Of a DNA stretch of 64,000 nucleotides, positions 1 to 64,000 are shown piece after piece. The notes under the pieces are model-generated. The model saw only the letters and a program-made list of their open reading frames with translations. It searched no databases and had not been told where the DNA came from. The stretch is from [Ruminococcus] torques ATCC 27756. Lineage in GTDB: Bacteria > Bacillota > Clostridia > Lachnospirales > Lachnospiraceae. Numbering within the stretch: position 1 is the stretch's first letter; each line of letters begins with the position of its first letter. The stretch lies in the NCBI RefSeq assembly GCF_000153925.1, contig NZ_DS264346.1, positions 1,700-65,699 of the forward strand, read 5' to 3'. The position numbers and the translations under genes were made by a program.

Positions 1-1501
<1,501 letters not shown>

Positions 1502-1575
1502 AAAGCGGAGATAGGCAATGGATGAAAAAAGATTCTTTGTATGTAGTTTTCAGGGTATAACCTGAATTAAAAAGT

Positions 1576-1649
1576 GGCCCAGTGGCTCAGTTGGTTAGAG
1601 CGCCGCCCTGTCACGGCGGAGGTCGAGAGTTCGAGTCTCTTCTGGGTCG
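1576..1649 (+). tRNA. tRNA-Asp (GTC)
   Basis: The gene forms a full cloverleaf with a 7-bp acceptor stem that includes one G-T pair. The anticodon is GTC in the loop CTGTCAC, and the T-loop is TTCGAGT. The 3' CCA is not encoded. It is the first tRNA after the 23S gene. Confidence 0.95.
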
Positions 1650-1655
1650 TTATGT

Positions 1656-1728
1656 GGGGTCTTAGCTCAGCTGGGAGAGCATCTGCCTTACAAGCAGAGG
1701 GTCATAGGTTCGAGCCCTATAGGTCCCA
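1656..1728 (+). tRNA. tRNA-Val (TAC)
   Basis: The cloverleaf is complete, with acceptor GGGGTCT pairing to AGGTCCC and anticodon TAC in the loop CTTACAA. It lies 6 bases after tRNA-Asp. CCA is not encoded. Confidence 0.95.
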
Positions 1729-1742
1729 CTTTAAAAAAATAA

Positions 1743-1824
1743 GGATGGATTCCCGAGTGGCCAAAGGGGACAGACTGTAAATCTGCTGCAAATTGCTTCG
1801 GTGGTTCGAATCCACCTCCATCCA
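1743..1824 (+). tRNA. tRNA-Tyr (GTA)
   Basis: This is a class II tRNA with a long variable arm. The acceptor GGATGGA pairs with TCCATCC, the anticodon is GTA, and the discriminator base is A. CCA is not encoded. Confidence 0.95.
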
Positions 1825-1867
1825 TTTAATTATACTTCTGAATATACATTATAAAAGAAGTAAACAC

Positions 1868-1940
1868 GCCGATGTGGCTCAATTGGCAGAGCAGCTGATT
1901 TGTAATCAGCAGGTTATCGGTTCGAGTCCGATCATCGGCT
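1868..1940 (+). tRNA. tRNA-Thr (TGT)
   Basis: The acceptor GCCGATG pairs with CATCGGC, the anticodon is TGT in the loop TTTGTAA, and the T-loop is TTCGAGT. It is part of the rRNA-linked tRNA cluster. Confidence 0.95.
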
Positions 1941-1970
1941 TGATCTCAATAGAGATAATTAATTTCATAT

Positions 1971-2044
1971 CGCGGGATGGAGCAGTCTGGAAGCTCGTCG
2001 GGCTCATAACCCGAAGGTCGCAGGTTCAAATCCTGCTCCCGCAA
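1971..2044 (+). tRNA. initiator tRNA-fMet (CAT)
   Basis: The anticodon is CAT. Two initiator hallmarks are visible: an unpaired C1-A72 at the end of the acceptor stem, and three consecutive G-C pairs in the anticodon stem (CGGG and CCCG flanking the loop). This makes it the initiator rather than the elongator or the Ile-lysidine species. Confidence 0.95.
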
Positions 2045-2068
2045 TTTACACAAGTATATTGTGTATAA

Positions 2069-2141
<73 letters not shown>

Positions 2142-2176
2142 TTTTCCTTGTAATTAAAAGGAATATAATTGAATAA

Positions 2177-2249
2177 GGGCGTGTAGCTCAGTTGGTAGAG
2201 CACTTGACTTTTAATCAAGTTGTCCGGGGTTCGAATCCCCGCACGCTCA
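2177..2249 (+). tRNA. tRNA-Lys (TTT)
   Basis: The acceptor GGGCGTG pairs with CACGCTC, and the anticodon is TTT in the loop CTTTTAA. It is the last tRNA of the rRNA-tRNA operon and is followed directly by a terminator-like hairpin. Confidence 0.95.
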
Positions 2250-2261
2250 CTGTGAATGATA

Positions 2262-2298
2262 GCGGGAATACTATGATTGAATAGTGTTCCCGTTATTT
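2262..2298 (+). terminator. Probable terminator of the rRNA-tRNA operon
   Basis: A 12-13 bp inverted repeat (GCGGGAATACTAT pairing, with G-T wobbles, with ATAGTGTTCCCGT) around a 6-base loop is followed by a short T-rich tract. It starts 12 bases after tRNA-Lys. Confidence 0.75.
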
Positions 2299-2340
2299 GT
2301 ATTGGCGGCATGTTACCGTTTGGCGATATAGAATCATTTT

Positions 2341-2376
2341 AGTAGACATAAACTTTTTTAGTGTCTACTGTTTTTA
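2341..2376 (+). terminator. Second hairpin with T tail (tandem terminator)
   Basis: An 8-bp perfect inverted repeat, AGTAGACA and TGTCTACT, is separated by 13 bases and followed by GTTTTTA. It probably backs up the preceding terminator. It lies directly upstream of the promoter of the next gene. Confidence 0.5.
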
Positions 2377-2377
2377 C

Positions 2378-2407
2378 TTGCAAAAAATGGTCAGAAAATT
2401 ATATAAT
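2378..2407 (+). promoter_or_regulatory. Sigma-A type promoter for the response-regulator gene
   Basis: A -35-like TTGCAA (2378-2383) and a perfect -10 TATAAT (2402-2407) are separated by 18 bases. The predicted start of transcription is about 135 bases upstream of the regulator's ATG. The short frame that begins on the -10 itself (2408-2500) has no ribosome binding site downstream of the start of transcription and is not called. Confidence 0.65.
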
Positions 2408-2548
2408 ATGGATATTGGTACTGGATATGAGCTCATATGGATGAATCATCATATGGATATGGTGCAAAACACAGTCGTTTGCCCTTCGGAAGAGGAATAA
2501 ACAGAGTATATAAAAATATATTATGTGTAAGAAGGATGAAATGATGTT

Positions 2549-3328
2549 ATGAAAGTTATTATTGCAGATTACGATGAAGAAGCTATCCGTCTTTTTGAAG
2601 AACAATGCAAACAATTTTCATATGTAGAGCTGAGCGGGAAGTTTAATGATTCTGCGGAAACGCTTAAATATGTTTCCAGACATAGAGTGGAAGCGGCTTT
2701 TATAAATATCGAATTAAATGGTATGGACGGACTTCAGCTCGGAGAAAAGTTACGGGAATTAAATCCTAAAATAGTTCTTGTATTTTTTATAGAACATACA
2801 GAATATATATTGGAGGCACTTCGGATAAAAGCGGATGGTTATATGATCAGGCCGTATACTATGGAAGATTTAACATGGACTATGGGAAATGCAAAACTTC
2901 TCAGTCGGCGACAGAAGAAGCCGGCATATATTAGGACATTTGGCCGATTCGACTTATTTATTAATGGAGAACTTGTGATATTTTCCAATAAAAAGGCAAA
3001 AGAACTGCTTGCGTTATGTGTGGACAATAAAGGCGGAGTTGTGACAATGGAAGAAGCCGTTGACAAACTCTGGGAGAATCGTTTGTACGATGAAAAGGTA
3101 AAAAATCTGTATCGCAGGGCGGTTATGGATTTGAATAAGATATTCAGTACATATGGGATTAAAGATGTATTTGTTAAGAAACGGGCTGCCTGTTGGATTA
3201 ATTATGCCAATGTGGACTGTGATTATTATATGTGGATAGAAGAAAATATATTATCCGGTACAGGGAAAAGTGTTAGAAGCGGCATTGATACCCGGGGGGG
3301 GGTATATGACGGAGTATTCATGGGCTGA
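2549..3328 (+). CDS. Response regulator with degenerate receiver and BTAD/winged-helix output, frameshifted at a G9 tract
   Basis: This is a predicted transcription regulator. Residues 1-115 resemble a two-component receiver domain, and residues 125-215 resemble an OmpR-like winged helix plus the start of a BTAD (SARP-like) region; this architecture is familiar from Lachnospiraceae. The receiver is degenerate: the phospho-acceptor Asp position holds Asn53 (FINIELNGMDG) and the conserved Lys-Pro is Arg-Pro (MIRPY), so control by phosphorylation is doubtful. The frame as read ends at 3328 after a run of nine G (3294-3302). With eight G the frame would continue to 3377 and end in YMTEYSWAEETNARINRYKF, which looks like a proper C-terminus for this family. 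No histidine kinase gene is nearby. The gene lies directly upstream of the giant adhesin gene in the same orientation, so the adhesin may be a target (inference). A ribosome binding site (AAGGA) lies 12 bases before the ATG. Confidence 0.75.
   Translation: MKVIIADYDEEAIRLFEEQCKQFSYVELSGKFNDSAETLKYVSRHRVEAAFINIELNGMDGLQLGEKLRELNPKIVLVFFIEHTEYILEALRIKADGYMIRPYTMEDLTWTMGNAKLLSRRQKKPAYIRTFGRFDLFINGELVIFSNKKAKELLALCVDNKGGVVTMEEAVDKLWENRLYDEKVKNLYRRAVMDLNKIFSTYGIKDVFVKKRAACWINYANVDCDYYMWIEENILSGTGKSVRSGIDTRGGVYDGVFMG
3294..3302 (+). repeat. Poly-G tract (G9) causing a frameshift
   Basis: Nine consecutive G near the 3' end of the regulator gene. Removing one G restores the longer frame ending at 3377. 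The tract may be a slippage-prone contingency locus or a sequencing or assembly error. Confidence 0.9.
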
Positions 3329-3392
3329 AGAAACAAATGCCCGAATCAACAGGTATAAATTCAGGGAAGATAACTAAAAACAGAGAAAAAGT

Positions 3393-3445
3393 AAAACCGA
3401 TTTATTGTAGAAATTATTAAAATTTCGACAATAGATCGGTTTTTC
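3393..3445 (+). terminator. Terminator after the response-regulator gene
   Basis: A long inverted repeat (AAAACCGATTTATTGT pairing with ACAATAGATCGGTTTT, one G-T pair) has an 18-19 base loop and ends in a T run. It lies 16 bases after the restored stop codon at 3377, which supports the longer reading of the gene. Confidence 0.8.
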
Positions 3446-3717
3446 ACATATAGTGGATTATTAATGCGGAAAATGTGAAAAAGTAAAAATATAATAGCTT
3501 GAAAAAGGAGAAAATGGCAAGTTATTCACACTTTGTTAACGTATGATTTTATATGCTGTTGAAAAGATGGAGCTATTTTGCATTATTTAGAAAAAATATG
3601 TAAGGGGAGTGATGAATTTAGTGAAATGATGTCAAATACTCCATTGATTTTATATAGATTGATGCAGGGTTAATAGGAATATAAATAATTCTGTAAATAA
3701 GCAAGAAAGGAAAGATA
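3446..3717 (+). promoter_or_regulatory. Leader/promoter region of the giant adhesin gene
   Basis: This AT-rich region lies between the regulator terminator and the giant gene. A perfect -10 hexamer TATAAT occurs at 3490-3495 without a clear -35. It is followed by a ribosome binding site and a 10-codon frame (3514-3546). A second candidate promoter, TTGATG (3659-3664) with TATAAA (3680-3685), has only 15 bases of spacing and is weak. If the first promoter is used, the 5' leader is over 200 bases long. A missing -35 element would suit a promoter that depends on an activator. Confidence 0.4.
3514..3546 (+). CDS. Possible 10-codon leader peptide
   Basis: The frame encodes MASYSHFVNV and is preceded by AAAGGAG three to four bases before the ATG, just downstream of a perfect TATAAT. 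Its role is unknown, and the spacing to the ATG is short. It could be chance. Confidence 0.2.
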   Translation: MASYSHFVNV

Positions 3718-6700
3718 GTGACTATGAGGAAAAAGAAAAATAGTAAACTGCGTTCAGCGCTGGCGATTTTTCTTGCCGGGGCTATGGTGCTCGGAATGAT
3801 ACCCGGTGGTATGGGACAAGTCTATGCCTCAGATTCGACTCCGACTCCGGCGGTAGCGTTTGATGAAACCTCTGTGTCAGATCCGTCTACTGTGGATACT
3901 TGGAATCAGGTTGTAAAAGATTCGACAGAAAACATCGGACGTATCTGGACAGATAAAACAGTACTCACAGAGGATATTCAGCTTGAGGGCGGAAGCAGAC
4001 CAAGTGTCAAAAAAGGCGATTCTGATTTCTTAGTTGGATTATCGGCATTGTCATCTACATCGAATACAGTAAAGACGGTTAGCAGACCGTTGGATATCGT
4101 ACTGGTAGTAGACACGTCAGGTTCTATGGAAAATTCACCGCATATGGGAACTAGGCCTGAGAGTGAGCGATATCGATATGAAGAGATATATGCAGGAAAT
4201 CTTAGTGAAACAGAAGATCAAGAATATTACACAAAGGATGGAGGCAAAATTACTTCTGAAGGTCAAAAAATTCTGTTTTGGTGGGAATTTACGCACTGGG
4301 AATTAAATGGACAAACGGTCGAGCCGAAGATATCCGCAGAAGATTCCAATCCAAATCACATCCAATTTTACGAGAGAAGAGATTTGGGAACAAATATTAC
4401 GAAGCTGCAAGCTCTGCAAAATGCAGTAAATAACTTTGTGGAACAAACAGCTAAAATGAATGATTCCATTGATGATATAAAATTACAGCATCGAGTTTCC
4501 CTTGTAAAATTTGCAAGTGATGAAAGTGACAACATTGGAAATGATTTTATAAATAACAATTATAATCGTTCACAAATTGTAACGGAATTAAAGTCTTACA
4601 CAACGAAAAATATTTCGGACTTGACCTCAACAGTGAATAGTCTGATTGCAGCAGGAGCAACTCGCGCAGATTTTGGATTGAATCAGGCGCAGAGAGCATT
4701 TCAGCTTGGAGGAACCAGAGAAGGGGCGCAGAAAGTTGTCGTTTTCTTCACAGATGGTCAGCCGACGTCGAATAGTGACTGGAGTAACAGTGTTGCAGCT
4801 GCCGCCATTACGAACGCAAAAGAGTTGAAGGATGCGAATGCTTTGATCTACAGTATCGGCGTGTTCCGGGATGCGAATCCGAACGATACAAATACAAGCG
4901 CTGGTAACTTTAACGGATATATGCATGCGGTTTCTAGCAACTATCCGGATGCGACTGCTACAAGCAGTACACGACCTAATCGCTATTCTTGTACATTAGG
5001 AAAACGCACAGATAATTCTGATTATTATAAAGCGGCAACGGATGCAGATGAATTGAATAATATATTTAATGAGATTTCATCGGATTTGGAAACAGGATTT
5101 GGTTTTCCGACACAGACAGAAGGGTATGATCCGGGTAAGGTAGGATATATTACATTTACCGATCAGCTCGGCGAATATATGCAGGTGGATGAATTTAAGA
5201 GTTTGGTCTTTGCAGATCAGATATTCGATCCGGTAGGAGAACCGGTTACTGAAAACGGTGTTACTACATATAAATATGAAGGAAGTGCAACAGGAGATAC
5301 AGAACTTTATCCGAACGGTAATGTAAAAGATATTATCGTTCAGGTGAAGAAAGGGGCAGACCTGAAAACCGGTGATACAGTTACAGTACAGATTCCGGCA
5401 GGTTTGATCCCGCTTCGTCACTTTACGTTAGATACAGACAGTGACGGAAATAAAACGATGGATATACAGGAGGCATATCCGCTCCGTATCTTCTATGGTG
5501 TCAGCATCAAGCCGGAGGTCCGGGAAAGAATTGCCGACGGACTAAACCCGAATGATGCAGATGACGAGGCGCTTCAGCAATATCTGAACGCTCATAATGA
5601 GAATGGAGTTCCGTATTTCTATTCAAACTATTATAACGGACAATACATAGATCCGAATGGAAAGACATTGGGCAATACGACTGCTTCTTTCCAACCGGCA
5701 AAGAAAAATACATTTTATTATTTTACAGAAGATACTCCGATTTATACAGATAAAGATTGTACAATGGCAGTAAAGAACGAGCCGAGTGCGGATCAGACGT
5801 ATTATTATAAGAGACCGTATGTGCAGTTAAACGGAGGTCAGGTTGAAGAAATCGACGGCAAGGTAGCCTTTACGGGATCAAACTTCCAGCAGGCAAGTGC
5901 GAACTTCGGTATAAATGACAAGGGAGAATACTTTATCAAGTCCGGTTCTGCACGATTGACAAGAATCGATGCGTTGATAGATGATAAAACAGAGAACATA
6001 ACAAATACGGCGGATGTAGTGATCGATCCGATTTGGGATAATATCAATAATCCCGATTACTTAAATGTTTATCTGGGAAATAACGGAAGGCTTGCGCTTG
6101 AGCTTCCGGGCGCTCTTGCAATCAGCAAAGATGCCCGCGTGGCAGCGAATAAAAATCTGAATGCGGATGAAATATTAAAAGATAAAAAGTTCACATTTGA
6201 GATCAGTATTCCGTCTATGAAGGGAAAAACAGTCAAAGCGGAAGTACGAAATGCGCAAAATGAAATTCAGGGAAAAGCATTTGAACTGGAATTTGATAAG
6301 ACCGGAGCTGCCAAGTATCAGATTAAAGATGACGAAACGCTGTATATTCATGGATTGGATAAAGATGCGCAATATACCGTAACCGAAAAAGAACTGCCGA
6401 AAGGATTTGAACTGACGGCAGTTGATAAAAAGGCGGACGCAAAAGAGGCGGCTGGAACGATCGTTTCAGGAAAATCTGTAAAACATGTGTTTGAAAATAC
6501 ATATGACGTAGATGAAATCACGCTTGCCGAAACTGATTTCGCAAGTTATGAGAAACAGTTTGACCGGTGGGATATTGCAGATAAGTTCCGAATCGAATTG
6601 ATTCCGACAACAGAAGGAGCTCCGCTTCCGAATGGAGCTGCTGATGGTAAAAAAGGCGTTGAGGTAACAGAAAAAAATTCATCAGGAAACTTCGGAGAGA

Positions 6701-9700
6701 TCACATTTTCTCATCCCGGAGTATATGAATATGAAATTCAGGAGAAACAGCCGGCAAGTGCAATACCGGGAGTTATATATTCTCTGGCATCCTATACATA
6801 TCGGGTAACGGTGACCGATAATGGAGACGGAACATTATCCGCTGTGGCAGAAATGGAAAAAACGGCTAATGACGACGGGGCGTCAGTAGGAAATACGCCG
6901 ATTCCGGTTGAGAATAAAACAGCGGTATTTGTAAATGATTTCCATGCAGATTCCGCAACGACATCTATACTTGCAAAAAAAGTGTATGCAGATGAAAGCG
7001 GAGCGAATCCGTTGAAAAACGGAATGTTTGAATTTAAACTCAAAGCGACCGGAGACAACGCAGAGCAGGCGCCAATGCCGACCGGAGAGAAGGATGAAAA
7101 TGGTTATATCCATGTAGTCAACGTCGGAACAGGAATTACATTCGGTAACATGGTGTTTACAGAGGAGAATGTCAGTGATACACCGTGGACGTATGAAATT
7201 GCAGAAGTGATTCCGGAAACTGCGGTTAATAATGGAGACGGAACTTATACTTTAAACGGTATAACTTATAAGGCACAAACATATTCCGTATCTATTATGG
7301 CAAAGGCACAAGGTTCAGGCGAGGATGCGTATATTGTCATAGAAAAGACATACAGCAAAGCAGAAGGAGCAGTTGCTGAAGATCAGGTTGTATTCAACAA
7401 CAGTTATGAACCGAAGCCTATAGTACTTCCGGGTGAGGGAGAATCAGCGGTACAGGGAAGAAAAACTTTAGTCGGACGCGATTCTCTTGTGGATGAAGAG
7501 TTCTCCTTTACATTGAGTGCTGCAAATACCGCAGCAAGAACCGGTCTTAAAGAAAATTTCATTATCTTCAATGGAGATACGGCTCAGGATACGATGCAAA
7601 AAACGGTGAACGGACTGACGAATAATCAGGCTGCAACATTTGATTTTGACAGTATCGAGTTCAAACGTCCGGGAACATATGTATTTAGTGTAGTAGAAAA
7701 TGCCCCGGAAAACGGAAACGGAATGGTATATGACCGACATACAGCAAGAGTACGGGTTATTGTGACAGATGAGAACGGAGAATTAAAGGCAGAAACAGCT
7801 TACTATAACGGTGAAGGCGTAGATACTGATGCGGCTGCATTTGTCAATCTGTATACAGCGTCTGCAACTTACGGAACAGGCGCGGAACTGATTGTAGAAA
7901 AGACGTTATCCGGCCGTGCTCTGAAAGCGGGCGAATTTACATTTAAAATCGAGGCGGCAGACAGTGATACTGTAAATGCTGAGACAGCGGATGCTAAATT
8001 GTCAGATTCTGACAGAGAATTTACAAACACATCAGGAGCGGCAGACGGTGTTGCATCTCGGATCTTTGACAAATTGTCAGGGGTGACCTTTACACAGGAT
8101 GATGCAGGAAAGACGTTCAGCTACGTTCTTTCAGAGGCAGCAGGAAATTTACCGGGAGTTACATACTCAAAGGACACATATCGCTTTGATATTACGGTAG
8201 TAGATAACGGCGACGGAACGATGCATACAGAAACGAAAGTTACAATGCAGGGAGATGGTGTGACAGCAGAAGCTCATCATGATAGTTCAGACGGAAGAGA
8301 TACGATAGTAGCAGGTTTTACGAACGGATATCATGCAGACAGCGTGGAAGTAGACTTCACAGAAGCGGCAGCATTGTTCCACAAACGACTGGTTGGACGC
8401 GACTGGAAAGAAGATGATTCGTTTACATTCAATCTTACGGCAGAAGATGGAACTCCAATGCCGAAAGATACGGAAGGCAATGATGTAACAAGCGTTACTG
8501 TATCACAGAAAGGCGGAACGGAAGATGGTACGGATGTACCGTTTGGATTCGGAAAGGTCACATATGATACAGTCGGAAAGTATTCCTACACTGTTACAGA
8601 AGAGAATGCAGGACAAACCATTAACGGAGTGACTTATAGTAAGAATGAGGCAAAAATAATAGTTGATGTTTCTGATCCGGGAAATGGGCAGTTGACCGCA
8701 AATATACAGTCCTATAGTACGATATTTATTAATGAATACGGCGCTTCTCTGAACCTCGGAGCGGCAGGCGGACTTGCAATTACAAAAACAGTGACAGGTC
8801 ATGCATTAGCGAAAGAGCAGTTTGAATTTAAGGTAAAAGCGGTTAAGACAGACACTGCTACAGCAGATGAAGCGGCAGAACTCTTTGGATTTAAAGAGGG
8901 AGAGACAGAGGTTACATTTAAGAACAACGAAGCGGCGGCAGATGGACAAACTGTAACCATGTTAAAAACAGATACGAACTTTACGTTGAAGAATCTGGGT
9001 AAAGTATACAAATATGAAGTATCGGAAATGAATGATAAGAAACCGGGATATACATACGATGATACTGTTTATACAGTAGAATTATGGGTAACAGATGATG
9101 GAGACGGAACATTAACGCTTCATACAAAGGTGACAGATGAAAAAGGCAGTGTCATAAGCGAAGAGACAAGCAATGAAACAGATCAAAAGCAGACTGTTCT
9201 CGCATTCAACAACAGCTATGCCGGAAGCGGTGTTCTTGACGGATCAGCAAATCTTGCAGGAACAAAGAAGATGGATGGTCCATGGGAAGCAACCGACAAA
9301 GATTTATCTGGCTTCCGGTTCACTATCACGGGCGGTGACGAAGCAACGAATGCGGCAATTACAGCAGGCACAGTTGTATTACCGCAGAGTGTAACGGCAA
9401 CTTCTGATGCAGACGGCAACTTCAACTTTGGAGATATTACCTTTAATGAGAAGGGAACTTACAAATTCACAGTCAGTGAAGTTGTACCGGCAGAGGGAGA
9501 CAAGATTCCGGGAGTTGCCTATAATGCAGAGACGGTTACGATTATCGTTAATGTTACGGATAATGATGACGGAACATTAACAGCGGCGCTGGCAGAAGGA
9601 TCACAGGAATTAATATTTACGAATACTTATGCAACAACGCAGGATGCAACATTTACGCCATCCGTAGTGAAGGAGGTAAAGGGGCTTAATGCGAAAGAGA

Positions 9701-12700
9701 TCTTTACATTCAAGCTGAGCGCAGCCGATGAAGCAACGAAGGCGGCGATTGACAGTGGAACACTGACCGGAATTGGAACGACGGCAGATCTATACAGCTC
9801 AGAGAAAACGACAACTAAACTGATTCCAAAGGATGGAACAGAGCAAGTAGACTTTAATGCGCTGACATTTAAGAAAGCCGGAACTTATAAGTTTACCGTT
9901 CAAGAGACCAATGCAAATGCACCGACAGGATGGACGTATGATTCTCATACATATGAGATTATTATTAAAGTAACAGACCAGGATTCTGTATTGAAGGCAA
10001 CACAAGAGATCAATGCTGACGGGGTGACCAATTCACAAATCTTCATCAATAAATTTGAAGCATCGACAACTTACGGTGATGAAGGCGGACTGAATGTTAC
10101 AAAGACATTGAATGGACGTACACTTGCAGCAGATATGTTTGATTTCACAATTACCAGTGAAGCAACTGACAGTGTAACTGCAGAAGAAGCAGAAGCAAAA
10201 CTTGCAGAGGCTGATAAGAGCTTTAAGAATACTGCACCAGGCAAAGACGATGTCGCGGTGATGAGTAAGCTTAGTGACGTGAAGTTTGATGAAACAGACA
10301 TTGGTAAGACATATCAATACTCCGTTCGCGAGGCAGCAGGCACCGATACAAAGTATACGTATGATCAAGTATCAGCGACCGTTGCAATTACGGTACAGGA
10401 GAAAGACGGAGAACTGTATACGGTAACAACCGTAACCAAGGGAGACGATAGTAAGGAATATAGTTCGGCAGAAAGTAAAGCTACAGCAGTAGCGCCGTTC
10501 GTAAACAGCTATACACCGGATATCGTAACCATTGAGCCGGGAGCATTTGCCGGAAAGGTAACGAAAGTTCTGAAAGGAAACCGTGACACAGGTTTAGCGG
10601 CAGGTGAATTCAATTTCCAAATGAAGATTACACCGGCAGATGATACAAGCAGCATGGACAATGTTGTACTTCCGGAGGGAGCAGTTGGAGATACAATCAC
10701 ATCGGCAAACGCGGCAGACGGTTCTGTAAGCTTCGGAAATATTCAGTTCAAAGCGGCAGGAAACTATCATGTAGAGATTACGGAAGTAGTTCCGGAATAT
10801 GCTGATCCGAATATGACGTATGACAAGCATACCTTTAGCTATGACATTGCAGTGACTTATAATGCGGCGGAGGGAACGTTGTCAGCGAAAGTCGCGGATG
10901 GAAGTCAAGCAGGAAGCGCGACATTTACTAATATTTACGAGGCGGAAGACGCGAAGGATGTTATTAACACAGAAGAGCCGTCCACGTCCGTAAATGGCAA
11001 GATTGTCGGTGTCGGCGATCAGTTGACTTATACTATCGACTGGGTAAATAATGCAGTAGATGAAACAGGCGCTCCTGCGAAAGCGGAGGTGAAGATCACA
11101 GATATTGTACCGAAAGGTACGGAATATGTAAGCGCAGATACGAATGGAGTTTATGAAGAGACTTCAAAGACAATCACCTGGACGCTTGGCGAGCAGGAAG
11201 CAGGAGCTTTCGGAACGGTAAGTTTTGTAGTAAAAGTGCTTGACAGCGCAGGCGGAACAGCGGTAGAAAATACGGCAGAGATTACCATTGGAGACAACGA
11301 TCCAAATCAGACCAATACAGTTACCACGAACGTTCCGGGCAAAGATTCTGTAGTAGAAGGCGACGGAGAATTACAGGTCGGCAAGGTTTTGACCTATACC
11401 ATTTCCTATAAGAACCCGGAAATTGAAGCGGCGACAGTTATCATTACAGACAGCATTCCGGAAGGTCTTGATTATGTAGACGACAGCGCGGGCGAATATG
11501 CATCGTATAACGCAGAGACACGTATGCTGACATGGAAGATTGCAGATGTTCAGCCAGGAGCAGACGGAACGGTTACATTTGATGCTAGAGTAAATGAAAG
11601 CGCCGAGACAGTAGTTGAGAACAAAGCGACGATCCAGATCGGCGAAAATGGACCTGAATATGAGACGGATACCGATCGGAAAGAGATTTCGAAAGATGGA
11701 AATCTTTCCATCAGTAAAACCATCGTACTGACAGAAGGTCAGGGCACAGGGATCGACAAAGAGAAAGAGTTTACATTTATAGTAGCGCTTAAGGATGCCA
11801 AAGGTACGGCATTGACGAAAGAATATGCTTACGCCGTAACAGGCGAAAGCGGAGAGGAAATCAAGAAAGGTAATGCTGCAGACGGTACCGAGATTTCCTT
11901 CCAGCATGGACAGAAGGCAGTGATTACCGGACTTCCGGCTGGCGCGCAGTATACGGTAACTGAAAAAGAAGTTGACGGATACACCACAACTGTAAACGGA
12001 AACGCCGGCAATGCGGCAAGCGGTACGATTACTTCAAATACAACTGCAGAAGCAAACTTTACGAATACGTACAGCGTGGCAGGAAGTCTTAGCGGAAGCG
12101 AAGCGCTTAAAGTGACGAAGGAACTGACAGGAAGAAAATGGCTTGATACAGATACGTTTAGCTATACGTTGACGGCAGCGGATGAAGCGACAGTGGAAGC
12201 CATTGAGAATGGATTTATCACGCTTCCGGAAAATGCAGGCGGACTTGAGATTACAAAAGCATCTGCAGGACATCAGGCGGCATTTGGAGATATCCAATTT
12301 ACGATCGCCGGAACGTTCAAGTTCAATGTTACGGAGCAGCCAAGCGGTATCGCCGGTATTACGGACGATCAGGAAGCGGAAAGAACTGTGGTTGTGAAAG
12401 TGACAGACAAGAAAAACGGAACGCTCGAAGCAGCCGTTGTCGAAGGCGAGAGTGAGAATCTGACCTTTATCAATACATATGGCGCAGGCACAGGAGACGA
12501 GGATATCGCGGCGAAGATCGAGGCGTCGAAGAAACTGACCGGACGTGATATGAAGGCGAATGAGTTCCGATTTGAAATTGTGACAAGAGCGGCAGAAAAT
12601 CCGGAAGGATTCAAGGAAACTTTCGCAGCGGCAGGAACGAATACAGAAGCTGCGGAAGGAGCGGAAGGAGCAGTAAAATTTGCAGGAAATGACGGCGCTC

Positions 12701-15700
12701 TGACGTATACGACGGAGTCGCTTGATCAGGCAGTAAAAGACGGATATGCCGTAAAATCTGAAAATGATGACGGTTCGGATGTATGGACGGTCAGCTATAC
12801 CGCAAGAGAGATAACAGACAAACTTCCGGGCGGAGTAACCGCAGTAGAAGGAAAGACGTCTTTCGACTTTACGGTCGTAGTGACAGATCGTACAGATGGA
12901 ACATTAACTGCACAAGTACAGCTTCCGGAAGGCGGTATTGTATTTGAAAATGCTTATACTGCCGAAGACACAGAGGTCAATACAGATCCTGCGGACGCAA
13001 AATCATACTTTAATAAAGTGCTGACAGGGCGCGGTTGGTTAGGAACAGACGAGTTTACATTTACCATTACGCCGCAGGATGGCGCGCCGGCGGCGGAAGA
13101 CGCGGCGGCAGACGGTACGAAAACAGTAACAGTAACGTCTGACAGTGCAAAAGCAGGAGAAGCTGTTCTGTTTGGTTTCGGAAAGATCCGGTTTACAGAT
13201 GAGGATATGAACGGAGCTGCCGCAGGACAGGATGGAACAAGGACGAAAGAATTCCGTTACACAGTGAAAGAAAATCCGCTTCCGGATGGAAAGATGACGG
13301 GAGTGACGATCGACGGACATGAGGCGACATTGAAGATCACAGTATCGGATAACCTGGAAGGTAAATTGGAAGTAACAAACATCGCCTCCGAAAACGGAAC
13401 ATTTACAAATGAGTACAAATCCCAGCTTGATTATGCGGCGGCAGGAGGACTGCAGATCACGAAGGCGCTGAACGGAAGAGATATGGAAAAAGATCAGTTC
13501 ACCTTTACAGTGACGCCGAAAGCGACGGAAGGAAGCACGACTGCGGAAGAAGCGGCGGAAAAATTCGGACTTGCGAATGCGGCAAATACATATAAGAATG
13601 AAGCCGCAGAAGCAGGCGCAGTGACGACGATCAACGTACTCGACGGAAAGAACGTTACATTTACGCAGGCAGACGCAGGCAAGACGTTTACCTATGAAGC
13701 GGCGGAGACGGCGGGAACAAATACAGCTTATACGTATGATACAGATGTAAGAACCGTAACAGTCAAAGTAAAAGATAATAACAATTCGACGCTGACGGTA
13801 ACGACACGGGTTACGAAAGTAAAAGACGGTCAGGAAGTGATCGTGGACGAGCAGGAAGTAACAACAGGAGAAGTCGGTCAGAAAAAAGCGACTATATCGT
13901 TTGTAAATACATACAACGACGAACCGGTCGAGCTTGGCGGAGAAGGAAGCGTGAAGATCAACGCGACAAAGACGCTGGCAAACAGACCGCTGACAGACGG
14001 AGAATTTACGTTTAGAATATTTGATAAAAAAGGAAATCCGGTTGTCGGCAAAGACGCCGAGGCGACAGGTACGAACGCGGCGGACGGAAGCATTACGTTT
14101 GCTCCGGTAAGCTACGATACAGACAGACTAATGGCAGATGTGAAAGCAGGAATCGCATTCGTAGACAAAAAGTCTCAGGCTCCGGCATATGTCTACACAT
14201 ATGACTATACGGTGACGGAAGACAACCCGTCCGGCGGAGTGACAGGTATTGCGACGACATTTGCGATCCAGGTGATCGTTACAGACCGCGGCGACGGAAC
14301 GCTGGCGATCGAAGTGAAATATCCTGACGGAAAAGATTCGCTTCCGTTTGAGAATGTATACGGCAAGTCTGCAAATGCAGAGATCGCGCTGAACGGAAAG
14401 AAAGTATATGAGAAAGAATCCGTCAACGCGCCGGATATAGCAGGAAAGTATACATTTACGATCACAGGAACAGATGAACTTGGAAATCCTGCGCCGATGC
14501 CTGTAAAAGACGGCAAAGTCGTGACAGAGACGACGAACGATGCGGCAGGAAATATCGATTTCGGAAAACTTGTCTATACGATGGAAAATGTATTTGGTTC
14601 AGCGGAAAGTCAGGATGAGCAGACAAATGCAAATCAGGATGTGGAAGCAGGAGAAGACCCGGCGGATACAAATCAGAATGCGGAAGCAGGACAAGACCCG
14701 GCGGCAGCCGATACAGCGGAAGATAAGACGGCGGCAGAAGATGCGGCAGACGCGGCAGAAAACGCGGCGTCAGAAGAAACGGCGGGAGACGGAACAGAAG
14801 GAACGAAAGCGCCGGAAACAGATGAAACAGACATTGAAGCAAACGGCGGATCGAACGCCGGATCAAGCGGAGAAGATCAGGACAAAGAAGCGGCAGGAGC
14901 GGCTTCGGCGGACGGCGGAAACGTCGTTGATCAAGCCGGAACAATGAACGCGCAAGAAGCAGGTCAGGCGAACAGATTCAGCGAGCCTCGGACAAAAGTT
15001 TATACTTATAGAGTGACAGAGTCCGGCAGCATGGCGGGCGTGACGAACGATTTGGCGGCTGCGGAAGGAAAGACGTTTACAGTAACCGTGACAGACAACG
15101 GCGACGGAACGATCAGCGCCGTTTCCTCATGGCAGAATGATTTCGCATTTGAGTTTACAAACACATACCGTGTAAATCCGACAGATTACAGTGTGAATGA
15201 ACATATCAGCATCAAAAAAGAGCTGACTGGACGTGATCTGCACGAGGGAGAATTTACATTTGAACTCATCGATGAGTCCGGAAATGTTGTGGCTTCGGCA
15301 GTGAATGAGGCGGACGGAACGGTTCGTTTCGGAGCTCTGCATTACACAGAAGCAGGCACATACAATTATGTGATCCGCGAGGTGGAAGGTACAGCCGGAG
15401 GCGTACAATACGATTCGGCAGAGCATACGGTGACTGTCATTGTGACAGATAACGGCGACGGTACATTGAGCGCGAAAGCAGAGACGAAGAGCGGAGAAGA
15501 TATGAACGGCATCGTATTCCGAAATATCTACGAAGCTCGTCCGGCGTCGGTAACGCTCGGAGCTTCCAAGACTTATAAGGGAGCGGAGCTGAAAGACAAA
15601 CAGTTTACGTTCGTGCTCAAAGACAAGGATGGAAACGTTGTGTTTGAAGCGAAGAACGGCGCAGACGGACAGGTTATGTTTGAGACGCTGATCTATGACC

Positions 15701-16047
15701 GGGCGGGCGTATATGAATACACAATTTCTGAGAAAAATGATGGGCAGAAAAATGTAACATACGACGAAACCGTATACAATGTAACGATTACGGTTACAGA
15801 CAACGGAAAAGGCAATTTGATCGCAGAGGCGGTATACGGAGACGGCAGGACGCCGCAATTCGTTAATACATATGTGAAACCCCAAAATCCGGTGAAACCG
15901 GAACAGCCGACCCCGACTGTAAAACCACAGAATCCGGGAGCGGTGCAGACCGGAGATCATAATTCGTTTGCGGGAACGCTGGGAATGGCGGCGCTTGCTT
16001 TAGCGGTGGCAGCAGGTGTTATGATCAGAAGAAAGAAAAAATCATAA
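3718..16047 (+). CDS. Giant wall-anchored surface protein: vWA domain plus about 20 Ig-like isopeptide (pilin-type) modules
   Basis: The product is about 4,109 aa. It begins with a signal peptide (residues 1-38). A von Willebrand A domain covers roughly residues 120-465, with MIDAS motif DTSGS at 132-136 and FFTDGQPTS. A long tandem array of Ig-like modules follows, most ending in F(V/T/N)N(T/S/L)Y. These resemble Spy0128/FctA-type pilin domains, in which a Lys at the start (ITKTLNGR-like) bonds to the terminal Asn with help from a Glu (YxVxE). Two DUF11-like modules lie near residues 2420-2660, and two CnaB-like modules occur (near 810-935 and 2660-2790). An Ala/Glu/Asp-rich insert lies at about 3627-3757. 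The C-terminus has VQTGD (4076-4080), a hydrophobic segment and RRKKKS, a non-canonical sortase signal. The start is GTG at 3718, with AAAGG 7 bases upstream; ATG at 3724 is possible but lies 13 bases from it. It probably acts as a tip-type adhesin or stalk on the cell surface. The ligand is unknown. Confidence 0.9.
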   Translation: MTMRKKKNSKLRSALAIFLAGAMVLGMIPGGMGQVYASDSTPTPAVAFDETSVSDPSTVDTWNQVVKDSTENIGRIWTDKTVLTEDIQLEGGSRPSVKKGDSDFLVGLSALSSTSNTVKTVSRPLDIVLVVDTSGSMENSPHMGTRPESERYRYEEIYAGNLSETEDQEYYTKDGGKITSEGQKILFWWEFTHWELNGQTVEPKISAEDSNPNHIQFYERRDLGTNITKLQALQNAVNNFVEQTAKMNDSIDDIKLQHRVSLVKFASDESDNIGNDFINNNYNRSQIVTELKSYTTKNISDLTSTVNSLIAAGATRADFGLNQAQRAFQLGGTREGAQKVVVFFTDGQPTSNSDWSNSVAAAAITNAKELKDANALIYSIGVFRDANPNDTNTSAGNFNGYMHAVSSNYPDATATSSTRPNRYSCTLGKRTDNSDYYKAATDADELNNIFNEISSDLETGFGFPTQTEGYDPGKVGYITFTDQLGEYMQVDEFKSLVFADQIFDPVGEPVTENGVTTYKYEGSATGDTELYPNGNVKDIIVQVKKGADLKTGDTVTVQIPAGLIPLRHFTLDTDSDGNKTMDIQEAYPLRIFYGVSIKPEVRERIADGLNPNDADDEALQQYLNAHNENGVPYFYSNYYNGQYIDPNGKTLGNTTASFQPAKKNTFYYFTEDTPIYTDKDCTMAVKNEPSADQTYYYKRPYVQLNGGQVEEIDGKVAFTGSNFQQASANFGINDKGEYFIKSGSARLTRIDALIDDKTENITNTADVVIDPIWDNINNPDYLNVYLGNNGRLALELPGALAISKDARVAANKNLNADEILKDKKFTFEISIPSMKGKTVKAEVRNAQNEIQGKAFELEFDKTGAAKYQIKDDETLYIHGLDKDAQYTVTEKELPKGFELTAVDKKADAKEAAGTIVSGKSVKHVFENTYDVDEITLAETDFASYEKQFDRWDIADKFRIELIPTTEGAPLPNGAADGKKGVEVTEKNSSGNFGEITFSHPGVYEYEIQEKQPASAIPGVIYSLASYTYRVTVTDNGDGTLSAVAEMEKTANDDGASVGNTPIPVENKTAVFVNDFHADSATTSILAKKVYADESGANPLKNGMFEFKLKATGDNAEQAPMPTGEKDENGYIHVVNVGTGITFGNMVFTEENVSDTPWTYEIAEVIPETAVNNGDGTYTLNGITYKAQTYSVSIMAKAQGSGEDAYIVIEKTYSKAEGAVAEDQVVFNNSYEPKPIVLPGEGESAVQGRKTLVGRDSLVDEEFSFTLSAANTAARTGLKENFIIFNGDTAQDTMQKTVNGLTNNQAATFDFDSIEFKRPGTYVFSVVENAPENGNGMVYDRHTARVRVIVTDENGELKAETAYYNGEGVDTDAAAFVNLYTASATYGTGAELIVEKTLSGRALKAGEFTFKIEAADSDTVNAETADAKLSDSDREFTNTSGAADGVASRIFDKLSGVTFTQDDAGKTFSYVLSEAAGNLPGVTYSKDTYRFDITVVDNGDGTMHTETKVTMQGDGVTAEAHHDSSDGRDTIVAGFTNGYHADSVEVDFTEAAALFHKRLVGRDWKEDDSFTFNLTAEDGTPMPKDTEGNDVTSVTVSQKGGTEDGTDVPFGFGKVTYDTVGKYSYTVTEENAGQTINGVTYSKNEAKIIVDVSDPGNGQLTANIQSYSTIFINEYGASLNLGAAGGLAITKTVTGHALAKEQFEFKVKAVKTDTATADEAAELFGFKEGETEVTFKNNEAAADGQTVTMLKTDTNFTLKNLGKVYKYEVSEMNDKKPGYTYDDTVYTVELWVTDDGDGTLTLHTKVTDEKGSVISEETSNETDQKQTVLAFNNSYAGSGVLDGSANLAGTKKMDGPWEATDKDLSGFRFTITGGDEATNAAITAGTVVLPQSVTATSDADGNFNFGDITFNEKGTYKFTVSEVVPAEGDKIPGVAYNAETVTIIVNVTDNDDGTLTAALAEGSQELIFTNTYATTQDATFTPSVVKEVKGLNAKEIFTFKLSAADEATKAAIDSGTLTGIGTTADLYSSEKTTTKLIPKDGTEQVDFNALTFKKAGTYKFTVQETNANAPTGWTYDSHTYEIIIKVTDQDSVLKATQEINADGVTNSQIFINKFEASTTYGDEGGLNVTKTLNGRTLAADMFDFTITSEATDSVTAEEAEAKLAEADKSFKNTAPGKDDVAVMSKLSDVKFDETDIGKTYQYSVREAAGTDTKYTYDQVSATVAITVQEKDGELYTVTTVTKGDDSKEYSSAESKATAVAPFVNSYTPDIVTIEPGAFAGKVTKVLKGNRDTGLAAGEFNFQMKITPADDTSSMDNVVLPEGAVGDTITSANAADGSVSFGNIQFKAAGNYHVEITEVVPEYADPNMTYDKHTFSYDIAVTYNAAEGTLSAKVADGSQAGSATFTNIYEAEDAKDVINTEEPSTSVNGKIVGVGDQLTYTIDWVNNAVDETGAPAKAEVKITDIVPKGTEYVSADTNGVYEETSKTITWTLGEQEAGAFGTVSFVVKVLDSAGGTAVENTAEITIGDNDPNQTNTVTTNVPGKDSVVEGDGELQVGKVLTYTISYKNPEIEAATVIITDSIPEGLDYVDDSAGEYASYNAETRMLTWKIADVQPGADGTVTFDARVNESAETVVENKATIQIGENGPEYETDTDRKEISKDGNLSISKTIVLTEGQGTGIDKEKEFTFIVALKDAKGTALTKEYAYAVTGESGEEIKKGNAADGTEISFQHGQKAVITGLPAGAQYTVTEKEVDGYTTTVNGNAGNAASGTITSNTTAEANFTNTYSVAGSLSGSEALKVTKELTGRKWLDTDTFSYTLTAADEATVEAIENGFITLPENAGGLEITKASAGHQAAFGDIQFTIAGTFKFNVTEQPSGIAGITDDQEAERTVVVKVTDKKNGTLEAAVVEGESENLTFINTYGAGTGDEDIAAKIEASKKLTGRDMKANEFRFEIVTRAAENPEGFKETFAAAGTNTEAAEGAEGAVKFAGNDGALTYTTESLDQAVKDGYAVKSENDDGSDVWTVSYTAREITDKLPGGVTAVEGKTSFDFTVVVTDRTDGTLTAQVQLPEGGIVFENAYTAEDTEVNTDPADAKSYFNKVLTGRGWLGTDEFTFTITPQDGAPAAEDAAADGTKTVTVTSDSAKAGEAVLFGFGKIRFTDEDMNGAAAGQDGTRTKEFRYTVKENPLPDGKMTGVTIDGHEATLKITVSDNLEGKLEVTNIASENGTFTNEYKSQLDYAAAGGLQITKALNGRDMEKDQFTFTVTPKATEGSTTAEEAAEKFGLANAANTYKNEAAEAGAVTTINVLDGKNVTFTQADAGKTFTYEAAETAGTNTAYTYDTDVRTVTVKVKDNNNSTLTVTTRVTKVKDGQEVIVDEQEVTTGEVGQKKATISFVNTYNDEPVELGGEGSVKINATKTLANRPLTDGEFTFRIFDKKGNPVVGKDAEATGTNAADGSITFAPVSYDTDRLMADVKAGIAFVDKKSQAPAYVYTYDYTVTEDNPSGGVTGIATTFAIQVIVTDRGDGTLAIEVKYPDGKDSLPFENVYGKSANAEIALNGKKVYEKESVNAPDIAGKYTFTITGTDELGNPAPMPVKDGKVVTETTNDAAGNIDFGKLVYTMENVFGSAESQDEQTNANQDVEAGEDPADTNQNAEAGQDPAAADTAEDKTAAEDAADAAENAASEETAGDGTEGTKAPETDETDIEANGGSNAGSSGEDQDKEAAGAASADGGNVVDQAGTMNAQEAGQANRFSEPRTKVYTYRVTESGSMAGVTNDLAAAEGKTFTVTVTDNGDGTISAVSSWQNDFAFEFTNTYRVNPTDYSVNEHISIKKELTGRDLHEGEFTFELIDESGNVVASAVNEADGTVRFGALHYTEAGTYNYVIREVEGTAGGVQYDSAEHTVTVIVTDNGDGTLSAKAETKSGEDMNGIVFRNIYEARPASVTLGASKTYKGAELKDKQFTFVLKDKDGNVVFEAKNGADGQVMFETLIYDRAGVYEYTISEKNDGQKNVTYDETVYNVTITVTDNGKGNLIAEAVYGDGRTPQFVNTYVKPQNPVKPEQPTPTVKPQNPGAVQTGDHNSFAGTLGMAALALAVAAGVMIRRKKKS

Positions 16048-16070
16048 AATAACGTGATTTTGGAAATGAG

Positions 16071-16100
16071 AGCAGCGGCAGAGGATGCCGCTGCTTTTTT
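16071..16100 (+). terminator. Rho-independent terminator of the giant adhesin gene
   Basis: A perfect 10-bp stem (AGCAGCGGCA and TGCCGCTGCT) with a 5-base loop is followed by six T. Confidence 0.95.
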
Positions 16101-16111
16101 GTATATAGCCA

Positions 16112-16140
16112 TAGTCAATCATAAAGCTCTGTGTTAGAAT
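16112..16140 (+). promoter_or_regulatory. Probable extended -10 promoter for the decarboxylase operon
   Basis: TAGTCA (16112-16117) and TAGAAT (16135-16140) are 17 bases apart. An upstream TG at 16132-16133 gives an extended -10. Confidence 0.5.
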
Positions 16141-16217
16141 AAAGCAGTGATATGACGATGTAAAGAAACAAGAGAAAAGAACCGATGTACAGAGGACAGG
16201 GTGACCGGAGGGATATG

Positions 16218-17687
16218 ATGGAGCATTTATATAGAAAATTAAAGGAATATGCGAACACGGGTTATTATCCGTTTCATATGCCGGGGCATAAAAGGAATAC
16301 TGCGCTGATTGGATCAGAACTTCCATATGAACTGGATATCACAGAAATCGACGGATTTGACGATCTTCATCATTCGGAGGGGATACTGAAGGAACTGCAG
16401 GAGTATGCGGCGTGCGTATATCATGCGGAGGAAACGCATTACCTTGTGAACGGGAGCACAGTCGGGCTGCTGAGTGCGGTTATGGGAAGCACAAACTCGG
16501 GAGATTGTATTTTAATGGCAAGAAACTGTCATAAATCGGTCTATAACGCAGTCTTTATGAACCAACTTCATCCGATTTATATTTATCCTGAAAACGGAGC
16601 AATAAATCCCGGTGAAGTTAAGCGGATTCTTGAGGAAAATCCGAATGTGAAGATTGTTGTCATTACATCTCCGACGTATGAAGGCGTTGTTTCGGATGTT
16701 GAGCGGATTGCCGGAATTGTTCATGAAAAGGGCATTCCATTGATCATGGATGAGGCGCATGGGGCACATTTCGGGTTCCATCCGTATTTTCCAAAGAACA
16801 GTAATACTTTAGGGGCAGATATCGTTATTCATAGTCTGCACAAGACGCTTCCGTCGTTGACTCAGACTGCGCTGCTTCATATGAATGGAGAGCTGGCTAA
16901 CAGAACGGATATCAGAGAGTACGTCCATATGCTTCAATCGAGCAGTCCGTCATATATACTTATGGCAGGAATAGACGAGTGTGTTCGTTTCGTGGGAGAG
17001 AGAAGCTCAGATGTTTTTGACAATTATGTGAAGCGTCTGGAATCTGTAAGAAAGAGAATAAGCAGGCTTTCTGTGTTGAAACTGATTGAGACGGAGAAGT
17101 ATGACAGGTCGAAGATAGTAACTGCGGTTGGGAATCATGGCGATGAAGACATAAATAGGTTTACAGGAAAACAATTATATGACGTTTTGAAAGATAAATA
17201 TTTACTACAACCGGAGATGGCATCAGGCTCATACGTTGTTTTGATGACTTCGCCGGCAGATACAGACGAAGGGATGGAGCGCCTTGTGTCTGCATTGGAA
17301 GAAATTGACGGCGAACTTGCAAAAAGAGATAAGTATGAAAGAAATAATTCTCTGGCGCGATATATAGTGCAGGATTCAGATACATATCAATATATATTGA
17401 AGGACAAGAAAGAACGGGATCATCAGAAGAATATATATATCTATAGTCCGAGCGAGACGAAACGACAGCGTTTAAAAAAGGGATGCGAATCTGTTGAATG
17501 GAAAATGTGCGGCGGAAAGGTCGCGGCAGAATATGCCTATATTTATCCACCGGGGATCCCGCTGATCGTTCCGGGAGAACGGATCTCAGAGAAAATAGCG
17601 GAAGAGATGTCCGAGTATGAAAAAATGGGATTTCGGATTGAGGGAACAAAGGTGAAAGGAAAGATTGAGGTATTGATAAATGGGTAA
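16218..17687 (+). CDS. Orn/Lys/Arg decarboxylase family protein (YaaO/SpeA-like)
   Basis: This is a PLP-dependent amino acid decarboxylase of the group III/aspartate-aminotransferase fold, predicted to act on arginine, lysine or ornithine in polyamine or acid-response metabolism. The N-terminus has the typical YYPFHMPGHKRN signature. The PLP-binding lysine is K209 in HSLHKTLPSLTQ, and DEAHGAH binds the cofactor. The length (489 aa) fits the short B. subtilis YaaO type rather than the large enterobacterial enzymes. The ATG at 16218 is chosen because GGAGG lies 6 bases upstream; an in-frame ATG at 16185 has a poorer site. The 3' end overlaps the next gene by 8 bases, so the two are probably translationally coupled. 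In B. subtilis the homologous gene also opens the tmk-holB-yaaT cluster. The exact substrate cannot be read from sequence. Confidence 0.9.
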   Translation: MEHLYRKLKEYANTGYYPFHMPGHKRNTALIGSELPYELDITEIDGFDDLHHSEGILKELQEYAACVYHAEETHYLVNGSTVGLLSAVMGSTNSGDCILMARNCHKSVYNAVFMNQLHPIYIYPENGAINPGEVKRILEENPNVKIVVITSPTYEGVVSDVERIAGIVHEKGIPLIMDEAHGAHFGFHPYFPKNSNTLGADIVIHSLHKTLPSLTQTALLHMNGELANRTDIREYVHMLQSSSPSYILMAGIDECVRFVGERSSDVFDNYVKRLESVRKRISRLSVLKLIETEKYDRSKIVTAVGNHGDEDINRFTGKQLYDVLKDKYLLQPEMASGSYVVLMTSPADTDEGMERLVSALEEIDGELAKRDKYERNNSLARYIVQDSDTYQYILKDKKERDHQKNIYIYSPSETKRQRLKKGCESVEWKMCGGKVAAEYAYIYPPGIPLIVPGERISEKIAEEMSEYEKMGFRIEGTKVKGKIEVLING

Positions 17688-18264
17688 AATTTATTGTGTG
17701 ATGGGAAAGAGTTCTTCGGGAAAGGATACTGTTTATAAAAAGTTAAAAGAGCAATATAAAGAGTTTCGTTTGATTGTTCCCTATACGACCCGTCCGATCA
17801 GAGAAGGCGAAAAAGACGGCGTCGAATATTATTTTGTGGATCCGGAACAGTTTCGTGCGATGAAGGAGGACGGGAAGGTGATAGAGTCCCGGTCTTATAA
17901 CACAAAGTGCGGAATATGGACTTATTTTACTGCGGATGACGGGCAGATCGATCTAAGCGCCGCAGATTATCTTTTGATCGGAACGCTCGTGTCATATCAG
18001 GCTTTGCGGGAATATTTCGGAGAGGAGGCGATCGTGCCGGTTTATCTCGAAGTGGAAGACGGACTGCGGCTTGCCCGCGCGCTTGAGCGGGAACGCAGAC
18101 AGGAGAAGCCGAAATATGCGGAGATGTGCCGCCGTTTTCTTGCGGACGAGGAGGACTTTTCGGAAGAAAATCTTATCAAAAGCGGGATTACAGAGCGGTT
18201 TGGCAATGAAGATTTCACAGAGTGTCTGAATAAAATACAAAGATATATTGAAGAAATAAGATAG
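17680..18264 (+). CDS. Guanylate kinase-like protein
   Basis: This 194-aa P-loop nucleotide kinase has the Walker A motif GKSSSGKDTV (residues 9-18). The guanylate-kinase GMP-binding region follows, with TTRPIREGEKDGVEYYF. It is likely a (d)GMP kinase or a relative with altered specificity. It overlaps the upstream decarboxylase gene by 8 bases. In the equivalent B. subtilis cluster this place is held by thymidylate kinase, so the gene could be a substitution by a different kinase family. The usual housekeeping gmk, normally near rpoZ, is not in this window, and whether this copy is the only one is unknown. Confidence 0.85.
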   Translation: MGKIYCVMGKSSSGKDTVYKKLKEQYKEFRLIVPYTTRPIREGEKDGVEYYFVDPEQFRAMKEDGKVIESRSYNTKCGIWTYFTADDGQIDLSAADYLLIGTLVSYQALREYFGEEAIVPVYLEVEDGLRLARALERERRQEKPKYAEMCRRFLADEEDFSEENLIKSGITERFGNEDFTECLNKIQRYIEEIR

Positions 18265-18317
18265 ATTTTATCAGTTTTTATGAGATTTCACTCTTTTGTA
18301 ATACCTTTTAATTTAAA

Positions 18318-18330
18318 ATTGTAGTACAAT
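18318..18330 (+). promoter_or_regulatory. Palindrome with embedded TACAAT (-10-like) upstream of holB
   Basis: ATTGTAGTACAAT is a perfect 6+1+6 inverted repeat. Its right arm, TACAAT, resembles a -10 box. No well-spaced -35 is seen. It may be an operator-overlapped promoter for the holB operon. Confidence 0.35.
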
Positions 18331-18406
18331 AGGAGTATGTCTTGAAAGGGAAACGTCTTCTGAGAGGCATTTTGGAAAATTAATTTTAAGAGTGCAGGTG
18401 ATATGG

Positions 18407-19402
18407 ATGAGTGGTTTTAAAGACGTAGTAGGACATAAGAATATTATTAAGTACATTCAGAACGCAGTGACTGCGGACGCAGTTTCTCATGCGTATATTT
18501 TGAATGGCGAGAGAGGTTCAGGGAAGAAGCTGCTTGCGAATTTGTTTGCCATGAGCCTGCAATGTGAAAACCGGGATGAAGACGGCGACGCCTGTGGAAA
18601 ATGCCGTTCGTGCAGGCAGGCGGCAGGCGGAAATCAGCCGGATATTATCCGGATCATGCATGAGAAACCGAATACGATCGGAGTAGGAGATATCCGTACG
18701 CAGGTGAATGACGATATTATGATCCGGCCGTACAGCAGCAAATATAAAATCTATATTATAGCAGATGCGGATATGATGAGCGTGGAGGCGCAGAACGCGC
18801 TTTTGAAAACAATCGAAGAACCGCCGGAGTATGCCGTTATCATGCTTCTGACGGAGAATGCGGAGACACTTCTTCCGACGATCCGTTCAAGATGTGTTAT
18901 GATGAAGCTTCGCAATATTAAAGATCAGCTCGTGAAAAAATATCTCATGGAGCAGTTGGAAGTGCCGGATTATAAAGCAGATGTCTGCGTTGCTTTTGCT
19001 CAGGGAAATATGGGGAAGGCGATCATGTTGGCAAACTCCGAATATTTCAATGAGATTAAAGAGGAAGTTGTACATTTGCTGAGAAATATCGACGAGATGA
19101 CAGTTCCGGATCTGATGGAAGCGGTAAAACGCTGCATGATATATAAGATGGAGATCAGCGATTATCTTGATATGATCGCGATATGGTACAGAGATGTGTT
19201 GATCTATAAAGCAACAAGAAGTGTGGATCGGGTCGTGTTTTCCGATCAGATGAAATATATTCGGGAGCGGGCGAAGAAGAGCTCATACGAGGGGATTGAA
19301 AATATTCTCGATTCTCTTGAAAAGGCAAAGGCAAGAATGAAAGCGAATGTAAATTTTGAGCTGACGATGGAACTGCTCCTGCTGACGATAAAGGAGAATT
19401 GA
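18407..19402 (+). CDS. holB: DNA polymerase III delta' subunit
   Basis: This clamp-loader subunit belongs to the AAA+ family and works with DnaX and HolA to load the beta clamp. Visible features are a Walker-A-like loop GERGSGKK, a four-cysteine zinc module (CENRDEDGDACGKCRSC) and the SRC motif in TIRSRC. The length of 331 aa is typical. The ATG at 18407 is preferred, with AGGTG 6 bases upstream; a GTG 15 bases earlier is less likely. It is followed after 4 bases by ricT, as in B. subtilis (holB-yaaT). Confidence 0.92.
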   Translation: MSGFKDVVGHKNIIKYIQNAVTADAVSHAYILNGERGSGKKLLANLFAMSLQCENRDEDGDACGKCRSCRQAAGGNQPDIIRIMHEKPNTIGVGDIRTQVNDDIMIRPYSSKYKIYIIADADMMSVEAQNALLKTIEEPPEYAVIMLLTENAETLLPTIRSRCVMMKLRNIKDQLVKKYLMEQLEVPDYKADVCVAFAQGNMGKAIMLANSEYFNEIKEEVVHLLRNIDEMTVPDLMEAVKRCMIYKMEISDYLDMIAIWYRDVLIYKATRSVDRVVFSDQMKYIRERAKKSSYEGIENILDSLEKAKARMKANVNFELTMELLLLTIKEN

Positions 19403-19406
19403 CAAA

Positions 19407-20285
19407 ATGGTAAAAGTAATCGGAGTCAGATTTCGTACTGCCGGGAAAATTTATTTTTTTTCTCCCGGACAGTTTGATATTAAGCAAGGCGACAATGTGA
19501 TCGTGGAAACTGCCCGCGGCGTAGAGTTCGGGCGAGTTGTAAGCGGAGTAAAAGAAGTTGCCGAAGAAGATGTGATCCAGCCGTTGAAATCAGTGATCAG
19601 GATTGCGACTGAGCAGGATCAGAAAGTTGTAAATAAAAACAAACAGAAAGAAAAAGAGGCGTTTAAGATCTGCCTTGAAAAAATCCGTAAGCATGGACTG
19701 GAAATGAAATTAATCGACGTTGAGTACACTTTTGATGGGAATAAGATATTATTTTATTTCACAGCAGACGGAAGAATTGATTTTAGAGAGCTTGTAAAAG
19801 ATCTTGCCGCAGTATTTCGCACAAGGATCGAACTTCGTCAGATCGGAGTGCGTGACGAGACGAAGATCCGCGGGGGGATCGGTATCTGCGGGCGGCCGCT
19901 TTGCTGCAGCACATATTTGACTGAATTTTCCGCTGTGTCGATTAAGATGGCGAAAGAACAGAATCTGTCTCTGAATCCGACGAAGATATCAGGTGTGTGC
20001 GGAAGGCTTATGTGTTGTCTGACGAATGAAGAAGAGACGTATGAGATGCTTAACAGCCAGCTTCCGTCAGTCGGGGATGCGGTTACGACAAAAGACGGAC
20101 TTACAGGAGTTGTCCATTCATTGAGCGTTCTGCGCAGATTGGTAAAAGTAATCGTAAATTTGGAAAACGATGAGAAAGAGATCAGAGAATATATGGCGGA
20201 TGAGCTGAAATTTAAACCGAGACGAAAGAAACAGAAAGTTACAAAAGAAGAGATGAAGCAGCTTGCGGAACTTGAAAAGGAGTAG
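19407..20285 (+). CDS. ricT: PSP1 domain protein RicT (YaaT)
   Basis: In B. subtilis this protein joins RicA and RicF in an Fe-S-containing Y-complex that controls RNase Y cleavage, sporulation phosphorelay and competence. The 292-aa product has the PSP1 core and the conserved cysteine cluster CGRPLCCSTYL and CGRLMCCLTNEEETY, which binds an Fe-S cluster in the Bacillus protein. The ribosome binding site AAGGAG is 10 bases before the ATG, 4 bases after holB. RicA and RicF are not in this window. Confidence 0.92.
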   Translation: MVKVIGVRFRTAGKIYFFSPGQFDIKQGDNVIVETARGVEFGRVVSGVKEVAEEDVIQPLKSVIRIATEQDQKVVNKNKQKEKEAFKICLEKIRKHGLEMKLIDVEYTFDGNKILFYFTADGRIDFRELVKDLAAVFRTRIELRQIGVRDETKIRGGIGICGRPLCCSTYLTEFSAVSIKMAKEQNLSLNPTKISGVCGRLMCCLTNEEETYEMLNSQLPSVGDAVTTKDGLTGVVHSLSVLRRLVKVIVNLENDEKEIREYMADELKFKPRRKKQKVTKEEMKQLAELEKE

Positions 20286-20295
20286 GTAGCGGCAT

Positions 20296-21009
20296 ATGAG
20301 CGGACAAAAGAAGGGGAAAGAAGCGGTTCTTTTTCCGGGCGAGCGACTGGATGATCTGCAGCTTAACGGTCTTGAATTGATTCAGGATCCGAAGAAATTC
20401 TGTTTTGGCGTAGATGCTGTTTTTCTTTCGGATTTTGTGAAAATAAAGGCGGGGGAGCGGGCTCTTGATCTGGGAACAGGGAACGGGATTATACCGATAC
20501 TGTTGTCTGAAAAGACGCAGGGACGTCATTTTACAGGTCTGGAGATTCAGCCGGAGATGGCAGAGATGGCTCGAAGAAGTGTAGACTATAACGGTTTAGA
20601 AGATAAAGTGGATATTGTGACAGGCGACATCAAAGAGGCGGCGGAAATATTTAAGCCGGCCTTTTTTGATGTGATCACGACAAATCCGCCGTACATGATC
20701 GCAGATCACGGACTTCGCAATCCGGCGGACGCCAAGGCGATCGCACGGCATGAGGTGCTTTGTTCACTTGATGATATTTTGCGGGAGAGTATGCGCCTTT
20801 TGCAGGATAAGGGAAGATTTTATATGATACACCGTCCATTCAGGCTGACGGAGATTATGATTAAAATGAATTATTATAAAATTGAGCCGAAACGGATTCA
20901 GTTTATTTATCCGTATCTTGATAAAGAGCCGACGATGGTAATGATAGAAGGCGTACGCGGGGCAAAGCCGCGTATCACGGTAGAACCGCCGCTTGTGATT
21001 TATAAATAA
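20296..21009 (+). CDS. tRNA1(Val) (adenine(37)-N6)-methyltransferase TrmN6 (YabB-like)
   Basis: This 237-aa Rossmann-fold class I methyltransferase has the SAM motif LDLGTGNGIIPILL and the N6-adenine/amino catalytic motif NPPYM. It is a homologue of B. subtilis YabB by sequence type and by position (ricT, then yabB, then rsmI). It starts 10 bases after ricT. The substrate is inferred from the family, not proven for this clade. Confidence 0.85.
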   Translation: MSGQKKGKEAVLFPGERLDDLQLNGLELIQDPKKFCFGVDAVFLSDFVKIKAGERALDLGTGNGIIPILLSEKTQGRHFTGLEIQPEMAEMARRSVDYNGLEDKVDIVTGDIKEAAEIFKPAFFDVITTNPPYMIADHGLRNPADAKAIARHEVLCSLDDILRESMRLLQDKGRFYMIHRPFRLTEIMIKMNYYKIEPKRIQFIYPYLDKEPTMVMIEGVRGAKPRITVEPPLVIYK

Positions 21010-21150
21010 AAAGAAATGAAAAGGTAAAATAAATAAGAATTAAAAAGATATAAAAAAGAAATGAAAAAACAAATAAAGAAATAAAAAAATAGACAACAAG
21101 AAAAGAAAACAGAAAACAAAAAGAGACGAAGAGAAAAACAGGAGGGAAAG
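21010..21150 (+). repeat. Low-complexity polypurine spacer
   Basis: The gap between trmN6 and rsmI is about 140 bases of almost pure A and G on the coding strand, made of degenerate AAAGAAAT/AAAAATA-like units. There is no terminator or clear promoter. It ends in a strong ribosome binding site, AGGAGGG, for rsmI. Confidence 0.6.
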
Positions 21151-22011
21151 ATGGCAGGAACTCTCTATTTGTGTGCGACGCCCATCGGGAATTTAGAAGA
21201 TATTACATTTCGAGTTCTTCGAGTGCTTCGGGAGGCAGATCTTATCGCGGCGGAAGACACACGTAACAGCATTAGGCTTTTGAATTATTTTGAGATTGAA
21301 ACGCCGATGACGAGCTACCATGAATACAATAAATTTGATAAAGGAAGAGTGCTTATAGAGAAGCTTTTGGAAGGAAAAGATATTGCGCTTATTACAGACG
21401 CGGGAACGCCCGGGATCTCCGATCCGGGAGAAGAGCTTGTACGTATGTGTTATGAAGAAGGGATTACGGTTACTGCTGTTCCCGGAGCTTCGGCGTGTGT
21501 GTCTGCACTTACGATCTCGGGACTTCCGACAAGAAGATTTGCGTTTGAAGCTTTTCTGCCATCAGATAAAAAAGAGCGGGAAGCTGTCTTAAGTTGTCTG
21601 GAAAAGGAACAGAGGACAATCGTTTTGTATGAAGCTCCGCACCGTCTTATCAAAACATTGAAGATGCTGGGAGAGCGGCTCGGCGACAGGCGGGTAAGCG
21701 TATGCCGGGAACTGACAAAACGGCATGAAACTGTGTATAGATCGACTCTTTTGGAAGCGGTTTCTTATTATGAAGAAAATCTTCCGAAAGGGGAGTGCGT
21801 TCTTGTAATTGAAGGATTGAGCCGTGAAGAGATCGAGCAGGAAGAGCAAAAGAAGTGGAGTAATCTGTCGATCGAAGAACATATGGAGTATTATCTGTCG
21901 CAGGGAATCGATAAAAAAGAAGCGATGAAGAAAACCGCAAAAGATCGAGGAGTGCAGAAAAGAGAAATTTATAACTATCTTGAAAAACTAAAAAGTGGTG
22001 AAGGAAACTAA
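21151..22011 (+). CDS. rsmI: 16S rRNA (cytidine(1402)-2'-O)-methyltransferase
   Basis: This is a member of the tetrapyrrole (SIROHEME synthase-like) methylase fold that methylates C1402 in 16S rRNA. The N-terminus LYLCATPIGNLEDITFR and the segments AAEDTRNS, TDAGTPGISDPG and PGASACVSAL are diagnostic. The 286-aa length is normal. It is the last gene of the yaaO-holB-ricT-yabB-like cluster and ends at a bidirectional terminator. Confidence 0.95.
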   Translation: MAGTLYLCATPIGNLEDITFRVLRVLREADLIAAEDTRNSIRLLNYFEIETPMTSYHEYNKFDKGRVLIEKLLEGKDIALITDAGTPGISDPGEELVRMCYEEGITVTAVPGASACVSALTISGLPTRRFAFEAFLPSDKKEREAVLSCLEKEQRTIVLYEAPHRLIKTLKMLGERLGDRRVSVCRELTKRHETVYRSTLLEAVSYYEENLPKGECVLVIEGLSREEIEQEEQKKWSNLSIEEHMEYYLSQGIDKKEAMKKTAKDRGVQKREIYNYLEKLKSGEGN

Positions 22012-22052
22012 AAAATAACCGATACCGGAGGTTATCCGATATCGGTTATTTT
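22012..22052. terminator. Bidirectional terminator between rsmI and the ABC ATPase gene
   Basis: A 12-bp stem (AAATAACCGATA and TATCGGTTATTT) surrounds a 14-15 base loop, with A and T runs on either side, so it can end transcription from both directions. It overlaps the last codons of the convergent gene. Confidence 0.85.
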
Positions 22053-22685
22053 GCCGTCTTTCATAAATACGATCTTTTTGCCTAATGTGCGGGCTTCCAA
22101 AGGATCGTTTGTTACATATAAGACGGTAATTTTAAGTTCTTCGTTAATTTCGAGAATATCACAAAGCATCTCTTTTCTTCGTTCAGGATCTTGACGCGCA
22201 AAATCTTCGTCTACGAGGAGGACTTTCGGCTGGCAGACAATCGCGCGTCCGAGAGCGACTTTTTGCTTGTCTCTTTCAGAAAGCGCCTTGATCTTCTGCC
22301 CCAGAACTCCTGAAATCCCGAGAAGTTTGGCGGCATCGTTTACACGGCTGTCGATAATGTTGCGGGGAAAATCCCTCAGACGCAGACCGAGCGCCATGTT
22401 GTCGTAGGCGTTAAAATGCTTGTAAAGCGTATAATTTTGGAACGCCATCGCAAGCCGTCTGTCACGCGGCAAAATATCGTTTAATAATTCATCACTGAGA
22501 TAAATCTTACCGGAAGTGATATCCTCTAATCCGCCGATCATGCGGAGGATCGTAGATTTTCCGCATCCGCTGGGACCGTGAAGAGTAATGAATTCGCCGT
22601 TGTCAACACGAAGACTGACATCATTGACGGAGACGAAACCGTTTGAGTAAATTTTCGATAAGTGTTCTAATGTCACACTTGCCAT
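22032..22685 (-). CDS. Short MalK/MsmK-like ABC ATPase with degenerate catalytic motifs
   Basis: This 217-aa protein is the nucleotide-binding half of a sugar-ABC (MalK/UgpC type) ATPase, but it lacks the C-terminal OB/TOBE regulatory domain. Walker A (GPSGCGKST, residues 37-45), the Q-loop (Q83) and Walker B (VLLVDE, 155-160) are kept. The signature LSGGQ is replaced by LSERD (135-139), the D-loop region reads ARQD, and the H-loop histidine is Asn193 (YVTND). These changes should impair ATP hydrolysis, so it may be a nucleotide-binding regulator rather than a transporter motor. No permease gene is adjacent. The ribosome binding site is GGAGGTG, and a TATAAT-like -10 on the minus strand lies at 22706-22711. 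Confidence 0.8.
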   Translation of the reverse strand: MASVTLEHLSKIYSNGFVSVNDVSLRVDNGEFITLHGPSGCGKSTILRMIGGLEDITSGKIYLSDELLNDILPRDRRLAMAFQNYTLYKHFNAYDNMALGLRLRDFPRNIIDSRVNDAAKLLGISGVLGQKIKALSERDKQKVALGRAIVCQPKVLLVDEDFARQDPERRKEMLCDILEINEELKITVLYVTNDPLEARTLGKKIVFMKDGKITDIG

Positions 22686-22777
22686 AAAAACACCTCCATG
22701 ATCACATTATAGTAATATATTAGCATAAAGCGCCTCGGTCTACAATCCTAAACAAAAACCGATGTTCAAATACCGAA

Positions 22778-22871
22778 CCGACGTTCAAGTCTTAAGCCGA
22801 GCCATACTCAAATCTTAAATCGGACCGACGTTCAAGTCTTAAACCGAACCATATTCAAAGCCTTAAATAAA
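22778..22871. repeat. Two 47-bp tandem repeats built from about 23-bp subunits
   Basis: The gap between spmB and the ABC ATPase gene carries two tandem copies of a 47-bp unit starting CCGACGTTCAAGTCTTAA (22778-22824 and 22825-22871). Each unit splits into two diverged subunits of about 23 bases (consensus CC, variable, TCAA, variable, CTTAAA). A further partial subunit lies upstream at about 22759-22777. The repeats are non-coding in either direction. Confidence 0.85.
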
Positions 22872-22895
22872 ACCGGCACTTAGATGCTGCTCAGG

Positions 22896-23411
22896 TTATG
22901 CGAGGAGGACGCTTGCGGCAAGTCCCGCGAATGTAGCGATAAGCGCACCGGCGAGCGTGTAGCGGGATTTTTTGATTCCGGCAGTCATAAAGTAAACACT
23001 CATCGTATAGAAGATTGTCTCTGTACAAGACAGCGAGATCGATGCGATCATACCAAGACGGGAGTCTGTGCCGAATTGTTTGAAAATATCGAGGAGGAGT
23101 CCTGTCGCTGCAGACGAAGAGAACATTTTTACGATAGTAAGCGGAACGAGTTCGCCGGGAAAACCGATCCTTCCGGTAAAGTTTTCAAGCAGACCGGAAA
23201 TGAAATCAAGGAACCCGGAAGCGCGGAGTATTCCGACGGCCGCCATAAGTCCGATAAGCGTCGGCATGATCCGAACGACTGTAAAAAAACCGCTTTTTGC
23301 TCCTTTGATAAATGTTTCGTAAACATTGACCTTTGCGGACAGACCGTAAACGATGATGCTTAGTATAAGGAACGGAACAATATAGTTTGAAATATAGACG
23401 AGAAGCTGCAT
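22896..23411 (-). CDS. spmB: Spore maturation protein B
   Basis: This 171-aa membrane protein is of the SpmB/nucleoside-recognition (Gate) family. It starts MQLLVYISNYIVPFLILSII and carries the conserved segment SSSAATGLLLDIF. In B. subtilis SpmA and SpmB act together in spore-core dehydration. The ATG at 23411 is preceded by AAAGGAAGG. Its usual partner spmA is not adjacent; the next gene upstream is divergent. It supports a spore-forming host. Confidence 0.9.
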   Translation of the reverse strand: MQLLVYISNYIVPFLILSIIVYGLSAKVNVYETFIKGAKSGFFTVVRIMPTLIGLMAAVGILRASGFLDFISGLLENFTGRIGFPGELVPLTIVKMFSSSAATGLLLDIFKQFGTDSRLGMIASISLSCTETIFYTMSVYFMTAGIKKSRYTLAGALIATFAGLAASVLLA

Positions 23412-23551
23412 AATAAACCTTCCTTTACAGAATGTACGGATTATTTGATTATATGTACGGCAGGAAGATCCATTCCTAAAATAAGAAAAAGCAATGTATA
23501 TTAAGGCCGGATATAACATAGGATGCAGTAAAAGAAGATTCGGGGGTTATT

Positions 23552-25372
23552 ATGCCGATATGGAAATGTAACGGCAAAGAGAAAGTAAATAATAATCAAA
23601 AGAAACGAATATATTTCATAATTTTGAATCTTTTGCTCGTTATAATACTTGTATTTTCTGTGGCGTCAGTGGGCGGATGCTCAATGGAGAGTAAGCAGGG
23701 AGCAAAAGGTGCGAAAAGCGCAGGAAAAAGGCAAAGTGAAGATGCAAGATTTGAAGAATACACGGCGGAACTATTCTGCAAAGAAGTGTCGGCAAATACA
23801 GTGAGTCTGCATTATACGCTTAAAGCGCCGGAAAAATATGGGATTGAAGCAACTGACGCTACATTCGGTCAGTTTGAAAGAGAGCCGGAAGCAGTCAAGG
23901 CGGCGGCGGAAAATATGCGTCAGGCTCTTCTTGGATTCAACTATGATGATCTTAACGTACAAAATAAGATTACATATGACATTTTAAATTATCGGTTAAA
24001 GCTGATGAAAAAGAGCGCGGATTATACAATGTATGAAGAACCGCTCGGGCTTGTAAGCGGAGTGCAGACACAGCTTCCGGTAGTTTTATCAGAATATCGT
24101 TTTTATGATAAGGAAGATGTGGAAGTATATCTGGCGCTTGTAAGACAGACGGAAGAATATTTTGAAGAGATCATGATATTTGAAAAGAAAAAGGCAGAGA
24201 TGGGTTTGTTCATGCCGGATCAGGCGGTGGAAACAGTGATCGGGCAGTGCCGCGCCTTTTTGGAAATGGGGAACGGAAATTACTTGTATTCGACGTTTGC
24301 AGATCGAGTGATGGAATTAAATACATTGACAGAGAAAGAAAAAAGTGACTATATACAGGAAAATGCACTTGCAATATCCGATTATGTGTTTCCTGCGTAT
24401 GAGCGTATGACGGAGGAACTGGAACAGCTCAAAGGATCGGGTAAAAATGAAAAAGGTCTTGTATATTTTCCGAAGGGGAAGGAATATTACGAACTTCTTG
24501 CCCGGCAGTCAACCGGTTCAAGACGTTCGGTAGAGGAACTAAAAGATTTGACACGCAGACAGATAAACGAAGATCTTACGGCGATGGAGCAAGTGCTCGG
24601 TCTGACAACAAAGGAAGCTAAGGAAGCTGCGGCGGTGATCACAGATAAAAAGGCAGAGCAGATATTGGAACAGTTAAAAGAAGGATCGAAAACTGCGTTT
24701 CCGGAACCGCCTCAGACAAAGCTGGAAGTAAAGTATGTTCCGGAGGCAATGGAGGAACATCTAAGTCCTGCGTTTTACATGATACCCGCGATCGATAATT
24801 CACAGCAAAACGTGATCTATATTAACAGGGCGCGCATGGGAAACGATATGACGCTTTTTACGACACTTGCTCATGAAGGATATCCGGGACATCTTTATCA
24901 GACGATTTATTATGAAAGTACGCATCCTGATCCAATCAGAAGTCTTCTTGATTTCGGCGGATATGTGGAAGGATGGGCGACTTATGCGGAAATGGGCAGT
25001 TATTATCTGATGGGGCTTTCCAAAGAGCAGGCGACCCTTTTACAGAAAAACGCCTCTATCATACTGGCGCTTTATGCCCTTGCGGATATCGGAATCCATT
25101 ATGACGGGTGGAGCGTCGAAGATACGGAAGCATTTTTTAAAAACTACGGGATTACAGATAAAGATGCAGTCGGCGAAATCTATAAGCTGATCCTCGGTTC
25201 GCCTGCCAACTATCTGAAATACTATATCGGGTATGTAGAATTCCTTGAATTAAAGAAAATGTGGGTTGACGAGAAAGGAAAAGATTTCTTACAAAAGGAA
25301 TTTCATTCGGCTGTGCTGAAAATCGGACCTGCGCCGTTTGAAATAGTTGAAGATTATATGTGGAAAATGTAA
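23552..25372 (+). CDS. DUF885 family lipoprotein, predicted zinc peptidase
   Basis: This 606-aa lipoprotein has an N-terminal membrane segment ending in a lipobox-like SVGGC (Cys43). The DUF885 hallmark LAHEGYPGH (His441, Glu442, His447) and the later GYVEGWATYAE are present, consistent with a gluzincin-type metallopeptidase acting outside the membrane. The substrate is unknown. It is divergent from spmB and converges, with only 3 bases between stop codons, on the exonuclease gene, with no visible terminator. Confidence 0.85.
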   Translation: MPIWKCNGKEKVNNNQKKRIYFIILNLLLVIILVFSVASVGGCSMESKQGAKGAKSAGKRQSEDARFEEYTAELFCKEVSANTVSLHYTLKAPEKYGIEATDATFGQFEREPEAVKAAAENMRQALLGFNYDDLNVQNKITYDILNYRLKLMKKSADYTMYEEPLGLVSGVQTQLPVVLSEYRFYDKEDVEVYLALVRQTEEYFEEIMIFEKKKAEMGLFMPDQAVETVIGQCRAFLEMGNGNYLYSTFADRVMELNTLTEKEKSDYIQENALAISDYVFPAYERMTEELEQLKGSGKNEKGLVYFPKGKEYYELLARQSTGSRRSVEELKDLTRRQINEDLTAMEQVLGLTTKEAKEAAAVITDKKAEQILEQLKEGSKTAFPEPPQTKLEVKYVPEAMEEHLSPAFYMIPAIDNSQQNVIYINRARMGNDMTLFTTLAHEGYPGHLYQTIYYESTHPDPIRSLLDFGGYVEGWATYAEMGSYYLMGLSKEQATLLQKNASIILALYALADIGIHYDGWSVEDTEAFFKNYGITDKDAVGEIYKLILGSPANYLKYYIGYVEFLELKKMWVDEKGKDFLQKEFHSAVLKIGPAPFEIVEDYMWKM

Positions 25373-25375
25373 GAA

Positions 25376-26113
25376 TCAATTCCCTTTCAGTAATCTGTCG
25401 ATCAGCCTGGAAGCATCGCTTCGTGAAAGCGTTTCCGGATTATAAGAGAGCGCTTCTGCATTGCAAGAGAACGCTTCTGTATTATGAGAAAACGTTTTTT
25501 TATTTTTTGTCAGACGTTCAAGAAGAGCAAGCTGTTTTGGTGTGGCAGGCTGAGGCTTCCTGATCTTATATGTAAGCTGCGACGGTTTGAACGTCTTTGG
25601 ATTGTCAGGTTCAAAATAATGGGAGAGCGTCTGATATAATTTGGCAGTTGCAAGCGCGTCAAAATAAGCGCGGTGGGCTGCCTTATTTTCTATTTTATAA
25701 TGTTCGCATAAAGCGCTAAGGCTTTTGGATTCTAGTTCGGGATGCACTTTTTTGGCGATTTTTAAAGTATCGATCCCCATTTTTTCAAACGGAAGTCCTT
25801 CACGGGCAGCCGTACACTTTGTAAAACTGTAATCAAAGATGATGTTGTGACCTATGAGAATATCTTCTTCGCAAAAATCAATAAAGTCTGTGATAACAGA
25901 ACGGGCGGGACGAGCAGATGCGACCATATCGTTTGATATACCGGTTAGGCCTGTGATGGCGGGCGAAATGAGTTCCTGCGGTTTGATAAATTCCATAAAG
26001 CGTTCGCTGACTTTTCCGTCTCTGACTTTTAAAGCGCCTATTTCTATAATTTCATTGTTCATCGGATCTAACCCTGTTGTTTCAAGATCGAAGGCGATAT
26101 AAGATTTTAACAT
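25376..26113 (-). CDS. DEDDh 3'-5' exonuclease (DNA polymerase III epsilon-like)
   Basis: This 246-aa protein has the exonuclease domain at about residues 1-165. Its motifs are FDLETTG (Asp9, Glu11), IGHNIIFDYSF and the late HRAYFDA block of the DEDDh family. A second small module, PATPKQLALLERL...RSDASRLIDRLL, resembles a helical tail seen in phage and clostridial proteins. This module is split by a run of degenerate 7-residue repeats (FSHNTEA, FSCNAEA, LSYNPET, LSRSDAS). The start at 26113 has AAGGAG upstream; the frame extends further 5' without a site. It probably acts in DNA repair or proofreading as a stand-alone exonuclease. Confidence 0.88.
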   Translation of the reverse strand: MLKSYIAFDLETTGLDPMNNEIIEIGALKVRDGKVSERFMEFIKPQELISPAITGLTGISNDMVASARPARSVITDFIDFCEEDILIGHNIIFDYSFTKCTAAREGLPFEKMGIDTLKIAKKVHPELESKSLSALCEHYKIENKAAHRAYFDALATAKLYQTLSHYFEPDNPKTFKPSQLTYKIRKPQPATPKQLALLERLTKNKKTFSHNTEAFSCNAEALSYNPETLSRSDASRLIDRLLKGN

Positions 26114-26197
26114 TATAGTTCGTACTCCTTTTCGGGTGTATGTAAGCAGTTTCAGATACAGATCATTATACAGGAAAAAATGGAGAAAATCCAGAAA

Positions 26198-26242
26198 AAG
26201 GGGCAGGGAGTACATGACGCATGTTCGACCATGTACTCCCTG
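26198..26242 (-). terminator. Terminator of the glgC-glgD operon
   Basis: A perfect 13-bp inverted repeat (CAGGGAGTACATG and CATGTACTCCCTG) with a 13-base loop is followed, on the minus strand, by CCCCTTTTT. It lies 50 bases beyond the glgD stop. Confidence 0.9.
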
Positions 26243-26292
26243 AATAATCAAGAGGGAAAATCTTGAAGGTTTACATTCATTTATTTTAAAAC

Positions 26293-27417
26293 TTAAAGTT
26301 TATCGCCTCGTTTTACATATCCCGGTTTTTCAGGAGCGGCGATGATACGTTTTCCGCGGATGAGACGCGCATGTTTATCTACGACGAGATTTTCCGCATG
26401 AACGCCTTTTCCGATAACAACATCGGCAGATATGATACAATTCTTTACAATAGCGCCGGATTTGATAACACATCCTCTTCCGATGATGGAATTTTCAACT
26501 GTTCCTTCGATCAGGCATCCATTGGAAACAACAGAAGAAGTCACCTTGCTTCCTTCAAAATACTGAGTCGGACAGGAATCGTTCGTGTGCGTGTAGATCG
26601 GCCAGTCTTTGTCGAAAAGACTTCCGGCATTATTCAGGTCTACAAGAGACATATTTGCCTGATAATATGCGTTAAAATCATTAATGATCGCAAAGAACCC
26701 ACGGTGGGATACCGCACGAATATCAAGATTTTCGGATTCTTCATCAAGAATGTCGGCAAACGTGTACATAGATGATCTTTTGCTTGCTTTGCGAACAAGT
26801 TCGATGAAGAGATCTTTTTTCATAACATATGTATCCATGGAAATGTTGCGGTTTTTCGCATTTCCGTGATTCGGTTCGATTGCAAGAACTCCTTTTTGTT
26901 TGTTGATATTCAAAGCGTTACAGTTCAAAAAAGCGTCTTTGGCGTTATCGACCGAGTGATACATCATAGAGATGTCCGCGCCGGATTCGATATGAGCGTC
27001 GAGAAATTCGCTGTAATCAGCTTTGTAAACCATATAACTCGGAGCTATGACAACGTATTCATGAGGCATCTCCTCGAGGCACTCTATGTTTTCCATATAA
27101 GCGGTAATGTCGGTACTGTAAATGTCGCCGATCTGACCGTGTTCTGTATACATGATATTCAGACTGCCGCGTTTTGAGTTGATGTTGTAATGGCGGCCTG
27201 TTCCGAGGTGCTCTGTAAGGGAGCGAGGTTTTCTTCTGATAAATACTTCGATATTGTCAATTCCGCTGTTGCTCATATTAGAAATCGGAAAATCAATGAT
27301 GCGGTAACGTCCGAGGAAAGAGAAAGCGCCGACAGGACGAAAATCCTGAAGACCGTCTACTTTAATATGATTTCCGGCAAAATTTATAATTCCAAAAGCT
27401 CTGTTCATATTATTCAT
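26293..27417 (-). CDS. glgD: Glucose-1-phosphate adenylyltransferase subunit GlgD
   Basis: This is the second (regulatory-type) subunit of ADP-glucose pyrophosphorylase in Firmicutes. The 374-aa protein has a nucleotidyltransferase domain with a degenerate N-terminal loop ([17 protein letters not shown] in place of the GGRGSRL of GlgC) and a C-terminal left-handed beta-helix (hexapeptide repeats around [20 protein letters not shown]). Together with GlgC it makes ADP-glucose for glycogen. It overlaps glgC by 8 bases. Confidence 0.95.
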
Positions 27418-28549
27418 CCCCCTTTACACGTTTTGCCACAAGTTCGATATTCTTGCTGTCAGCGCTTCCGACAACGGCGTTTTTACCGATCTTGACACCG
27501 TCTGCAACGAGCGTGCGTGTAACGACAGCTCCTTCGGCAACTTCTGCCCCCGGCATAAGAACACTGTCTATAACCTGTGCTCCTTCGGCAACTTTTGCTC
27601 CTGTAAACAGGACAGAATTTTTAACTTTACCGTTGACAACGCAGCCTTGTGTGATAAAAGCGCGGTCAACAACAGCGTCGGCGCCGATATACTGCGGAAG
27701 AGCCGTTACGTCCTCTGTGTAAATCTTCCATGCCGGATCGTTCAGGTCAAGTGCATTGTTTTTGTCAAGAAGATCCATGTTTGCTTCCCAGAGGGAGTCG
27801 ATCGTTCCGACGTCTTTCCAGTATCCCTTATATTTGTAAGCGCAGAGCTTCTTCTCGTCATTGAGAAGCGCCGGGATAATGTCTTTTCCGAAATCGTGGC
27901 TGGAATCCGCGTTCTTCATATCGGCAAGAAGCGTTTTGCGAAGCAGTTTCCAGTTGAAGATATAGATACCCATGGAAGCAAGATTGCTCTTCGGGTGTTC
28001 CGGCTTCTCTTCAAATTCTACGATGCGTCCTGTTTCATCGGTGTTCATGATACCGAATCGGCTCGCTTCTTTCATCGGAACTTCAATGACTGCGATTGTC
28101 GCGTCGGCTTTACTCTCTTTGTGGAATGCGAGCATCCTTGCATAGTTCATTTTGTAAATATGGTCGCCGGAGAGAATAAGAAGATATTCCGGAGAATACG
28201 TGTCGATAAAGTCTATGTTTTGTGAAATCGCATCGGCAGTTCCACGGTAAACATCAAGATTGGCATCTGATTTTTCACGGGGCGGGAGTACATAGACGCC
28301 GCTGTCTTTCGCGTCCAATCCCCAACGTCTTCCGGCAGCTACATAGCTGTTGAGAAGAATGGATTCGTACTGAGTCAATACGCCTACAACGTCGATTCCG
28401 CTGTTGGCACAGTTGCTGAGTGGAAAATCAATAATCCGATATTTTCCGCCGTATGAAACAGCCGGTTTGGCGACTTTCTGGGTCAGGTCATGAAGACGGG
28501 AACCGCGTCCACCGGCCAAGATCATGGCTAACATATTATTTTGTTTCAT
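27410..28549 (-). CDS. glgC: Glucose-1-phosphate adenylyltransferase catalytic subunit GlgC
   Basis: The enzyme makes ADP-glucose from glucose-1-phosphate and ATP, the committed step of bacterial glycogen synthesis. The 379-aa protein has the pyrophosphorylase loop [13 protein letters not shown], the segment [15 protein letters not shown], the catalytic DHIYKMNY region and a C-terminal beta-helix. It is the first gene of a glgC-glgD operon; the branching enzyme glgB lies about 20 kb away at 48931. The ribosome binding site GGGAGGA is 8 bases from the ATG. Confidence 0.97.
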
Positions 28550-28582
28550 GCTTGAGTCCTCCCTTATAATTTACTCCCCTTT

Positions 28583-28612
28583 ATTATACAATTCTATTCG
28601 TGAAAATGCCAT
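28583..28612 (-). promoter_or_regulatory. Promoter of glgC-glgD
   Basis: On the minus strand a perfect -10 TATAAT (28583-28588) is preceded at 18 bases by ATGGCA (28607-28612). The start of transcription would be about 25 bases before the ribosome binding site. The roughly 90 bases between this promoter and the divergent MarR promoter are AT-rich and show nothing else. Confidence 0.6.
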
Positions 28613-28702
28613 ACTTTATTGTGCGAAATAGTAAAAAATTCGTCAAAATAGTATAAATTATAAAATAATACAGAAAATTGAAAAATAATACAGAAAAAAG
28701 GA

Positions 28703-28731
28703 TTGACATTAAAAATTTTGCTACATATACT
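28703..28731 (+). promoter_or_regulatory. Consensus sigma-A promoter of the marR-ABC exporter operon
   Basis: A perfect -35 TTGACA (28703-28708) and -10 TATACT (28726-28731) are separated by 17 bases. A MarR-type dyad lies immediately downstream. Confidence 0.85.
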
Positions 28732-28733
28732 AT

Positions 28734-28753
28734 ATTGTTAGCACCCGAACTAT
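28734..28753 (+). promoter_or_regulatory. Putative MarR operator over the transcription start
   Basis: ATTGTTAGCACCCGAACTAT is an imperfect dyad (6 of 10 positions per half match, core GTT...AAC) placed directly after the -10 box. This is the expected place for autorepression by the MarR protein encoded downstream. It is inference from position and symmetry. Confidence 0.5.
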
Positions 28754-28855
28754 TATAATTTTGTGCATAATACAGAGGTCAAACGACTTCGTAAAAAAGG
28801 AAAAGTCAATACGAAAAATGCGGATACGGAAATCAGAAAGAGAAGAGGATGGATT

Positions 28856-29338
28856 ATGGAAGAGCGGTGTGACGTAGGAAAGATCATCAATCGGATCTCG
28901 CATCAACTGAAGCGGAGAATGAATTGTCATGAGGAAGAGGATTCTTTGACAAATATGCAAAGGCATGTACTTCATTACATATTGCTTCAGTCAATGAGCA
29001 GGGATATTTACCAGAAGGATGTTGAGGCGGAATTTCAGATCCGGAGATCCACAGCGACGGGAATCTTACAGCTTTTAGAAAAAAACGGATTTATTTTGCG
29101 GAAAGCAGAAGACCGGGATGCGCGGCTGAAAAAGATCGTGCCGACAGAGAAAGCGGAAAAAGTCAGAGAACATGTATTGATGAACATTGATCGTACGGAA
29201 AAAATCATCCGTCAGGGGATACCTGATGAAAAAATGGCGGTTTGTATAGAAACGCTGGAACTGATTTCCGCCAATTTGTTTGAAGATGAAAAATGCTGTA
29301 CCGAAAAACAAAAGACGGCGGCAGCCGGCGCAGTGTGA
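28856..29338 (+). CDS. MarR family transcription regulator
   Basis: This 160-aa winged-helix repressor has a MarR core at about residues 10-135, with the recognition region QIRRSTATGILQLLEKNGFI and the wing KAEDRDARLKKI. The ATG at 28856 is chosen because AGAGGA lies 6 bases upstream; earlier in-frame starts lack a site. It is encoded first in an operon with two ABC exporter halves, the usual arrangement for drug-sensing control of a multidrug exporter. Confidence 0.9.
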   Translation: MEERCDVGKIINRISHQLKRRMNCHEEEDSLTNMQRHVLHYILLQSMSRDIYQKDVEAEFQIRRSTATGILQLLEKNGFILRKAEDRDARLKKIVPTEKAEKVREHVLMNIDRTEKIIRQGIPDEKMAVCIETLELISANLFEDEKCCTEKQKTAAAGAV

Positions 29339-29442
29339 TCAAAGCCGATCAAAGGAAACTGTGCCGGGAGGGAAACAGTTCGGGGGAAAGAAAGCAGCAT
29401 GTAAACAAAAATCAATAGTAGAGAGAGGAGCTAATAGAAAAG

Positions 29443-31176
29443 ATGGATAAAAAATTACTGCGCTCAGTGCGCGAGTATAAGAAACAATCGTTTCTGACAC
29501 CTGTTCTTGTAGCCGCGGAAGTGTTTGTGGAAGTTCTCATTCCGATTTTGATGGCGAAGATTATTGATGTGGGGATCATGAACGGAGATATGGCATATAT
29601 CATAAAGCTGGGCGCTTTGCTCGTACTGCTTGCGGTCGTGGCGCTTTTTTTCGGAGCGAAGGCAGGTCAGCTTGCGGCGGTAGCGTCTTCGGGATATGCT
29701 AAAAATTTAAGACATGATATTTTTTATAAAATACAAGATTTTTCATTCGGTAATATCGATCATTTTTCAACGCCGGGTCTTGTGACAAGACTGACGACCG
29801 ACATTACGAATGTACAGATGGCGTATATGTTTACGATCCGTCTGCTCGCAAGAGCGCCGATCATGATCGTGATGTCCCTGATCATGACGGTGACGATCAG
29901 TCCTGCGATCGCATTTATGATGTTGATCACGATTCCGGTTTTGGGAGGACTTTTGATCTTTATCGCAAAGAAAGCGCACCCGCATTTTATCAAGGTGTTT
30001 GACGAATATGACGAATTGAATAATGTCGTTCAGGAAAACGTCAACGCAGCCCGCGTCGTGAAAGCGTACGTTCGGGAAGACCATGAAGTTGAAAAATTCG
30101 GAAAGATCTCGGGTATTGTATTCCGGCTTTTTACAAAAGCAGAGAAAATCGTTGCCTGGAACTCTCCGACGATGCAGTTTACTATGTATATAGTCGTTCT
30201 TGCAATGGTGCTGATCGGCGGCGAAAGTATCATAAGCGGAGATATGCTTACAGGAGAGCTGACAAGTGTGATCGTCTATGCACTTCAGATACTGACGTCT
30301 CTTATGATGGTGTCGTTTGTATTCGTTATGATCATGATCGCGGAAGCGTCTACGGAACGTATCAACGAAGTTTTGGATGAAGTACCGGAAATGGAAGACA
30401 AAGCGGATGCAGTTACGGAAGTTACAAACGGAGATATCGAATTTGAACATGTGAACTTCAGTTATGCGGGAGAGGGAGGCAATCTTTCGTTGAAAGATGT
30501 AAACCTTCATATAAAGAGCGGTCAGATCGTCGGAATCATCGGCGGTACGGGAAGCGCTAAGTCAACGCTCGTGCAGTTGATCCCGAGACTGTATGATGTG
30601 ACGTCGGGAACAGTGAAAGTCGGCGGAACAGACGTGCGGGATTATAATTTGAAAGCTTTGCGGGATCAGGTGTCTGTCGTTCTTCAGAAAAATGTACTTT
30701 TTACAGGAAGTATCTATGAGAACATCCGTTGGGGTGATGAAACTGCAAGTGATGCGGAAGTAGAACGCGTATGTAAGCTGGCGCAGGCGGACGGATTTAT
30801 CAGAGAGTTTCCGAATCAATATGAGACGATGATCGTAGAAGGCGGAAATAATGTGTCAGGCGGTCAGAAGCAGAGACTTTGTATTGCAAGGGCGCTTTTG
30901 AAAAAGCCGAAGATCCTTATTCTGGACGACTCGACAAGCGCGGTAGATACGAAAACAGACGCGCTGATTCGTCAGGCTTTCAGAGAAGAGATTCCGGATA
31001 CGACACGGATCATCATTGCGCAGAGAGTTTCTTCGGTAGAGGATGCGGATGTTATTATCGTAATGGACAAAGGAGAGATCAGCGGAATCGGAACATCGGA
31101 GGAATTGCTGAAAACGAATGCGATTTACAGGGAAGTATATGAATCACAGATGAAAGGAGGAAAGGACAGTGAGTAA
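29443..31176 (+). CDS. ABC exporter half-transporter with degenerate NBD (heterodimer subunit 1)
   Basis: This 577-aa protein has six membrane segments (about residues 15-290) fused to a nucleotide-binding domain. The NBD shows the asymmetry of heterodimeric exporters such as TM287/288, BmrCD and LmrCD. The catalytic Glu after Walker B is Asp496 (ILILDDSTSA) and the switch His is Gln527 (IAQRVSS), so the site formed here should be non-hydrolytic. Walker A is also unusual, with Ala372 where the last Gly is expected (GGTGSAKST). The signature SGGQ is intact and serves the partner's active site. It overlaps the next gene by 8 bases. The substrate is unknown, probably a drug or lipid-like compound. 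Confidence 0.93.
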   Translation: MDKKLLRSVREYKKQSFLTPVLVAAEVFVEVLIPILMAKIIDVGIMNGDMAYIIKLGALLVLLAVVALFFGAKAGQLAAVASSGYAKNLRHDIFYKIQDFSFGNIDHFSTPGLVTRLTTDITNVQMAYMFTIRLLARAPIMIVMSLIMTVTISPAIAFMMLITIPVLGGLLIFIAKKAHPHFIKVFDEYDELNNVVQENVNAARVVKAYVREDHEVEKFGKISGIVFRLFTKAEKIVAWNSPTMQFTMYIVVLAMVLIGGESIISGDMLTGELTSVIVYALQILTSLMMVSFVFVMIMIAEASTERINEVLDEVPEMEDKADAVTEVTNGDIEFEHVNFSYAGEGGNLSLKDVNLHIKSGQIVGIIGGTGSAKSTLVQLIPRLYDVTSGTVKVGGTDVRDYNLKALRDQVSVVLQKNVLFTGSIYENIRWGDETASDAEVERVCKLAQADGFIREFPNQYETMIVEGGNNVSGGQKQRLCIARALLKKPKILILDDSTSAVDTKTDALIRQAFREEIPDTTRIIIAQRVSSVEDADVIIVMDKGEISGIGTSEELLKTNAIYREVYESQMKGGKDSE

Positions 31177-33067
31177 AGAAAAGAAACCGACAAAACCGTC
31201 GTTGAATAAAAATACATTAAAAACAGCAAAACGTCTACTCGGATATGTGACGAAAACATATAAAGTACAGTTTATTATCGTACTGATCTGTATTCTTGTC
31301 AGTTCGATTGCGACGATCTCGGTCTCATTGTCGCTGAAGTTTCTGCTGGATGATTATATTATCCCGCTGATCGGGCAAAAAAGTCCGGATTACACAGAAC
31401 TGTATCAGGCGCTTGGTATATTGGCATGTATTTTCTTGAGCGGCGTAATTGCCTCCTTCATTTACACGAGACTTATGGTCGTGATCGGGCAGGGCGTGCT
31501 GAAACGTGTCCGCGACGAGATGTTTGAACATATGCAGAAACTGCCGATCCGTTATTTTGACCGGAATACAAACGGTTCGATCATGAGCCTTTATACAAAC
31601 GATACGGATACGCTTCGTCAGATGATCAATCAGTCGATCCCGCAGGTGCTTATGTCGGCTCTTACGATCGTAGTCACATTTATTGCGATGCTTGTTTTAA
31701 GTCCGATCCTGACAGTTCTCGCCGTTGTGATGATCAGGGTGATGACGGCTGTTGCGAGAATGGTCGGAGGAAACAGCGGAAAATACTTTGTACGGCAGCA
31801 GCTTGATCTGGCAAGTATCACGGGATTTGTGGAAGAGCGTATGACGGGACAGCGGGTCGTGAAAGTATTTAACCATGAACGGATTTCGGAAGAAGAATTC
31901 GATCAGCTGAATGAAAGTCTGTTCGTCAGTTCATCAAAGGCACATACGTTTGCAAGTATCATGGGTCCGGTTATCGGAAATATGGGAAACTTACAGTTCG
32001 TTTTGACTGCTGTACTGGGCGGCGCGCTTTCGGTACTCGGCATCGGAAACATTACGCTTGGCGTGATGGCGTCTTATCTTCAGTTTACGAAGAGCTTTAC
32101 TCAGCCGTTTATGCAGATTGCCCAGCAGTTTAACTCAATCATCATGGCTCTTGCAGGTGCGGAACGTATTTTTAATATGATGGATGAAGAGCCGGAAGTA
32201 GACGAAGGATATGTTACTCTTGTAAACGCAAAGAAGGATGCACAGGGAAATCTTACGGAGTGTAAAGAAAGAACAGGCTTGTGGGCATGGAAACATCCGC
32301 ATCAGGCAGACGGCACAGTGACATATACGGAGCTGAAAGGCGACGTGAGATTTTATGATATGACGTTCGGATATACGGAAGACCACATGGTGCTTCATGA
32401 TCTGACTCTGTACGCGAAGCCGGGACAAAAACTTGCTTTTGTCGGTTCGACGGGAGCGGGAAAGACAACGATCACAAACCTGATCAATCGTTTCTATGAT
32501 GTTCAGGACGGAAAGATCCGTTATGATGATATTAATATAAACAAGATTAAAAAGGCTGATCTGCGAAGATCGCTTGGTATCGTTCTTCAAGATACACATT
32601 TGTTTACAGGAACGATTATGGAAAACATTCGTTACGGGAAACTGGATGCGACAGATGAGGAAGTTTATAAGGCAGCAGAGCTGGCTCATGCAGACGGATT
32701 CATCAGAATGCTTCCGAAAGGTTATGAGACGCGCTTGAGCGGAGACGGAGAAGAACTGTCTCAAGGACAGCGTCAGCTTCTTGCGATCGCAAGAGCTGCC
32801 ATTGCCGATCCGCCGGTACTGATCCTGGATGAAGCGACATCGTCTATTGACACAAGAACAGAAAGTATCGTTCAAAAAGGTATGGATAACCTTATGAAAG
32901 GGCGTACAGTATTTGTAATCGCCCACAGACTTTCGACGATCCGAAACAGCGATGCGATCATGGTGCTGGAACACGGACGTATTATCGAACGTGGAACACA
33001 TGATGAGTTGCTGTCACAGAAAGGAACGTATTATCAGCTTTATACAGGAAACTTAGAGCTGTCGTAG
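31169..33067 (+). CDS. ABC exporter half-transporter with catalytic NBD (heterodimer subunit 2)
   Basis: This 632-aa membrane protein has six membrane segments and a C-terminal nucleotide-binding domain. Walker A (GSTGAGKTT), Walker B with Glu (LILDEATSS) and the switch His (IAHRLST) are intact. The signature is LSQGQ (530-534) rather than LSGGQ, matching the degenerate signature of the catalytic partner in heterodimeric exporters. An extra segment of about 40 residues (around 350-395) lies between the membrane part and the NBD. It forms one exporter with the preceding gene product. Confidence 0.94.
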   Translation: MSKEKKPTKPSLNKNTLKTAKRLLGYVTKTYKVQFIIVLICILVSSIATISVSLSLKFLLDDYIIPLIGQKSPDYTELYQALGILACIFLSGVIASFIYTRLMVVIGQGVLKRVRDEMFEHMQKLPIRYFDRNTNGSIMSLYTNDTDTLRQMINQSIPQVLMSALTIVVTFIAMLVLSPILTVLAVVMIRVMTAVARMVGGNSGKYFVRQQLDLASITGFVEERMTGQRVVKVFNHERISEEEFDQLNESLFVSSSKAHTFASIMGPVIGNMGNLQFVLTAVLGGALSVLGIGNITLGVMASYLQFTKSFTQPFMQIAQQFNSIIMALAGAERIFNMMDEEPEVDEGYVTLVNAKKDAQGNLTECKERTGLWAWKHPHQADGTVTYTELKGDVRFYDMTFGYTEDHMVLHDLTLYAKPGQKLAFVGSTGAGKTTITNLINRFYDVQDGKIRYDDININKIKKADLRRSLGIVLQDTHLFTGTIMENIRYGKLDATDEEVYKAAELAHADGFIRMLPKGYETRLSGDGEELSQGQRQLLAIARAAIADPPVLILDEATSSIDTRTESIVQKGMDNLMKGRTVFVIAHRLSTIRNSDAIMVLEHGRIIERGTHDELLSQKGTYYQLYTGNLELS

Positions 33068-33100
33068 AAAAGGAGGGGTTAAAACCCCCCTTTCTTTTTT
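33068..33100. terminator. Bidirectional terminator between the exporter and the glycosylation operon
   Basis: A G/C-rich stem (AAAGGAGGGGTT and AACCCCCCTTT) with a tiny loop is followed by CTTTTTT. It overlaps the end of the convergent gene. Confidence 0.9.
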
Positions 33101-34023
33101 ATAATATAGATCGGTCGTTTCTTGCTTTCCATATAATCTTTCGACATATATTGTCCGAGCAGTGACAGGAAGATCATCTGTATGCCGTTCAACGCGAGGA
33201 TCAGGCAGACAAGCAGAAGGATCCAGTTTGCTTTATGTCCGGTGAAAACGGAAACAAGTCCTGTGACAACGGCGGCGATCAGGAGAAACATGCCGATGAA
33301 GCCGGGCAGGGAAGCGGGGGCGGAAGAAAATGATAACATTCCGTCCATTGCATAGCGGAACAGCGAGCGGAAATTCCATTTTGTTTTTCCTGCGGCGCGC
33401 TCAGTGTTGTGAAACGGAATCCATTTTGTATCAAATCCAACGAAAGAGAAGATCCCTTTCATATAGCGGTTGTATTCTTTGAGTTCCAAAATAGAGTCCG
33501 TCATAGCTCTGTTCATCATTCGGAAATCACCTTTTCCGTCTCCCATATCGAGATGACATGCGTTCCCGATCAAGTGATAGAAAGAGCGGGATAAGAACGT
33601 GCGGATCGGATTTTCTCCGGTTCGGTCCTCTCTAAGTCCTGCACAGCAGTCGTATCCTTCGTATTTGACAGCGTGATACATGTTTTTAAGCAGAGCGGGC
33701 GGATGCTGCAGATCGGCGTCCATAAATACACAGTAGTCTCCCGATGCATTTTGAAGTCCGGCGTACATGGCGGCTTCTTTTCCGAAGTTTCTGGAAAATG
33801 TAAGAAAACGGACACGCTCGTCTTTCTCTGTAAAATGCTGAAGGATCTCTGCCGTTCGGTCAGAACTTCCGTCATCTATAAAAAGAAATTCGCAGACAGC
33901 GCCTTCGATCGAGGATGCGGCGTCTGAAACCGCGCTGTAAAAAGCGGGGAGAACGCTCTCCTCATTAAAACACGGAACGATAATGCTGATCACATCGTCA
34001 GCAGGATTATTTTTGATTGTCAT
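33079..34023 (-). CDS. GT2 family polyprenyl-phosphate glycosyltransferase (CsbB/YkoT/GtrB-like)
   Basis: This 314-aa protein has an N-terminal GT-A domain (SIIVPCFNEESVLP, the metal-binding DADLQHP) and two C-terminal membrane helices (about 235-300). Family members transfer a sugar from a nucleotide donor to undecaprenyl phosphate on the cytoplasmic face. It overlaps the gtrA-like gene by 17 bases. With the GtrA and YfhO proteins it forms the trio known from Bacillus and Listeria for teichoic acid glycosylation. Which sugar and which acceptor are used here cannot be read from sequence. Confidence 0.9.
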   Translation of the reverse strand: MTIKNNPADDVISIIVPCFNEESVLPAFYSAVSDAASSIEGAVCEFLFIDDGSSDRTAEILQHFTEKDERVRFLTFSRNFGKEAAMYAGLQNASGDYCVFMDADLQHPPALLKNMYHAVKYEGYDCCAGLREDRTGENPIRTFLSRSFYHLIGNACHLDMGDGKGDFRMMNRAMTDSILELKEYNRYMKGIFSFVGFDTKWIPFHNTERAAGKTKWNFRSLFRYAMDGMLSFSSAPASLPGFIGMFLLIAAVVTGLVSVFTGHKANWILLLVCLILALNGIQMIFLSLLGQYMSKDYMESKKRPIYIIKKKGGF

Positions 34024-34453
34024 ATGGCAGCAGCTCCTTTCTGATCATATTTTGATCCTGCCCATGAGCGGCAGTTTTGAAAACGCGGTATTTGCAGAGC
34101 GCATAGTTTCCGATCACGGTTACGACGCTTACGATTAATTTTGAGCCGATCAAAGAAAGTGATAATTGATCGACGGCAAGCCAAAGCAGAACATTTTCGA
34201 CGAGCAGTGTGATAAATCGTAGAGCAGCAAAGGAGAAAAACTCTTCGGGAATCCGTCTGTTTGACCGAAAGACCCATTTTCTGTTCAGAACATAGGCGGC
34301 GATAACCGCGCCTGTCCATGCGATACTGTTAGATGCAATATACGGAACGTGAAAAAATAGAAAAAGTCCGTATAACATGTAATTAACTCCGGTTGTGATT
34401 CCTCCGGTAATGATGTAAGTGAGCAGTTCTTTGCTTAAGTAAATTCGTTTCAA
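34007..34453 (-). CDS. GtrA family membrane protein (putative lipid-linked sugar flippase)
   Basis: This 148-aa protein with four membrane segments is of the GtrA/GtcA family, thought to flip undecaprenyl-phosphate-linked sugars. The family segment VNYMLYGLFLF...AYVLNRKWVF is present. No ATG is well placed: the frame opens far upstream inside yfhO, while TTG at 34453 (LKRIYLSKELL) has GAGGG 8 bases before it. TTG is therefore the likely start. Confidence 0.85.
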   Translation of the reverse strand: MKRIYLSKELLTYIITGGITTGVNYMLYGLFLFFHVPYIASNSIAWTGAVIAAYVLNRKWVFRSNRRIPEEFFSFAALRFITLLVENVLLWLAVDQLSLSLIGSKLIVSVVTVIGNYALCKYRVFKTAAHGQDQNMIRKELLPYDNQK

Positions 34454-34493
34454 AGTCAGTTCCCTCTTTCTTATAATGATTATAGTGAATTTC

Positions 34494-37100
34494 TTACAGC
34501 GCGTTTTTATGGTGAGCCGTTGTAATATTTTGTGTTTTTCTTGAAGTAAAGACTCCAAATGTAAAAATCAGGTAACTTAAATAGCACAACAGAGATATCA
34601 GGCTGATGATACAGCCGATTTGTTTTCCGGGAGGAGAAAATCGAAATTCGATCTTATGAGTCCCCTTTTCGATATGTGCTCCTGCAAAAGCTTTATTTAC
34701 GCGGATAATATCTGTGCGTCTGCCGTCGATGTAAAGCTCAAGTCCGTTTTGCCGCGGAATCGCAGACGCGAGAACCCCGTTGCTTTCTGCATGGATGCTT
34801 CCGGAAAAAACAGTCGTGCCTGAAAGGAAGGCGCTGCGTTCGGTTCTGCTGTCACAGACCGCTTTTGTAATTGTGTTCTCGTCGTCGAAAATATGTTTAT
34901 TACATAAATGCCACTGTACGTTGCTGACAGTGAAATGACCCTTTGGAAAAGTAACCTTTAGTTTTGTCATACCCGAGTCACTGTCCGCTGAAAACTGATA
35001 GTGAAACGTATTGTTTCCGTTTGGGTAAGGCGCAAATAGTCCCGAAAGCTTATTGCGTATGTTGTTAATGTCGATGACAACAGGATCGATCGTTTTATTA
35101 TCCACCTGGAAAGAAAGCAACAAAATGTTGCCAAAGCCTGTATTTTCAACATAAAATGTCAACGATTGTTGACATTTTGAGATTATGTCATACTTATCGG
35201 CAGTCTTTTTGATAGTCAAACTATCGGGAAGTTTGCCGTCTGCCGACAGTTTCGGGGCAAAAGGAGTGATAAACTTTCCGGGGAGGTAAACGTCGCTGTC
35301 CGTATCAGTGGAAGTGTTTTCTATTATGGTTTTGCGGGAAATCGCTTCCAACTGTTCGATTTGATTGAAACGGTCAAACTCTTTTTCAGAGATTGTATCC
35401 GATGTAAAATAAACATTCGGAAGCACGTTTTTATTCTCTGCGACCACCGTGTCTTTTGCCGAAGAATACAGAGGCGTATACCCGGCGGGAATATGATCTT
35501 TTTCTGTCTCGATATACCGAACGCCAAGAAGATGAAGCATGAACGGATTATCGGAAGTAAGCAGCGCGATCCGGTTATTGATTCGGATCGGTGTATTCAG
35601 CACGTCATAATACAAGTCGGAGTAAGCGCTGTTTGTCACAGAAGAATACATAGAACTTCTTGTTATTTTCGCTTCTGGGGCGCGGTTTCCGTTTGCAAGC
35701 GGTTCGGTCAGGCTGTCAAAATGATAGAGCGGATCCATCGGAATTTCCGCAAGTTTTGTGTAAGTTTCTTTTGCCGAAACATCTGCTTTCTTTACCCAGT
35801 TTTCCTTTCTGGCAGTTGTAATATACATACCGACCGGGGCGATCAGTATGAGCAGATAGACGAGTAATTCTACCCGGGCAAAAATGCGGGGATTTTTAAA
35901 CATTTGCAAAATAAGGTTTTGTTTCCGTCTTTGTATCAGGCAAAATAAAAACAGAATACCAAGTTCGATCAAAATCCACGGAAACTGAACTTGACTGAAC
36001 CAGAGCAGACCAAGCGGAAGCATTACGGCAAACGGATAGAGCGGATACGATGAAACGCGGTCTGTTTCGGTGTGCGCTGATTTTAAGTAACGTACGCAGT
36101 GCAGGATGAACAGCGGCAGAAACGGAATAAGTATCTTCGGTCTGGCGTAGAGCGTTCCGTTTAAAATGTAAGAAAAGATACCGAACAATCCGAAAGATAA
36201 AAATAAAACGCTGTCAGGAAAGAATTCTTTTTTGGCAGGATTTTTTTTATTTAATCCGGCAAGTATCGTGTAAAAGCAGATCAATGTAAGCCCCAGTCCG
36301 TATTCGTTAAACAAGATGCCGTTCATAGAGATATTCGGTCCGAAAAGCTCTAATATTTTCAAAAGAGAAAATCCGCCGCCGCTTCGTCTGTGCTCCATCA
36401 GTACAAGTCCTGTCGGCAGAAGGAGCGCCGCCGCCATGCATACGGAAAGAACGGCGGAAGGGATATATTTTTTGAAAAACGAATCTTTCCAAAATGTCTC
36501 TTTTTCCGTTCTCAGCCAGTACCAGCCGATCGCGGCAAATGCGGCGATCGCAAAATAGAAGCTGTGCAGGCAGATCAGAAGCATACAAAGAGGGAGAAAG
36601 CGAAACTTACGTTTCTTCACGCACAAAAAAGCAAGGATCAAAAACGGCAGATAATTGACAAACATGATCTGACGATGCATATGGAAAAGACATCCCGCAG
36701 TCAAAAATAAAACGCTTCCGATGAAGGAAAAGAACGGGGAAATATCCTCGCTTTGCAGCCACATATAACATAAAAGAACGGAAGCGAGATAAAGTGCAAG
36801 CATATAGCCGATCAGGATGTAAACCATCGGAACTTGCGGAAACAGACATCCGATCAAAATATCAGGTCTTAAAAATCCATAATAAGAAAACTGATATCCG
36901 CTGCTTCCGCTTCCGAGATCGATCCAGTCGGGAAGAAGCGTGTGCTGTTCCACGCAGGCGTCACGGATCGTTTCCGCAAGAGCGGCATGTTGGGAGAGCC
37001 AGTCCGTATTCGATCCGTAGACGGCGTCGGCAGGCAGAATTGTCGTTGTCAATATAATAAAAAGCAGAATAAGCGCTGCCGGATAAATGAGTTTCTTCAT
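34494..37100 (-). CDS. YfhO family membrane protein (GT-C glycosyltransferase)
   Basis: This 868-aa polytopic membrane protein has a dozen or so hydrophobic segments in the first 450 residues, a large extracytoplasmic region (about 460-830) and a final membrane segment near 838-860. It is of the YfhO family; in B. subtilis and Listeria the YfhO-type protein works with CsbB/YkoT and GtcA to move sugars from undecaprenyl phosphate onto teichoic acids outside the membrane. It is first in a minus-strand operon of all three components. The ribosome binding site AAAGGAG and a -10 TATAAT (minus strand, 37165-37170) lie upstream. Confidence 0.88.
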   Translation of the reverse strand: MKKLIYPAALILLFIILTTTILPADAVYGSNTDWLSQHAALAETIRDACVEQHTLLPDWIDLGSGSSGYQFSYYGFLRPDILIGCLFPQVPMVYILIGYMLALYLASVLLCYMWLQSEDISPFFSFIGSVLFLTAGCLFHMHRQIMFVNYLPFLILAFLCVKKRKFRFLPLCMLLICLHSFYFAIAAFAAIGWYWLRTEKETFWKDSFFKKYIPSAVLSVCMAAALLLPTGLVLMEHRRSGGGFSLLKILELFGPNISMNGILFNEYGLGLTLICFYTILAGLNKKNPAKKEFFPDSVLFLSFGLFGIFSYILNGTLYARPKILIPFLPLFILHCVRYLKSAHTETDRVSSYPLYPFAVMLPLGLLWFSQVQFPWILIELGILFLFCLIQRRKQNLILQMFKNPRIFARVELLVYLLILIAPVGMYITTARKENWVKKADVSAKETYTKLAEIPMDPLYHFDSLTEPLANGNRAPEAKITRSSMYSSVTNSAYSDLYYDVLNTPIRINNRIALLTSDNPFMLHLLGVRYIETEKDHIPAGYTPLYSSAKDTVVAENKNVLPNVYFTSDTISEKEFDRFNQIEQLEAISRKTIIENTSTDTDSDVYLPGKFITPFAPKLSADGKLPDSLTIKKTADKYDIISKCQQSLTFYVENTGFGNILLLSFQVDNKTIDPVVIDINNIRNKLSGLFAPYPNGNNTFHYQFSADSDSGMTKLKVTFPKGHFTVSNVQWHLCNKHIFDDENTITKAVCDSRTERSAFLSGTTVFSGSIHAESNGVLASAIPRQNGLELYIDGRRTDIIRVNKAFAGAHIEKGTHKIEFRFSPPGKQIGCIISLISLLCYLSYLIFTFGVFTSRKTQNITTAHHKNAL

Positions 37101-37299
37101 ATATAATGCAACTCCTTTAAGTGTTATTTACAGGATTCCCTTTATTTCCTGACATAAACAGGATATTATAGTCGTCTTAATAAATTGCGGAAAATAAAAA
37201 GAAGAATTCTTAAGAAAAACCGATAAAATCTTAAAAAAACATTGATTAAATTGACACAAATTAAGTAAATATCACGAAAAGGATATTGGATGTACCGAA

Positions 37300-37326
37300 A
37301 TGACAGGGAATATGTTATCATAAAAT
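37300..37326 (+). promoter_or_regulatory. Weak candidate promoter of the first GH36-like gene
   Basis: ATGACA (37300-37305) and TAAAAT (37321-37326) are only 15 bases apart. A better -35, TTGACA, occurs at 37252-37257 without a matching -10. The gap from the divergent yfhO gene is otherwise AT-rich. Confidence 0.3.
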
Positions 37327-37378
37327 AGATGCAGACTGTGAAAAACATAACAATTTCACGGGGAAAGGAGAGAATATT

Positions 37379-40300
37379 ATGAAAAAGAAATTTTTCAGTG
37401 CAGCGCTCGCAGCAGCTATGGTTGTGACGAGCGTCTTCTCCACAACATCAGTTGCCGGAGCGGCAGAAAATGAAACTGCAGTTCCGTATGGTAAAGTAAC
37501 CGTTGAGCAGAAAGATAATACTGTTACAATCGGAAACGATGCCATCAAAAGAACATTTTCAACAGCGGACAAAAAATTGTTCACGACTGAAATTGTGAAC
37601 AAAAGAACTGGTGGAGAAGGAACAACCTTCACTCCGCAAGAAGGAAGTGAAGAATTCGTTGTTAAGACAACGAAAGAGCAAAAAGGATCGATTACCTTAG
37701 AGGCAATCAACCGTGACGGCTGGACAGCAACGGCAGACAGCTACCAGAATGCGAGCGGAGACTCAGATGGACCGGCATCTAACTTGTTAGATGGAAGAAC
37801 AGAGAGTATCTGGCATTCAAATTATGGGGGGACTGGACAAGGTGATCAGGACTATCCGCATAATGTAGTAATCACATTCGGAAAAGATGTGACATTCCAG
37901 TCTTTCTCTTATACACCGAGAAAAGAAGGAGAAAACACAAACGGAAATATTAAGGGGTACAAGCTGTACGCATCAACAGCAGAAAACAAACTTGATTATG
38001 AATCCGAAGATTGGGGAGAGCCGATCGCAGAAGGCGAATTTGAATATAATGGTACGAACCCGATCTATGTAAACTTGAAAGAAGCATGTACTGCGAAACA
38101 GATTAAGTTCGTAGCAACATCTTCAAACAATGGGGAAAGATTTGCCGGCGGAGCAGAATTTAATCTCCACGCAGATAAAGCTCCGGTAGATACGGATGAC
38201 CGTGCATTTGAGACAAGCGATTTAGAGCTGAAAGACGGCAATGAGGCAGTCAAAGTCGAAGATACAACGGCAACGATCAACGGTAAAGAGAAAACAGGTA
38301 AGAAAGTAACATTTTCTTTCAAACCGTACACTCACAAAAACGTAGAGTATTCAATCGACGAAGTAATCGTAATGTACGAAGGCGATCACTTCATGCGTAA
38401 ATTCCTTGAGATCGACGTGCCGGATGACAAGATGGCAGATGCTGAGATCGACTATATCGACCTTGAGTCTCTGAAAGTGGCAGAGTCCGATGCACAGTGG
38501 ACAATTCCGAGAGGTCAAGGCGGCGTTGTTCAGATGGAAGAGTTCAAAGCGAACCTCGGACAGCCGATCTACATTCAGGGAATGTTCTTCGGATGTGAGT
38601 TCCCGGCAGCGGATACAGAGATCGTAAACGGAACAGGATTTATGCGTTATTACAGTGGTAAGACGTTCAGCAGACTGAAAGAAGATAATCAGTTGACAAC
38701 AGACGATAAGTATGTGACATGGCAGACAGTTGCAGGTGCGGCAAGAAGTACAGAGCAGGAAGTTATTCAGGCAGACTTCTTCGAGTACATCAAGTCAATC
38801 GCAACTCCGTCAGAGTTCCGTACACAGTACAATTCATGGTTCGACAACATGATGAAGATCAGTGATGAAAATATTTTGGCTTCGTTCATTGAAATTGATC
38901 GTGAGTTGAATAAAGCAGAAGTTCGTCCGTTGGATTCTTACGTTGTAGATGATGGATGGAATGCGTATAATGATGGTTCGATAGGAGCAGGGTCACACGC
39001 ACAATCGGGAGCAATAGAGAATACCGAAGGTTTCTGGACATTTAATGAGAAATTCCCGGAGGGATTGACACCGTCCAGCGAACTTGTTAAGAAGTTCGGA
39101 AGTAACTTTGGAGTATGGGTTGGACCGAGAGGCGGATATAACTTCTACACTACATTAGCAAATATTATTGAGAGGGCACAAAAAGGAAGTAAAGCAGGAC
39201 ATTCTATCGACGTTGCAGACCGTGTATATGTAGAGAATTTTAAAAAGATGGCGATTAAATGGCAGCAAGATTGGGATGTCAACTACTGGAAATGGGATGG
39301 ATTTGCAGATACTGCTCAGTATAATCATTTCAACAATTTAGGCGGAGCAGACGGCGTTCCGGTATACAGTGAGTCTAATCACCATATGACAGGCGGTTAT
39401 CACCAGATGTATCATGTGACTGATCTGTGGGAAGCATGGATCGATCTGATGGAAGCGGTTCGTCAGAGTGAAAAAGAGGACGGAATTAATAAACTCTGGA
39501 TCTCTCTTACATGTTATGTAAACCCGAGTCCGTGGTATTTACAGTGGGCGAACTCTGTATGGATTCAGTGCGTACATGATCAGAAGGATGCATCTTTCGG
39601 AACAACAAAGATGAATAAGCAGATTACATATCGTGACGCTTGTTACTATGACTTCCTGAAGAATCATCAGTTCCAGTTCCCGCTTCAGAATCTGTACAAC
39701 CATGATCCGATTTACGGAAAAGAAGGAACAGGAATGACAGTTAATACTGCTACAGATGAAGATTTCCAGAACTATCTGTACATGTTGTCTACTCGTGGAA
39801 CGGCATTTTGGGAGTTGTACTACTCTGACAGTATTATGACAGATGGAAAATACGAGATCACAGGAGAATTCCTTGAGTGGGCAGAAGAAAACTATCATAT
39901 GCTCAAAAATTCCAAGATGATCGGAGGGAAACCGGATATTACAAAACTGAGTAACGGAGATCTGTCAGACCAAACGCAGGCAGAAGCATACGGATTCTCA
40001 TGTTTCGACGGAACGGACGGAATTATTTCACTCCGTAACCCATCTGCAAATGCAGATAAGACAATCAAGTTCACATTCGACCGTACAATGGGCGTTGCAG
40101 AAGGTGCAGGCACATTAAACTACTACTTAGAGCACAGCTATCTTCTTTCCGATAAGTCTGCTCAGACAGGTACATTAAAGTATGGTCAAGAATACACAGT
40201 GAACTTGAAACCGAACGAAGTGCGTATCTTACGTGTTTCAGCAGAAAAAGACACAACAGCGCCGAAGATCGACAGAATCATGACAGACGGTGCGAAAGAA

Positions 40301-43300
40301 CTTACAGTAAAATTCGATGAGAAAGTATCAGGAAACCTCTTTAAAGTAGAAAACGCAAAAGTTTCTTCTATTAAGAAGAGCGCAGACGATACAACATATC
40401 ATATCGTATTAGCAGAAGCTCCGGCAAACGAAGCTACAGTAAAAGTAATTCCGCAGGATATTAAAGACATGTCGGGCAACAAAGCTACTGAAGCTGCATC
40501 TGTTGTATATCACAAAGACAGTGTGATCGTTGAAAAAGAAGCGATTGCAGAAGCAGGAGAAATTGCAGCAGCGGACAGATCACTGAATTCCAATAATGGA
40601 TTCACAGTATATGCGGCTGTAAACACAACGGCAACAGATAAGTCACTCGTAAGCCAGAATGGTCAGTACGAACTGAAAGTAACAGCAGAAGGAAAAGCAT
40701 CCTTCACACTGAATGGTGCGACAGCAGTTTCCGGCAAGTCAATCAATGACGGAGCAGAGCATAAAGTAGTAGGTGTGAAAGAAAACAACGGTATGCTGAA
40801 ACTTTATGTAGACGGAACACTGGAAGGATCTGCTTATAATGAAAAGAACAGATTTCATGAAGTTAAGAAAGCTGCGATCACAGCAGGTGAAGGTGTGACA
40901 GCGGCGGCAGTATATGATATCGCATACGGTTATAATGAAGTGGCTAATCTCGGAGAGCAGGAAGGACTTCCGAAACTTAAACTTACAAATGATATGATCA
41001 CAGTTTCTGAGACGAGCGAAGGAAGTAAAGATAAAGTCTTAGATGGAGATAACACGACATACTGGACAAGTCAGAAAGTGGAAGAAGGTACTGTAAGCAG
41101 CGATAATGCATGGCTGCAAGTTGACTTGGGTGCGACGTATAAATTGGATCAGGTTGACTACACACCGCGTTATTATAATGATGCAAAGAACTACTGGCAT
41201 TGTACAGGTAATATTAAGAATCTGATTGTAGAAATTAGAAAAGACGGAGAGGATACATGGACTTCGGTAACAGGAGAAAACGGGCTTGATCTTTCGGACA
41301 AGATTGTGAATAAGAATGATCAGACACTTTTCCCGGCAGAAGTTACATTTGAGGCACAGGAAGCTAGATATGTACGTATCAGTGGAACGTCTTCTTATCA
41401 CTGGCAAGCAACTGATGAAAATAAGTATATTACAGTCGGTGATCTTGCGATCTATGGAGAGAAAGTAGAAGCAAAGAACATTGCAAAGGATGCAAATGTA
41501 ACGGCAAAATGGACGGCAGATGACACAGATGCAGCAAAAGGCGGCGACAGACCGATGTCTATGGCTGTTGACGGAAACAAAACTGATTTTGGTTCAAACT
41601 ATGCCGAGTTCGGTGCGGACAATAGACGTGAATCATCTTATATGCAGGTTGATTTAGGCGCTGTATGTGATGTGAACTCTCTGTCACTGTATCGTTACTG
41701 GGGCGATGGTAGAACATATGGCGATACAGTAGTAGCTGTAGCAGAAAAAGAAACAGACTTTGCAGAAGGAAAAGCTACAATCGTCTATAATGCGGATGAT
41801 CAGAATGTTCATAAACTGTATACACAAGCACCGGAAAAATTCGATGAAGACTATGCAGAAACTGCACAGGGTAAATCATGGACGCTTCCGGAAGGAACGA
41901 AAGCACAGTTTGTTCGCGTTTACATGTACGGAAGAGCAAACAATGACACAACAACAAACCACGTTGTAGAGCTTGAAGTATACGGAACAAAACCGGAAGA
42001 AGGCGAGACACCGGGCGTAGACATTACAGCCTTGATCGAAAGATTGAGCGTATTGTCAGCGGTAGATACGTCTAACGCAACAACAGATAGCGCAGCAGCG
42101 TTTAATGCTCTTCTTAAAGAAGGATATGATCTTGTGGCGACAGGAGCACAGACACAGGAAGAAGTAGCTGCTATGATTAAGAAACTGGAAGGCGCAGAAG
42201 CTAAACTTGTAGATGCATCCGCTCTGAAGAAAGCAATCGCAGACGCAGAGAAGAAAGTTGAAACAAGTACAGTAACAAGTGCAGAGCCGGTAAAAGCTAA
42301 AATTGCAGAAGCAAAACAGCTTCTTGTAAACGGTACAAAAGATGCGATCGACGCAATGGTTGCAGAATTAACTGAAGCTGTGAAAGGACTTGTTGCTCGC
42401 GGAGATGTAACAGATCTGAAAGCTTTGATCGATCAGTACGCAAAAGAGAATTTGAAAGCAGAGGATCATACAACATCTACATGGAGCGCTTATGAGACTG
42501 CTCTGAATGCGGCAAACGCAATCGTAACAGATAACAGCAACAGCGATCAGGCGGCGGTAGATGCAGCGAAGAAAGTGTTAGAAGATGCACATGCAGCATT
42601 GGCAAAACGCGGAAACACAGATGCATTGAAAGCTCTTATTGAAGAGTACAAAGAACTGAAAGAAGCGGATTACACACATGAGACATGGGTGAAATACGAA
42701 GAAGCTCTTGAAGCTGCAAATGGAATCGTGGCAGACAACAGCAATAAGACACAGGCAGAAGTAGATGCGGCGAAAGACGCATTGAAAGCGGCAAAAGAAG
42801 CTCTCGTAAAAGCTCCGGTAGATCCGCAGCTTGATAAGAGCAAACTGCAGGCAGCAGTAGATGCGGCAAAAGCAAAAGACGAAAACGCATATACAACAGC
42901 TTCTTACAATGCAATGGAAAAAGTTCTTGCAGAAGCAGAAGAACTTCTGACAAACGGTAAGGATCAGGCGGCAATCGATGCGAAAGCAAAAGATTTGAAT
43001 GATGCGGTTGCTGCGCTTGTAGAACGTGGAAACACAGATGCGTTGAAAGCTTTGATCGCAGAATATAAAGCAGAAGGTCTGAAAGAGGCAGACTACACAA
43101 CAGATTCCTGGAAAGCGTACACAGATGCGTTGACAGCGGCAGAAAAAGTTGTGAAAGACAACAGCAATCTTGATCAGGCAGCGGTAGACGCAGCGAAGAA
43201 AGCGTTAGAAGATGCTCATACAGCATTAGTAAAAGTAGAGCAGATCAATAAAGAGGCGTTAAAAGCAGCAATCGATGCAGCGAAAGCGGCTGATGCGAAC

Positions 43301-44011
43301 TTGTACACAACAGATTCTTACAAAGCAATGAAAACAGTTCTTTCAGATGCAGAAAAGGTACTGAAAGACAGCAAAGATCAGACGGAGATCGATGCAGCAG
43401 CAAAAGCGTTGAACGATGCGGTTACAGCGCTTGTACAGCGTGGAAACACAGATGCATTGAAAGCTTTGATCGAAGAGTATAAAGATCTGAAAGAGGCAGA
43501 CTATACAGCAGATTCTTGGAAAGAATATGCAGATGCGCTGAAAGCGGCAAAAGCAATCGTGGAAGACAACAGCAACAGTGATCAGGCAGCGGTAGACGCA
43601 GCGCTTAATGCGTTAAGAGACGCTCGCGTAGCATTGAAGCTTTCCGGAAAACCGTCTGTTGATAAGAGCGAGCTTCAGGCAGCTTACGACAAGTACAAAG
43701 ATAAGAAGAACGACGGTTACACAGCAGAGAGCTGGGCGAAGTTTGAAAACGCTCTGAAATCTGCTAAGGCAATCTTGGATAACGAGGCTGCAACAGCAGA
43801 TCAGGTAAAAGCTGCTTTGGCACAGTTGAATTCAGCGGCAGAAGGTTTGACGAAGACACAGACTCCGCCGAAGAATGATCCGCAGACTCCGTCAACTCCG
43901 TCACAGGGCGGAAGCGTACAGACAGGAGATACGGCACATGTAGCTCTGTGGCTTGTACTTGCGGGAATGTCGGTAATTGCTTATGTAGCGGTTAGAAGAA
44001 AAAGAGCATAG
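37379..44011 (+). CDS. Secreted, wall-anchored GH36-like glycosidase with CBM32-like and FIVAR modules
   Basis: The product is 2,210 aa. A signal peptide (1-30) and a small beta region are followed by an F5/8-type (CBM32-like) domain at about 105-270. The catalytic (beta/alpha)8 domain (about 270-960) has DDGW (524-527) and WKWDG, with predicted nucleophile Asp640, as in clan GH-D alpha-galactosidases and alpha-N-acetylgalactosaminidases. An Ig-like domain (about 965-1045), a LamG-like domain (about 1050-1190) and two F5/8-like domains (about 1200-1540) come next. Nine three-helix FIVAR repeats (about 1542-2160) lead to VQTGD (2180-2184), a hydrophobic helix and RRKRA. It probably removes alpha-linked Gal or GalNAc from host mucin or blood-group glycans at the cell surface (inference). 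A paralogue begins at 59858. The ribosome binding site AAAGGAG is 8 bases before the ATG. Confidence 0.85.
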   Translation: MKKKFFSAALAAAMVVTSVFSTTSVAGAAENETAVPYGKVTVEQKDNTVTIGNDAIKRTFSTADKKLFTTEIVNKRTGGEGTTFTPQEGSEEFVVKTTKEQKGSITLEAINRDGWTATADSYQNASGDSDGPASNLLDGRTESIWHSNYGGTGQGDQDYPHNVVITFGKDVTFQSFSYTPRKEGENTNGNIKGYKLYASTAENKLDYESEDWGEPIAEGEFEYNGTNPIYVNLKEACTAKQIKFVATSSNNGERFAGGAEFNLHADKAPVDTDDRAFETSDLELKDGNEAVKVEDTTATINGKEKTGKKVTFSFKPYTHKNVEYSIDEVIVMYEGDHFMRKFLEIDVPDDKMADAEIDYIDLESLKVAESDAQWTIPRGQGGVVQMEEFKANLGQPIYIQGMFFGCEFPAADTEIVNGTGFMRYYSGKTFSRLKEDNQLTTDDKYVTWQTVAGAARSTEQEVIQADFFEYIKSIATPSEFRTQYNSWFDNMMKISDENILASFIEIDRELNKAEVRPLDSYVVDDGWNAYNDGSIGAGSHAQSGAIENTEGFWTFNEKFPEGLTPSSELVKKFGSNFGVWVGPRGGYNFYTTLANIIERAQKGSKAGHSIDVADRVYVENFKKMAIKWQQDWDVNYWKWDGFADTAQYNHFNNLGGADGVPVYSESNHHMTGGYHQMYHVTDLWEAWIDLMEAVRQSEKEDGINKLWISLTCYVNPSPWYLQWANSVWIQCVHDQKDASFGTTKMNKQITYRDACYYDFLKNHQFQFPLQNLYNHDPIYGKEGTGMTVNTATDEDFQNYLYMLSTRGTAFWELYYSDSIMTDGKYEITGEFLEWAEENYHMLKNSKMIGGKPDITKLSNGDLSDQTQAEAYGFSCFDGTDGIISLRNPSANADKTIKFTFDRTMGVAEGAGTLNYYLEHSYLLSDKSAQTGTLKYGQEYTVNLKPNEVRILRVSAEKDTTAPKIDRIMTDGAKELTVKFDEKVSGNLFKVENAKVSSIKKSADDTTYHIVLAEAPANEATVKVIPQDIKDMSGNKATEAASVVYHKDSVIVEKEAIAEAGEIAAADRSLNSNNGFTVYAAVNTTATDKSLVSQNGQYELKVTAEGKASFTLNGATAVSGKSINDGAEHKVVGVKENNGMLKLYVDGTLEGSAYNEKNRFHEVKKAAITAGEGVTAAAVYDIAYGYNEVANLGEQEGLPKLKLTNDMITVSETSEGSKDKVLDGDNTTYWTSQKVEEGTVSSDNAWLQVDLGATYKLDQVDYTPRYYNDAKNYWHCTGNIKNLIVEIRKDGEDTWTSVTGENGLDLSDKIVNKNDQTLFPAEVTFEAQEARYVRISGTSSYHWQATDENKYITVGDLAIYGEKVEAKNIAKDANVTAKWTADDTDAAKGGDRPMSMAVDGNKTDFGSNYAEFGADNRRESSYMQVDLGAVCDVNSLSLYRYWGDGRTYGDTVVAVAEKETDFAEGKATIVYNADDQNVHKLYTQAPEKFDEDYAETAQGKSWTLPEGTKAQFVRVYMYGRANNDTTTNHVVELEVYGTKPEEGETPGVDITALIERLSVLSAVDTSNATTDSAAAFNALLKEGYDLVATGAQTQEEVAAMIKKLEGAEAKLVDASALKKAIADAEKKVETSTVTSAEPVKAKIAEAKQLLVNGTKDAIDAMVAELTEAVKGLVARGDVTDLKALIDQYAKENLKAEDHTTSTWSAYETALNAANAIVTDNSNSDQAAVDAAKKVLEDAHAALAKRGNTDALKALIEEYKELKEADYTHETWVKYEEALEAANGIVADNSNKTQAEVDAAKDALKAAKEALVKAPVDPQLDKSKLQAAVDAAKAKDENAYTTASYNAMEKVLAEAEELLTNGKDQAAIDAKAKDLNDAVAALVERGNTDALKALIAEYKAEGLKEADYTTDSWKAYTDALTAAEKVVKDNSNLDQAAVDAAKKALEDAHTALVKVEQINKEALKAAIDAAKAADANLYTTDSYKAMKTVLSDAEKVLKDSKDQTEIDAAAKALNDAVTALVQRGNTDALKALIEEYKDLKEADYTADSWKEYADALKAAKAIVEDNSNSDQAAVDAALNALRDARVALKLSGKPSVDKSELQAAYDKYKDKKNDGYTAESWAKFENALKSAKAILDNEAATADQVKAALAQLNSAAEGLTKTQTPPKNDPQTPSTPSQGGSVQTGDTAHVALWLVLAGMSVIAYVAVRRKRA

Positions 44012-44058
44012 TGAAAACTTGTCTTTTGATTAAGGCAGTAAACATTTAAGCTTTTATG

Positions 44059-44096
44059 GAATAGGGCGTTCGGTAACGGACGCCTTATTCTTTTTT
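44059..44096 (+). terminator. Terminator of the first GH36-like gene
   Basis: An approximately 14-bp imperfect stem (GAATAGGGCGTTCG paired with CGGACGCCTTATTC) with a 4-base loop is followed by six T. Confidence 0.9.
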
Positions 44097-44176
44097 GCAG
44101 AGACAGCAACATTGTCAGAAAATTCATACAATATAAAAGTAAAATGTAATTATTTAAAGTTTTTTATAAAAATGTA

Positions 44177-44205
44177 TTGACAAAATAAAACTCAGGTGAT
44201 ATTAT
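44177..44205 (+). promoter_or_regulatory. Consensus promoter of an orphan transcription unit
   Basis: A perfect -35 TTGACA (44177-44182) and -10 TATTAT (44200-44205) with a 17-base spacer lie after the GH36 terminator. The unit it starts has no long reading frame before the terminator at 44819. Confidence 0.75.
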
Positions 44206-44332
44206 AAAGACATCCAAAAGAGATACAACAAAATAAAAACAAAAGCATCTCAAAAGGATATTTAACTAAGAAGGCATCGTATCAGTTGCCCGATTAGATT
44301 AAAAATAAACGGATAGCAGGAGGGAAAGACCA

Positions 44333-44554
44333 ATGGACAGCGTGATTTCAGTGAATCATCAATATGTTAGTGGTACGGCAAGTGTAAGTTCCTGTGGAGA
44401 AGAGACCTTTGCTCAAGGATAGATGATCCGGAATAAAAATAACGAAAGAATTGATCGGAGAGTTGGAAGTCCGGATAGAGATCAGAAAGATTTAACATTT
44501 GCAGACATATTGAATATAGATACCACATATAGCAGAATTTCAAAAGATGTGTAA
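44333..44554 (+). pseudogene. Two abutting small frames split by one in-frame amber stop (decayed gene or small peptides)
   Basis: A strong ribosome binding site (AGGAGGG) precedes ATG at 44333, giving a 29-codon frame (MDSVISVNHQYVSGTASVSS...) that ends at TAG 44420-44422. The very next codon is ATG in the same frame, opening a 43-codon frame (MIRNKNNERIDRR...SRISKDV) to 44554. Reading through the TAG would give a single 73-codon product. I do not recognise the family. The Ser/Gly/Val-rich start is reminiscent of short Lachnospiraceae proteins of unknown function, but this is weak. It could be the remnant of a longer gene, coupled peptides, or part of a non-coding RNA. Confidence 0.35.
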
Positions 44555-44818
44555 AGAAACATTGAGTAGATTATCATTCGTGCATATCGGGTTTAATATG
44601 TGTGGTGGTACCGGAAACAAGGAACGTAAGTGATATGTGATAAGGATACTGTTATGAACTCGAATTTGTTAATTGAAGGAGGGAAGATTTAATAAGCAGG
44701 TCTTAATAAATCGACCGCAGATCAAATAACAATGGCAGAGGTCTTACAGGAACAGAATCTAATATTTGCCTCCGATTTAAAAATAAAGAGAATATGAAAA
44801 AATTAAATAGATTATAAA
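44555..44818 (+). other. Non-coding or decayed tail of the orphan transcription unit
   Basis: No frame longer than a few dozen codons is present. A strong ribosome-binding-like sequence (GAAGGAGGGA, near 44677-44686) is followed by ATAAGCAGG rather than an ATG start, as if a second start codon had been lost. The sequence resembles genic composition with scattered stops. Confidence 0.4.
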
Positions 44819-44855
44819 AATGCATCTTCAATGTTAATTGAGGGTGCATTTTTTT
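44819..44855 (+). terminator. Terminator of the orphan transcription unit
   Basis: A 14-bp stem (AATGCATCTTCAAT and ATTGAGGGTGCATT, one G-T pair) with a 4-base loop ends in seven T. The T run merges into the -35 box of the next promoter. Confidence 0.92.
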
Positions 44856-44882
44856 GACATTGCGAAATGCATATGATAAAAT
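44854..44882 (+). promoter_or_regulatory. Promoter of the TPR/acidic-repeat/AAA gene
   Basis: A perfect TTGACA (44854-44859) and TAAAAT (44877-44882) have a 17-base spacer and an upstream TG (44874-44875) giving an extended -10. Confidence 0.8.
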
Positions 44883-44963
44883 ATTGAAAGATATAGTATG
44901 TAAAGAAACATAGAAGGAAAGACACTGCCCTGTACAAAACTATTTTTTAATGAGGTGAATGCG

Positions 44964-47900
44964 GTGGATAAATACGAATATAAATCAAAGACTGAACGGA
45001 TGCTCGAACTTATGGAGAGCGGCGCGTACAGCAGAGCGGCGGCGATCGCAGATGAAATTGACTGGAGGCGCGTGCGCAATGCAGTGATGTTGTCAAACGT
45101 CAGTGAAATTTATGAAAAAACCGGAGAATATCAGAAGGGATATGACATTTTGACGCTTGCATATCAGCGGGCGGAAGGAAGCCGTAAGATTATCAGCCGT
45201 CTGTGCGGATTGGCTCTTAAGACGGGAAATGTCGATGAGGCGATCGATTTTTACGATGAGTTTATGCAGATCGCGCCGAAAGACCCGAATCAGTACATTT
45301 TAAGATATAAGATTCTCCGCGCGCAGAGGGCGCCGATCGAGCAGCAGATCGAAGCTCTTGAAGAATATAAGAAATCCGAATATATTGAAGAGTGGGCATA
45401 TGAACTGGCGAAGCTGTATCAGGAAGCCGGTATGACATCAGAATGTCTGGAAGAGTGTGACGATTTGATTCTTTGGTTCAGCGAGGGGCAGTATGTCTAT
45501 AAGGCGATGGAACTGAAGATGCAGTACAAACCACTGACTCCTTCCCAGCAGGAAAAGTACGATAAGCGTTATGCAAGGACGTCCGAGGAGACAGAGGAGA
45601 TTCCTGATATTTTTTCTTATGCAGAGGCAGATGAATCCGAGCAGGAGGAAGAAGAAAACGGTTTGCCGGGAGCTGAACTTATGGCTGCCGACTCCGAAGT
45701 TGCCGATGCTGATTTCGCTGCCGAACAGCAGGTGAACGCACGAGTTCCGAAGGGAATGGAGGAACTTGTTCCGGACATGATGCCGGAAACGATCTCAGAA
45801 GGAGTAAGAGAGATCACTTTGCCGAACGACCCGGTGGAAGTAGATACGGAAGCGTGGGAAGCCGACGAGATCAAGGCGTTAGAAGCGGATTCACCGGCGG
45901 AGGATGCAGAGGATCATGTTGAACAGGACGAGCAGGTGCCGATAGATGCGGAAGATGCCGGGCAGACAGAAGACGCATATCTGCCGACGGATGTTTCCGA
46001 AGCAGAAGGAGTCGATGAGCCGGAGGAGCGCGTACCGGAAGGAATAAAAGGACCGGATGTGCTGGAGACAACCGCAGAGCCGGAAGAAGAAAGGCAGCCT
46101 GCTAAAAAGAAACTGGGAGATACGATGCCGTTAGACGTTGCATTGAGAAAACTTCTTCATCCGGAGTTGGAAGAATTGACGGCAGATGATTTCCAAGACG
46201 AGACAGCTCCGATGGATTTTAATTTTGAAGATGAAGAAGAGTCGGAATCTGATTTGACGGAAACGGGAGCGATGGACTTTGACTTTGAAGATGAAGAAGA
46301 GCCGGAGTTTGATTTAACGGAAACGGGAGCGATGGATTTCGACTTTGAGAATGAAGAAGAGCCGGAGTTTGACTTGACGGAAACGGGAGCGATGGACTTT
46401 GACTTTGAAGATGAAGGAGAGCCGGAGTTTGACTTGACGGAAACGGGAGCGATGGACTTTGATTTTGAAGACGAAGAAGAGTCGGAGTTCGATTTGACGG
46501 AAACAGGAGCGATGGATTTTGACTTTGAGGATGAAGAGGAGTCGGAATTCGGCAAAGAAAAGGATATGGGAAATACATCCCAGATCAAATTCCGTCCGGT
46601 AAGAAAAGATGAGATCGAGGATGAAGAAGATCTTGCGGATCTGGAGCAGGCGATCGGAGAGATTGAGTCGGTTGCAGATATAGACATGGTAAGTCGTTTG
46701 AAAGAGGAAAAACGCCGCGCCGCATTACAGGCAGAAGAAGAGGAGAAAGCGGAAGAAGCCGCAAGAGCAGAAAAGGCGGCACAAGCAGAAGAAGCCGCAA
46801 GAGCGGAAGAGGCGGCACAAGCAGAAGAAGCCGCACAAGCGGAGGAGGCAGCGCAAGCGGAAGCGGCCGCTGAAATAAAAGAGGACGATCAGATTACAGG
46901 TCAGATCAGTTTGGAAGATATCCTTTCGGGATTTGAAGAAAATGCAGGAGAGGATGAGCCGGTTGAAGAGGGGACGGATGCAGAAGGAGCATCCGAATCG
47001 GAACAAGAAGAAGTTATAGATTCAGCAGGGGATACAGCAAAAGGGGATACTATGGAGACGAATAAGAAAACAACACCGATTTTACCGCCGGATATTCAAC
47101 GTATGATTGATGAAATTGAGGGAATTATCCCGCCGGAAGAAGAAAAGAAAGAACCTACAGGAGTATATCTTAAGAGAAAAGAAGAACCAAGCGAAAACAT
47201 GGGTCAGGTTGCGGAGGATCTTAGAATCGACGATGATTTTGATGATGACTTTGACGAAGATTTCGACGAGGAGTTCGAGGAAGATTTGGATGACGATTAC
47301 TTTGAAGAAGACTACTATGAGGAAGCAGACGAAGTGATCGAAGAGCCGGAAGAAGATTACTATGAAGAATCAGAGGAAGTGATCGAAGAACCGGAGGAAG
47401 ATTACTACGAAGAAGCAGACGAAGTGATCGAAGAGCCGGAAGAAGATTACTATGAAGAATCAGAAGAAGTGATCGAAGAACCGGAGGAAGATTACTATGA
47501 AGAATCAGAGGAAGTGATCGAAGAACCGGAAGAAGATTACTATGAAGAGTCAGAAGAAGTGATCGAAGAGCCGGAAGAAGATTACTATGAAGAGTCAGAA
47601 GAAGTGATTGAAGAACCGGAAGAAGATTACTACGAAGAAGCGGATGAAGTGATCGAAGAGGCGGAAGGAAACGCAGATGACGAGTATTTCTTCGGGGAAG
47701 ATGACGCGGAAGAGATTCAGGACATTGAGGATGAGTTCACAGTAAATCCTGATTATTCGGGAGAGGATGACGACAGAGAGATTCCTGATGATGACGAGCC
47801 GATCGACATTATGTCGGCGACGACACCGCTTAGCCGTAAAGAGACTGCGAAGCTGATTGCGACAGGTAAGACTGCGCCGCTTCCGCTCGATGAGATCTCG

Positions 47901-48743
47901 GATGCATTGTCAATGGATACCGGTTTTGTCGTACATGGAAGATATGACCTTGAGATGCAAAGCGGTATCGGAACGAGAGCCGGACTTACAGAGGAACAGA
48001 AGAAACTGTTTTCTTACTTTGTTCCGGTGCGCGGAATGAGCGAACAGCTTGTCGATGTGCTTGAGCAGGATAAGAACTGTACGAACAGAAAAGGGACTTC
48101 GAGAACGGGCAACTTGCTTATCATTGGAAATAAAGGCAACGGAAAAACGGTTCTTGCCGTTGACGTCGTGAAAGCGATCCAGAAGCAAAGAGACATCCGT
48201 CAGGGCAAGGTCGCGATCGTGACAGGAGATTCTCTGAATAAGAAGAAGATCAGCGATATTGTCGAAAAACTTTACGGCGGCGCTCTGATCATTGAGAAAG
48301 CGTCCAAAATGAATGAAAAGACAGTTGCGCGTCTTAATAAAGCGATGGAGCAGGATACAGGCGAGATGCTGATCGTCTTGGAAGAGCAGAGAAAGCCGCT
48401 TGACAGACTGTTGTCATCGAACAGAGAATTCAGGAAAAAATTCACATCAAGACTGGAAGTGCCGATTTTCATCAACGATGAGCTTGTTACGTTCGGTCAG
48501 ACGTATGCGAAAGAAAACGGATATCACATTGACGAGATGGGAATTCTTGCGCTGTATAGTAAAATTGATTCTCTGCAGAGGGAAGATCATTTTGTGACGG
48601 TTGCGGAAGTGAAAGAAGTTATGGATGACGCGATCCGTCATTCTCAGAAGGCGTCCGCGAAGAAATTGATGCGGAAAGTTTTTGGAAGAAATACAGACGA
48701 GTCAGACCGTATTATTCTTTCTGAAAAAGATTTTAATATATAA
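44964..48743 (+). CDS. TPR protein with long acidic repeats and a degenerate SpoVK/CbbX-like AAA domain (unknown function)
   Basis: The product is about 1,259 aa, without signal peptide or membrane segment, so cytoplasmic. Residues 1-210 are TPR-like helical pairs. A long acidic, disordered middle contains five 20-residue repeats (DLTETGAMDFDFEDEEEPEF type), an Ala/Glu heptad-like coiled coil, and eight 15-residue repeats (EEDYYEESEEVIEEP type). The last 250 residues form a P-loop ATPase with Walker A GNKGNGKT. The Walker B region reads GGALIIEKASKM where CbbX/SpoVK proteins have FIDEAY, so catalysis is doubtful. The segment LDRLLSSNREFRKKF resembles the LxxxLxSNPGLRSRF region of that family. 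GTG at 44964 fits the AGGTGA site best; GTG at 44955 is possible. It is separated from glgB by a terminator. No function is recognised. Confidence 0.8.
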   Translation: MDKYEYKSKTERMLELMESGAYSRAAAIADEIDWRRVRNAVMLSNVSEIYEKTGEYQKGYDILTLAYQRAEGSRKIISRLCGLALKTGNVDEAIDFYDEFMQIAPKDPNQYILRYKILRAQRAPIEQQIEALEEYKKSEYIEEWAYELAKLYQEAGMTSECLEECDDLILWFSEGQYVYKAMELKMQYKPLTPSQQEKYDKRYARTSEETEEIPDIFSYAEADESEQEEEENGLPGAELMAADSEVADADFAAEQQVNARVPKGMEELVPDMMPETISEGVREITLPNDPVEVDTEAWEADEIKALEADSPAEDAEDHVEQDEQVPIDAEDAGQTEDAYLPTDVSEAEGVDEPEERVPEGIKGPDVLETTAEPEEERQPAKKKLGDTMPLDVALRKLLHPELEELTADDFQDETAPMDFNFEDEEESESDLTETGAMDFDFEDEEEPEFDLTETGAMDFDFENEEEPEFDLTETGAMDFDFEDEGEPEFDLTETGAMDFDFEDEEESEFDLTETGAMDFDFEDEEESEFGKEKDMGNTSQIKFRPVRKDEIEDEEDLADLEQAIGEIESVADIDMVSRLKEEKRRAALQAEEEEKAEEAARAEKAAQAEEAARAEEAAQAEEAAQAEEAAQAEAAAEIKEDDQITGQISLEDILSGFEENAGEDEPVEEGTDAEGASESEQEEVIDSAGDTAKGDTMETNKKTTPILPPDIQRMIDEIEGIIPPEEEKKEPTGVYLKRKEEPSENMGQVAEDLRIDDDFDDDFDEDFDEEFEEDLDDDYFEEDYYEEADEVIEEPEEDYYEESEEVIEEPEEDYYEEADEVIEEPEEDYYEESEEVIEEPEEDYYEESEEVIEEPEEDYYEESEEVIEEPEEDYYEESEEVIEEPEEDYYEEADEVIEEAEGNADDEYFFGEDDAEEIQDIEDEFTVNPDYSGEDDDREIPDDDEPIDIMSATTPLSRKETAKLIATGKTAPLPLDEISDALSMDTGFVVHGRYDLEMQSGIGTRAGLTEEQKKLFSYFVPVRGMSEQLVDVLEQDKNCTNRKGTSRTGNLLIIGNKGNGKTVLAVDVVKAIQKQRDIRQGKVAIVTGDSLNKKKISDIVEKLYGGALIIEKASKMNEKTVARLNKAMEQDTGEMLIVLEEQRKPLDRLLSSNREFRKKFTSRLEVPIFINDELVTFGQTYAKENGYHIDEMGILALYSKIDSLQREDHFVTVAEVKEVMDDAIRHSQKASAKKLMRKVFGRNTDESDRIILSEKDFNI
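46206..46550 (+). repeat. 60-bp coding tandem repeat, five full copies
   Basis: Five copies of exactly 60 bases run from 46251 to 46550 and are preceded by a 45-base partial copy. Each encodes DLTETGAMDFDFEDEEEPEF with P/S, D/N and E/G variants. Copies are nearly identical at the DNA level, which suggests recent expansion. Confidence 0.95.
47304..47663 (+). repeat. 45-bp coding tandem repeat, eight copies
   Basis: Eight head-to-tail copies of 45 bases encode EEDYYEESEEVIEEP or its EADEV variant. The two variants alternate at first, then the ESEEV type repeats. DNA identity is high. Confidence 0.95.
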
Positions 48744-48797
48744 AGAAGCACGATAATAGACTATAATTTAAAATGTGTGCATAAATAGACAAAATAC

Positions 48798-48842
48798 AAG
48801 AGAAACGGGCGGGAAAGAGCTGTCTGTTTCTCTTTATTTTTT
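48798..48842 (+). terminator. Terminator between the AAA-domain gene and glgB
   Basis: A 9-bp stem (AAGAGAAAC and GTTTCTCTT) with an 18-base loop is followed by ATTTTTT. Confidence 0.8.
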
Positions 48843-48861
48843 GGACGGAATCAAGTATAAT
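48833..48861 (+). promoter_or_regulatory. Probable glgB promoter
   Basis: A perfect -10 TATAAT (48856-48861) has a weak TTTATT (48833-48838) 17 bases upstream, overlapping the terminator T tail. Confidence 0.5.
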
Positions 48862-48930
48862 GAAACTATCACGGAAGCGGGCAGAAACGCTTCGATATTT
48901 TATTATGAGGAAACGGCGAGGTGGGCTTTT

Positions 48931-51009
48931 ATGGCAAGGAGAAAAGGTGCGGGCAGAAACGCGGCAAAAAGTGCAGGCAAAGGCATCGTGAATCATGCAG
49001 CCGGCGGTATGGCGGGCAGTGCGGTGAAAAAGGCGTCAGGCGGCGCAAGCCGGAACAGGGCGAACAGTCCGGCGAAAAACACTGCGGCGGATGCGGCAAG
49101 TATGAAAGCGAATGAACATGCCTATGAGATAGGAGAATTGGATCATTACCTGTTTGGTCAGGGAAACCATTACGAGATCTATAAAAAATTAGGCGCACAT
49201 AAAGTAGTGAACGACAAAACGGAGGGCGTTTATTTCGCGGTATGGGCGCCGAATGCGAAGAATGTGTCTGTAGTCGGGGAATTTAATGACTGGAATTTGG
49301 AAAGAGACAGAATGGAGCGTCAGGAGCCTCTAGGTATTTATGTGAAGTTTGTACCGGAAGCGAAAGAAGGACAGCTTTATAAGTTCTGTATTGAGACGCA
49401 GAAAGGCGAGCTTCTTTATAAGGCGGATCCGTTTGCAAATTATGCGGAGCTTCGTCCGGGAACGGCGTCTCGTATTACGGATCTTTCCCGTATAAGATGG
49501 ACGGATGACGCATGGATGAAAGCGCGGAAGACATGGAATCATAAGAAGAATCCGATGTCGATCTATGAAGTTCATATGGGTTCGTGGATGCGTCACCCGG
49601 GAAGGGAAGATGAAGGATTCTACACATACAGAGAGTTCGCCAAGGCGATCGTAAAATATGTAAAAGAGATGGGATACACTCATGTAGAACTGATGGGCAT
49701 TGCAGAGCATCCGTTTGACGGTTCGTGGGGATATCAGGTTACGGGATATTATGCGCCGACTTCAAGATACGGAAGTCCTGAAGATTTTGCATATCTGGTT
49801 GACCTTCTGCATAAAAACAATATAGGAGTGATTCTTGACTGGGTTCCGGCGCATTTTCCGAAAGATGCTCACGGGCTTGCTGATTTTGACGGAACTCCGA
49901 CATTCGAGTATGCAGATCCCAGACTCGGAGAACATCCGGATTGGGGAACGAAAGTATTTGATTACGGAAAAGCGGAAGTGCGCAACTTCCTGATTGCAAA
50001 CGCATTATTCTGGATCGAACATTTCCATGTGGACGGGCTCCGTGTGGATGCTGTTGCGTCGATGCTCTATCTTGATTACGGAAAACAGGACGGACAGTGG
50101 GTCGCGAACAAATACGGAGGCAACGAGAATCTTGAGGCGATCGATTTCTTTAAACATTTGAATTCGGTTGTTCTGGGACGGAACAAAGGCGCTGTGATGA
50201 TCGCGGAAGAATCGACGGCATGGCCGAAGGTGACAGGATCGCCCGAAGACGACGGCCTTGGTTTCAGCCTGAAATGGAATATGGGATGGATGCACGATTT
50301 TACGGAGTACATGAAACTTGATCCGTATTTCCGTAAAAATGCACATCATATGATGACGTTTGCGATGCAGTATGCATACAGTGAAAATTATATTCTTGTG
50401 TTGTCGCATGACGAAGTTGTTCATCTGAAGTGTTCGATGATCAATAAAATGCCGGGACTTGGGTTCGATAAATTTGCCAACCTAAAAGCAGGCTATGCGT
50501 TTATGATGGGCCATCCGGGAAAGAAACTTCTGTTCATGGGTCAGGAATTTGCACAGCTTAGAGAATGGAGCGAAAAGAGAGAGATCGATTGGTTCCTGCT
50601 CGCCGAACCTGAGCACAGAGATATTCAGAACTGGTATCGGGATCTGCTTCATTTGTATAAAAACAATAAAGCTCTTTATGAAATGGACAATGATCCGGCG
50701 GGATTTGAGTGGATCAATGCGGATGATATTTTCAGAAGTATTTACAGCTTTGTAAGACATTCCAAGAATAAAGAAAAGAATTTGCTTTTCGTCTGCAACT
50801 TTACTCCTGTGGAAAGAGAAGATTACAGAGTCGGCGTTCCGACGAGGAAAACGCTGAAGCTTGTTTTGAACAGTGATGAGGAAAAGTACGGAGGAAAAGG
50901 GGAAAAACGTCCGCTTACTTACAAACCGGTGAAAAAGGAATGCGACGGTCAGGCGTATTCGATCGCATACCCGCTTCCGGCCTATGGTGTGGCAGTGTTT
51001 GAGTATTAA
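48931..51009 (+). CDS. glgB: 1,4-alpha-glucan branching enzyme with an unusual basic N-terminal tail
   Basis: This 692-aa GH13 enzyme introduces alpha-1,6 branches into glycogen. It has an N-terminal CBM48-like domain (about 75-170; VYFAVWAPNAKNVSVVGEFNDWN) and a GH13 barrel. The catalytic motifs are LRVDAVASML (nucleophile Asp), AEESTAWP (acid Glu) and LSHDEVVHLKCSM. The first 55 residues are rich in Lys, Arg, Ala, Gly and Ser (MARRKGAGRNAAKSAGKG...), low complexity and not part of the usual enzyme. The ATG at 48931 has GAGGTG 7 bases upstream; the frame is open further 5' but crosses the promoter and terminator. The substrate precursor comes from glgC-glgD elsewhere in the window. Confidence 0.95.
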   Translation: MARRKGAGRNAAKSAGKGIVNHAAGGMAGSAVKKASGGASRNRANSPAKNTAADAASMKANEHAYEIGELDHYLFGQGNHYEIYKKLGAHKVVNDKTEGVYFAVWAPNAKNVSVVGEFNDWNLERDRMERQEPLGIYVKFVPEAKEGQLYKFCIETQKGELLYKADPFANYAELRPGTASRITDLSRIRWTDDAWMKARKTWNHKKNPMSIYEVHMGSWMRHPGREDEGFYTYREFAKAIVKYVKEMGYTHVELMGIAEHPFDGSWGYQVTGYYAPTSRYGSPEDFAYLVDLLHKNNIGVILDWVPAHFPKDAHGLADFDGTPTFEYADPRLGEHPDWGTKVFDYGKAEVRNFLIANALFWIEHFHVDGLRVDAVASMLYLDYGKQDGQWVANKYGGNENLEAIDFFKHLNSVVLGRNKGAVMIAEESTAWPKVTGSPEDDGLGFSLKWNMGWMHDFTEYMKLDPYFRKNAHHMMTFAMQYAYSENYILVLSHDEVVHLKCSMINKMPGLGFDKFANLKAGYAFMMGHPGKKLLFMGQEFAQLREWSEKREIDWFLLAEPEHRDIQNWYRDLLHLYKNNKALYEMDNDPAGFEWINADDIFRSIYSFVRHSKNKEKNLLFVCNFTPVEREDYRVGVPTRKTLKLVLNSDEEKYGGKGEKRPLTYKPVKKECDGQAYSIAYPLPAYGVAVFEY

Positions 51010-51101
51010 GATGTCAGGCAGCTTCTGACTTGAAACCGGAACCCCATTGGATTTAACCGGTGGGCGGTTCACTATTATATAAAAGGTAAAAAATGCAGAG
51101 C

Positions 51102-51169
51102 AAACTGCCGCAAAGTAGATGGGGGATTTTTTGAAATAGCCTGTCTGTTTTGCGGCGGTTTTGTTTTTA
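51102..51169 (+). terminator. Terminator after glgB
   Basis: A 13-bp imperfect stem (AAACTGCCGCAAA and TTTGCGGCGGTTT) with a long loop of about 35 bases is followed by TGTTTTT. The long loop lowers confidence. Confidence 0.6.
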
Positions 51170-51194
51170 CCGGCAAAGTGAGGAGGAACAGCAG

Positions 51195-51977
51195 ATGAAA
51201 AATTATTCGGAAGATCCGAACAGACAGTATCATATACAAACTGCAAAAGGGGAAATCGGGAAGTACGTCATTATGCCCGGAGATCCGAAAAGATGTGTGA
51301 AGATCGCGCAATATTTAGATAACCCGGTGTTGATTGCAGATAACAGAGAGTATGTGACATATACAGGAACGCTCGATCAAGTGAAGGTAAGCGTTACATC
51401 TACGGGAATAGGAGGACCGTCGGCAGCTATTGCAATGGAAGAACTTTGTAGGTGCGGTGCGGATACGTTTATCAGGATCGGAACTTGCGGCGGAATGCAG
51501 ACAGATGTGAAAAGCGGAGATATCGTTGTGTCAACAGGGGCAATCAGGATGGAAGGAACGAGCAGGGAGTATGCGCCGATCGAATTTCCGGCAGTGCCCG
51601 ATCTGACAGTGACGAATGCGCTTGTGAAAGCTGTTAAATCAAAAGGATATCCGTTCCATACGGGAGTTGTACAGTGCAAAGATTCGTTTTACGGTCAGCA
51701 TGAACCGGAGAGAAAGCCGGTAGGCTACGATCTGCTTCATAAGTGGGAGGCGTGGAAACAACTCGGCTGTCTTGCCTCGGAAATGGAATCGGCGGCTCTG
51801 TTTGTTGTGGCGAGCAGCCTTGGGGTGCGGGTCGGCTCGTGTTTTCTTGTGATCGCGAATCAGGAACGTGAGAAAGCAGGACTTGAGAACCCGGTAGTGC
51901 ACGATACGGACATGGCGATCCGGGTGGCAGTGGACGCGATCCGCAGATTGATTTCCGAAGAACGGAAAAAAGAGTAG
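51195..51977 (+). CDS. udp: Uridine phosphorylase
   Basis: The enzyme splits uridine and phosphate to uracil and ribose-1-phosphate. The 260-aa protein is of the NP-I family, with phosphate-binding MPGDPKR, GTCGG and the substrate segment [13 protein letters not shown] at 51195 has AGGAGGA 7 bases before it. It opens a nucleoside-use block (udp, deoC-cdd, deoB). Confidence 0.93.
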
Positions 51978-52054
51978 AATGCATATAAAGAAAATGACAA
52001 CGAGAAGAAAAGAGCGGGAGAAAAGAAAAACGGAAAAATGAATGGGGGAGATAA

Positions 52055-52140
52055 GCGGGAAAAATAAATGAAAGAAAATAAACGCGAGAAAAGAAATGAG
52101 GGGAAAAAGCGGGAAAAATAAGTGAAAGAAAATAAATGCG
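52055..52140 (+). repeat. Direct repeat (32 bp, 54-bp period) inside a polypurine spacer
   Basis: The whole gap 51978-52169 is A/G-rich on the coding strand. It contains two 32-base copies (52055-52086 and 52109-52140; beginning GCGGGAAAAATAA) that differ at two positions, with similar purine-rich filler between. There is no terminator or clear promoter. Confidence 0.85.
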
Positions 52141-52169
52141 GAAAATAAAGAGAGGAAATAAACGGTCAA

Positions 52170-53279
52170 ATGAAGGATATGAATGAAAAAGAAATTTTAC
52201 GGCATGTGGATCACACATTGCTGTCGCAGGAAGCTGTGTGGGATGAGATTCGTCAGGTATGTGATGATGCGGTGAAATATGATACGGCGTCAGTCTGTAT
52301 TCCTCCAAGTTATGTGAAGCAAGCGGCGGAATATGTAGGCGGAAGAGTTCCGATTTGTACTGTGATCGGTTTTCCGAACGGTTACGAGACGACTGCCGTA
52401 AAGGAATTTGAGACAAAAGATGCGATCGCAAACGGAGCGGATGAGATCGATATGGTTATCAATATCGGATGGCTGAAAGACAGAAAATACGATCAGATCG
52501 AAGAAGAAATCCGCATTCTGAAAAATGCGTGCGGCAGTAAAGTTCTTAAAGTGATCATAGAAACATGTCTTTTGACAGATGAAGAAAAAGTGAAAATGTG
52601 TGAGATCGTCACTCGTTCGGGAGCGGATTATATTAAAACGTCCACAGGTTTTTCAAAAGCAGGCGCGACTTTTGACGATATCAGCCTGTTTGCGGATCAT
52701 GTCGGCGGTAACGTGAAGATGAAAGCGGCGGGCGGCATTTCCTCGATGGAAGACGCGGAAAAGTTTCTGGAGCTTGGGGCAGACAGACTCGGAACGAGCC
52801 GCATTGTAAAAATCGTGAAAACGGAAGAAGAAAACCCGGCGGAAGGAACTTGTGAAATGGAATTATCGCAGGGAATGATCGCAAAGTTAATTGAGACAGC
52901 GACTGCACAACTGGCGTATTCATACAGTCCCTACTCGGGATTTAAAGTAGGCGCAGCTCTTTTGGCTGAAAGCGGCAGGATCTATACCGGATGCAATATA
53001 GAAAATTCTGCATTTTCACCGACAAATTGTGCGGAGAGAACTGCGTTTTTTAAGGCGGTGAGCGAAGGAGAAAGGAAGTTTCGCGCAATTTGCATCATCG
53101 GTGGAAAAGATATTTCAGAAACAGTATGTACGCCTCCTTGCGGAGTGTGCCGTCAGGTTATGGCAGAATTTTGCGATCCGAAGAAGTTCAAGGTGATATT
53201 GGCATCAGGCAGGGAAAAGTATAGAATCCTTCGGTTGGAAGAACTTTTGCCGTTTGGGTTTGGGTCGGAGTATCTGTAG
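52170..53279 (+). CDS. Fused deoxyribose-phosphate aldolase / cytidine deaminase
   Basis: This 369-aa bifunctional protein has two domains. Residues 1-220 are DeoC: HVDHTLL, the acidic EIDMVINIG, the Schiff-base Lys156 in YIKTSTGF, and VKMKAAGGI. Residues 230-369 are a zinc cytidine deaminase: [14 protein letters not shown], catalytic NCAERTAFF and PCGVCRQV with the zinc cysteines. DeoC cleaves deoxyribose-5-phosphate; Cdd turns (deoxy)cytidine into (deoxy)uridine, the substrate type of the upstream phosphorylase. In most genomes these are separate neighbouring genes; here the frame is continuous through a short Glu-rich linker ([12 protein letters not shown]). Confidence 0.93.
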
Positions 53280-53285
53280 GAACGA

Positions 53286-53314
53286 TTGACAAGAAAAAGA
53301 AAACATGACATAAT
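53286..53314 (+). promoter_or_regulatory. Promoter of the HigBA-type module
   Basis: A perfect TTGACA (53286-53291) and CATAAT (53309-53314) have a 17-base spacer, starting 7 bases after the deoC-cdd stop. Confidence 0.7.
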
Positions 53315-53316
53315 AA

Positions 53317-53334
53317 ATTAACCAAAAGGTTAAT
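53317..53334 (+). promoter_or_regulatory. Palindromic operator for antitoxin autorepression
   Basis: ATTAACCAAAAGGTTAAT is a perfect 7-4-7 inverted repeat placed immediately after the -10 box, where a HigA-type antitoxin would block transcription. Confidence 0.65.
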
Positions 53335-53352
53335 GTGAGGGTGATGTATTGA

Positions 53353-53691
53353 GTGGAAATAACATATGCGAATGGAAAAGTTGAAAAATACTTTAAAGAT
53401 TATAAAAAGATGCAAAAGAAACTGCCTTTTGAGTGGGTGAAAACAATAAAAAAGCATATGGACAGACTAAAAGCGGCGGAATGTTTTGGAGATTTTTTGA
53501 AATTGAGATTAGGAAAGCCTGAACAGTTAGAAGGATGCGAAAGTATTCGATATTCGTTGCATGTAGCGGCAAATGTAAGATTGATTATCGAGCCGAATGC
53601 CGAACAGGATACGGTTATGATTTGTACGGAAATAGAAGTGGAAGGAGTGAGTGATTATCATGGCAGCAAAGAAAATTGGTATATCCCGTGA
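53353..53691 (+). CDS. HigB/RelE-like toxin
   Basis: This 112-aa basic protein has the HigB/RelE fold pattern: an N-terminal helix pair (KVEKYFKDYKKM, IKKHMDRLKAAE), the strand SIRYSLHVAANVRLII and the C-terminal VEGVSDYHG. HigB toxins cleave mRNA on the ribosome. The start is GTG (53353) with GAGGG upstream. The 3' end overlaps the antitoxin gene in a different frame, typical of coupled toxin-first (hig-type) modules. Confidence 0.8.
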   Translation: MEITYANGKVEKYFKDYKKMQKKLPFEWVKTIKKHMDRLKAAECFGDFLKLRLGKPEQLEGCESIRYSLHVAANVRLIIEPNAEQDTVMICTEIEVEGVSDYHGSKENWYIP

Positions 53692-54757
53692 TTTAATAAT
53701 TCACCCGGGAGAAACGATTGCAGACGTCTTGGAAGAACGTGGAATCACACAGAGTGAACTGGCGTCGAGTGCAGGCGTTTCTCCGGCTTACGTAAGCAAT
53801 GTTATTGCCGGAAAGAAAGGGATATCTGCAAACTTTGCCAGAGGATTAGAGTATGCAATCGGAGTACCAAAGTCTTTTTGGCTGAATCTTCAGGCGAACT
53901 ATGAGGCGGAACTTTTGGAAGCAAATGAATTACAGACGATTACGGAAGAAGAGCGTATCGTGAGGGAAGACTTAAAAGAAATTGTGAAATACTTTAGAGA
54001 AAGAGGCATGATGCCTAGTCGTGAAAATAAAGATGATTCGATACTTTCTCTTCGTAAAATTCTGCAGATTAGTAATTTGGTAAATTTAAATGAAATAATT
54101 CCCGGGGGAGCATTTCGGATGTCCGGAAACTTATCGGTAAATAGAAATGTGTTGGGGGCATGGATTCGTTTGTGTCAAATTTTGGAGAATAATCAAAATG
54201 TTTCAACAAAGTTTGAAGTAGAGCATATAAACGAATTGATAGGTAAAATAAAAAATGTTATGTGTCAGAAGAATGTGGATTTTCAAAATCATTTGAAAAC
54301 TGTATTGGGAGAATATGGCATAGATTTTTCTGTTGTGAAAAATTTTAGAGGAGCGCCTGTGCAAGGGTATATTTTTCGGCGGAGCGATGGGGTGTATCAA
54401 ATGGTTTTGACGATAAGGGGAGCGTTTGCGGATATTTTTTGGTTTTCTTTATTTCATGAACTGGGACATATTGTAAATGGAGATATAGGTAAAAGTATTA
54501 AATTTATAGATGACGGGAGTGATGTGGATAAGGAGACGGCAGCAGATCTTTTTGCGAGAGATAGACTTTTGTCACCGGAGAGTTATGCAAGTTTTATCCA
54601 AAAAGGAGACTTTACATTTGAAGCAATCTGTAGTTATGCACGGACTCAGAATGTGATGCCTTACATTGTTATCGGAAGACTTCAAAAGGAGAAATATCTG
54701 GATTATCATCAGTATAGTAATTACAAATTGCGGTATAAATGGGGAGACTGTTCATAA
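53660..54757 (+). CDS. HigA-like XRE antitoxin fused to an ImmA/IrrE-type metallopeptidase domain
   Basis: The product is about 365 aa. The N-terminal helix-turn-helix (about 10-75; IHPGETIADVLEERGITQSE, GVSPAYVSNVI) is HigA-like and would bind the upstream palindrome. The C-terminal half is a COG2856/ImmA-IrrE-type zinc peptidase domain with FHELGH (His266, Glu267, His270) and a downstream ETAADLFARD glutamate. The arrangement suggests an antitoxin whose stability or repression responds to a signal through the peptidase domain. The start may be ATG 53660 or GTG 53651 (AAGGAG at 53642). The gene is AT-richer than its neighbours, consistent with acquisition. Confidence 0.82.
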   Translation: MAAKKIGISRDLIIHPGETIADVLEERGITQSELASSAGVSPAYVSNVIAGKKGISANFARGLEYAIGVPKSFWLNLQANYEAELLEANELQTITEEERIVREDLKEIVKYFRERGMMPSRENKDDSILSLRKILQISNLVNLNEIIPGGAFRMSGNLSVNRNVLGAWIRLCQILENNQNVSTKFEVEHINELIGKIKNVMCQKNVDFQNHLKTVLGEYGIDFSVVKNFRGAPVQGYIFRRSDGVYQMVLTIRGAFADIFWFSLFHELGHIVNGDIGKSIKFIDDGSDVDKETAADLFARDRLLSPESYASFIQKGDFTFEAICSYARTQNVMPYIVIGRLQKEKYLDYHQYSNYKLRYKWGDCS

Positions 54758-54832
54758 GAATAAAGTGGATACAGTATTGATTTATTGGGAATAAGGGCAA
54801 GATATAAGAGTGTTGTACAGGGAGATGGGATA

Positions 54833-56026
54833 ATGGAAATGTATAAAAGAATATTTGTAATCGTTCTTGATTCTCTCGGGATCGGGGCGATGCCGGATGC
54901 GGCTCGGTTCGCAGATGAAGGCGCGGATACGTTCGGACATATTTTGGAGAAAACAAAAACTTTGAATATTCCGAATCTTCGCAGGCTTGGGTTTCTGAAC
55001 TTAAAGTGCGGCGGAGATATGAAAGGCGTCGAGTCTCCCGAGGGGCGCTTCATGCGGATGCGGGAAGCGAGCAACGGAAAAGATACGATGACCGGACACT
55101 GGGAGATGATGGGGATTAAAACGGAAAAGCCGTTTCGGACTTTTACGGAACATGGATTTCCGGCAGAATTGATCAAGGAGCTGGAGAAACAGTGTGGGAA
55201 AAAGGTGATCGGAAATAAAAGCGCGAGCGGTACTGAGATTATAGAAGAGCTGGGCGAGGAAGAGATTCGTACAGGATCTATGATCGTGTATACGTCGGCG
55301 GATTCGGTTATGCAGATCTGCGGAAATGAAGAGACTTTCGATCTGGAAGAACTGTATCGGTGCTGTGAGACTGCAAGGCGGATCACGATGAAAGATGAAT
55401 GGCGCGTAGGAAGGGTGATCGCAAGACCGTATATCGGAATGAAAAAAGGTGAGTTTAAAAGGACGAGCAATCGGAGAGACTACGCGTTGAAGCCGCCGGC
55501 GCCCACTGTTTTAAATGCTCTGAAAGATGCGGGGAATGATGTGATCGGCGTGGGAAAGATTCATGACATTTTCTGCGGGGAAGGGATTACGAAAACATAT
55601 CATTCGGAAAGTTCCGTTCATGGGATGGAACAGACGATCGATGTGTGCAAAGAGGAATTTACGGGACTGTGTTTTGTAAACCTTGTTGATTTTGACGCAT
55701 TATGGGGGCATCGGAGAAATGTAGAAGGGTATGGCAAAGAGATCGAAAAGTTTGATGAGAAACTCGGCGTTTTGCTGGAATGTCTTTCGCAGGATGATCT
55801 ATTGATCCTGACCGCAGATCACGGGAATGATCCGACATACAAGGGAACGGATCATACGAGAGAGTATGTTCCTTTCCTTGCATACAGCAAAAGAATGCAG
55901 GCGGGAGGTCCGCTTCCGGAAGCAGAGACGTTTGCGGTGATAGGGGCGACTGTAGCAGAGAACTTCGGAGTAGATATGCCGAAAGGAACGATAGGATATT
56001 CTGTTTTAAGCAGGCTGCAGCAGTAG
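54833..56026 (+). CDS. deoB: Phosphopentomutase
   Basis: The enzyme interconverts (deoxy)ribose-1-phosphate and -5-phosphate, linking Udp to DeoC. The 397-aa alkaline-phosphatase superfamily protein has metal-binding [13 protein letters not shown], the [11 protein letters not shown] phospho-acceptor loop and [22 protein letters not shown] 54833 is 8 bases after GGGAG. It belongs with udp and deoC-cdd, from which it is split by the toxin-antitoxin module. Confidence 0.95.
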
Positions 56027-56234
56027 TAAACCGTGAAAATGTAAAAAAATCAAAGCGGAAGTAGGATGAAAAACTGTAAAAATGTAAAAAACCGGACAGT
56101 TAAAGCTGTGAAAACTTATAGAAATATGAAAAGTTAAAAAGCCGGAAGTCGGAAAAAATGTAAAAAATGAAAAGCCGATGAGAATACAGGATAAAAATAT
56201 AGGAAAATATAGAGAGAAAAGTGAAAATTAAGGA
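56027..56234 (+). repeat. Purine-rich degenerate repeat spacer
   Basis: The gap between deoB and carB is A/G-rich on the coding strand, with recurring AAAATGTAAAAAA and AAGCCGGAAGTCGG-like units. No gene or terminator is seen. Confidence 0.55.
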
Positions 56235-56263
56235 TTGTCGGAAAACTTAATTTATTGTATAAT
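56235..56263 (+). promoter_or_regulatory. Promoter of carB
   Basis: TTGTCG (56235-56240) and a perfect TATAAT (56258-56263) are 17 bases apart. The 5' leader to the ATG is about 45 bases, too short for a PyrR attenuator. Confidence 0.75.
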
Positions 56264-56315
56264 ATTCGATTGAGAAAATGAAATGAGAACATGGGACAAT
56301 ACAGGAGGAAGAAAG

Positions 56316-59300
56316 ATGGCAAAAAGAAATGATATCCACAAGGTACTTATCATCGGCTCCGGCCCGATCATTATCGGACAGGCTTGTGAATTCGATTATT
56401 CCGGAACACAGGCTTGTAAAGCATTGAGAAATTTAGGATACGAGATTGTATTGGTGAATTCAAACCCGGCGACAATCATGACGGATCCGGAGATTGCTGA
56501 CGTTACTTATATTGAACCTTTGAATGTTGACAGAATAGAACAAATCATAAAAAAAGAAAGACCTGATGCATTACTGCCGAATCTCGGTGGACAGTCCGGT
56601 CTTAATTTATGCTCAGAACTGGCGCAGGCGGGCGTTTTGGAGAAATATAACGTAGAAGTTATCGGCGTACAGGTCGATGCGATCGAGCGAGGAGAAGACA
56701 GAATCGAATTTAAGCACACGATGGATCAGCTCGGTATAGAGATGGCTCGAAGCGAGGTTGCATATTCTGTAGACGAGGCTCTTGCGATTGCGGAGAAGCT
56801 TGGATATCCGGTAGTTCTTCGTCCTGCTTATACGATGGGCGGCGCAGGCGGCGGTCTTGTATATAATGTAGATGAATTGAAAACAGTATGCGCCAGAGGT
56901 CTTCAGGCAAGTCTTGTAGGTCAGGTTCTTGTAGAAGAATCTATCTTGGGATGGGAAGAGCTGGAACTTGAAGTTGTCCGCGACGCAGAGGGCAATATGA
57001 TCACTGTATGCTTTATCGAAAATATCGATCCGCTCGGCGTTCATACAGGAGATTCTTTCTGCTCCGCTCCGATGCTTACGATCTCAGAAGAAGTTCAGCA
57101 GCGTCTGCAGGAAAAATCTCATAAAGTAGTAGATTCTGTTAAGGTGATCGGCGGCTGTAACGTACAGTGGGCGCATGATCCGAAGACAGACAGAGATATC
57201 ATTATCGAGATCAACCCGAGAACGTCTCGTTCTTCGGCGCTTGCATCGAAAGCGACAGGATTCCCGATCGCGCTTGTATCCGCAATGCTTGCGACAGGCA
57301 TGACGCTGAAAGATATTCCGTGCGGAAAGTACGGTACATTGGATAAATACGTTCCTGACGGAGATTATGTTGTGATCAAGTTCGCGCGCTGGGCATTTGA
57401 GAAATTCAAAGGTGTGGAAGACAAGCTTGGAACACAGATGCGTGCGGTAGGCGAAGTAATGAGCATCGGTAAGAACTTCAAAGAAGCGTTCCAGAAAGCG
57501 ATTCGTTCTTTGGAGACAGGAAGATACGGACTCGGTCATGCGAAAGATTTTGACGGAAAAACAAAAGAAGAGCTTCTCAAGAGTTTGCGGTATGCGACAA
57601 GCGAGCGTTACTTTGTTATCTACGAAGCGCTGAGAAAAGGAGCTTCTGTAGAAGAGATCCATGAACTGACAAAAGTAAAACACTATTTCCTTGAGCAGAT
57701 GAAAGAGCTGGTGGAAGAGGAAGAGGCTCTGCTTGCGTTTAAGGGAGGTTTGCCGGAAGACAATGCTCTTATCGCGGCGAAAAAAGACGGATTCTCTGAT
57801 AAATATTTAAGCCAGATTCTTGAAGTGGATGAGGATGAGATCCGCAATAAGAGAATCAGCCTCGGCGTTGAGGAAACGTGGGAAGGCGTTCATGTAAGCG
57901 GAACGCAGGACAGAGCATATTACTATTCGACATATAACGGAACGGACAAAAACCCGATCAGTGAAGAGAAACCGAAGATCATGATCTTAGGCGGGGGACC
58001 GAACCGTATCGGACAGGGAATCGAGTTTGACTATTGCTGTGTACATGCGTCTCTTGCTTTGAAAAAGCTTGGTTTCGAGACGATCATTGTCAACTGTAAC
58101 CCTGAAACGGTATCTACAGACTATGACACATCTGATAAACTGTATTTTGAGCCGCTTACACTGGAAGACGTACTGAGCATTTATAAGAAGGAAAAACCGG
58201 TCGGAGTGATCGCGCAGTTCGGAGGACAGACTCCGCTGAACCTTGCGGCAGATCTGGAAAGAAACGGCGTGAAGATCTTAGGTACGGCTCCGTCTGTTAT
58301 CGATCTGGCGGAAGACCGCGATCTGTTCCGTGAAATGATGGATAAGCTTGAGATTCCGATGCCTGAGTCGGGAATGGCTGTTACGGTGGACGATGCTCTT
58401 GAAATTGCCGAGAAGATCGGTTATCCGGTTATGGTGCGTCCGTCTTATGTACTTGGCGGCCGTGGCATGGAAGTTGTATATGATGCGGAAAGCATGGTAG
58501 GATATATGAAAGCAGCAGTCGGTGTGACACCTGACCGTCCGATTTTGATCGACCGTTTCCTCGGACATGCAACAGAATGTGAAGCAGACGCGATCAGCGA
58601 CGGCACACATGCGTTTGTTCCGGCGGTTATGGAACATATCGAGCTTGCGGGAGTACATTCCGGAGATTCGGCATGTATTATTCCTTCTAAAAATATTTCG
58701 GAAGAAAATGTAAAGACGATCAAAGAATATACGAGAAAAATCGCAGAAGAGATGCATGTGAAAGGTCTTATGAACATGCAGTATGCGATCGAAAACGGAA
58801 AAGTGTACGTATTGGAGGCGAACCCTCGTGCGTCAAGAACAGTGCCGCTTGTATCGAAAGTATGTAATATCCGCATGGTTCCGCTTGCCATCGACATTGT
58901 GACAAGTGAACTGACAGGAAGACCTTCACCGGTTCCGGCGTTAAAAGAGCAGAACATTCCGTACTACGGAGTAAAAGAAGCGGTATTCCCGTTCAATATG
59001 TTCCCGGAAGTAGACCCGCTGCTCGGACCGGAGATGAGATCGACCGGAGAAGTGCTCGGATTGTCCAAATCTTTCGGCGAAGCATTTTATAAGGCTCAGG
59101 AAGCAACACAGACAAAGCTTCCGCTTGAAGGTACGGTGCTGATCTCTGTAAGCAATCGTGATAAGCCGGAAGTTGTGGAAGTTGCGGCTGATTTTGCAAA
59201 AGCGGGATTCAAGATCATTGCGTCAGACCATACTTGCAGCCTGCTTAAAGAGAACGGAATCGAAGCAGAGAAGATCAATAAGCTTCAGGAAGGCCGTCCG

Positions 59301-59543
59301 AATATGCTTGATGTGATCACGAACGGAAAAGTTGACATGATCGTGAATACACCGTCAGGAAAAGAAAGTAAGAATGACGACAGCTATTTGAGAAAAGCTG
59401 CGATCAAAAAGAAAGTTCCGTATATGACGACAATGGCTGCTGCGAAAGCTGCCGCAAACGGAATTCTTGCAGTGAAGAAACATGGAAGCAAAGAAGTGAA
59501 ATCACTTCAGGAAATTCACGGAGAAATTACGGACAAAGAATAG
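56316..59543 (+). CDS. carB: Carbamoyl-phosphate synthase large subunit
   Basis: The enzyme makes carbamoyl phosphate for pyrimidines and arginine, using ammonia channelled from CarA. The 1,075-aa protein has the two duplicated ATP-grasp halves (GSGPIIIGQACEFDYSG near the N-terminus; GGGPNRIGQGIEFDYCC at about 560) and a C-terminal MGS-like allosteric domain. Length is normal. ATG 56316 has AGGAGGAA upstream. The small subunit gene carA, which usually precedes carB, is absent here. Confidence 0.97.
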   Translation: MAKRNDIHKVLIIGSGPIIIGQACEFDYSGTQACKALRNLGYEIVLVNSNPATIMTDPEIADVTYIEPLNVDRIEQIIKKERPDALLPNLGGQSGLNLCSELAQAGVLEKYNVEVIGVQVDAIERGEDRIEFKHTMDQLGIEMARSEVAYSVDEALAIAEKLGYPVVLRPAYTMGGAGGGLVYNVDELKTVCARGLQASLVGQVLVEESILGWEELELEVVRDAEGNMITVCFIENIDPLGVHTGDSFCSAPMLTISEEVQQRLQEKSHKVVDSVKVIGGCNVQWAHDPKTDRDIIIEINPRTSRSSALASKATGFPIALVSAMLATGMTLKDIPCGKYGTLDKYVPDGDYVVIKFARWAFEKFKGVEDKLGTQMRAVGEVMSIGKNFKEAFQKAIRSLETGRYGLGHAKDFDGKTKEELLKSLRYATSERYFVIYEALRKGASVEEIHELTKVKHYFLEQMKELVEEEEALLAFKGGLPEDNALIAAKKDGFSDKYLSQILEVDEDEIRNKRISLGVEETWEGVHVSGTQDRAYYYSTYNGTDKNPISEEKPKIMILGGGPNRIGQGIEFDYCCVHASLALKKLGFETIIVNCNPETVSTDYDTSDKLYFEPLTLEDVLSIYKKEKPVGVIAQFGGQTPLNLAADLERNGVKILGTAPSVIDLAEDRDLFREMMDKLEIPMPESGMAVTVDDALEIAEKIGYPVMVRPSYVLGGRGMEVVYDAESMVGYMKAAVGVTPDRPILIDRFLGHATECEADAISDGTHAFVPAVMEHIELAGVHSGDSACIIPSKNISEENVKTIKEYTRKIAEEMHVKGLMNMQYAIENGKVYVLEANPRASRTVPLVSKVCNIRMVPLAIDIVTSELTGRPSPVPALKEQNIPYYGVKEAVFPFNMFPEVDPLLGPEMRSTGEVLGLSKSFGEAFYKAQEATQTKLPLEGTVLISVSNRDKPEVVEVAADFAKAGFKIIASDHTCSLLKENGIEAEKINKLQEGRPNMLDVITNGKVDMIVNTPSGKESKNDDSYLRKAAIKKKVPYMTTMAAAKAAANGILAVKKHGSKEVKSLQEIHGEITDKE

Positions 59544-59575
59544 TATGATTCATTAATATAAGACAGGTTTTATGA

Positions 59576-59611
59576 AGATGCCGGCCGCATTTGCGGTTAG
59601 GCATCTTTTGT
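59576..59611 (+). terminator. Terminator of carB
   Basis: An 8-bp perfect stem (AAGATGCC and GGCATCTT) with an additional inner CCGC/GCGG pairing is followed by TTTG. Confidence 0.75.
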
Positions 59612-59765
59612 ATAAAATGAAAGATATTTTCCTTTGGCAAATCAATCAGATGGTGTATATGTGAAAAAAATCAATAAAAATAAAGCTAAAATAGCCATAT
59701 TATACAAAAAGCATAGATAAAAAGAAAAAAATACAAAAGAAGTGATAAAAAGTGTAAATATTATT

Positions 59766-59775
59766 GGGGGGGGGG
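59766..59775 (+). repeat. Poly-G tract (G10) in the promoter region of a surface glycosidase gene
   Basis: Ten consecutive G in an AT-rich intergenic region, about 85 bases before the start codon. Its place between candidate promoter elements would suit expression switching by changes in tract length. Confidence 0.95.
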
Positions 59776-59803
59776 TAATGCTATCATTTATAAGATGATG
59801 CGA

Positions 59804-59832
59804 GTAATGTGGTGAGCACATTCGTACATTAC
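59804..59832 (+). promoter_or_regulatory. Inverted repeat (7-15-7) in the GH36 leader
   Basis: GTAATGT (59804-59810) and ACATTAC (59826-59832) are perfect complements 15 bases apart. It could be an operator or an mRNA hairpin before the ribosome binding site. Confidence 0.4.
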
Positions 59833-59857
59833 ATTTTAAAAAGAAGGAGAGAAGTTT

Positions 59858-62800
59858 ATGAAAAAGAGAATGTTCCATAAGGGAATGGCTGCGGTTCTCG
59901 CGGTATCGCTGACAACCGGCGGGGCTCTTCCGTTTATGGCTCAGACGGTTCATGCAGAAGACACTGCGGCAGAGCAGGGGCAGACGCCTGAGAAAAAGAG
60001 CGGTACTGTAACTCTTGAGAAGAAGAACGATGGTACGTATGTCTTCGGAAACGAATATCTGAAAAGAACGTTCAGTTTGAGCGCAGACAAAGTATTGTCA
60101 ACAAAAGAGATTACAAACTATCGTACCGGAACTCCGACTGTGTTCACACCGCAGGCGGGCAGTGAAGAGTTTATAATCAACACGCTTGACAATAATTCCG
60201 AAGGGGAAGACAGCGGATTCGTAGCGCCTAAGAAAAAGTTGGAGACGACAGGTTGGAAGGCAACGGCGGACAGCGTTGCAGAGAATGAAGCGCCGAATGG
60301 CGGAGCAGACAAGATGTTCGACGGTGATAATAATACATATTATCATTCTAAATATGGGGATGGCGTGGATGCAGCGGTGAAAGAGTATCCGCATAATATT
60401 TATGTCGATTTTGGTTCGCAGAAGTCGTTCCAGTCTCTTCGCTATCAGCAGAGAGTGGATCAAAATGGAACTCCCACAGTGAGCGGGCATGTGAAAGGTT
60501 ATAAGATTTATACCGGGGATAGCATCGATGCTCTGAAAACAACAGACGGTGCAAAACTGGTTGGTCAAGGTTCTTTTGAAAATAAAAAAGAAACATATGT
60601 GAACTTGGACGAAAAAGTGACAGCGCAGTATGTTCGTATTGAGTTTGTTGATTGTTATGAACCGTCAGCTGCAAATGTAAGCAAAGACGTAGCCTGCTGT
60701 TCGGAATTTGACTTTTTTGAAGATACAGCGACGTTCCCTGTAGTGGATAACGCGACACAGCTTAAGACGAGCGAAATGAAAGTGCAGGGCGAACCTCAAC
60801 TGACAGAAAAGGACGGAGTGAAAACGCTGACGTTTACGTTTGAGCCGAAGAGAGTAAGAGGTGTAGATTACACGATCAAAGAAGTGATCACGATGAAAGA
60901 CGGAGATTCTTTCATGAGAAAACACCTCGATATTTCTGTTGGGGAAGGGCAGGCAGAAAAAGCGAAGATCGATTATATCGATCTGGAAAATATGAACATC
61001 GCACAGACTGATCTGAAACAGAATGAATACTGGACGATCAGTGACACTATGGCGGACAATCCTGACATGGGCGGAATGAAAGGCGATTATCTGGAGCTTG
61101 GACAGCCGTACTATGTAGGTGCGATGTACTGGGGATGTGAGTTCCCGGAGACAGAGAACAAAATTAAAGGTTCTAATTCCTTTATCCGTTACTACTATGG
61201 AAAATCATTGAAATCCGATGATAAGTTTGAGTATAACGAAGGAAACGAAAACGGAAAGATGACGACGTGGGACGCTGTCGTAGGAGCTGCCCGAAGCAGA
61301 GATTACAGCGTGACACAGAGCGATTTCTATGAATATATCGAGACGATCGCAATAGATACGGAGTTCCGTCAGCAGTACAACTCATGGTACGACAACATGA
61401 AGGAGATCACGGACGAGATTATTCAGAAGAGTTTCTTCGAGATTGAGAAAGGATTCACACAGTACGGGATAGCTCCTCTTGATTCTTATGTTGTAGACGA
61501 TGGATGGACGAATTACAGCTCCTTCTGGGATTTTAATAATAAGTTTCCGAATGAGCTTTACAACTCCAGTCTGCAGGTGAATCAGCTTGCGTCCAACTTC
61601 GGACTGTGGCTTGGACCAAGAGGCGGATATGGAACAGAAAGAACGATTGCGAATTGGATTGCAAGTAATGGTTTGGGTTCTGTAAATAATCAATCGGGTG
61701 GAGATATTAATATTTCTGATGCGAGATATCTGACGAAATTGAATAAAGATGTTTTCTGCGAGTATCAGGATAAGTTTGATATCAACTACTGGAAACTGGA
61801 TGGAATGCTCTTAAATCCATCGACAGAGCAGTCCGAATATTATGTGACAGGTAATCCGCTTTATACGATTTCAGAGACATACGAGAGATGGACGGATATT
61901 TTTGAAGATATGCGTGACAACAGAGCGGGAAAAGACCTTTGGCTTAATATGACTTCTTACACAAACCCGAGTCCGTGGCACGTTCAGTGGGTGAACAGCG
62001 TATGGATGCAGAATACGGGAGATACAGGTTATACGGATAGCTTTAATGCAACGGATGAAGAAGCGATGCTTACATACCGTGACAACGCTTATTATAACTT
62101 CTTAAATGAAAGAGAGTGGCAGCTTCCGAACAAATATTTTTATAACCATGACCCGGTTTACGGATTGACTGCAAACGATGCTTATCATAGACCGGATATC
62201 AAATATACAGATGATGAGATGAGAAATCACCTGTATATGCTCGGAACGAGAGGAACGGCATTCTGGGAGTATTATTATAGTTACTCCATGTTTGATGACA
62301 ATAAATGGCAGATCAACGCGGAAGCGGCAAAATGGATCGAAGACAATTTCGACATTCTTCAGAAATCACAGATGTTCGGCGGAAAACCGAATGACGGAAA
62401 TGTTTACGGATATTCCTGCTGGAACGGAAAAGAGGGAATTCTCTCGATCAGAAATCCGAAGAATGAAGCACAAAGTTATAAAGTAACTTATGACAGACTG
62501 ATCGGCGTCGGAGAAGATCTCGGAACTGTTTACGGAAAGGTTGTCGTAGGAGATCAGAGACACCAGACAGATGAACCGCTTACATATGGCAAGGAAGTGA
62601 CATACACGCTTAATCCGAAGGAAGTTTTGATCCTGCAGTTTGGTGAGAAAGATGAAACTCCTGCGAAAATCCTTTCTGTAGAAGGAAACGGAAAAGAAGC
62701 AGAAGTTGAATTTGACGAGACGATCCGTACGCCGGAAGCGGGAATGTTTAAGGTAGACGGATACGAAGTGACAAAGGCAGAATTGAAAGCCGACAGACGT

Positions 62801-64000
62801 ACAGTGAAACTGACTTTGGATAAGGAACTGAAAGATGCCCGGACAGTGAGCGTAAGTGTAGACGGCGTGAAAGATACTGTCGGAAATACTTCAAAAGTAA
62901 GCGCGCAGAATGATGCGTTTAAAGACGGCATCATAACAGGAGTGATCAGCGATGATCTGAAAGACGGAGCTGTATCGACAAAAGCGAAATACTCTGTCGA
63001 CGGACACGGCGGATTTACTGTAACAGGTAAGATCAAGACAGATTCAAAAGACGTGGTACTTGCAGAGCAGAAAGGCGCTTATAAAGTCGGCATTGACGGC
63101 GAAGGATATCTGACGTTTGAGTTTAACAATATGAAGATCACATCGAAATATGATCAGAAGACGGTTGATAAAGCAAACGACAGCTACACAAGCGAGACGA
63201 AAGGAATTGCGGCTGACGGTAAAGAGCATCAATTCTCTGCTGTAAAAGAAATTAACGGAATGATCAAACTTTACCTTGACGGAAAAGTGGTTGCTTCAAC
63301 ATACAGCGAAGATAAAGCAAATCCGGAGATCGCAAAAGGCGAAACGATATTTGCGCAGGGTCTGACAAAAGACGAAGTTTCTTATATTACAGTTCTCGAC
63401 AGATCGCTTGCATATGATGAAGTGAAAGATCTGATCGATACAGAAGATAATGTTGTTCTTGCAAAGAACAATCCGAAAGTAAAAGTTACCGCTTATGATG
63501 CAACTGCTAATACGGCAGTGGCAGAGAAACCGGACAGACCGTTTAATATGGTAAACGACGGCGTGAAGAGTACGGCGAATTATCTGGAGCTGACAGATAC
63601 GAGCGACAGCCAGAACCATTCCCGTTACGTGCAGTTCGATCTCGGAGACGAGTATGATCTGACGAAGATCCATATGACAAGATACTGGGATGGCTCAAGA
63701 AAATACGGACCGACAGTGATCCAGTTAAGTACAGACGAGAACTTTGCGGCAGACAAAACGACAACGGTATATAACTCCGATAAAGACAATGTACATAAAC
63801 AGGGCGCGGGCAAAGATGAGTTTTATGTCGAGACGGCAGCAGGAAAAGAGATGTGGAACGCAGAAAACAGTGAACCTGTAACAGCTCGCTACATCCGTGT
63901 CTATGTAAACGGAAGAGAAAATAATCAGGGTACGTCTGATCATATCGTCGAGTTCGAGGCTTACGGTGCGAAAGACGGCGGAGCGATCATCCGTCCGGAC
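59858..64000 (+). CDS. Second secreted GH36-like glycosidase with CBM32-like modules (partial, runs off the window)
   Basis: The frame is open for 1,381 codons from ATG 59858 to the window edge, so the C-terminus is missing. A signal peptide (about 1-36, AAVLAVSLTTGGALPFMAQT) is followed by an F5/8-type domain (about 125-290). The GH36-like catalytic domain has DDGW (547-550) and WKLDG with predicted nucleophile Asp648. An Ig-like domain, a LamG-like domain and a further F5/8-type domain near 1205-1370 follow. The layout matches the protein at 37379 module by module and long stretches are similar (SYVVDDGW, FPNELYNSS, NPSPWHVQWVNSVWMQ), so the two are paralogues. Substrate: probably alpha-linked Gal or GalNAc in host glycans (inference). 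The ribosome binding site GAAGGAGAG precedes the ATG. Confidence 0.88.
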   Translation, partial: MKKRMFHKGMAAVLAVSLTTGGALPFMAQTVHAEDTAAEQGQTPEKKSGTVTLEKKNDGTYVFGNEYLKRTFSLSADKVLSTKEITNYRTGTPTVFTPQAGSEEFIINTLDNNSEGEDSGFVAPKKKLETTGWKATADSVAENEAPNGGADKMFDGDNNTYYHSKYGDGVDAAVKEYPHNIYVDFGSQKSFQSLRYQQRVDQNGTPTVSGHVKGYKIYTGDSIDALKTTDGAKLVGQGSFENKKETYVNLDEKVTAQYVRIEFVDCYEPSAANVSKDVACCSEFDFFEDTATFPVVDNATQLKTSEMKVQGEPQLTEKDGVKTLTFTFEPKRVRGVDYTIKEVITMKDGDSFMRKHLDISVGEGQAEKAKIDYIDLENMNIAQTDLKQNEYWTISDTMADNPDMGGMKGDYLELGQPYYVGAMYWGCEFPETENKIKGSNSFIRYYYGKSLKSDDKFEYNEGNENGKMTTWDAVVGAARSRDYSVTQSDFYEYIETIAIDTEFRQQYNSWYDNMKEITDEIIQKSFFEIEKGFTQYGIAPLDSYVVDDGWTNYSSFWDFNNKFPNELYNSSLQVNQLASNFGLWLGPRGGYGTERTIANWIASNGLGSVNNQSGGDINISDARYLTKLNKDVFCEYQDKFDINYWKLDGMLLNPSTEQSEYYVTGNPLYTISETYERWTDIFEDMRDNRAGKDLWLNMTSYTNPSPWHVQWVNSVWMQNTGDTGYTDSFNATDEEAMLTYRDNAYYNFLNEREWQLPNKYFYNHDPVYGLTANDAYHRPDIKYTDDEMRNHLYMLGTRGTAFWEYYYSYSMFDDNKWQINAEAAKWIEDNFDILQKSQMFGGKPNDGNVYGYSCWNGKEGILSIRNPKNEAQSYKVTYDRLIGVGEDLGTVYGKVVVGDQRHQTDEPLTYGKEVTYTLNPKEVLILQFGEKDETPAKILSVEGNGKEAEVEFDETIRTPEAGMFKVDGYEVTKAELKADRRTVKLTLDKELKDARTVSVSVDGVKDTVGNTSKVSAQNDAFKDGIITGVISDDLKDGAVSTKAKYSVDGHGGFTVTGKIKTDSKDVVLAEQKGAYKVGIDGEGYLTFEFNNMKITSKYDQKTVDKANDSYTSETKGIAADGKEHQFSAVKEINGMIKLYLDGKVVASTYSEDKANPEIAKGETIFAQGLTKDEVSYITVLDRSLAYDEVKDLIDTEDNVVLAKNNPKVKVTAYDATANTAVAEKPDRPFNMVNDGVKSTANYLELTDTSDSQNHSRYVQFDLGDEYDLTKIHMTRYWDGSRKYGPTVIQLSTDENFAADKTTTVYNSDKDNVHKQGAGKDEFYVETAAGKEMWNAENSEPVTARYIRVYVNGRENNQGTSDHIVEFEAYGAKDGGAIIRPD

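Follow-up and report, generated by a model that had tools for sequence, protein, structure and literature searches.

Homopolymer phase variation is documented for pathogens and, as regards gut commensals, for the pili of Bifidobacterium, as far as the literature searched extends; no report of it in Lachnospiraceae or gut Firmicutes was found in the open-licence papers searched, as judged by their titles and the openings of their abstracts. Genes with a phase-variable C-terminus are described in Neisseria gonorrhoeae and Helicobacter canadensis, where a homopolymer towards the 3' end determines which of three frames encodes the C-terminus, and tract lengths vary between strains (PMC5320596). 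The locus presented here shares this layout, but those genes belong to other phyla, and the examples named there include no pseudo-receiver regulator. In Bifidobacterium breve, a G-tract switch acts on sortase-dependent pili, and its slippage has been measured (PMC9187656). Our locus resembles it in the gut commensal host, the intragenic G tract and the connection to surface adhesion (compare the G9 pilin of L070, below); however, the B. breve tract lies at the 5' end of pilin genes, whereas ours is a 3' tract in a regulator and is known from sequence alone. Campylobacter offers slippage in a response-regulator system (FlgR/FlgS), a 3'-end tract (cj0045) and lengths of about G8-G11, as here, although those of flgR/flgS are short runs of A/T that are described as irreversible, and FlgR has a kinase partner (PMC8355987). 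According to the same source, most C. jejuni tracts are G9 or G10, with an insertion bias at G8 and a deletion bias at G11 and above. SabA of Helicobacter pylori has both promoter and coding tracts (PMC2715451), and Clostridioides difficile is known to have a phase-variable signal-transduction system (PMC6837544). Finally, aspartate-less receivers resemble our regulator in lacking the phospho-acceptor Asp and in being orphans (PMC12632262, PMC4395418); the activation of pseudo-receivers has been called a mystery (PMC12632262).

The window, that is, the whole stretch of 64,000 nucleotides of [Ruminococcus] torques ATCC 27756 that we analyzed, carries a run of nine G towards the 3' end of the coding region of a regulator, at codon 249 of 259. 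Our best reading of this locus, which we hold with reasonable confidence, is that a pseudo-receiver regulator undergoes C-terminal phase variation as part of a poly-G contingency system. We know of no pseudo-receiver switched by a homopolymer. The features involved, in window coordinates, are the following.

2378..2407, + strand: promoter-like site TTGCAA-18-TATAAT before the regulator, from a promoter scan; such sites are no commoner in the region than in shuffles.
2549..3328, + strand: regulator ORF as in the window, 259 aa, with the short end VYDGVFMG; Response_reg in Pfam.
2549..2902, + strand: receiver domain, aa 1-118, with Asn53 at the phospho-acceptor position and Arg101 for the conserved Lys, from the alignment.
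2924..3226, + strand: winged-helix part, aa 126-226, from AlphaFold/Foldseek matches to OmpR/PhoB-type regulators; no Pfam family.
3294..3302, + strand: G9 tract, in the linker that joins the winged-helix part to the tail and is the least conserved segment.
3303..3377, + strand: conserved tail, out of frame in the window and carried by the natural alleles P0005-P0011, from alignments and frames.
3393..3443, + strand: hairpin followed by a T run, terminator-like by folding; absent from a simple terminator scan.
3718..16047, + strand: 4,109-aa adhesin with VWA, 19 FctA stretches and an LPXTG-type anchor; candidate target.
59766..59775, + strand: second window tract, G10; another giant surface-protein ORF begins 83 bp further on.
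59858..64000, + strand: start of this 1,723-aa surface-type ORF (F5/8 type C, Big_2), which runs past the window and equals L072:1558-6729.

The tract at 3294-3302, the stop at 3328 and the alternative stop at 3377, all reported in an earlier note on this DNA, are present in the window. Translation of the three frames that follow the tract places their stops at 3309, 3328 and 3377, and the C-termini differ between frames. The 259-aa ORF ends in DTRGGVYDGVFMG before its stop; the frame leading to 3377 reads YMTEYSWAEETNARINRYKFREDN after the tract, the same end as in aligned homologues. A tract of this length is beyond chance. Compared with a first-order model of the window sequence, G/C runs of 4, 5 and 6 are scarce (96, 13 and 4 observed vs 145, 31 and 7 expected) and runs of 7 or 8 are absent, while the window has one run of 9 and one of 10 (0.10 runs of at least 9 expected).

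Response_reg, above cut-off, is the sole Pfam domain found in the regulator, and no Pfam family was found for the winged-helix part. The earlier note had assigned the protein to a receiver-BTAD family: the receiver stands, but BTAD (SARP-like) membership must be rejected, with no Pfam match at E up to 5 in either P0005 or P0022, and with no more than 25 residues after the tract. An AlphaFold model of the database allele P0005, built from 88 aligned sequences, has a pLDDT of 91.5 and a pTM of 0.71, so that domain placement is uncertain. The best Foldseek matches that span both domains are winged-helix response regulators (TM-score about 0.4 by query length); the receiver matches that of MrkE (TM 0.92 by target). 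The putative DNA-binding output domain thus resembles a winged-helix domain by fold match.

The phospho-acceptor position, placed by comparison with MrkE, is Asp in 71 of the 88 aligned sequences, Glu in 11, Asn in 5 and Ser in 1, and the conserved Lys is replaced by Arg in P0005 alone. At nine homologous loci from eight other genus genomes, an ORF of about 460-507 aa lies directly upstream, which we read by eye as a probable LytS-type kinase; in eight of the nine (not L118), the downstream ORFs look PqqD-like and radical-SAM-like, again by eye. The window copy, unlike these nine loci, has no kinase gene adjoining the regulator: its neighbors are tRNA genes upstream and the adhesin downstream. 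By these residues and neighbors, we take the regulator to be an orphan pseudo-receiver. Scanning genome contigs with P0005 retrieved four relatives at 39-51% identity, and no homologue of at least 58% identity was found in the genomes searched.

What the frame change removes is well conserved. We compared 88 sequences chosen from the 120 listed homologues, leaving out 32 that were partial, fused, duplicate or frame-broken (P0013 and P0015, in which the tail is absent by frame, are among these). Tail residues Y253, Y257, W259 and E261 are invariant in 88 of 88. In the P0005 model, residues 258-275 form a helix, and pLDDT is 93 for residues 251-260 and 90 for 261-270, against 55 for the linker (241-250) and 66 for the last six residues. 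Compared with P0014, identity is highest in the winged-helix part (88%), followed by the receiver (81%), the tail (72%) and the tract-bearing linker (42%). In the window frame, eight unrelated residues, VYDGVFMG, replace the tail.

One may also hypothesize that an orphan regulator without kinase and phospho-Asp is simply drifting towards a pseudogene, the tract being a neutral hot spot. The changed phospho-Asp and conserved Lys and the absent kinase neighbor would fit such decay. However, full-length frames persist in relatives of 58-82% identity, and the winged-helix part is still better conserved than the receiver in eight of nine comparisons (P0015: 81 vs 80%). We therefore consider decay unlikely.

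Natural alleles provide a further line of evidence. A protein search gave 298 matches, of which 120 were listed and 24 of these inspected. Among the matches listed, at least 10 representatives align over 97% or more of the query at 99-100% identity and count as the same protein; three have the short end and seven the tail. The short end, as in the window, is found in P0002, P0003 and P0004 (368, 561 and 18 members); the tailed forms are P0005, with one extra glycine (130 members, 37 contigs), and P0006-P0011. Cluster member counts are not allele counts, the makeup of cluster members not being shown. Tailed alleles have 275 and 276 aa, as against 259 in the window form, and allele protein lengths fit tracts of 9, 11 and 8 G, as deduced from the proteins. 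Part of this set may be noise, since none of P0006-P0011 has more than two members and a different residue occurs within the tract in P0004, P0010 and P0011. Scanning viral contigs with the tract flank for DNA of other alleles gave no match.

Beyond the species, the orthologues P0013, P0014 and P0015 of sister species (82, 80 and 78% identity) end in three different frames. P0016 (68% identity) has no glycine run at the tract position, and the homologue of G005 has a G9 of its own, in frame, after the tail.

These data bear on the main rival named in the earlier note, a homopolymer sequencing or assembly error, according to which tract length is fixed in the strain and the frame break is an artefact. 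G tracts are indeed hard to sequence, and deposited lengths can deviate from true distributions (PMC9187656). Yet two representatives that have the short end count 368 and 561 members, and one that has the tail counts 130; this weakens the rival, and the sister-species orthologues are likewise in different frames. Since alleles occur in both states and these orthologues in three frames, the protein sequences favor true slippage over a lone sequencing error, and we regard an error as quite unlikely.

We thus favor C-terminal phase variation of the pseudo-receiver regulator. Strand slippage would alter the length of the G9 tract and thereby the reading frame of the last 25 codons: one frame would keep the conserved tail helix, the window frame would end in the short form, and the third would stop sooner. 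The regulator would presumably not be phosphorylated in the usual way; because the phospho-Asp is absent and no kinase gene adjoins, tract length may be its main on/off input. The short form is most likely impaired, in which case a population would hold active and inactive states of the regulator, and switching within a clone may be reversible. The earlier note had proposed that the tract switches the regulator and, through it, the adhesin. Its first part holds in that the tract is slippage-prone and swaps the end of the regulator, as seen in alleles and orthologues in different frames; for the second, the adjacent adhesin is the obvious candidate target, and its control by the regulator a candidate link.

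Downstream of the regulator, the hairpin has 22 pairs (-23.7 kcal/mol, z -8.6) and leads into a T-rich end; folding thus agrees with the terminator that the earlier note saw beyond the 3377 stop, although the simple scan lists none. The adhesin starts beyond this strong hairpin. A cis effect, in which moving the stop from 3328 to 3377, near the hairpin, alters read-through into the adhesin and the protein tail is secondary, would suit the short distances (16 nt from the 3377 stop to the hairpin, about 340 bp to the adhesin start) and the action of a 3'-end tract on the next gene suggested for C. jejuni cj0045 (PMC8355987), but it needs no conservation of the tail, which is strongly conserved as protein in tract-less homologues, and we find it improbable.

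The regulator tract has company in its genome. The 58 genus genomes together contain 151 tracts of at least nine G (median 2); G000, the genome of the window, has the most, 14, and the next highest has 9. The earlier note had missed these 14 tracts, the second window tract at 59766-59775 and the pseudo-receiver without kinase neighbor. We sorted the 14 by position and Pfam. Two lie in near-consensus promoter spacers, one before an Rrf2 gene that precedes a 1,449-codon open frame (cut by the end of the stretch) and one before an F5/8-C/Big_2 protein. A third precedes the -35 box of a GH123/GDSL/BNR protein, the -10 having two mismatches. Two further tracts are intergenic, ahead of surface genes, and show no clear promoter fit: one before an Rrf2 gene and a Rib/YSIRK adhesin, the other before the F5/8-C protein of the window, where the G10 gave no fit as a spacer promoter (more than four mismatches). 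Five are coding: besides the one in the regulator, they fall in a pilin, just past its signal-peptide-like start, in genes for an acyltransferase and for ATP-grasp sugar transfer, and at the 3' end of a histidine kinase. The remaining four have no clear target.

Several of these loci deserve mention on their own. In L065, a G9 (5003-5011) and a G8 (5486-5493) flank the Rrf2 regulator gene ahead of the Rib/YSIRK adhesin; in L064, an Rrf2 gene is likewise paired with a tract and a giant ORF. The pilin (L070:4898-6415; 505 aa; GramPos_pilinBB, SpaA) has its G9 in frame. The ATP-grasp gene is out of frame in G000 and in frame in the representative P0242 (99% identity, 591 members); small differences beside the tract mean that the two are not pure length alleles. 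The histidine kinase with a G9 at its 3' end (L074:2855-5023) shares this end with P0124 (88%), and P0126 (84%) is without the run; no second end was found among the 4 of 120 listed relatives compared. Judging by the sources of kinase relatives at 84% and 60%, the genus is probably Mediterraneibacter.

For the genus survey, we pooled 136 of the 137 tracts from other genomes with the 14 from G000 and dropped duplicate contexts, leaving 148. Seventeen fall in the spacer of a TTGACA/TATAAT promoter with at most two mismatches, where 0.9 are expected with shuffled flanks and the opposite strand gives none. At one mismatch the count is 13 vs 0.07 expected; at up to three, 22 vs 6.3 (shuffled flanks) and 8 (opposite strand). 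By a home-made rule, 11 of the 17 precede signal-peptide-like proteins, and two precede flgB. Another six tracts immediately precede the -35 box of a promoter that has no more than one mismatch, where 0.07 are expected and the opposite strand gives none. Each precedes a cpsB-like gene, in different genomes and species (G047, G050, G060, G069, G002, G021). With NCBIfam Cps4B, all six genes give matches that stay under the curated cut-off (165.7-196.7 of 400 bits); one of them was also checked in Pfam and passes the cut-off of CpsB_CapC. These G9-G11 runs (L143, L153, L187, L236, L241, L256) are a candidate for a capsule-operon switch conserved in six species. The other 124 tracts include 52 situated within an open frame of at least 150 codons on the G strand, and many of the 124 are without evident role. 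A looser pattern gave 32 matches in 16 of the 58 genomes vs 13 control matches (6 of them in G008) and is weaker evidence than the tract-by-tract survey. At least 11 of the 136 genus tracts are no further than about 100 bases from the end of a contig (L122, L124, L126, L152, L171, L195, L200, L209, L214, L217, L248), as expected if their length is mixed or hard to assemble.

Across the order, the pattern TTGACA-N4-12-G8-N0-2-TANNNT occurs in 32 of 344 genomes, which represent 23 of 150 genera; the 43 rows comprise 41 distinct sites, and the control gave no match. Slippage at such promoter tracts would, from their position, change spacer length. In Neisseria, the poly-C/poly-G tracts of promoter-spacer switches lie between -35 and -10, for example at fetA and porA (PMC5320596), as do those at our 17 genus sites and in the 32 order genomes; however, Neisseria is of another phylum, and our spacer sites were recognized in genomic sequence.

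Taken together, these tracts raise the possibility, for which we see about an even chance, of a poly-G contingency system across a major order of gut commensals: G8-G14 tracts that lie in consensus promoters, immediately before them or within genes would randomly turn adhesins, pili, glycosidases and the operons for capsule and flagella on or off, and a pseudo-receiver regulator without kinase input would be switched by slippage that removes its tail. If so, the surfaces of common gut Clostridia would be diversified in the same way as those of pathogens and Bifidobacterium, and adhesin or capsule expression could not be read from gene presence alone. The regulator itself offers a testable control mechanism for pseudo-receivers, tail-removing slippage being, if true, one answer to how those without a kinase are controlled.

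The two genus sites at flgB are of interest for flagellar operons. In two species (L226:1666-2058 and L244:1767-2159), a G9 lies in a near-consensus spacer before this gene, making it a candidate flagellar switch.
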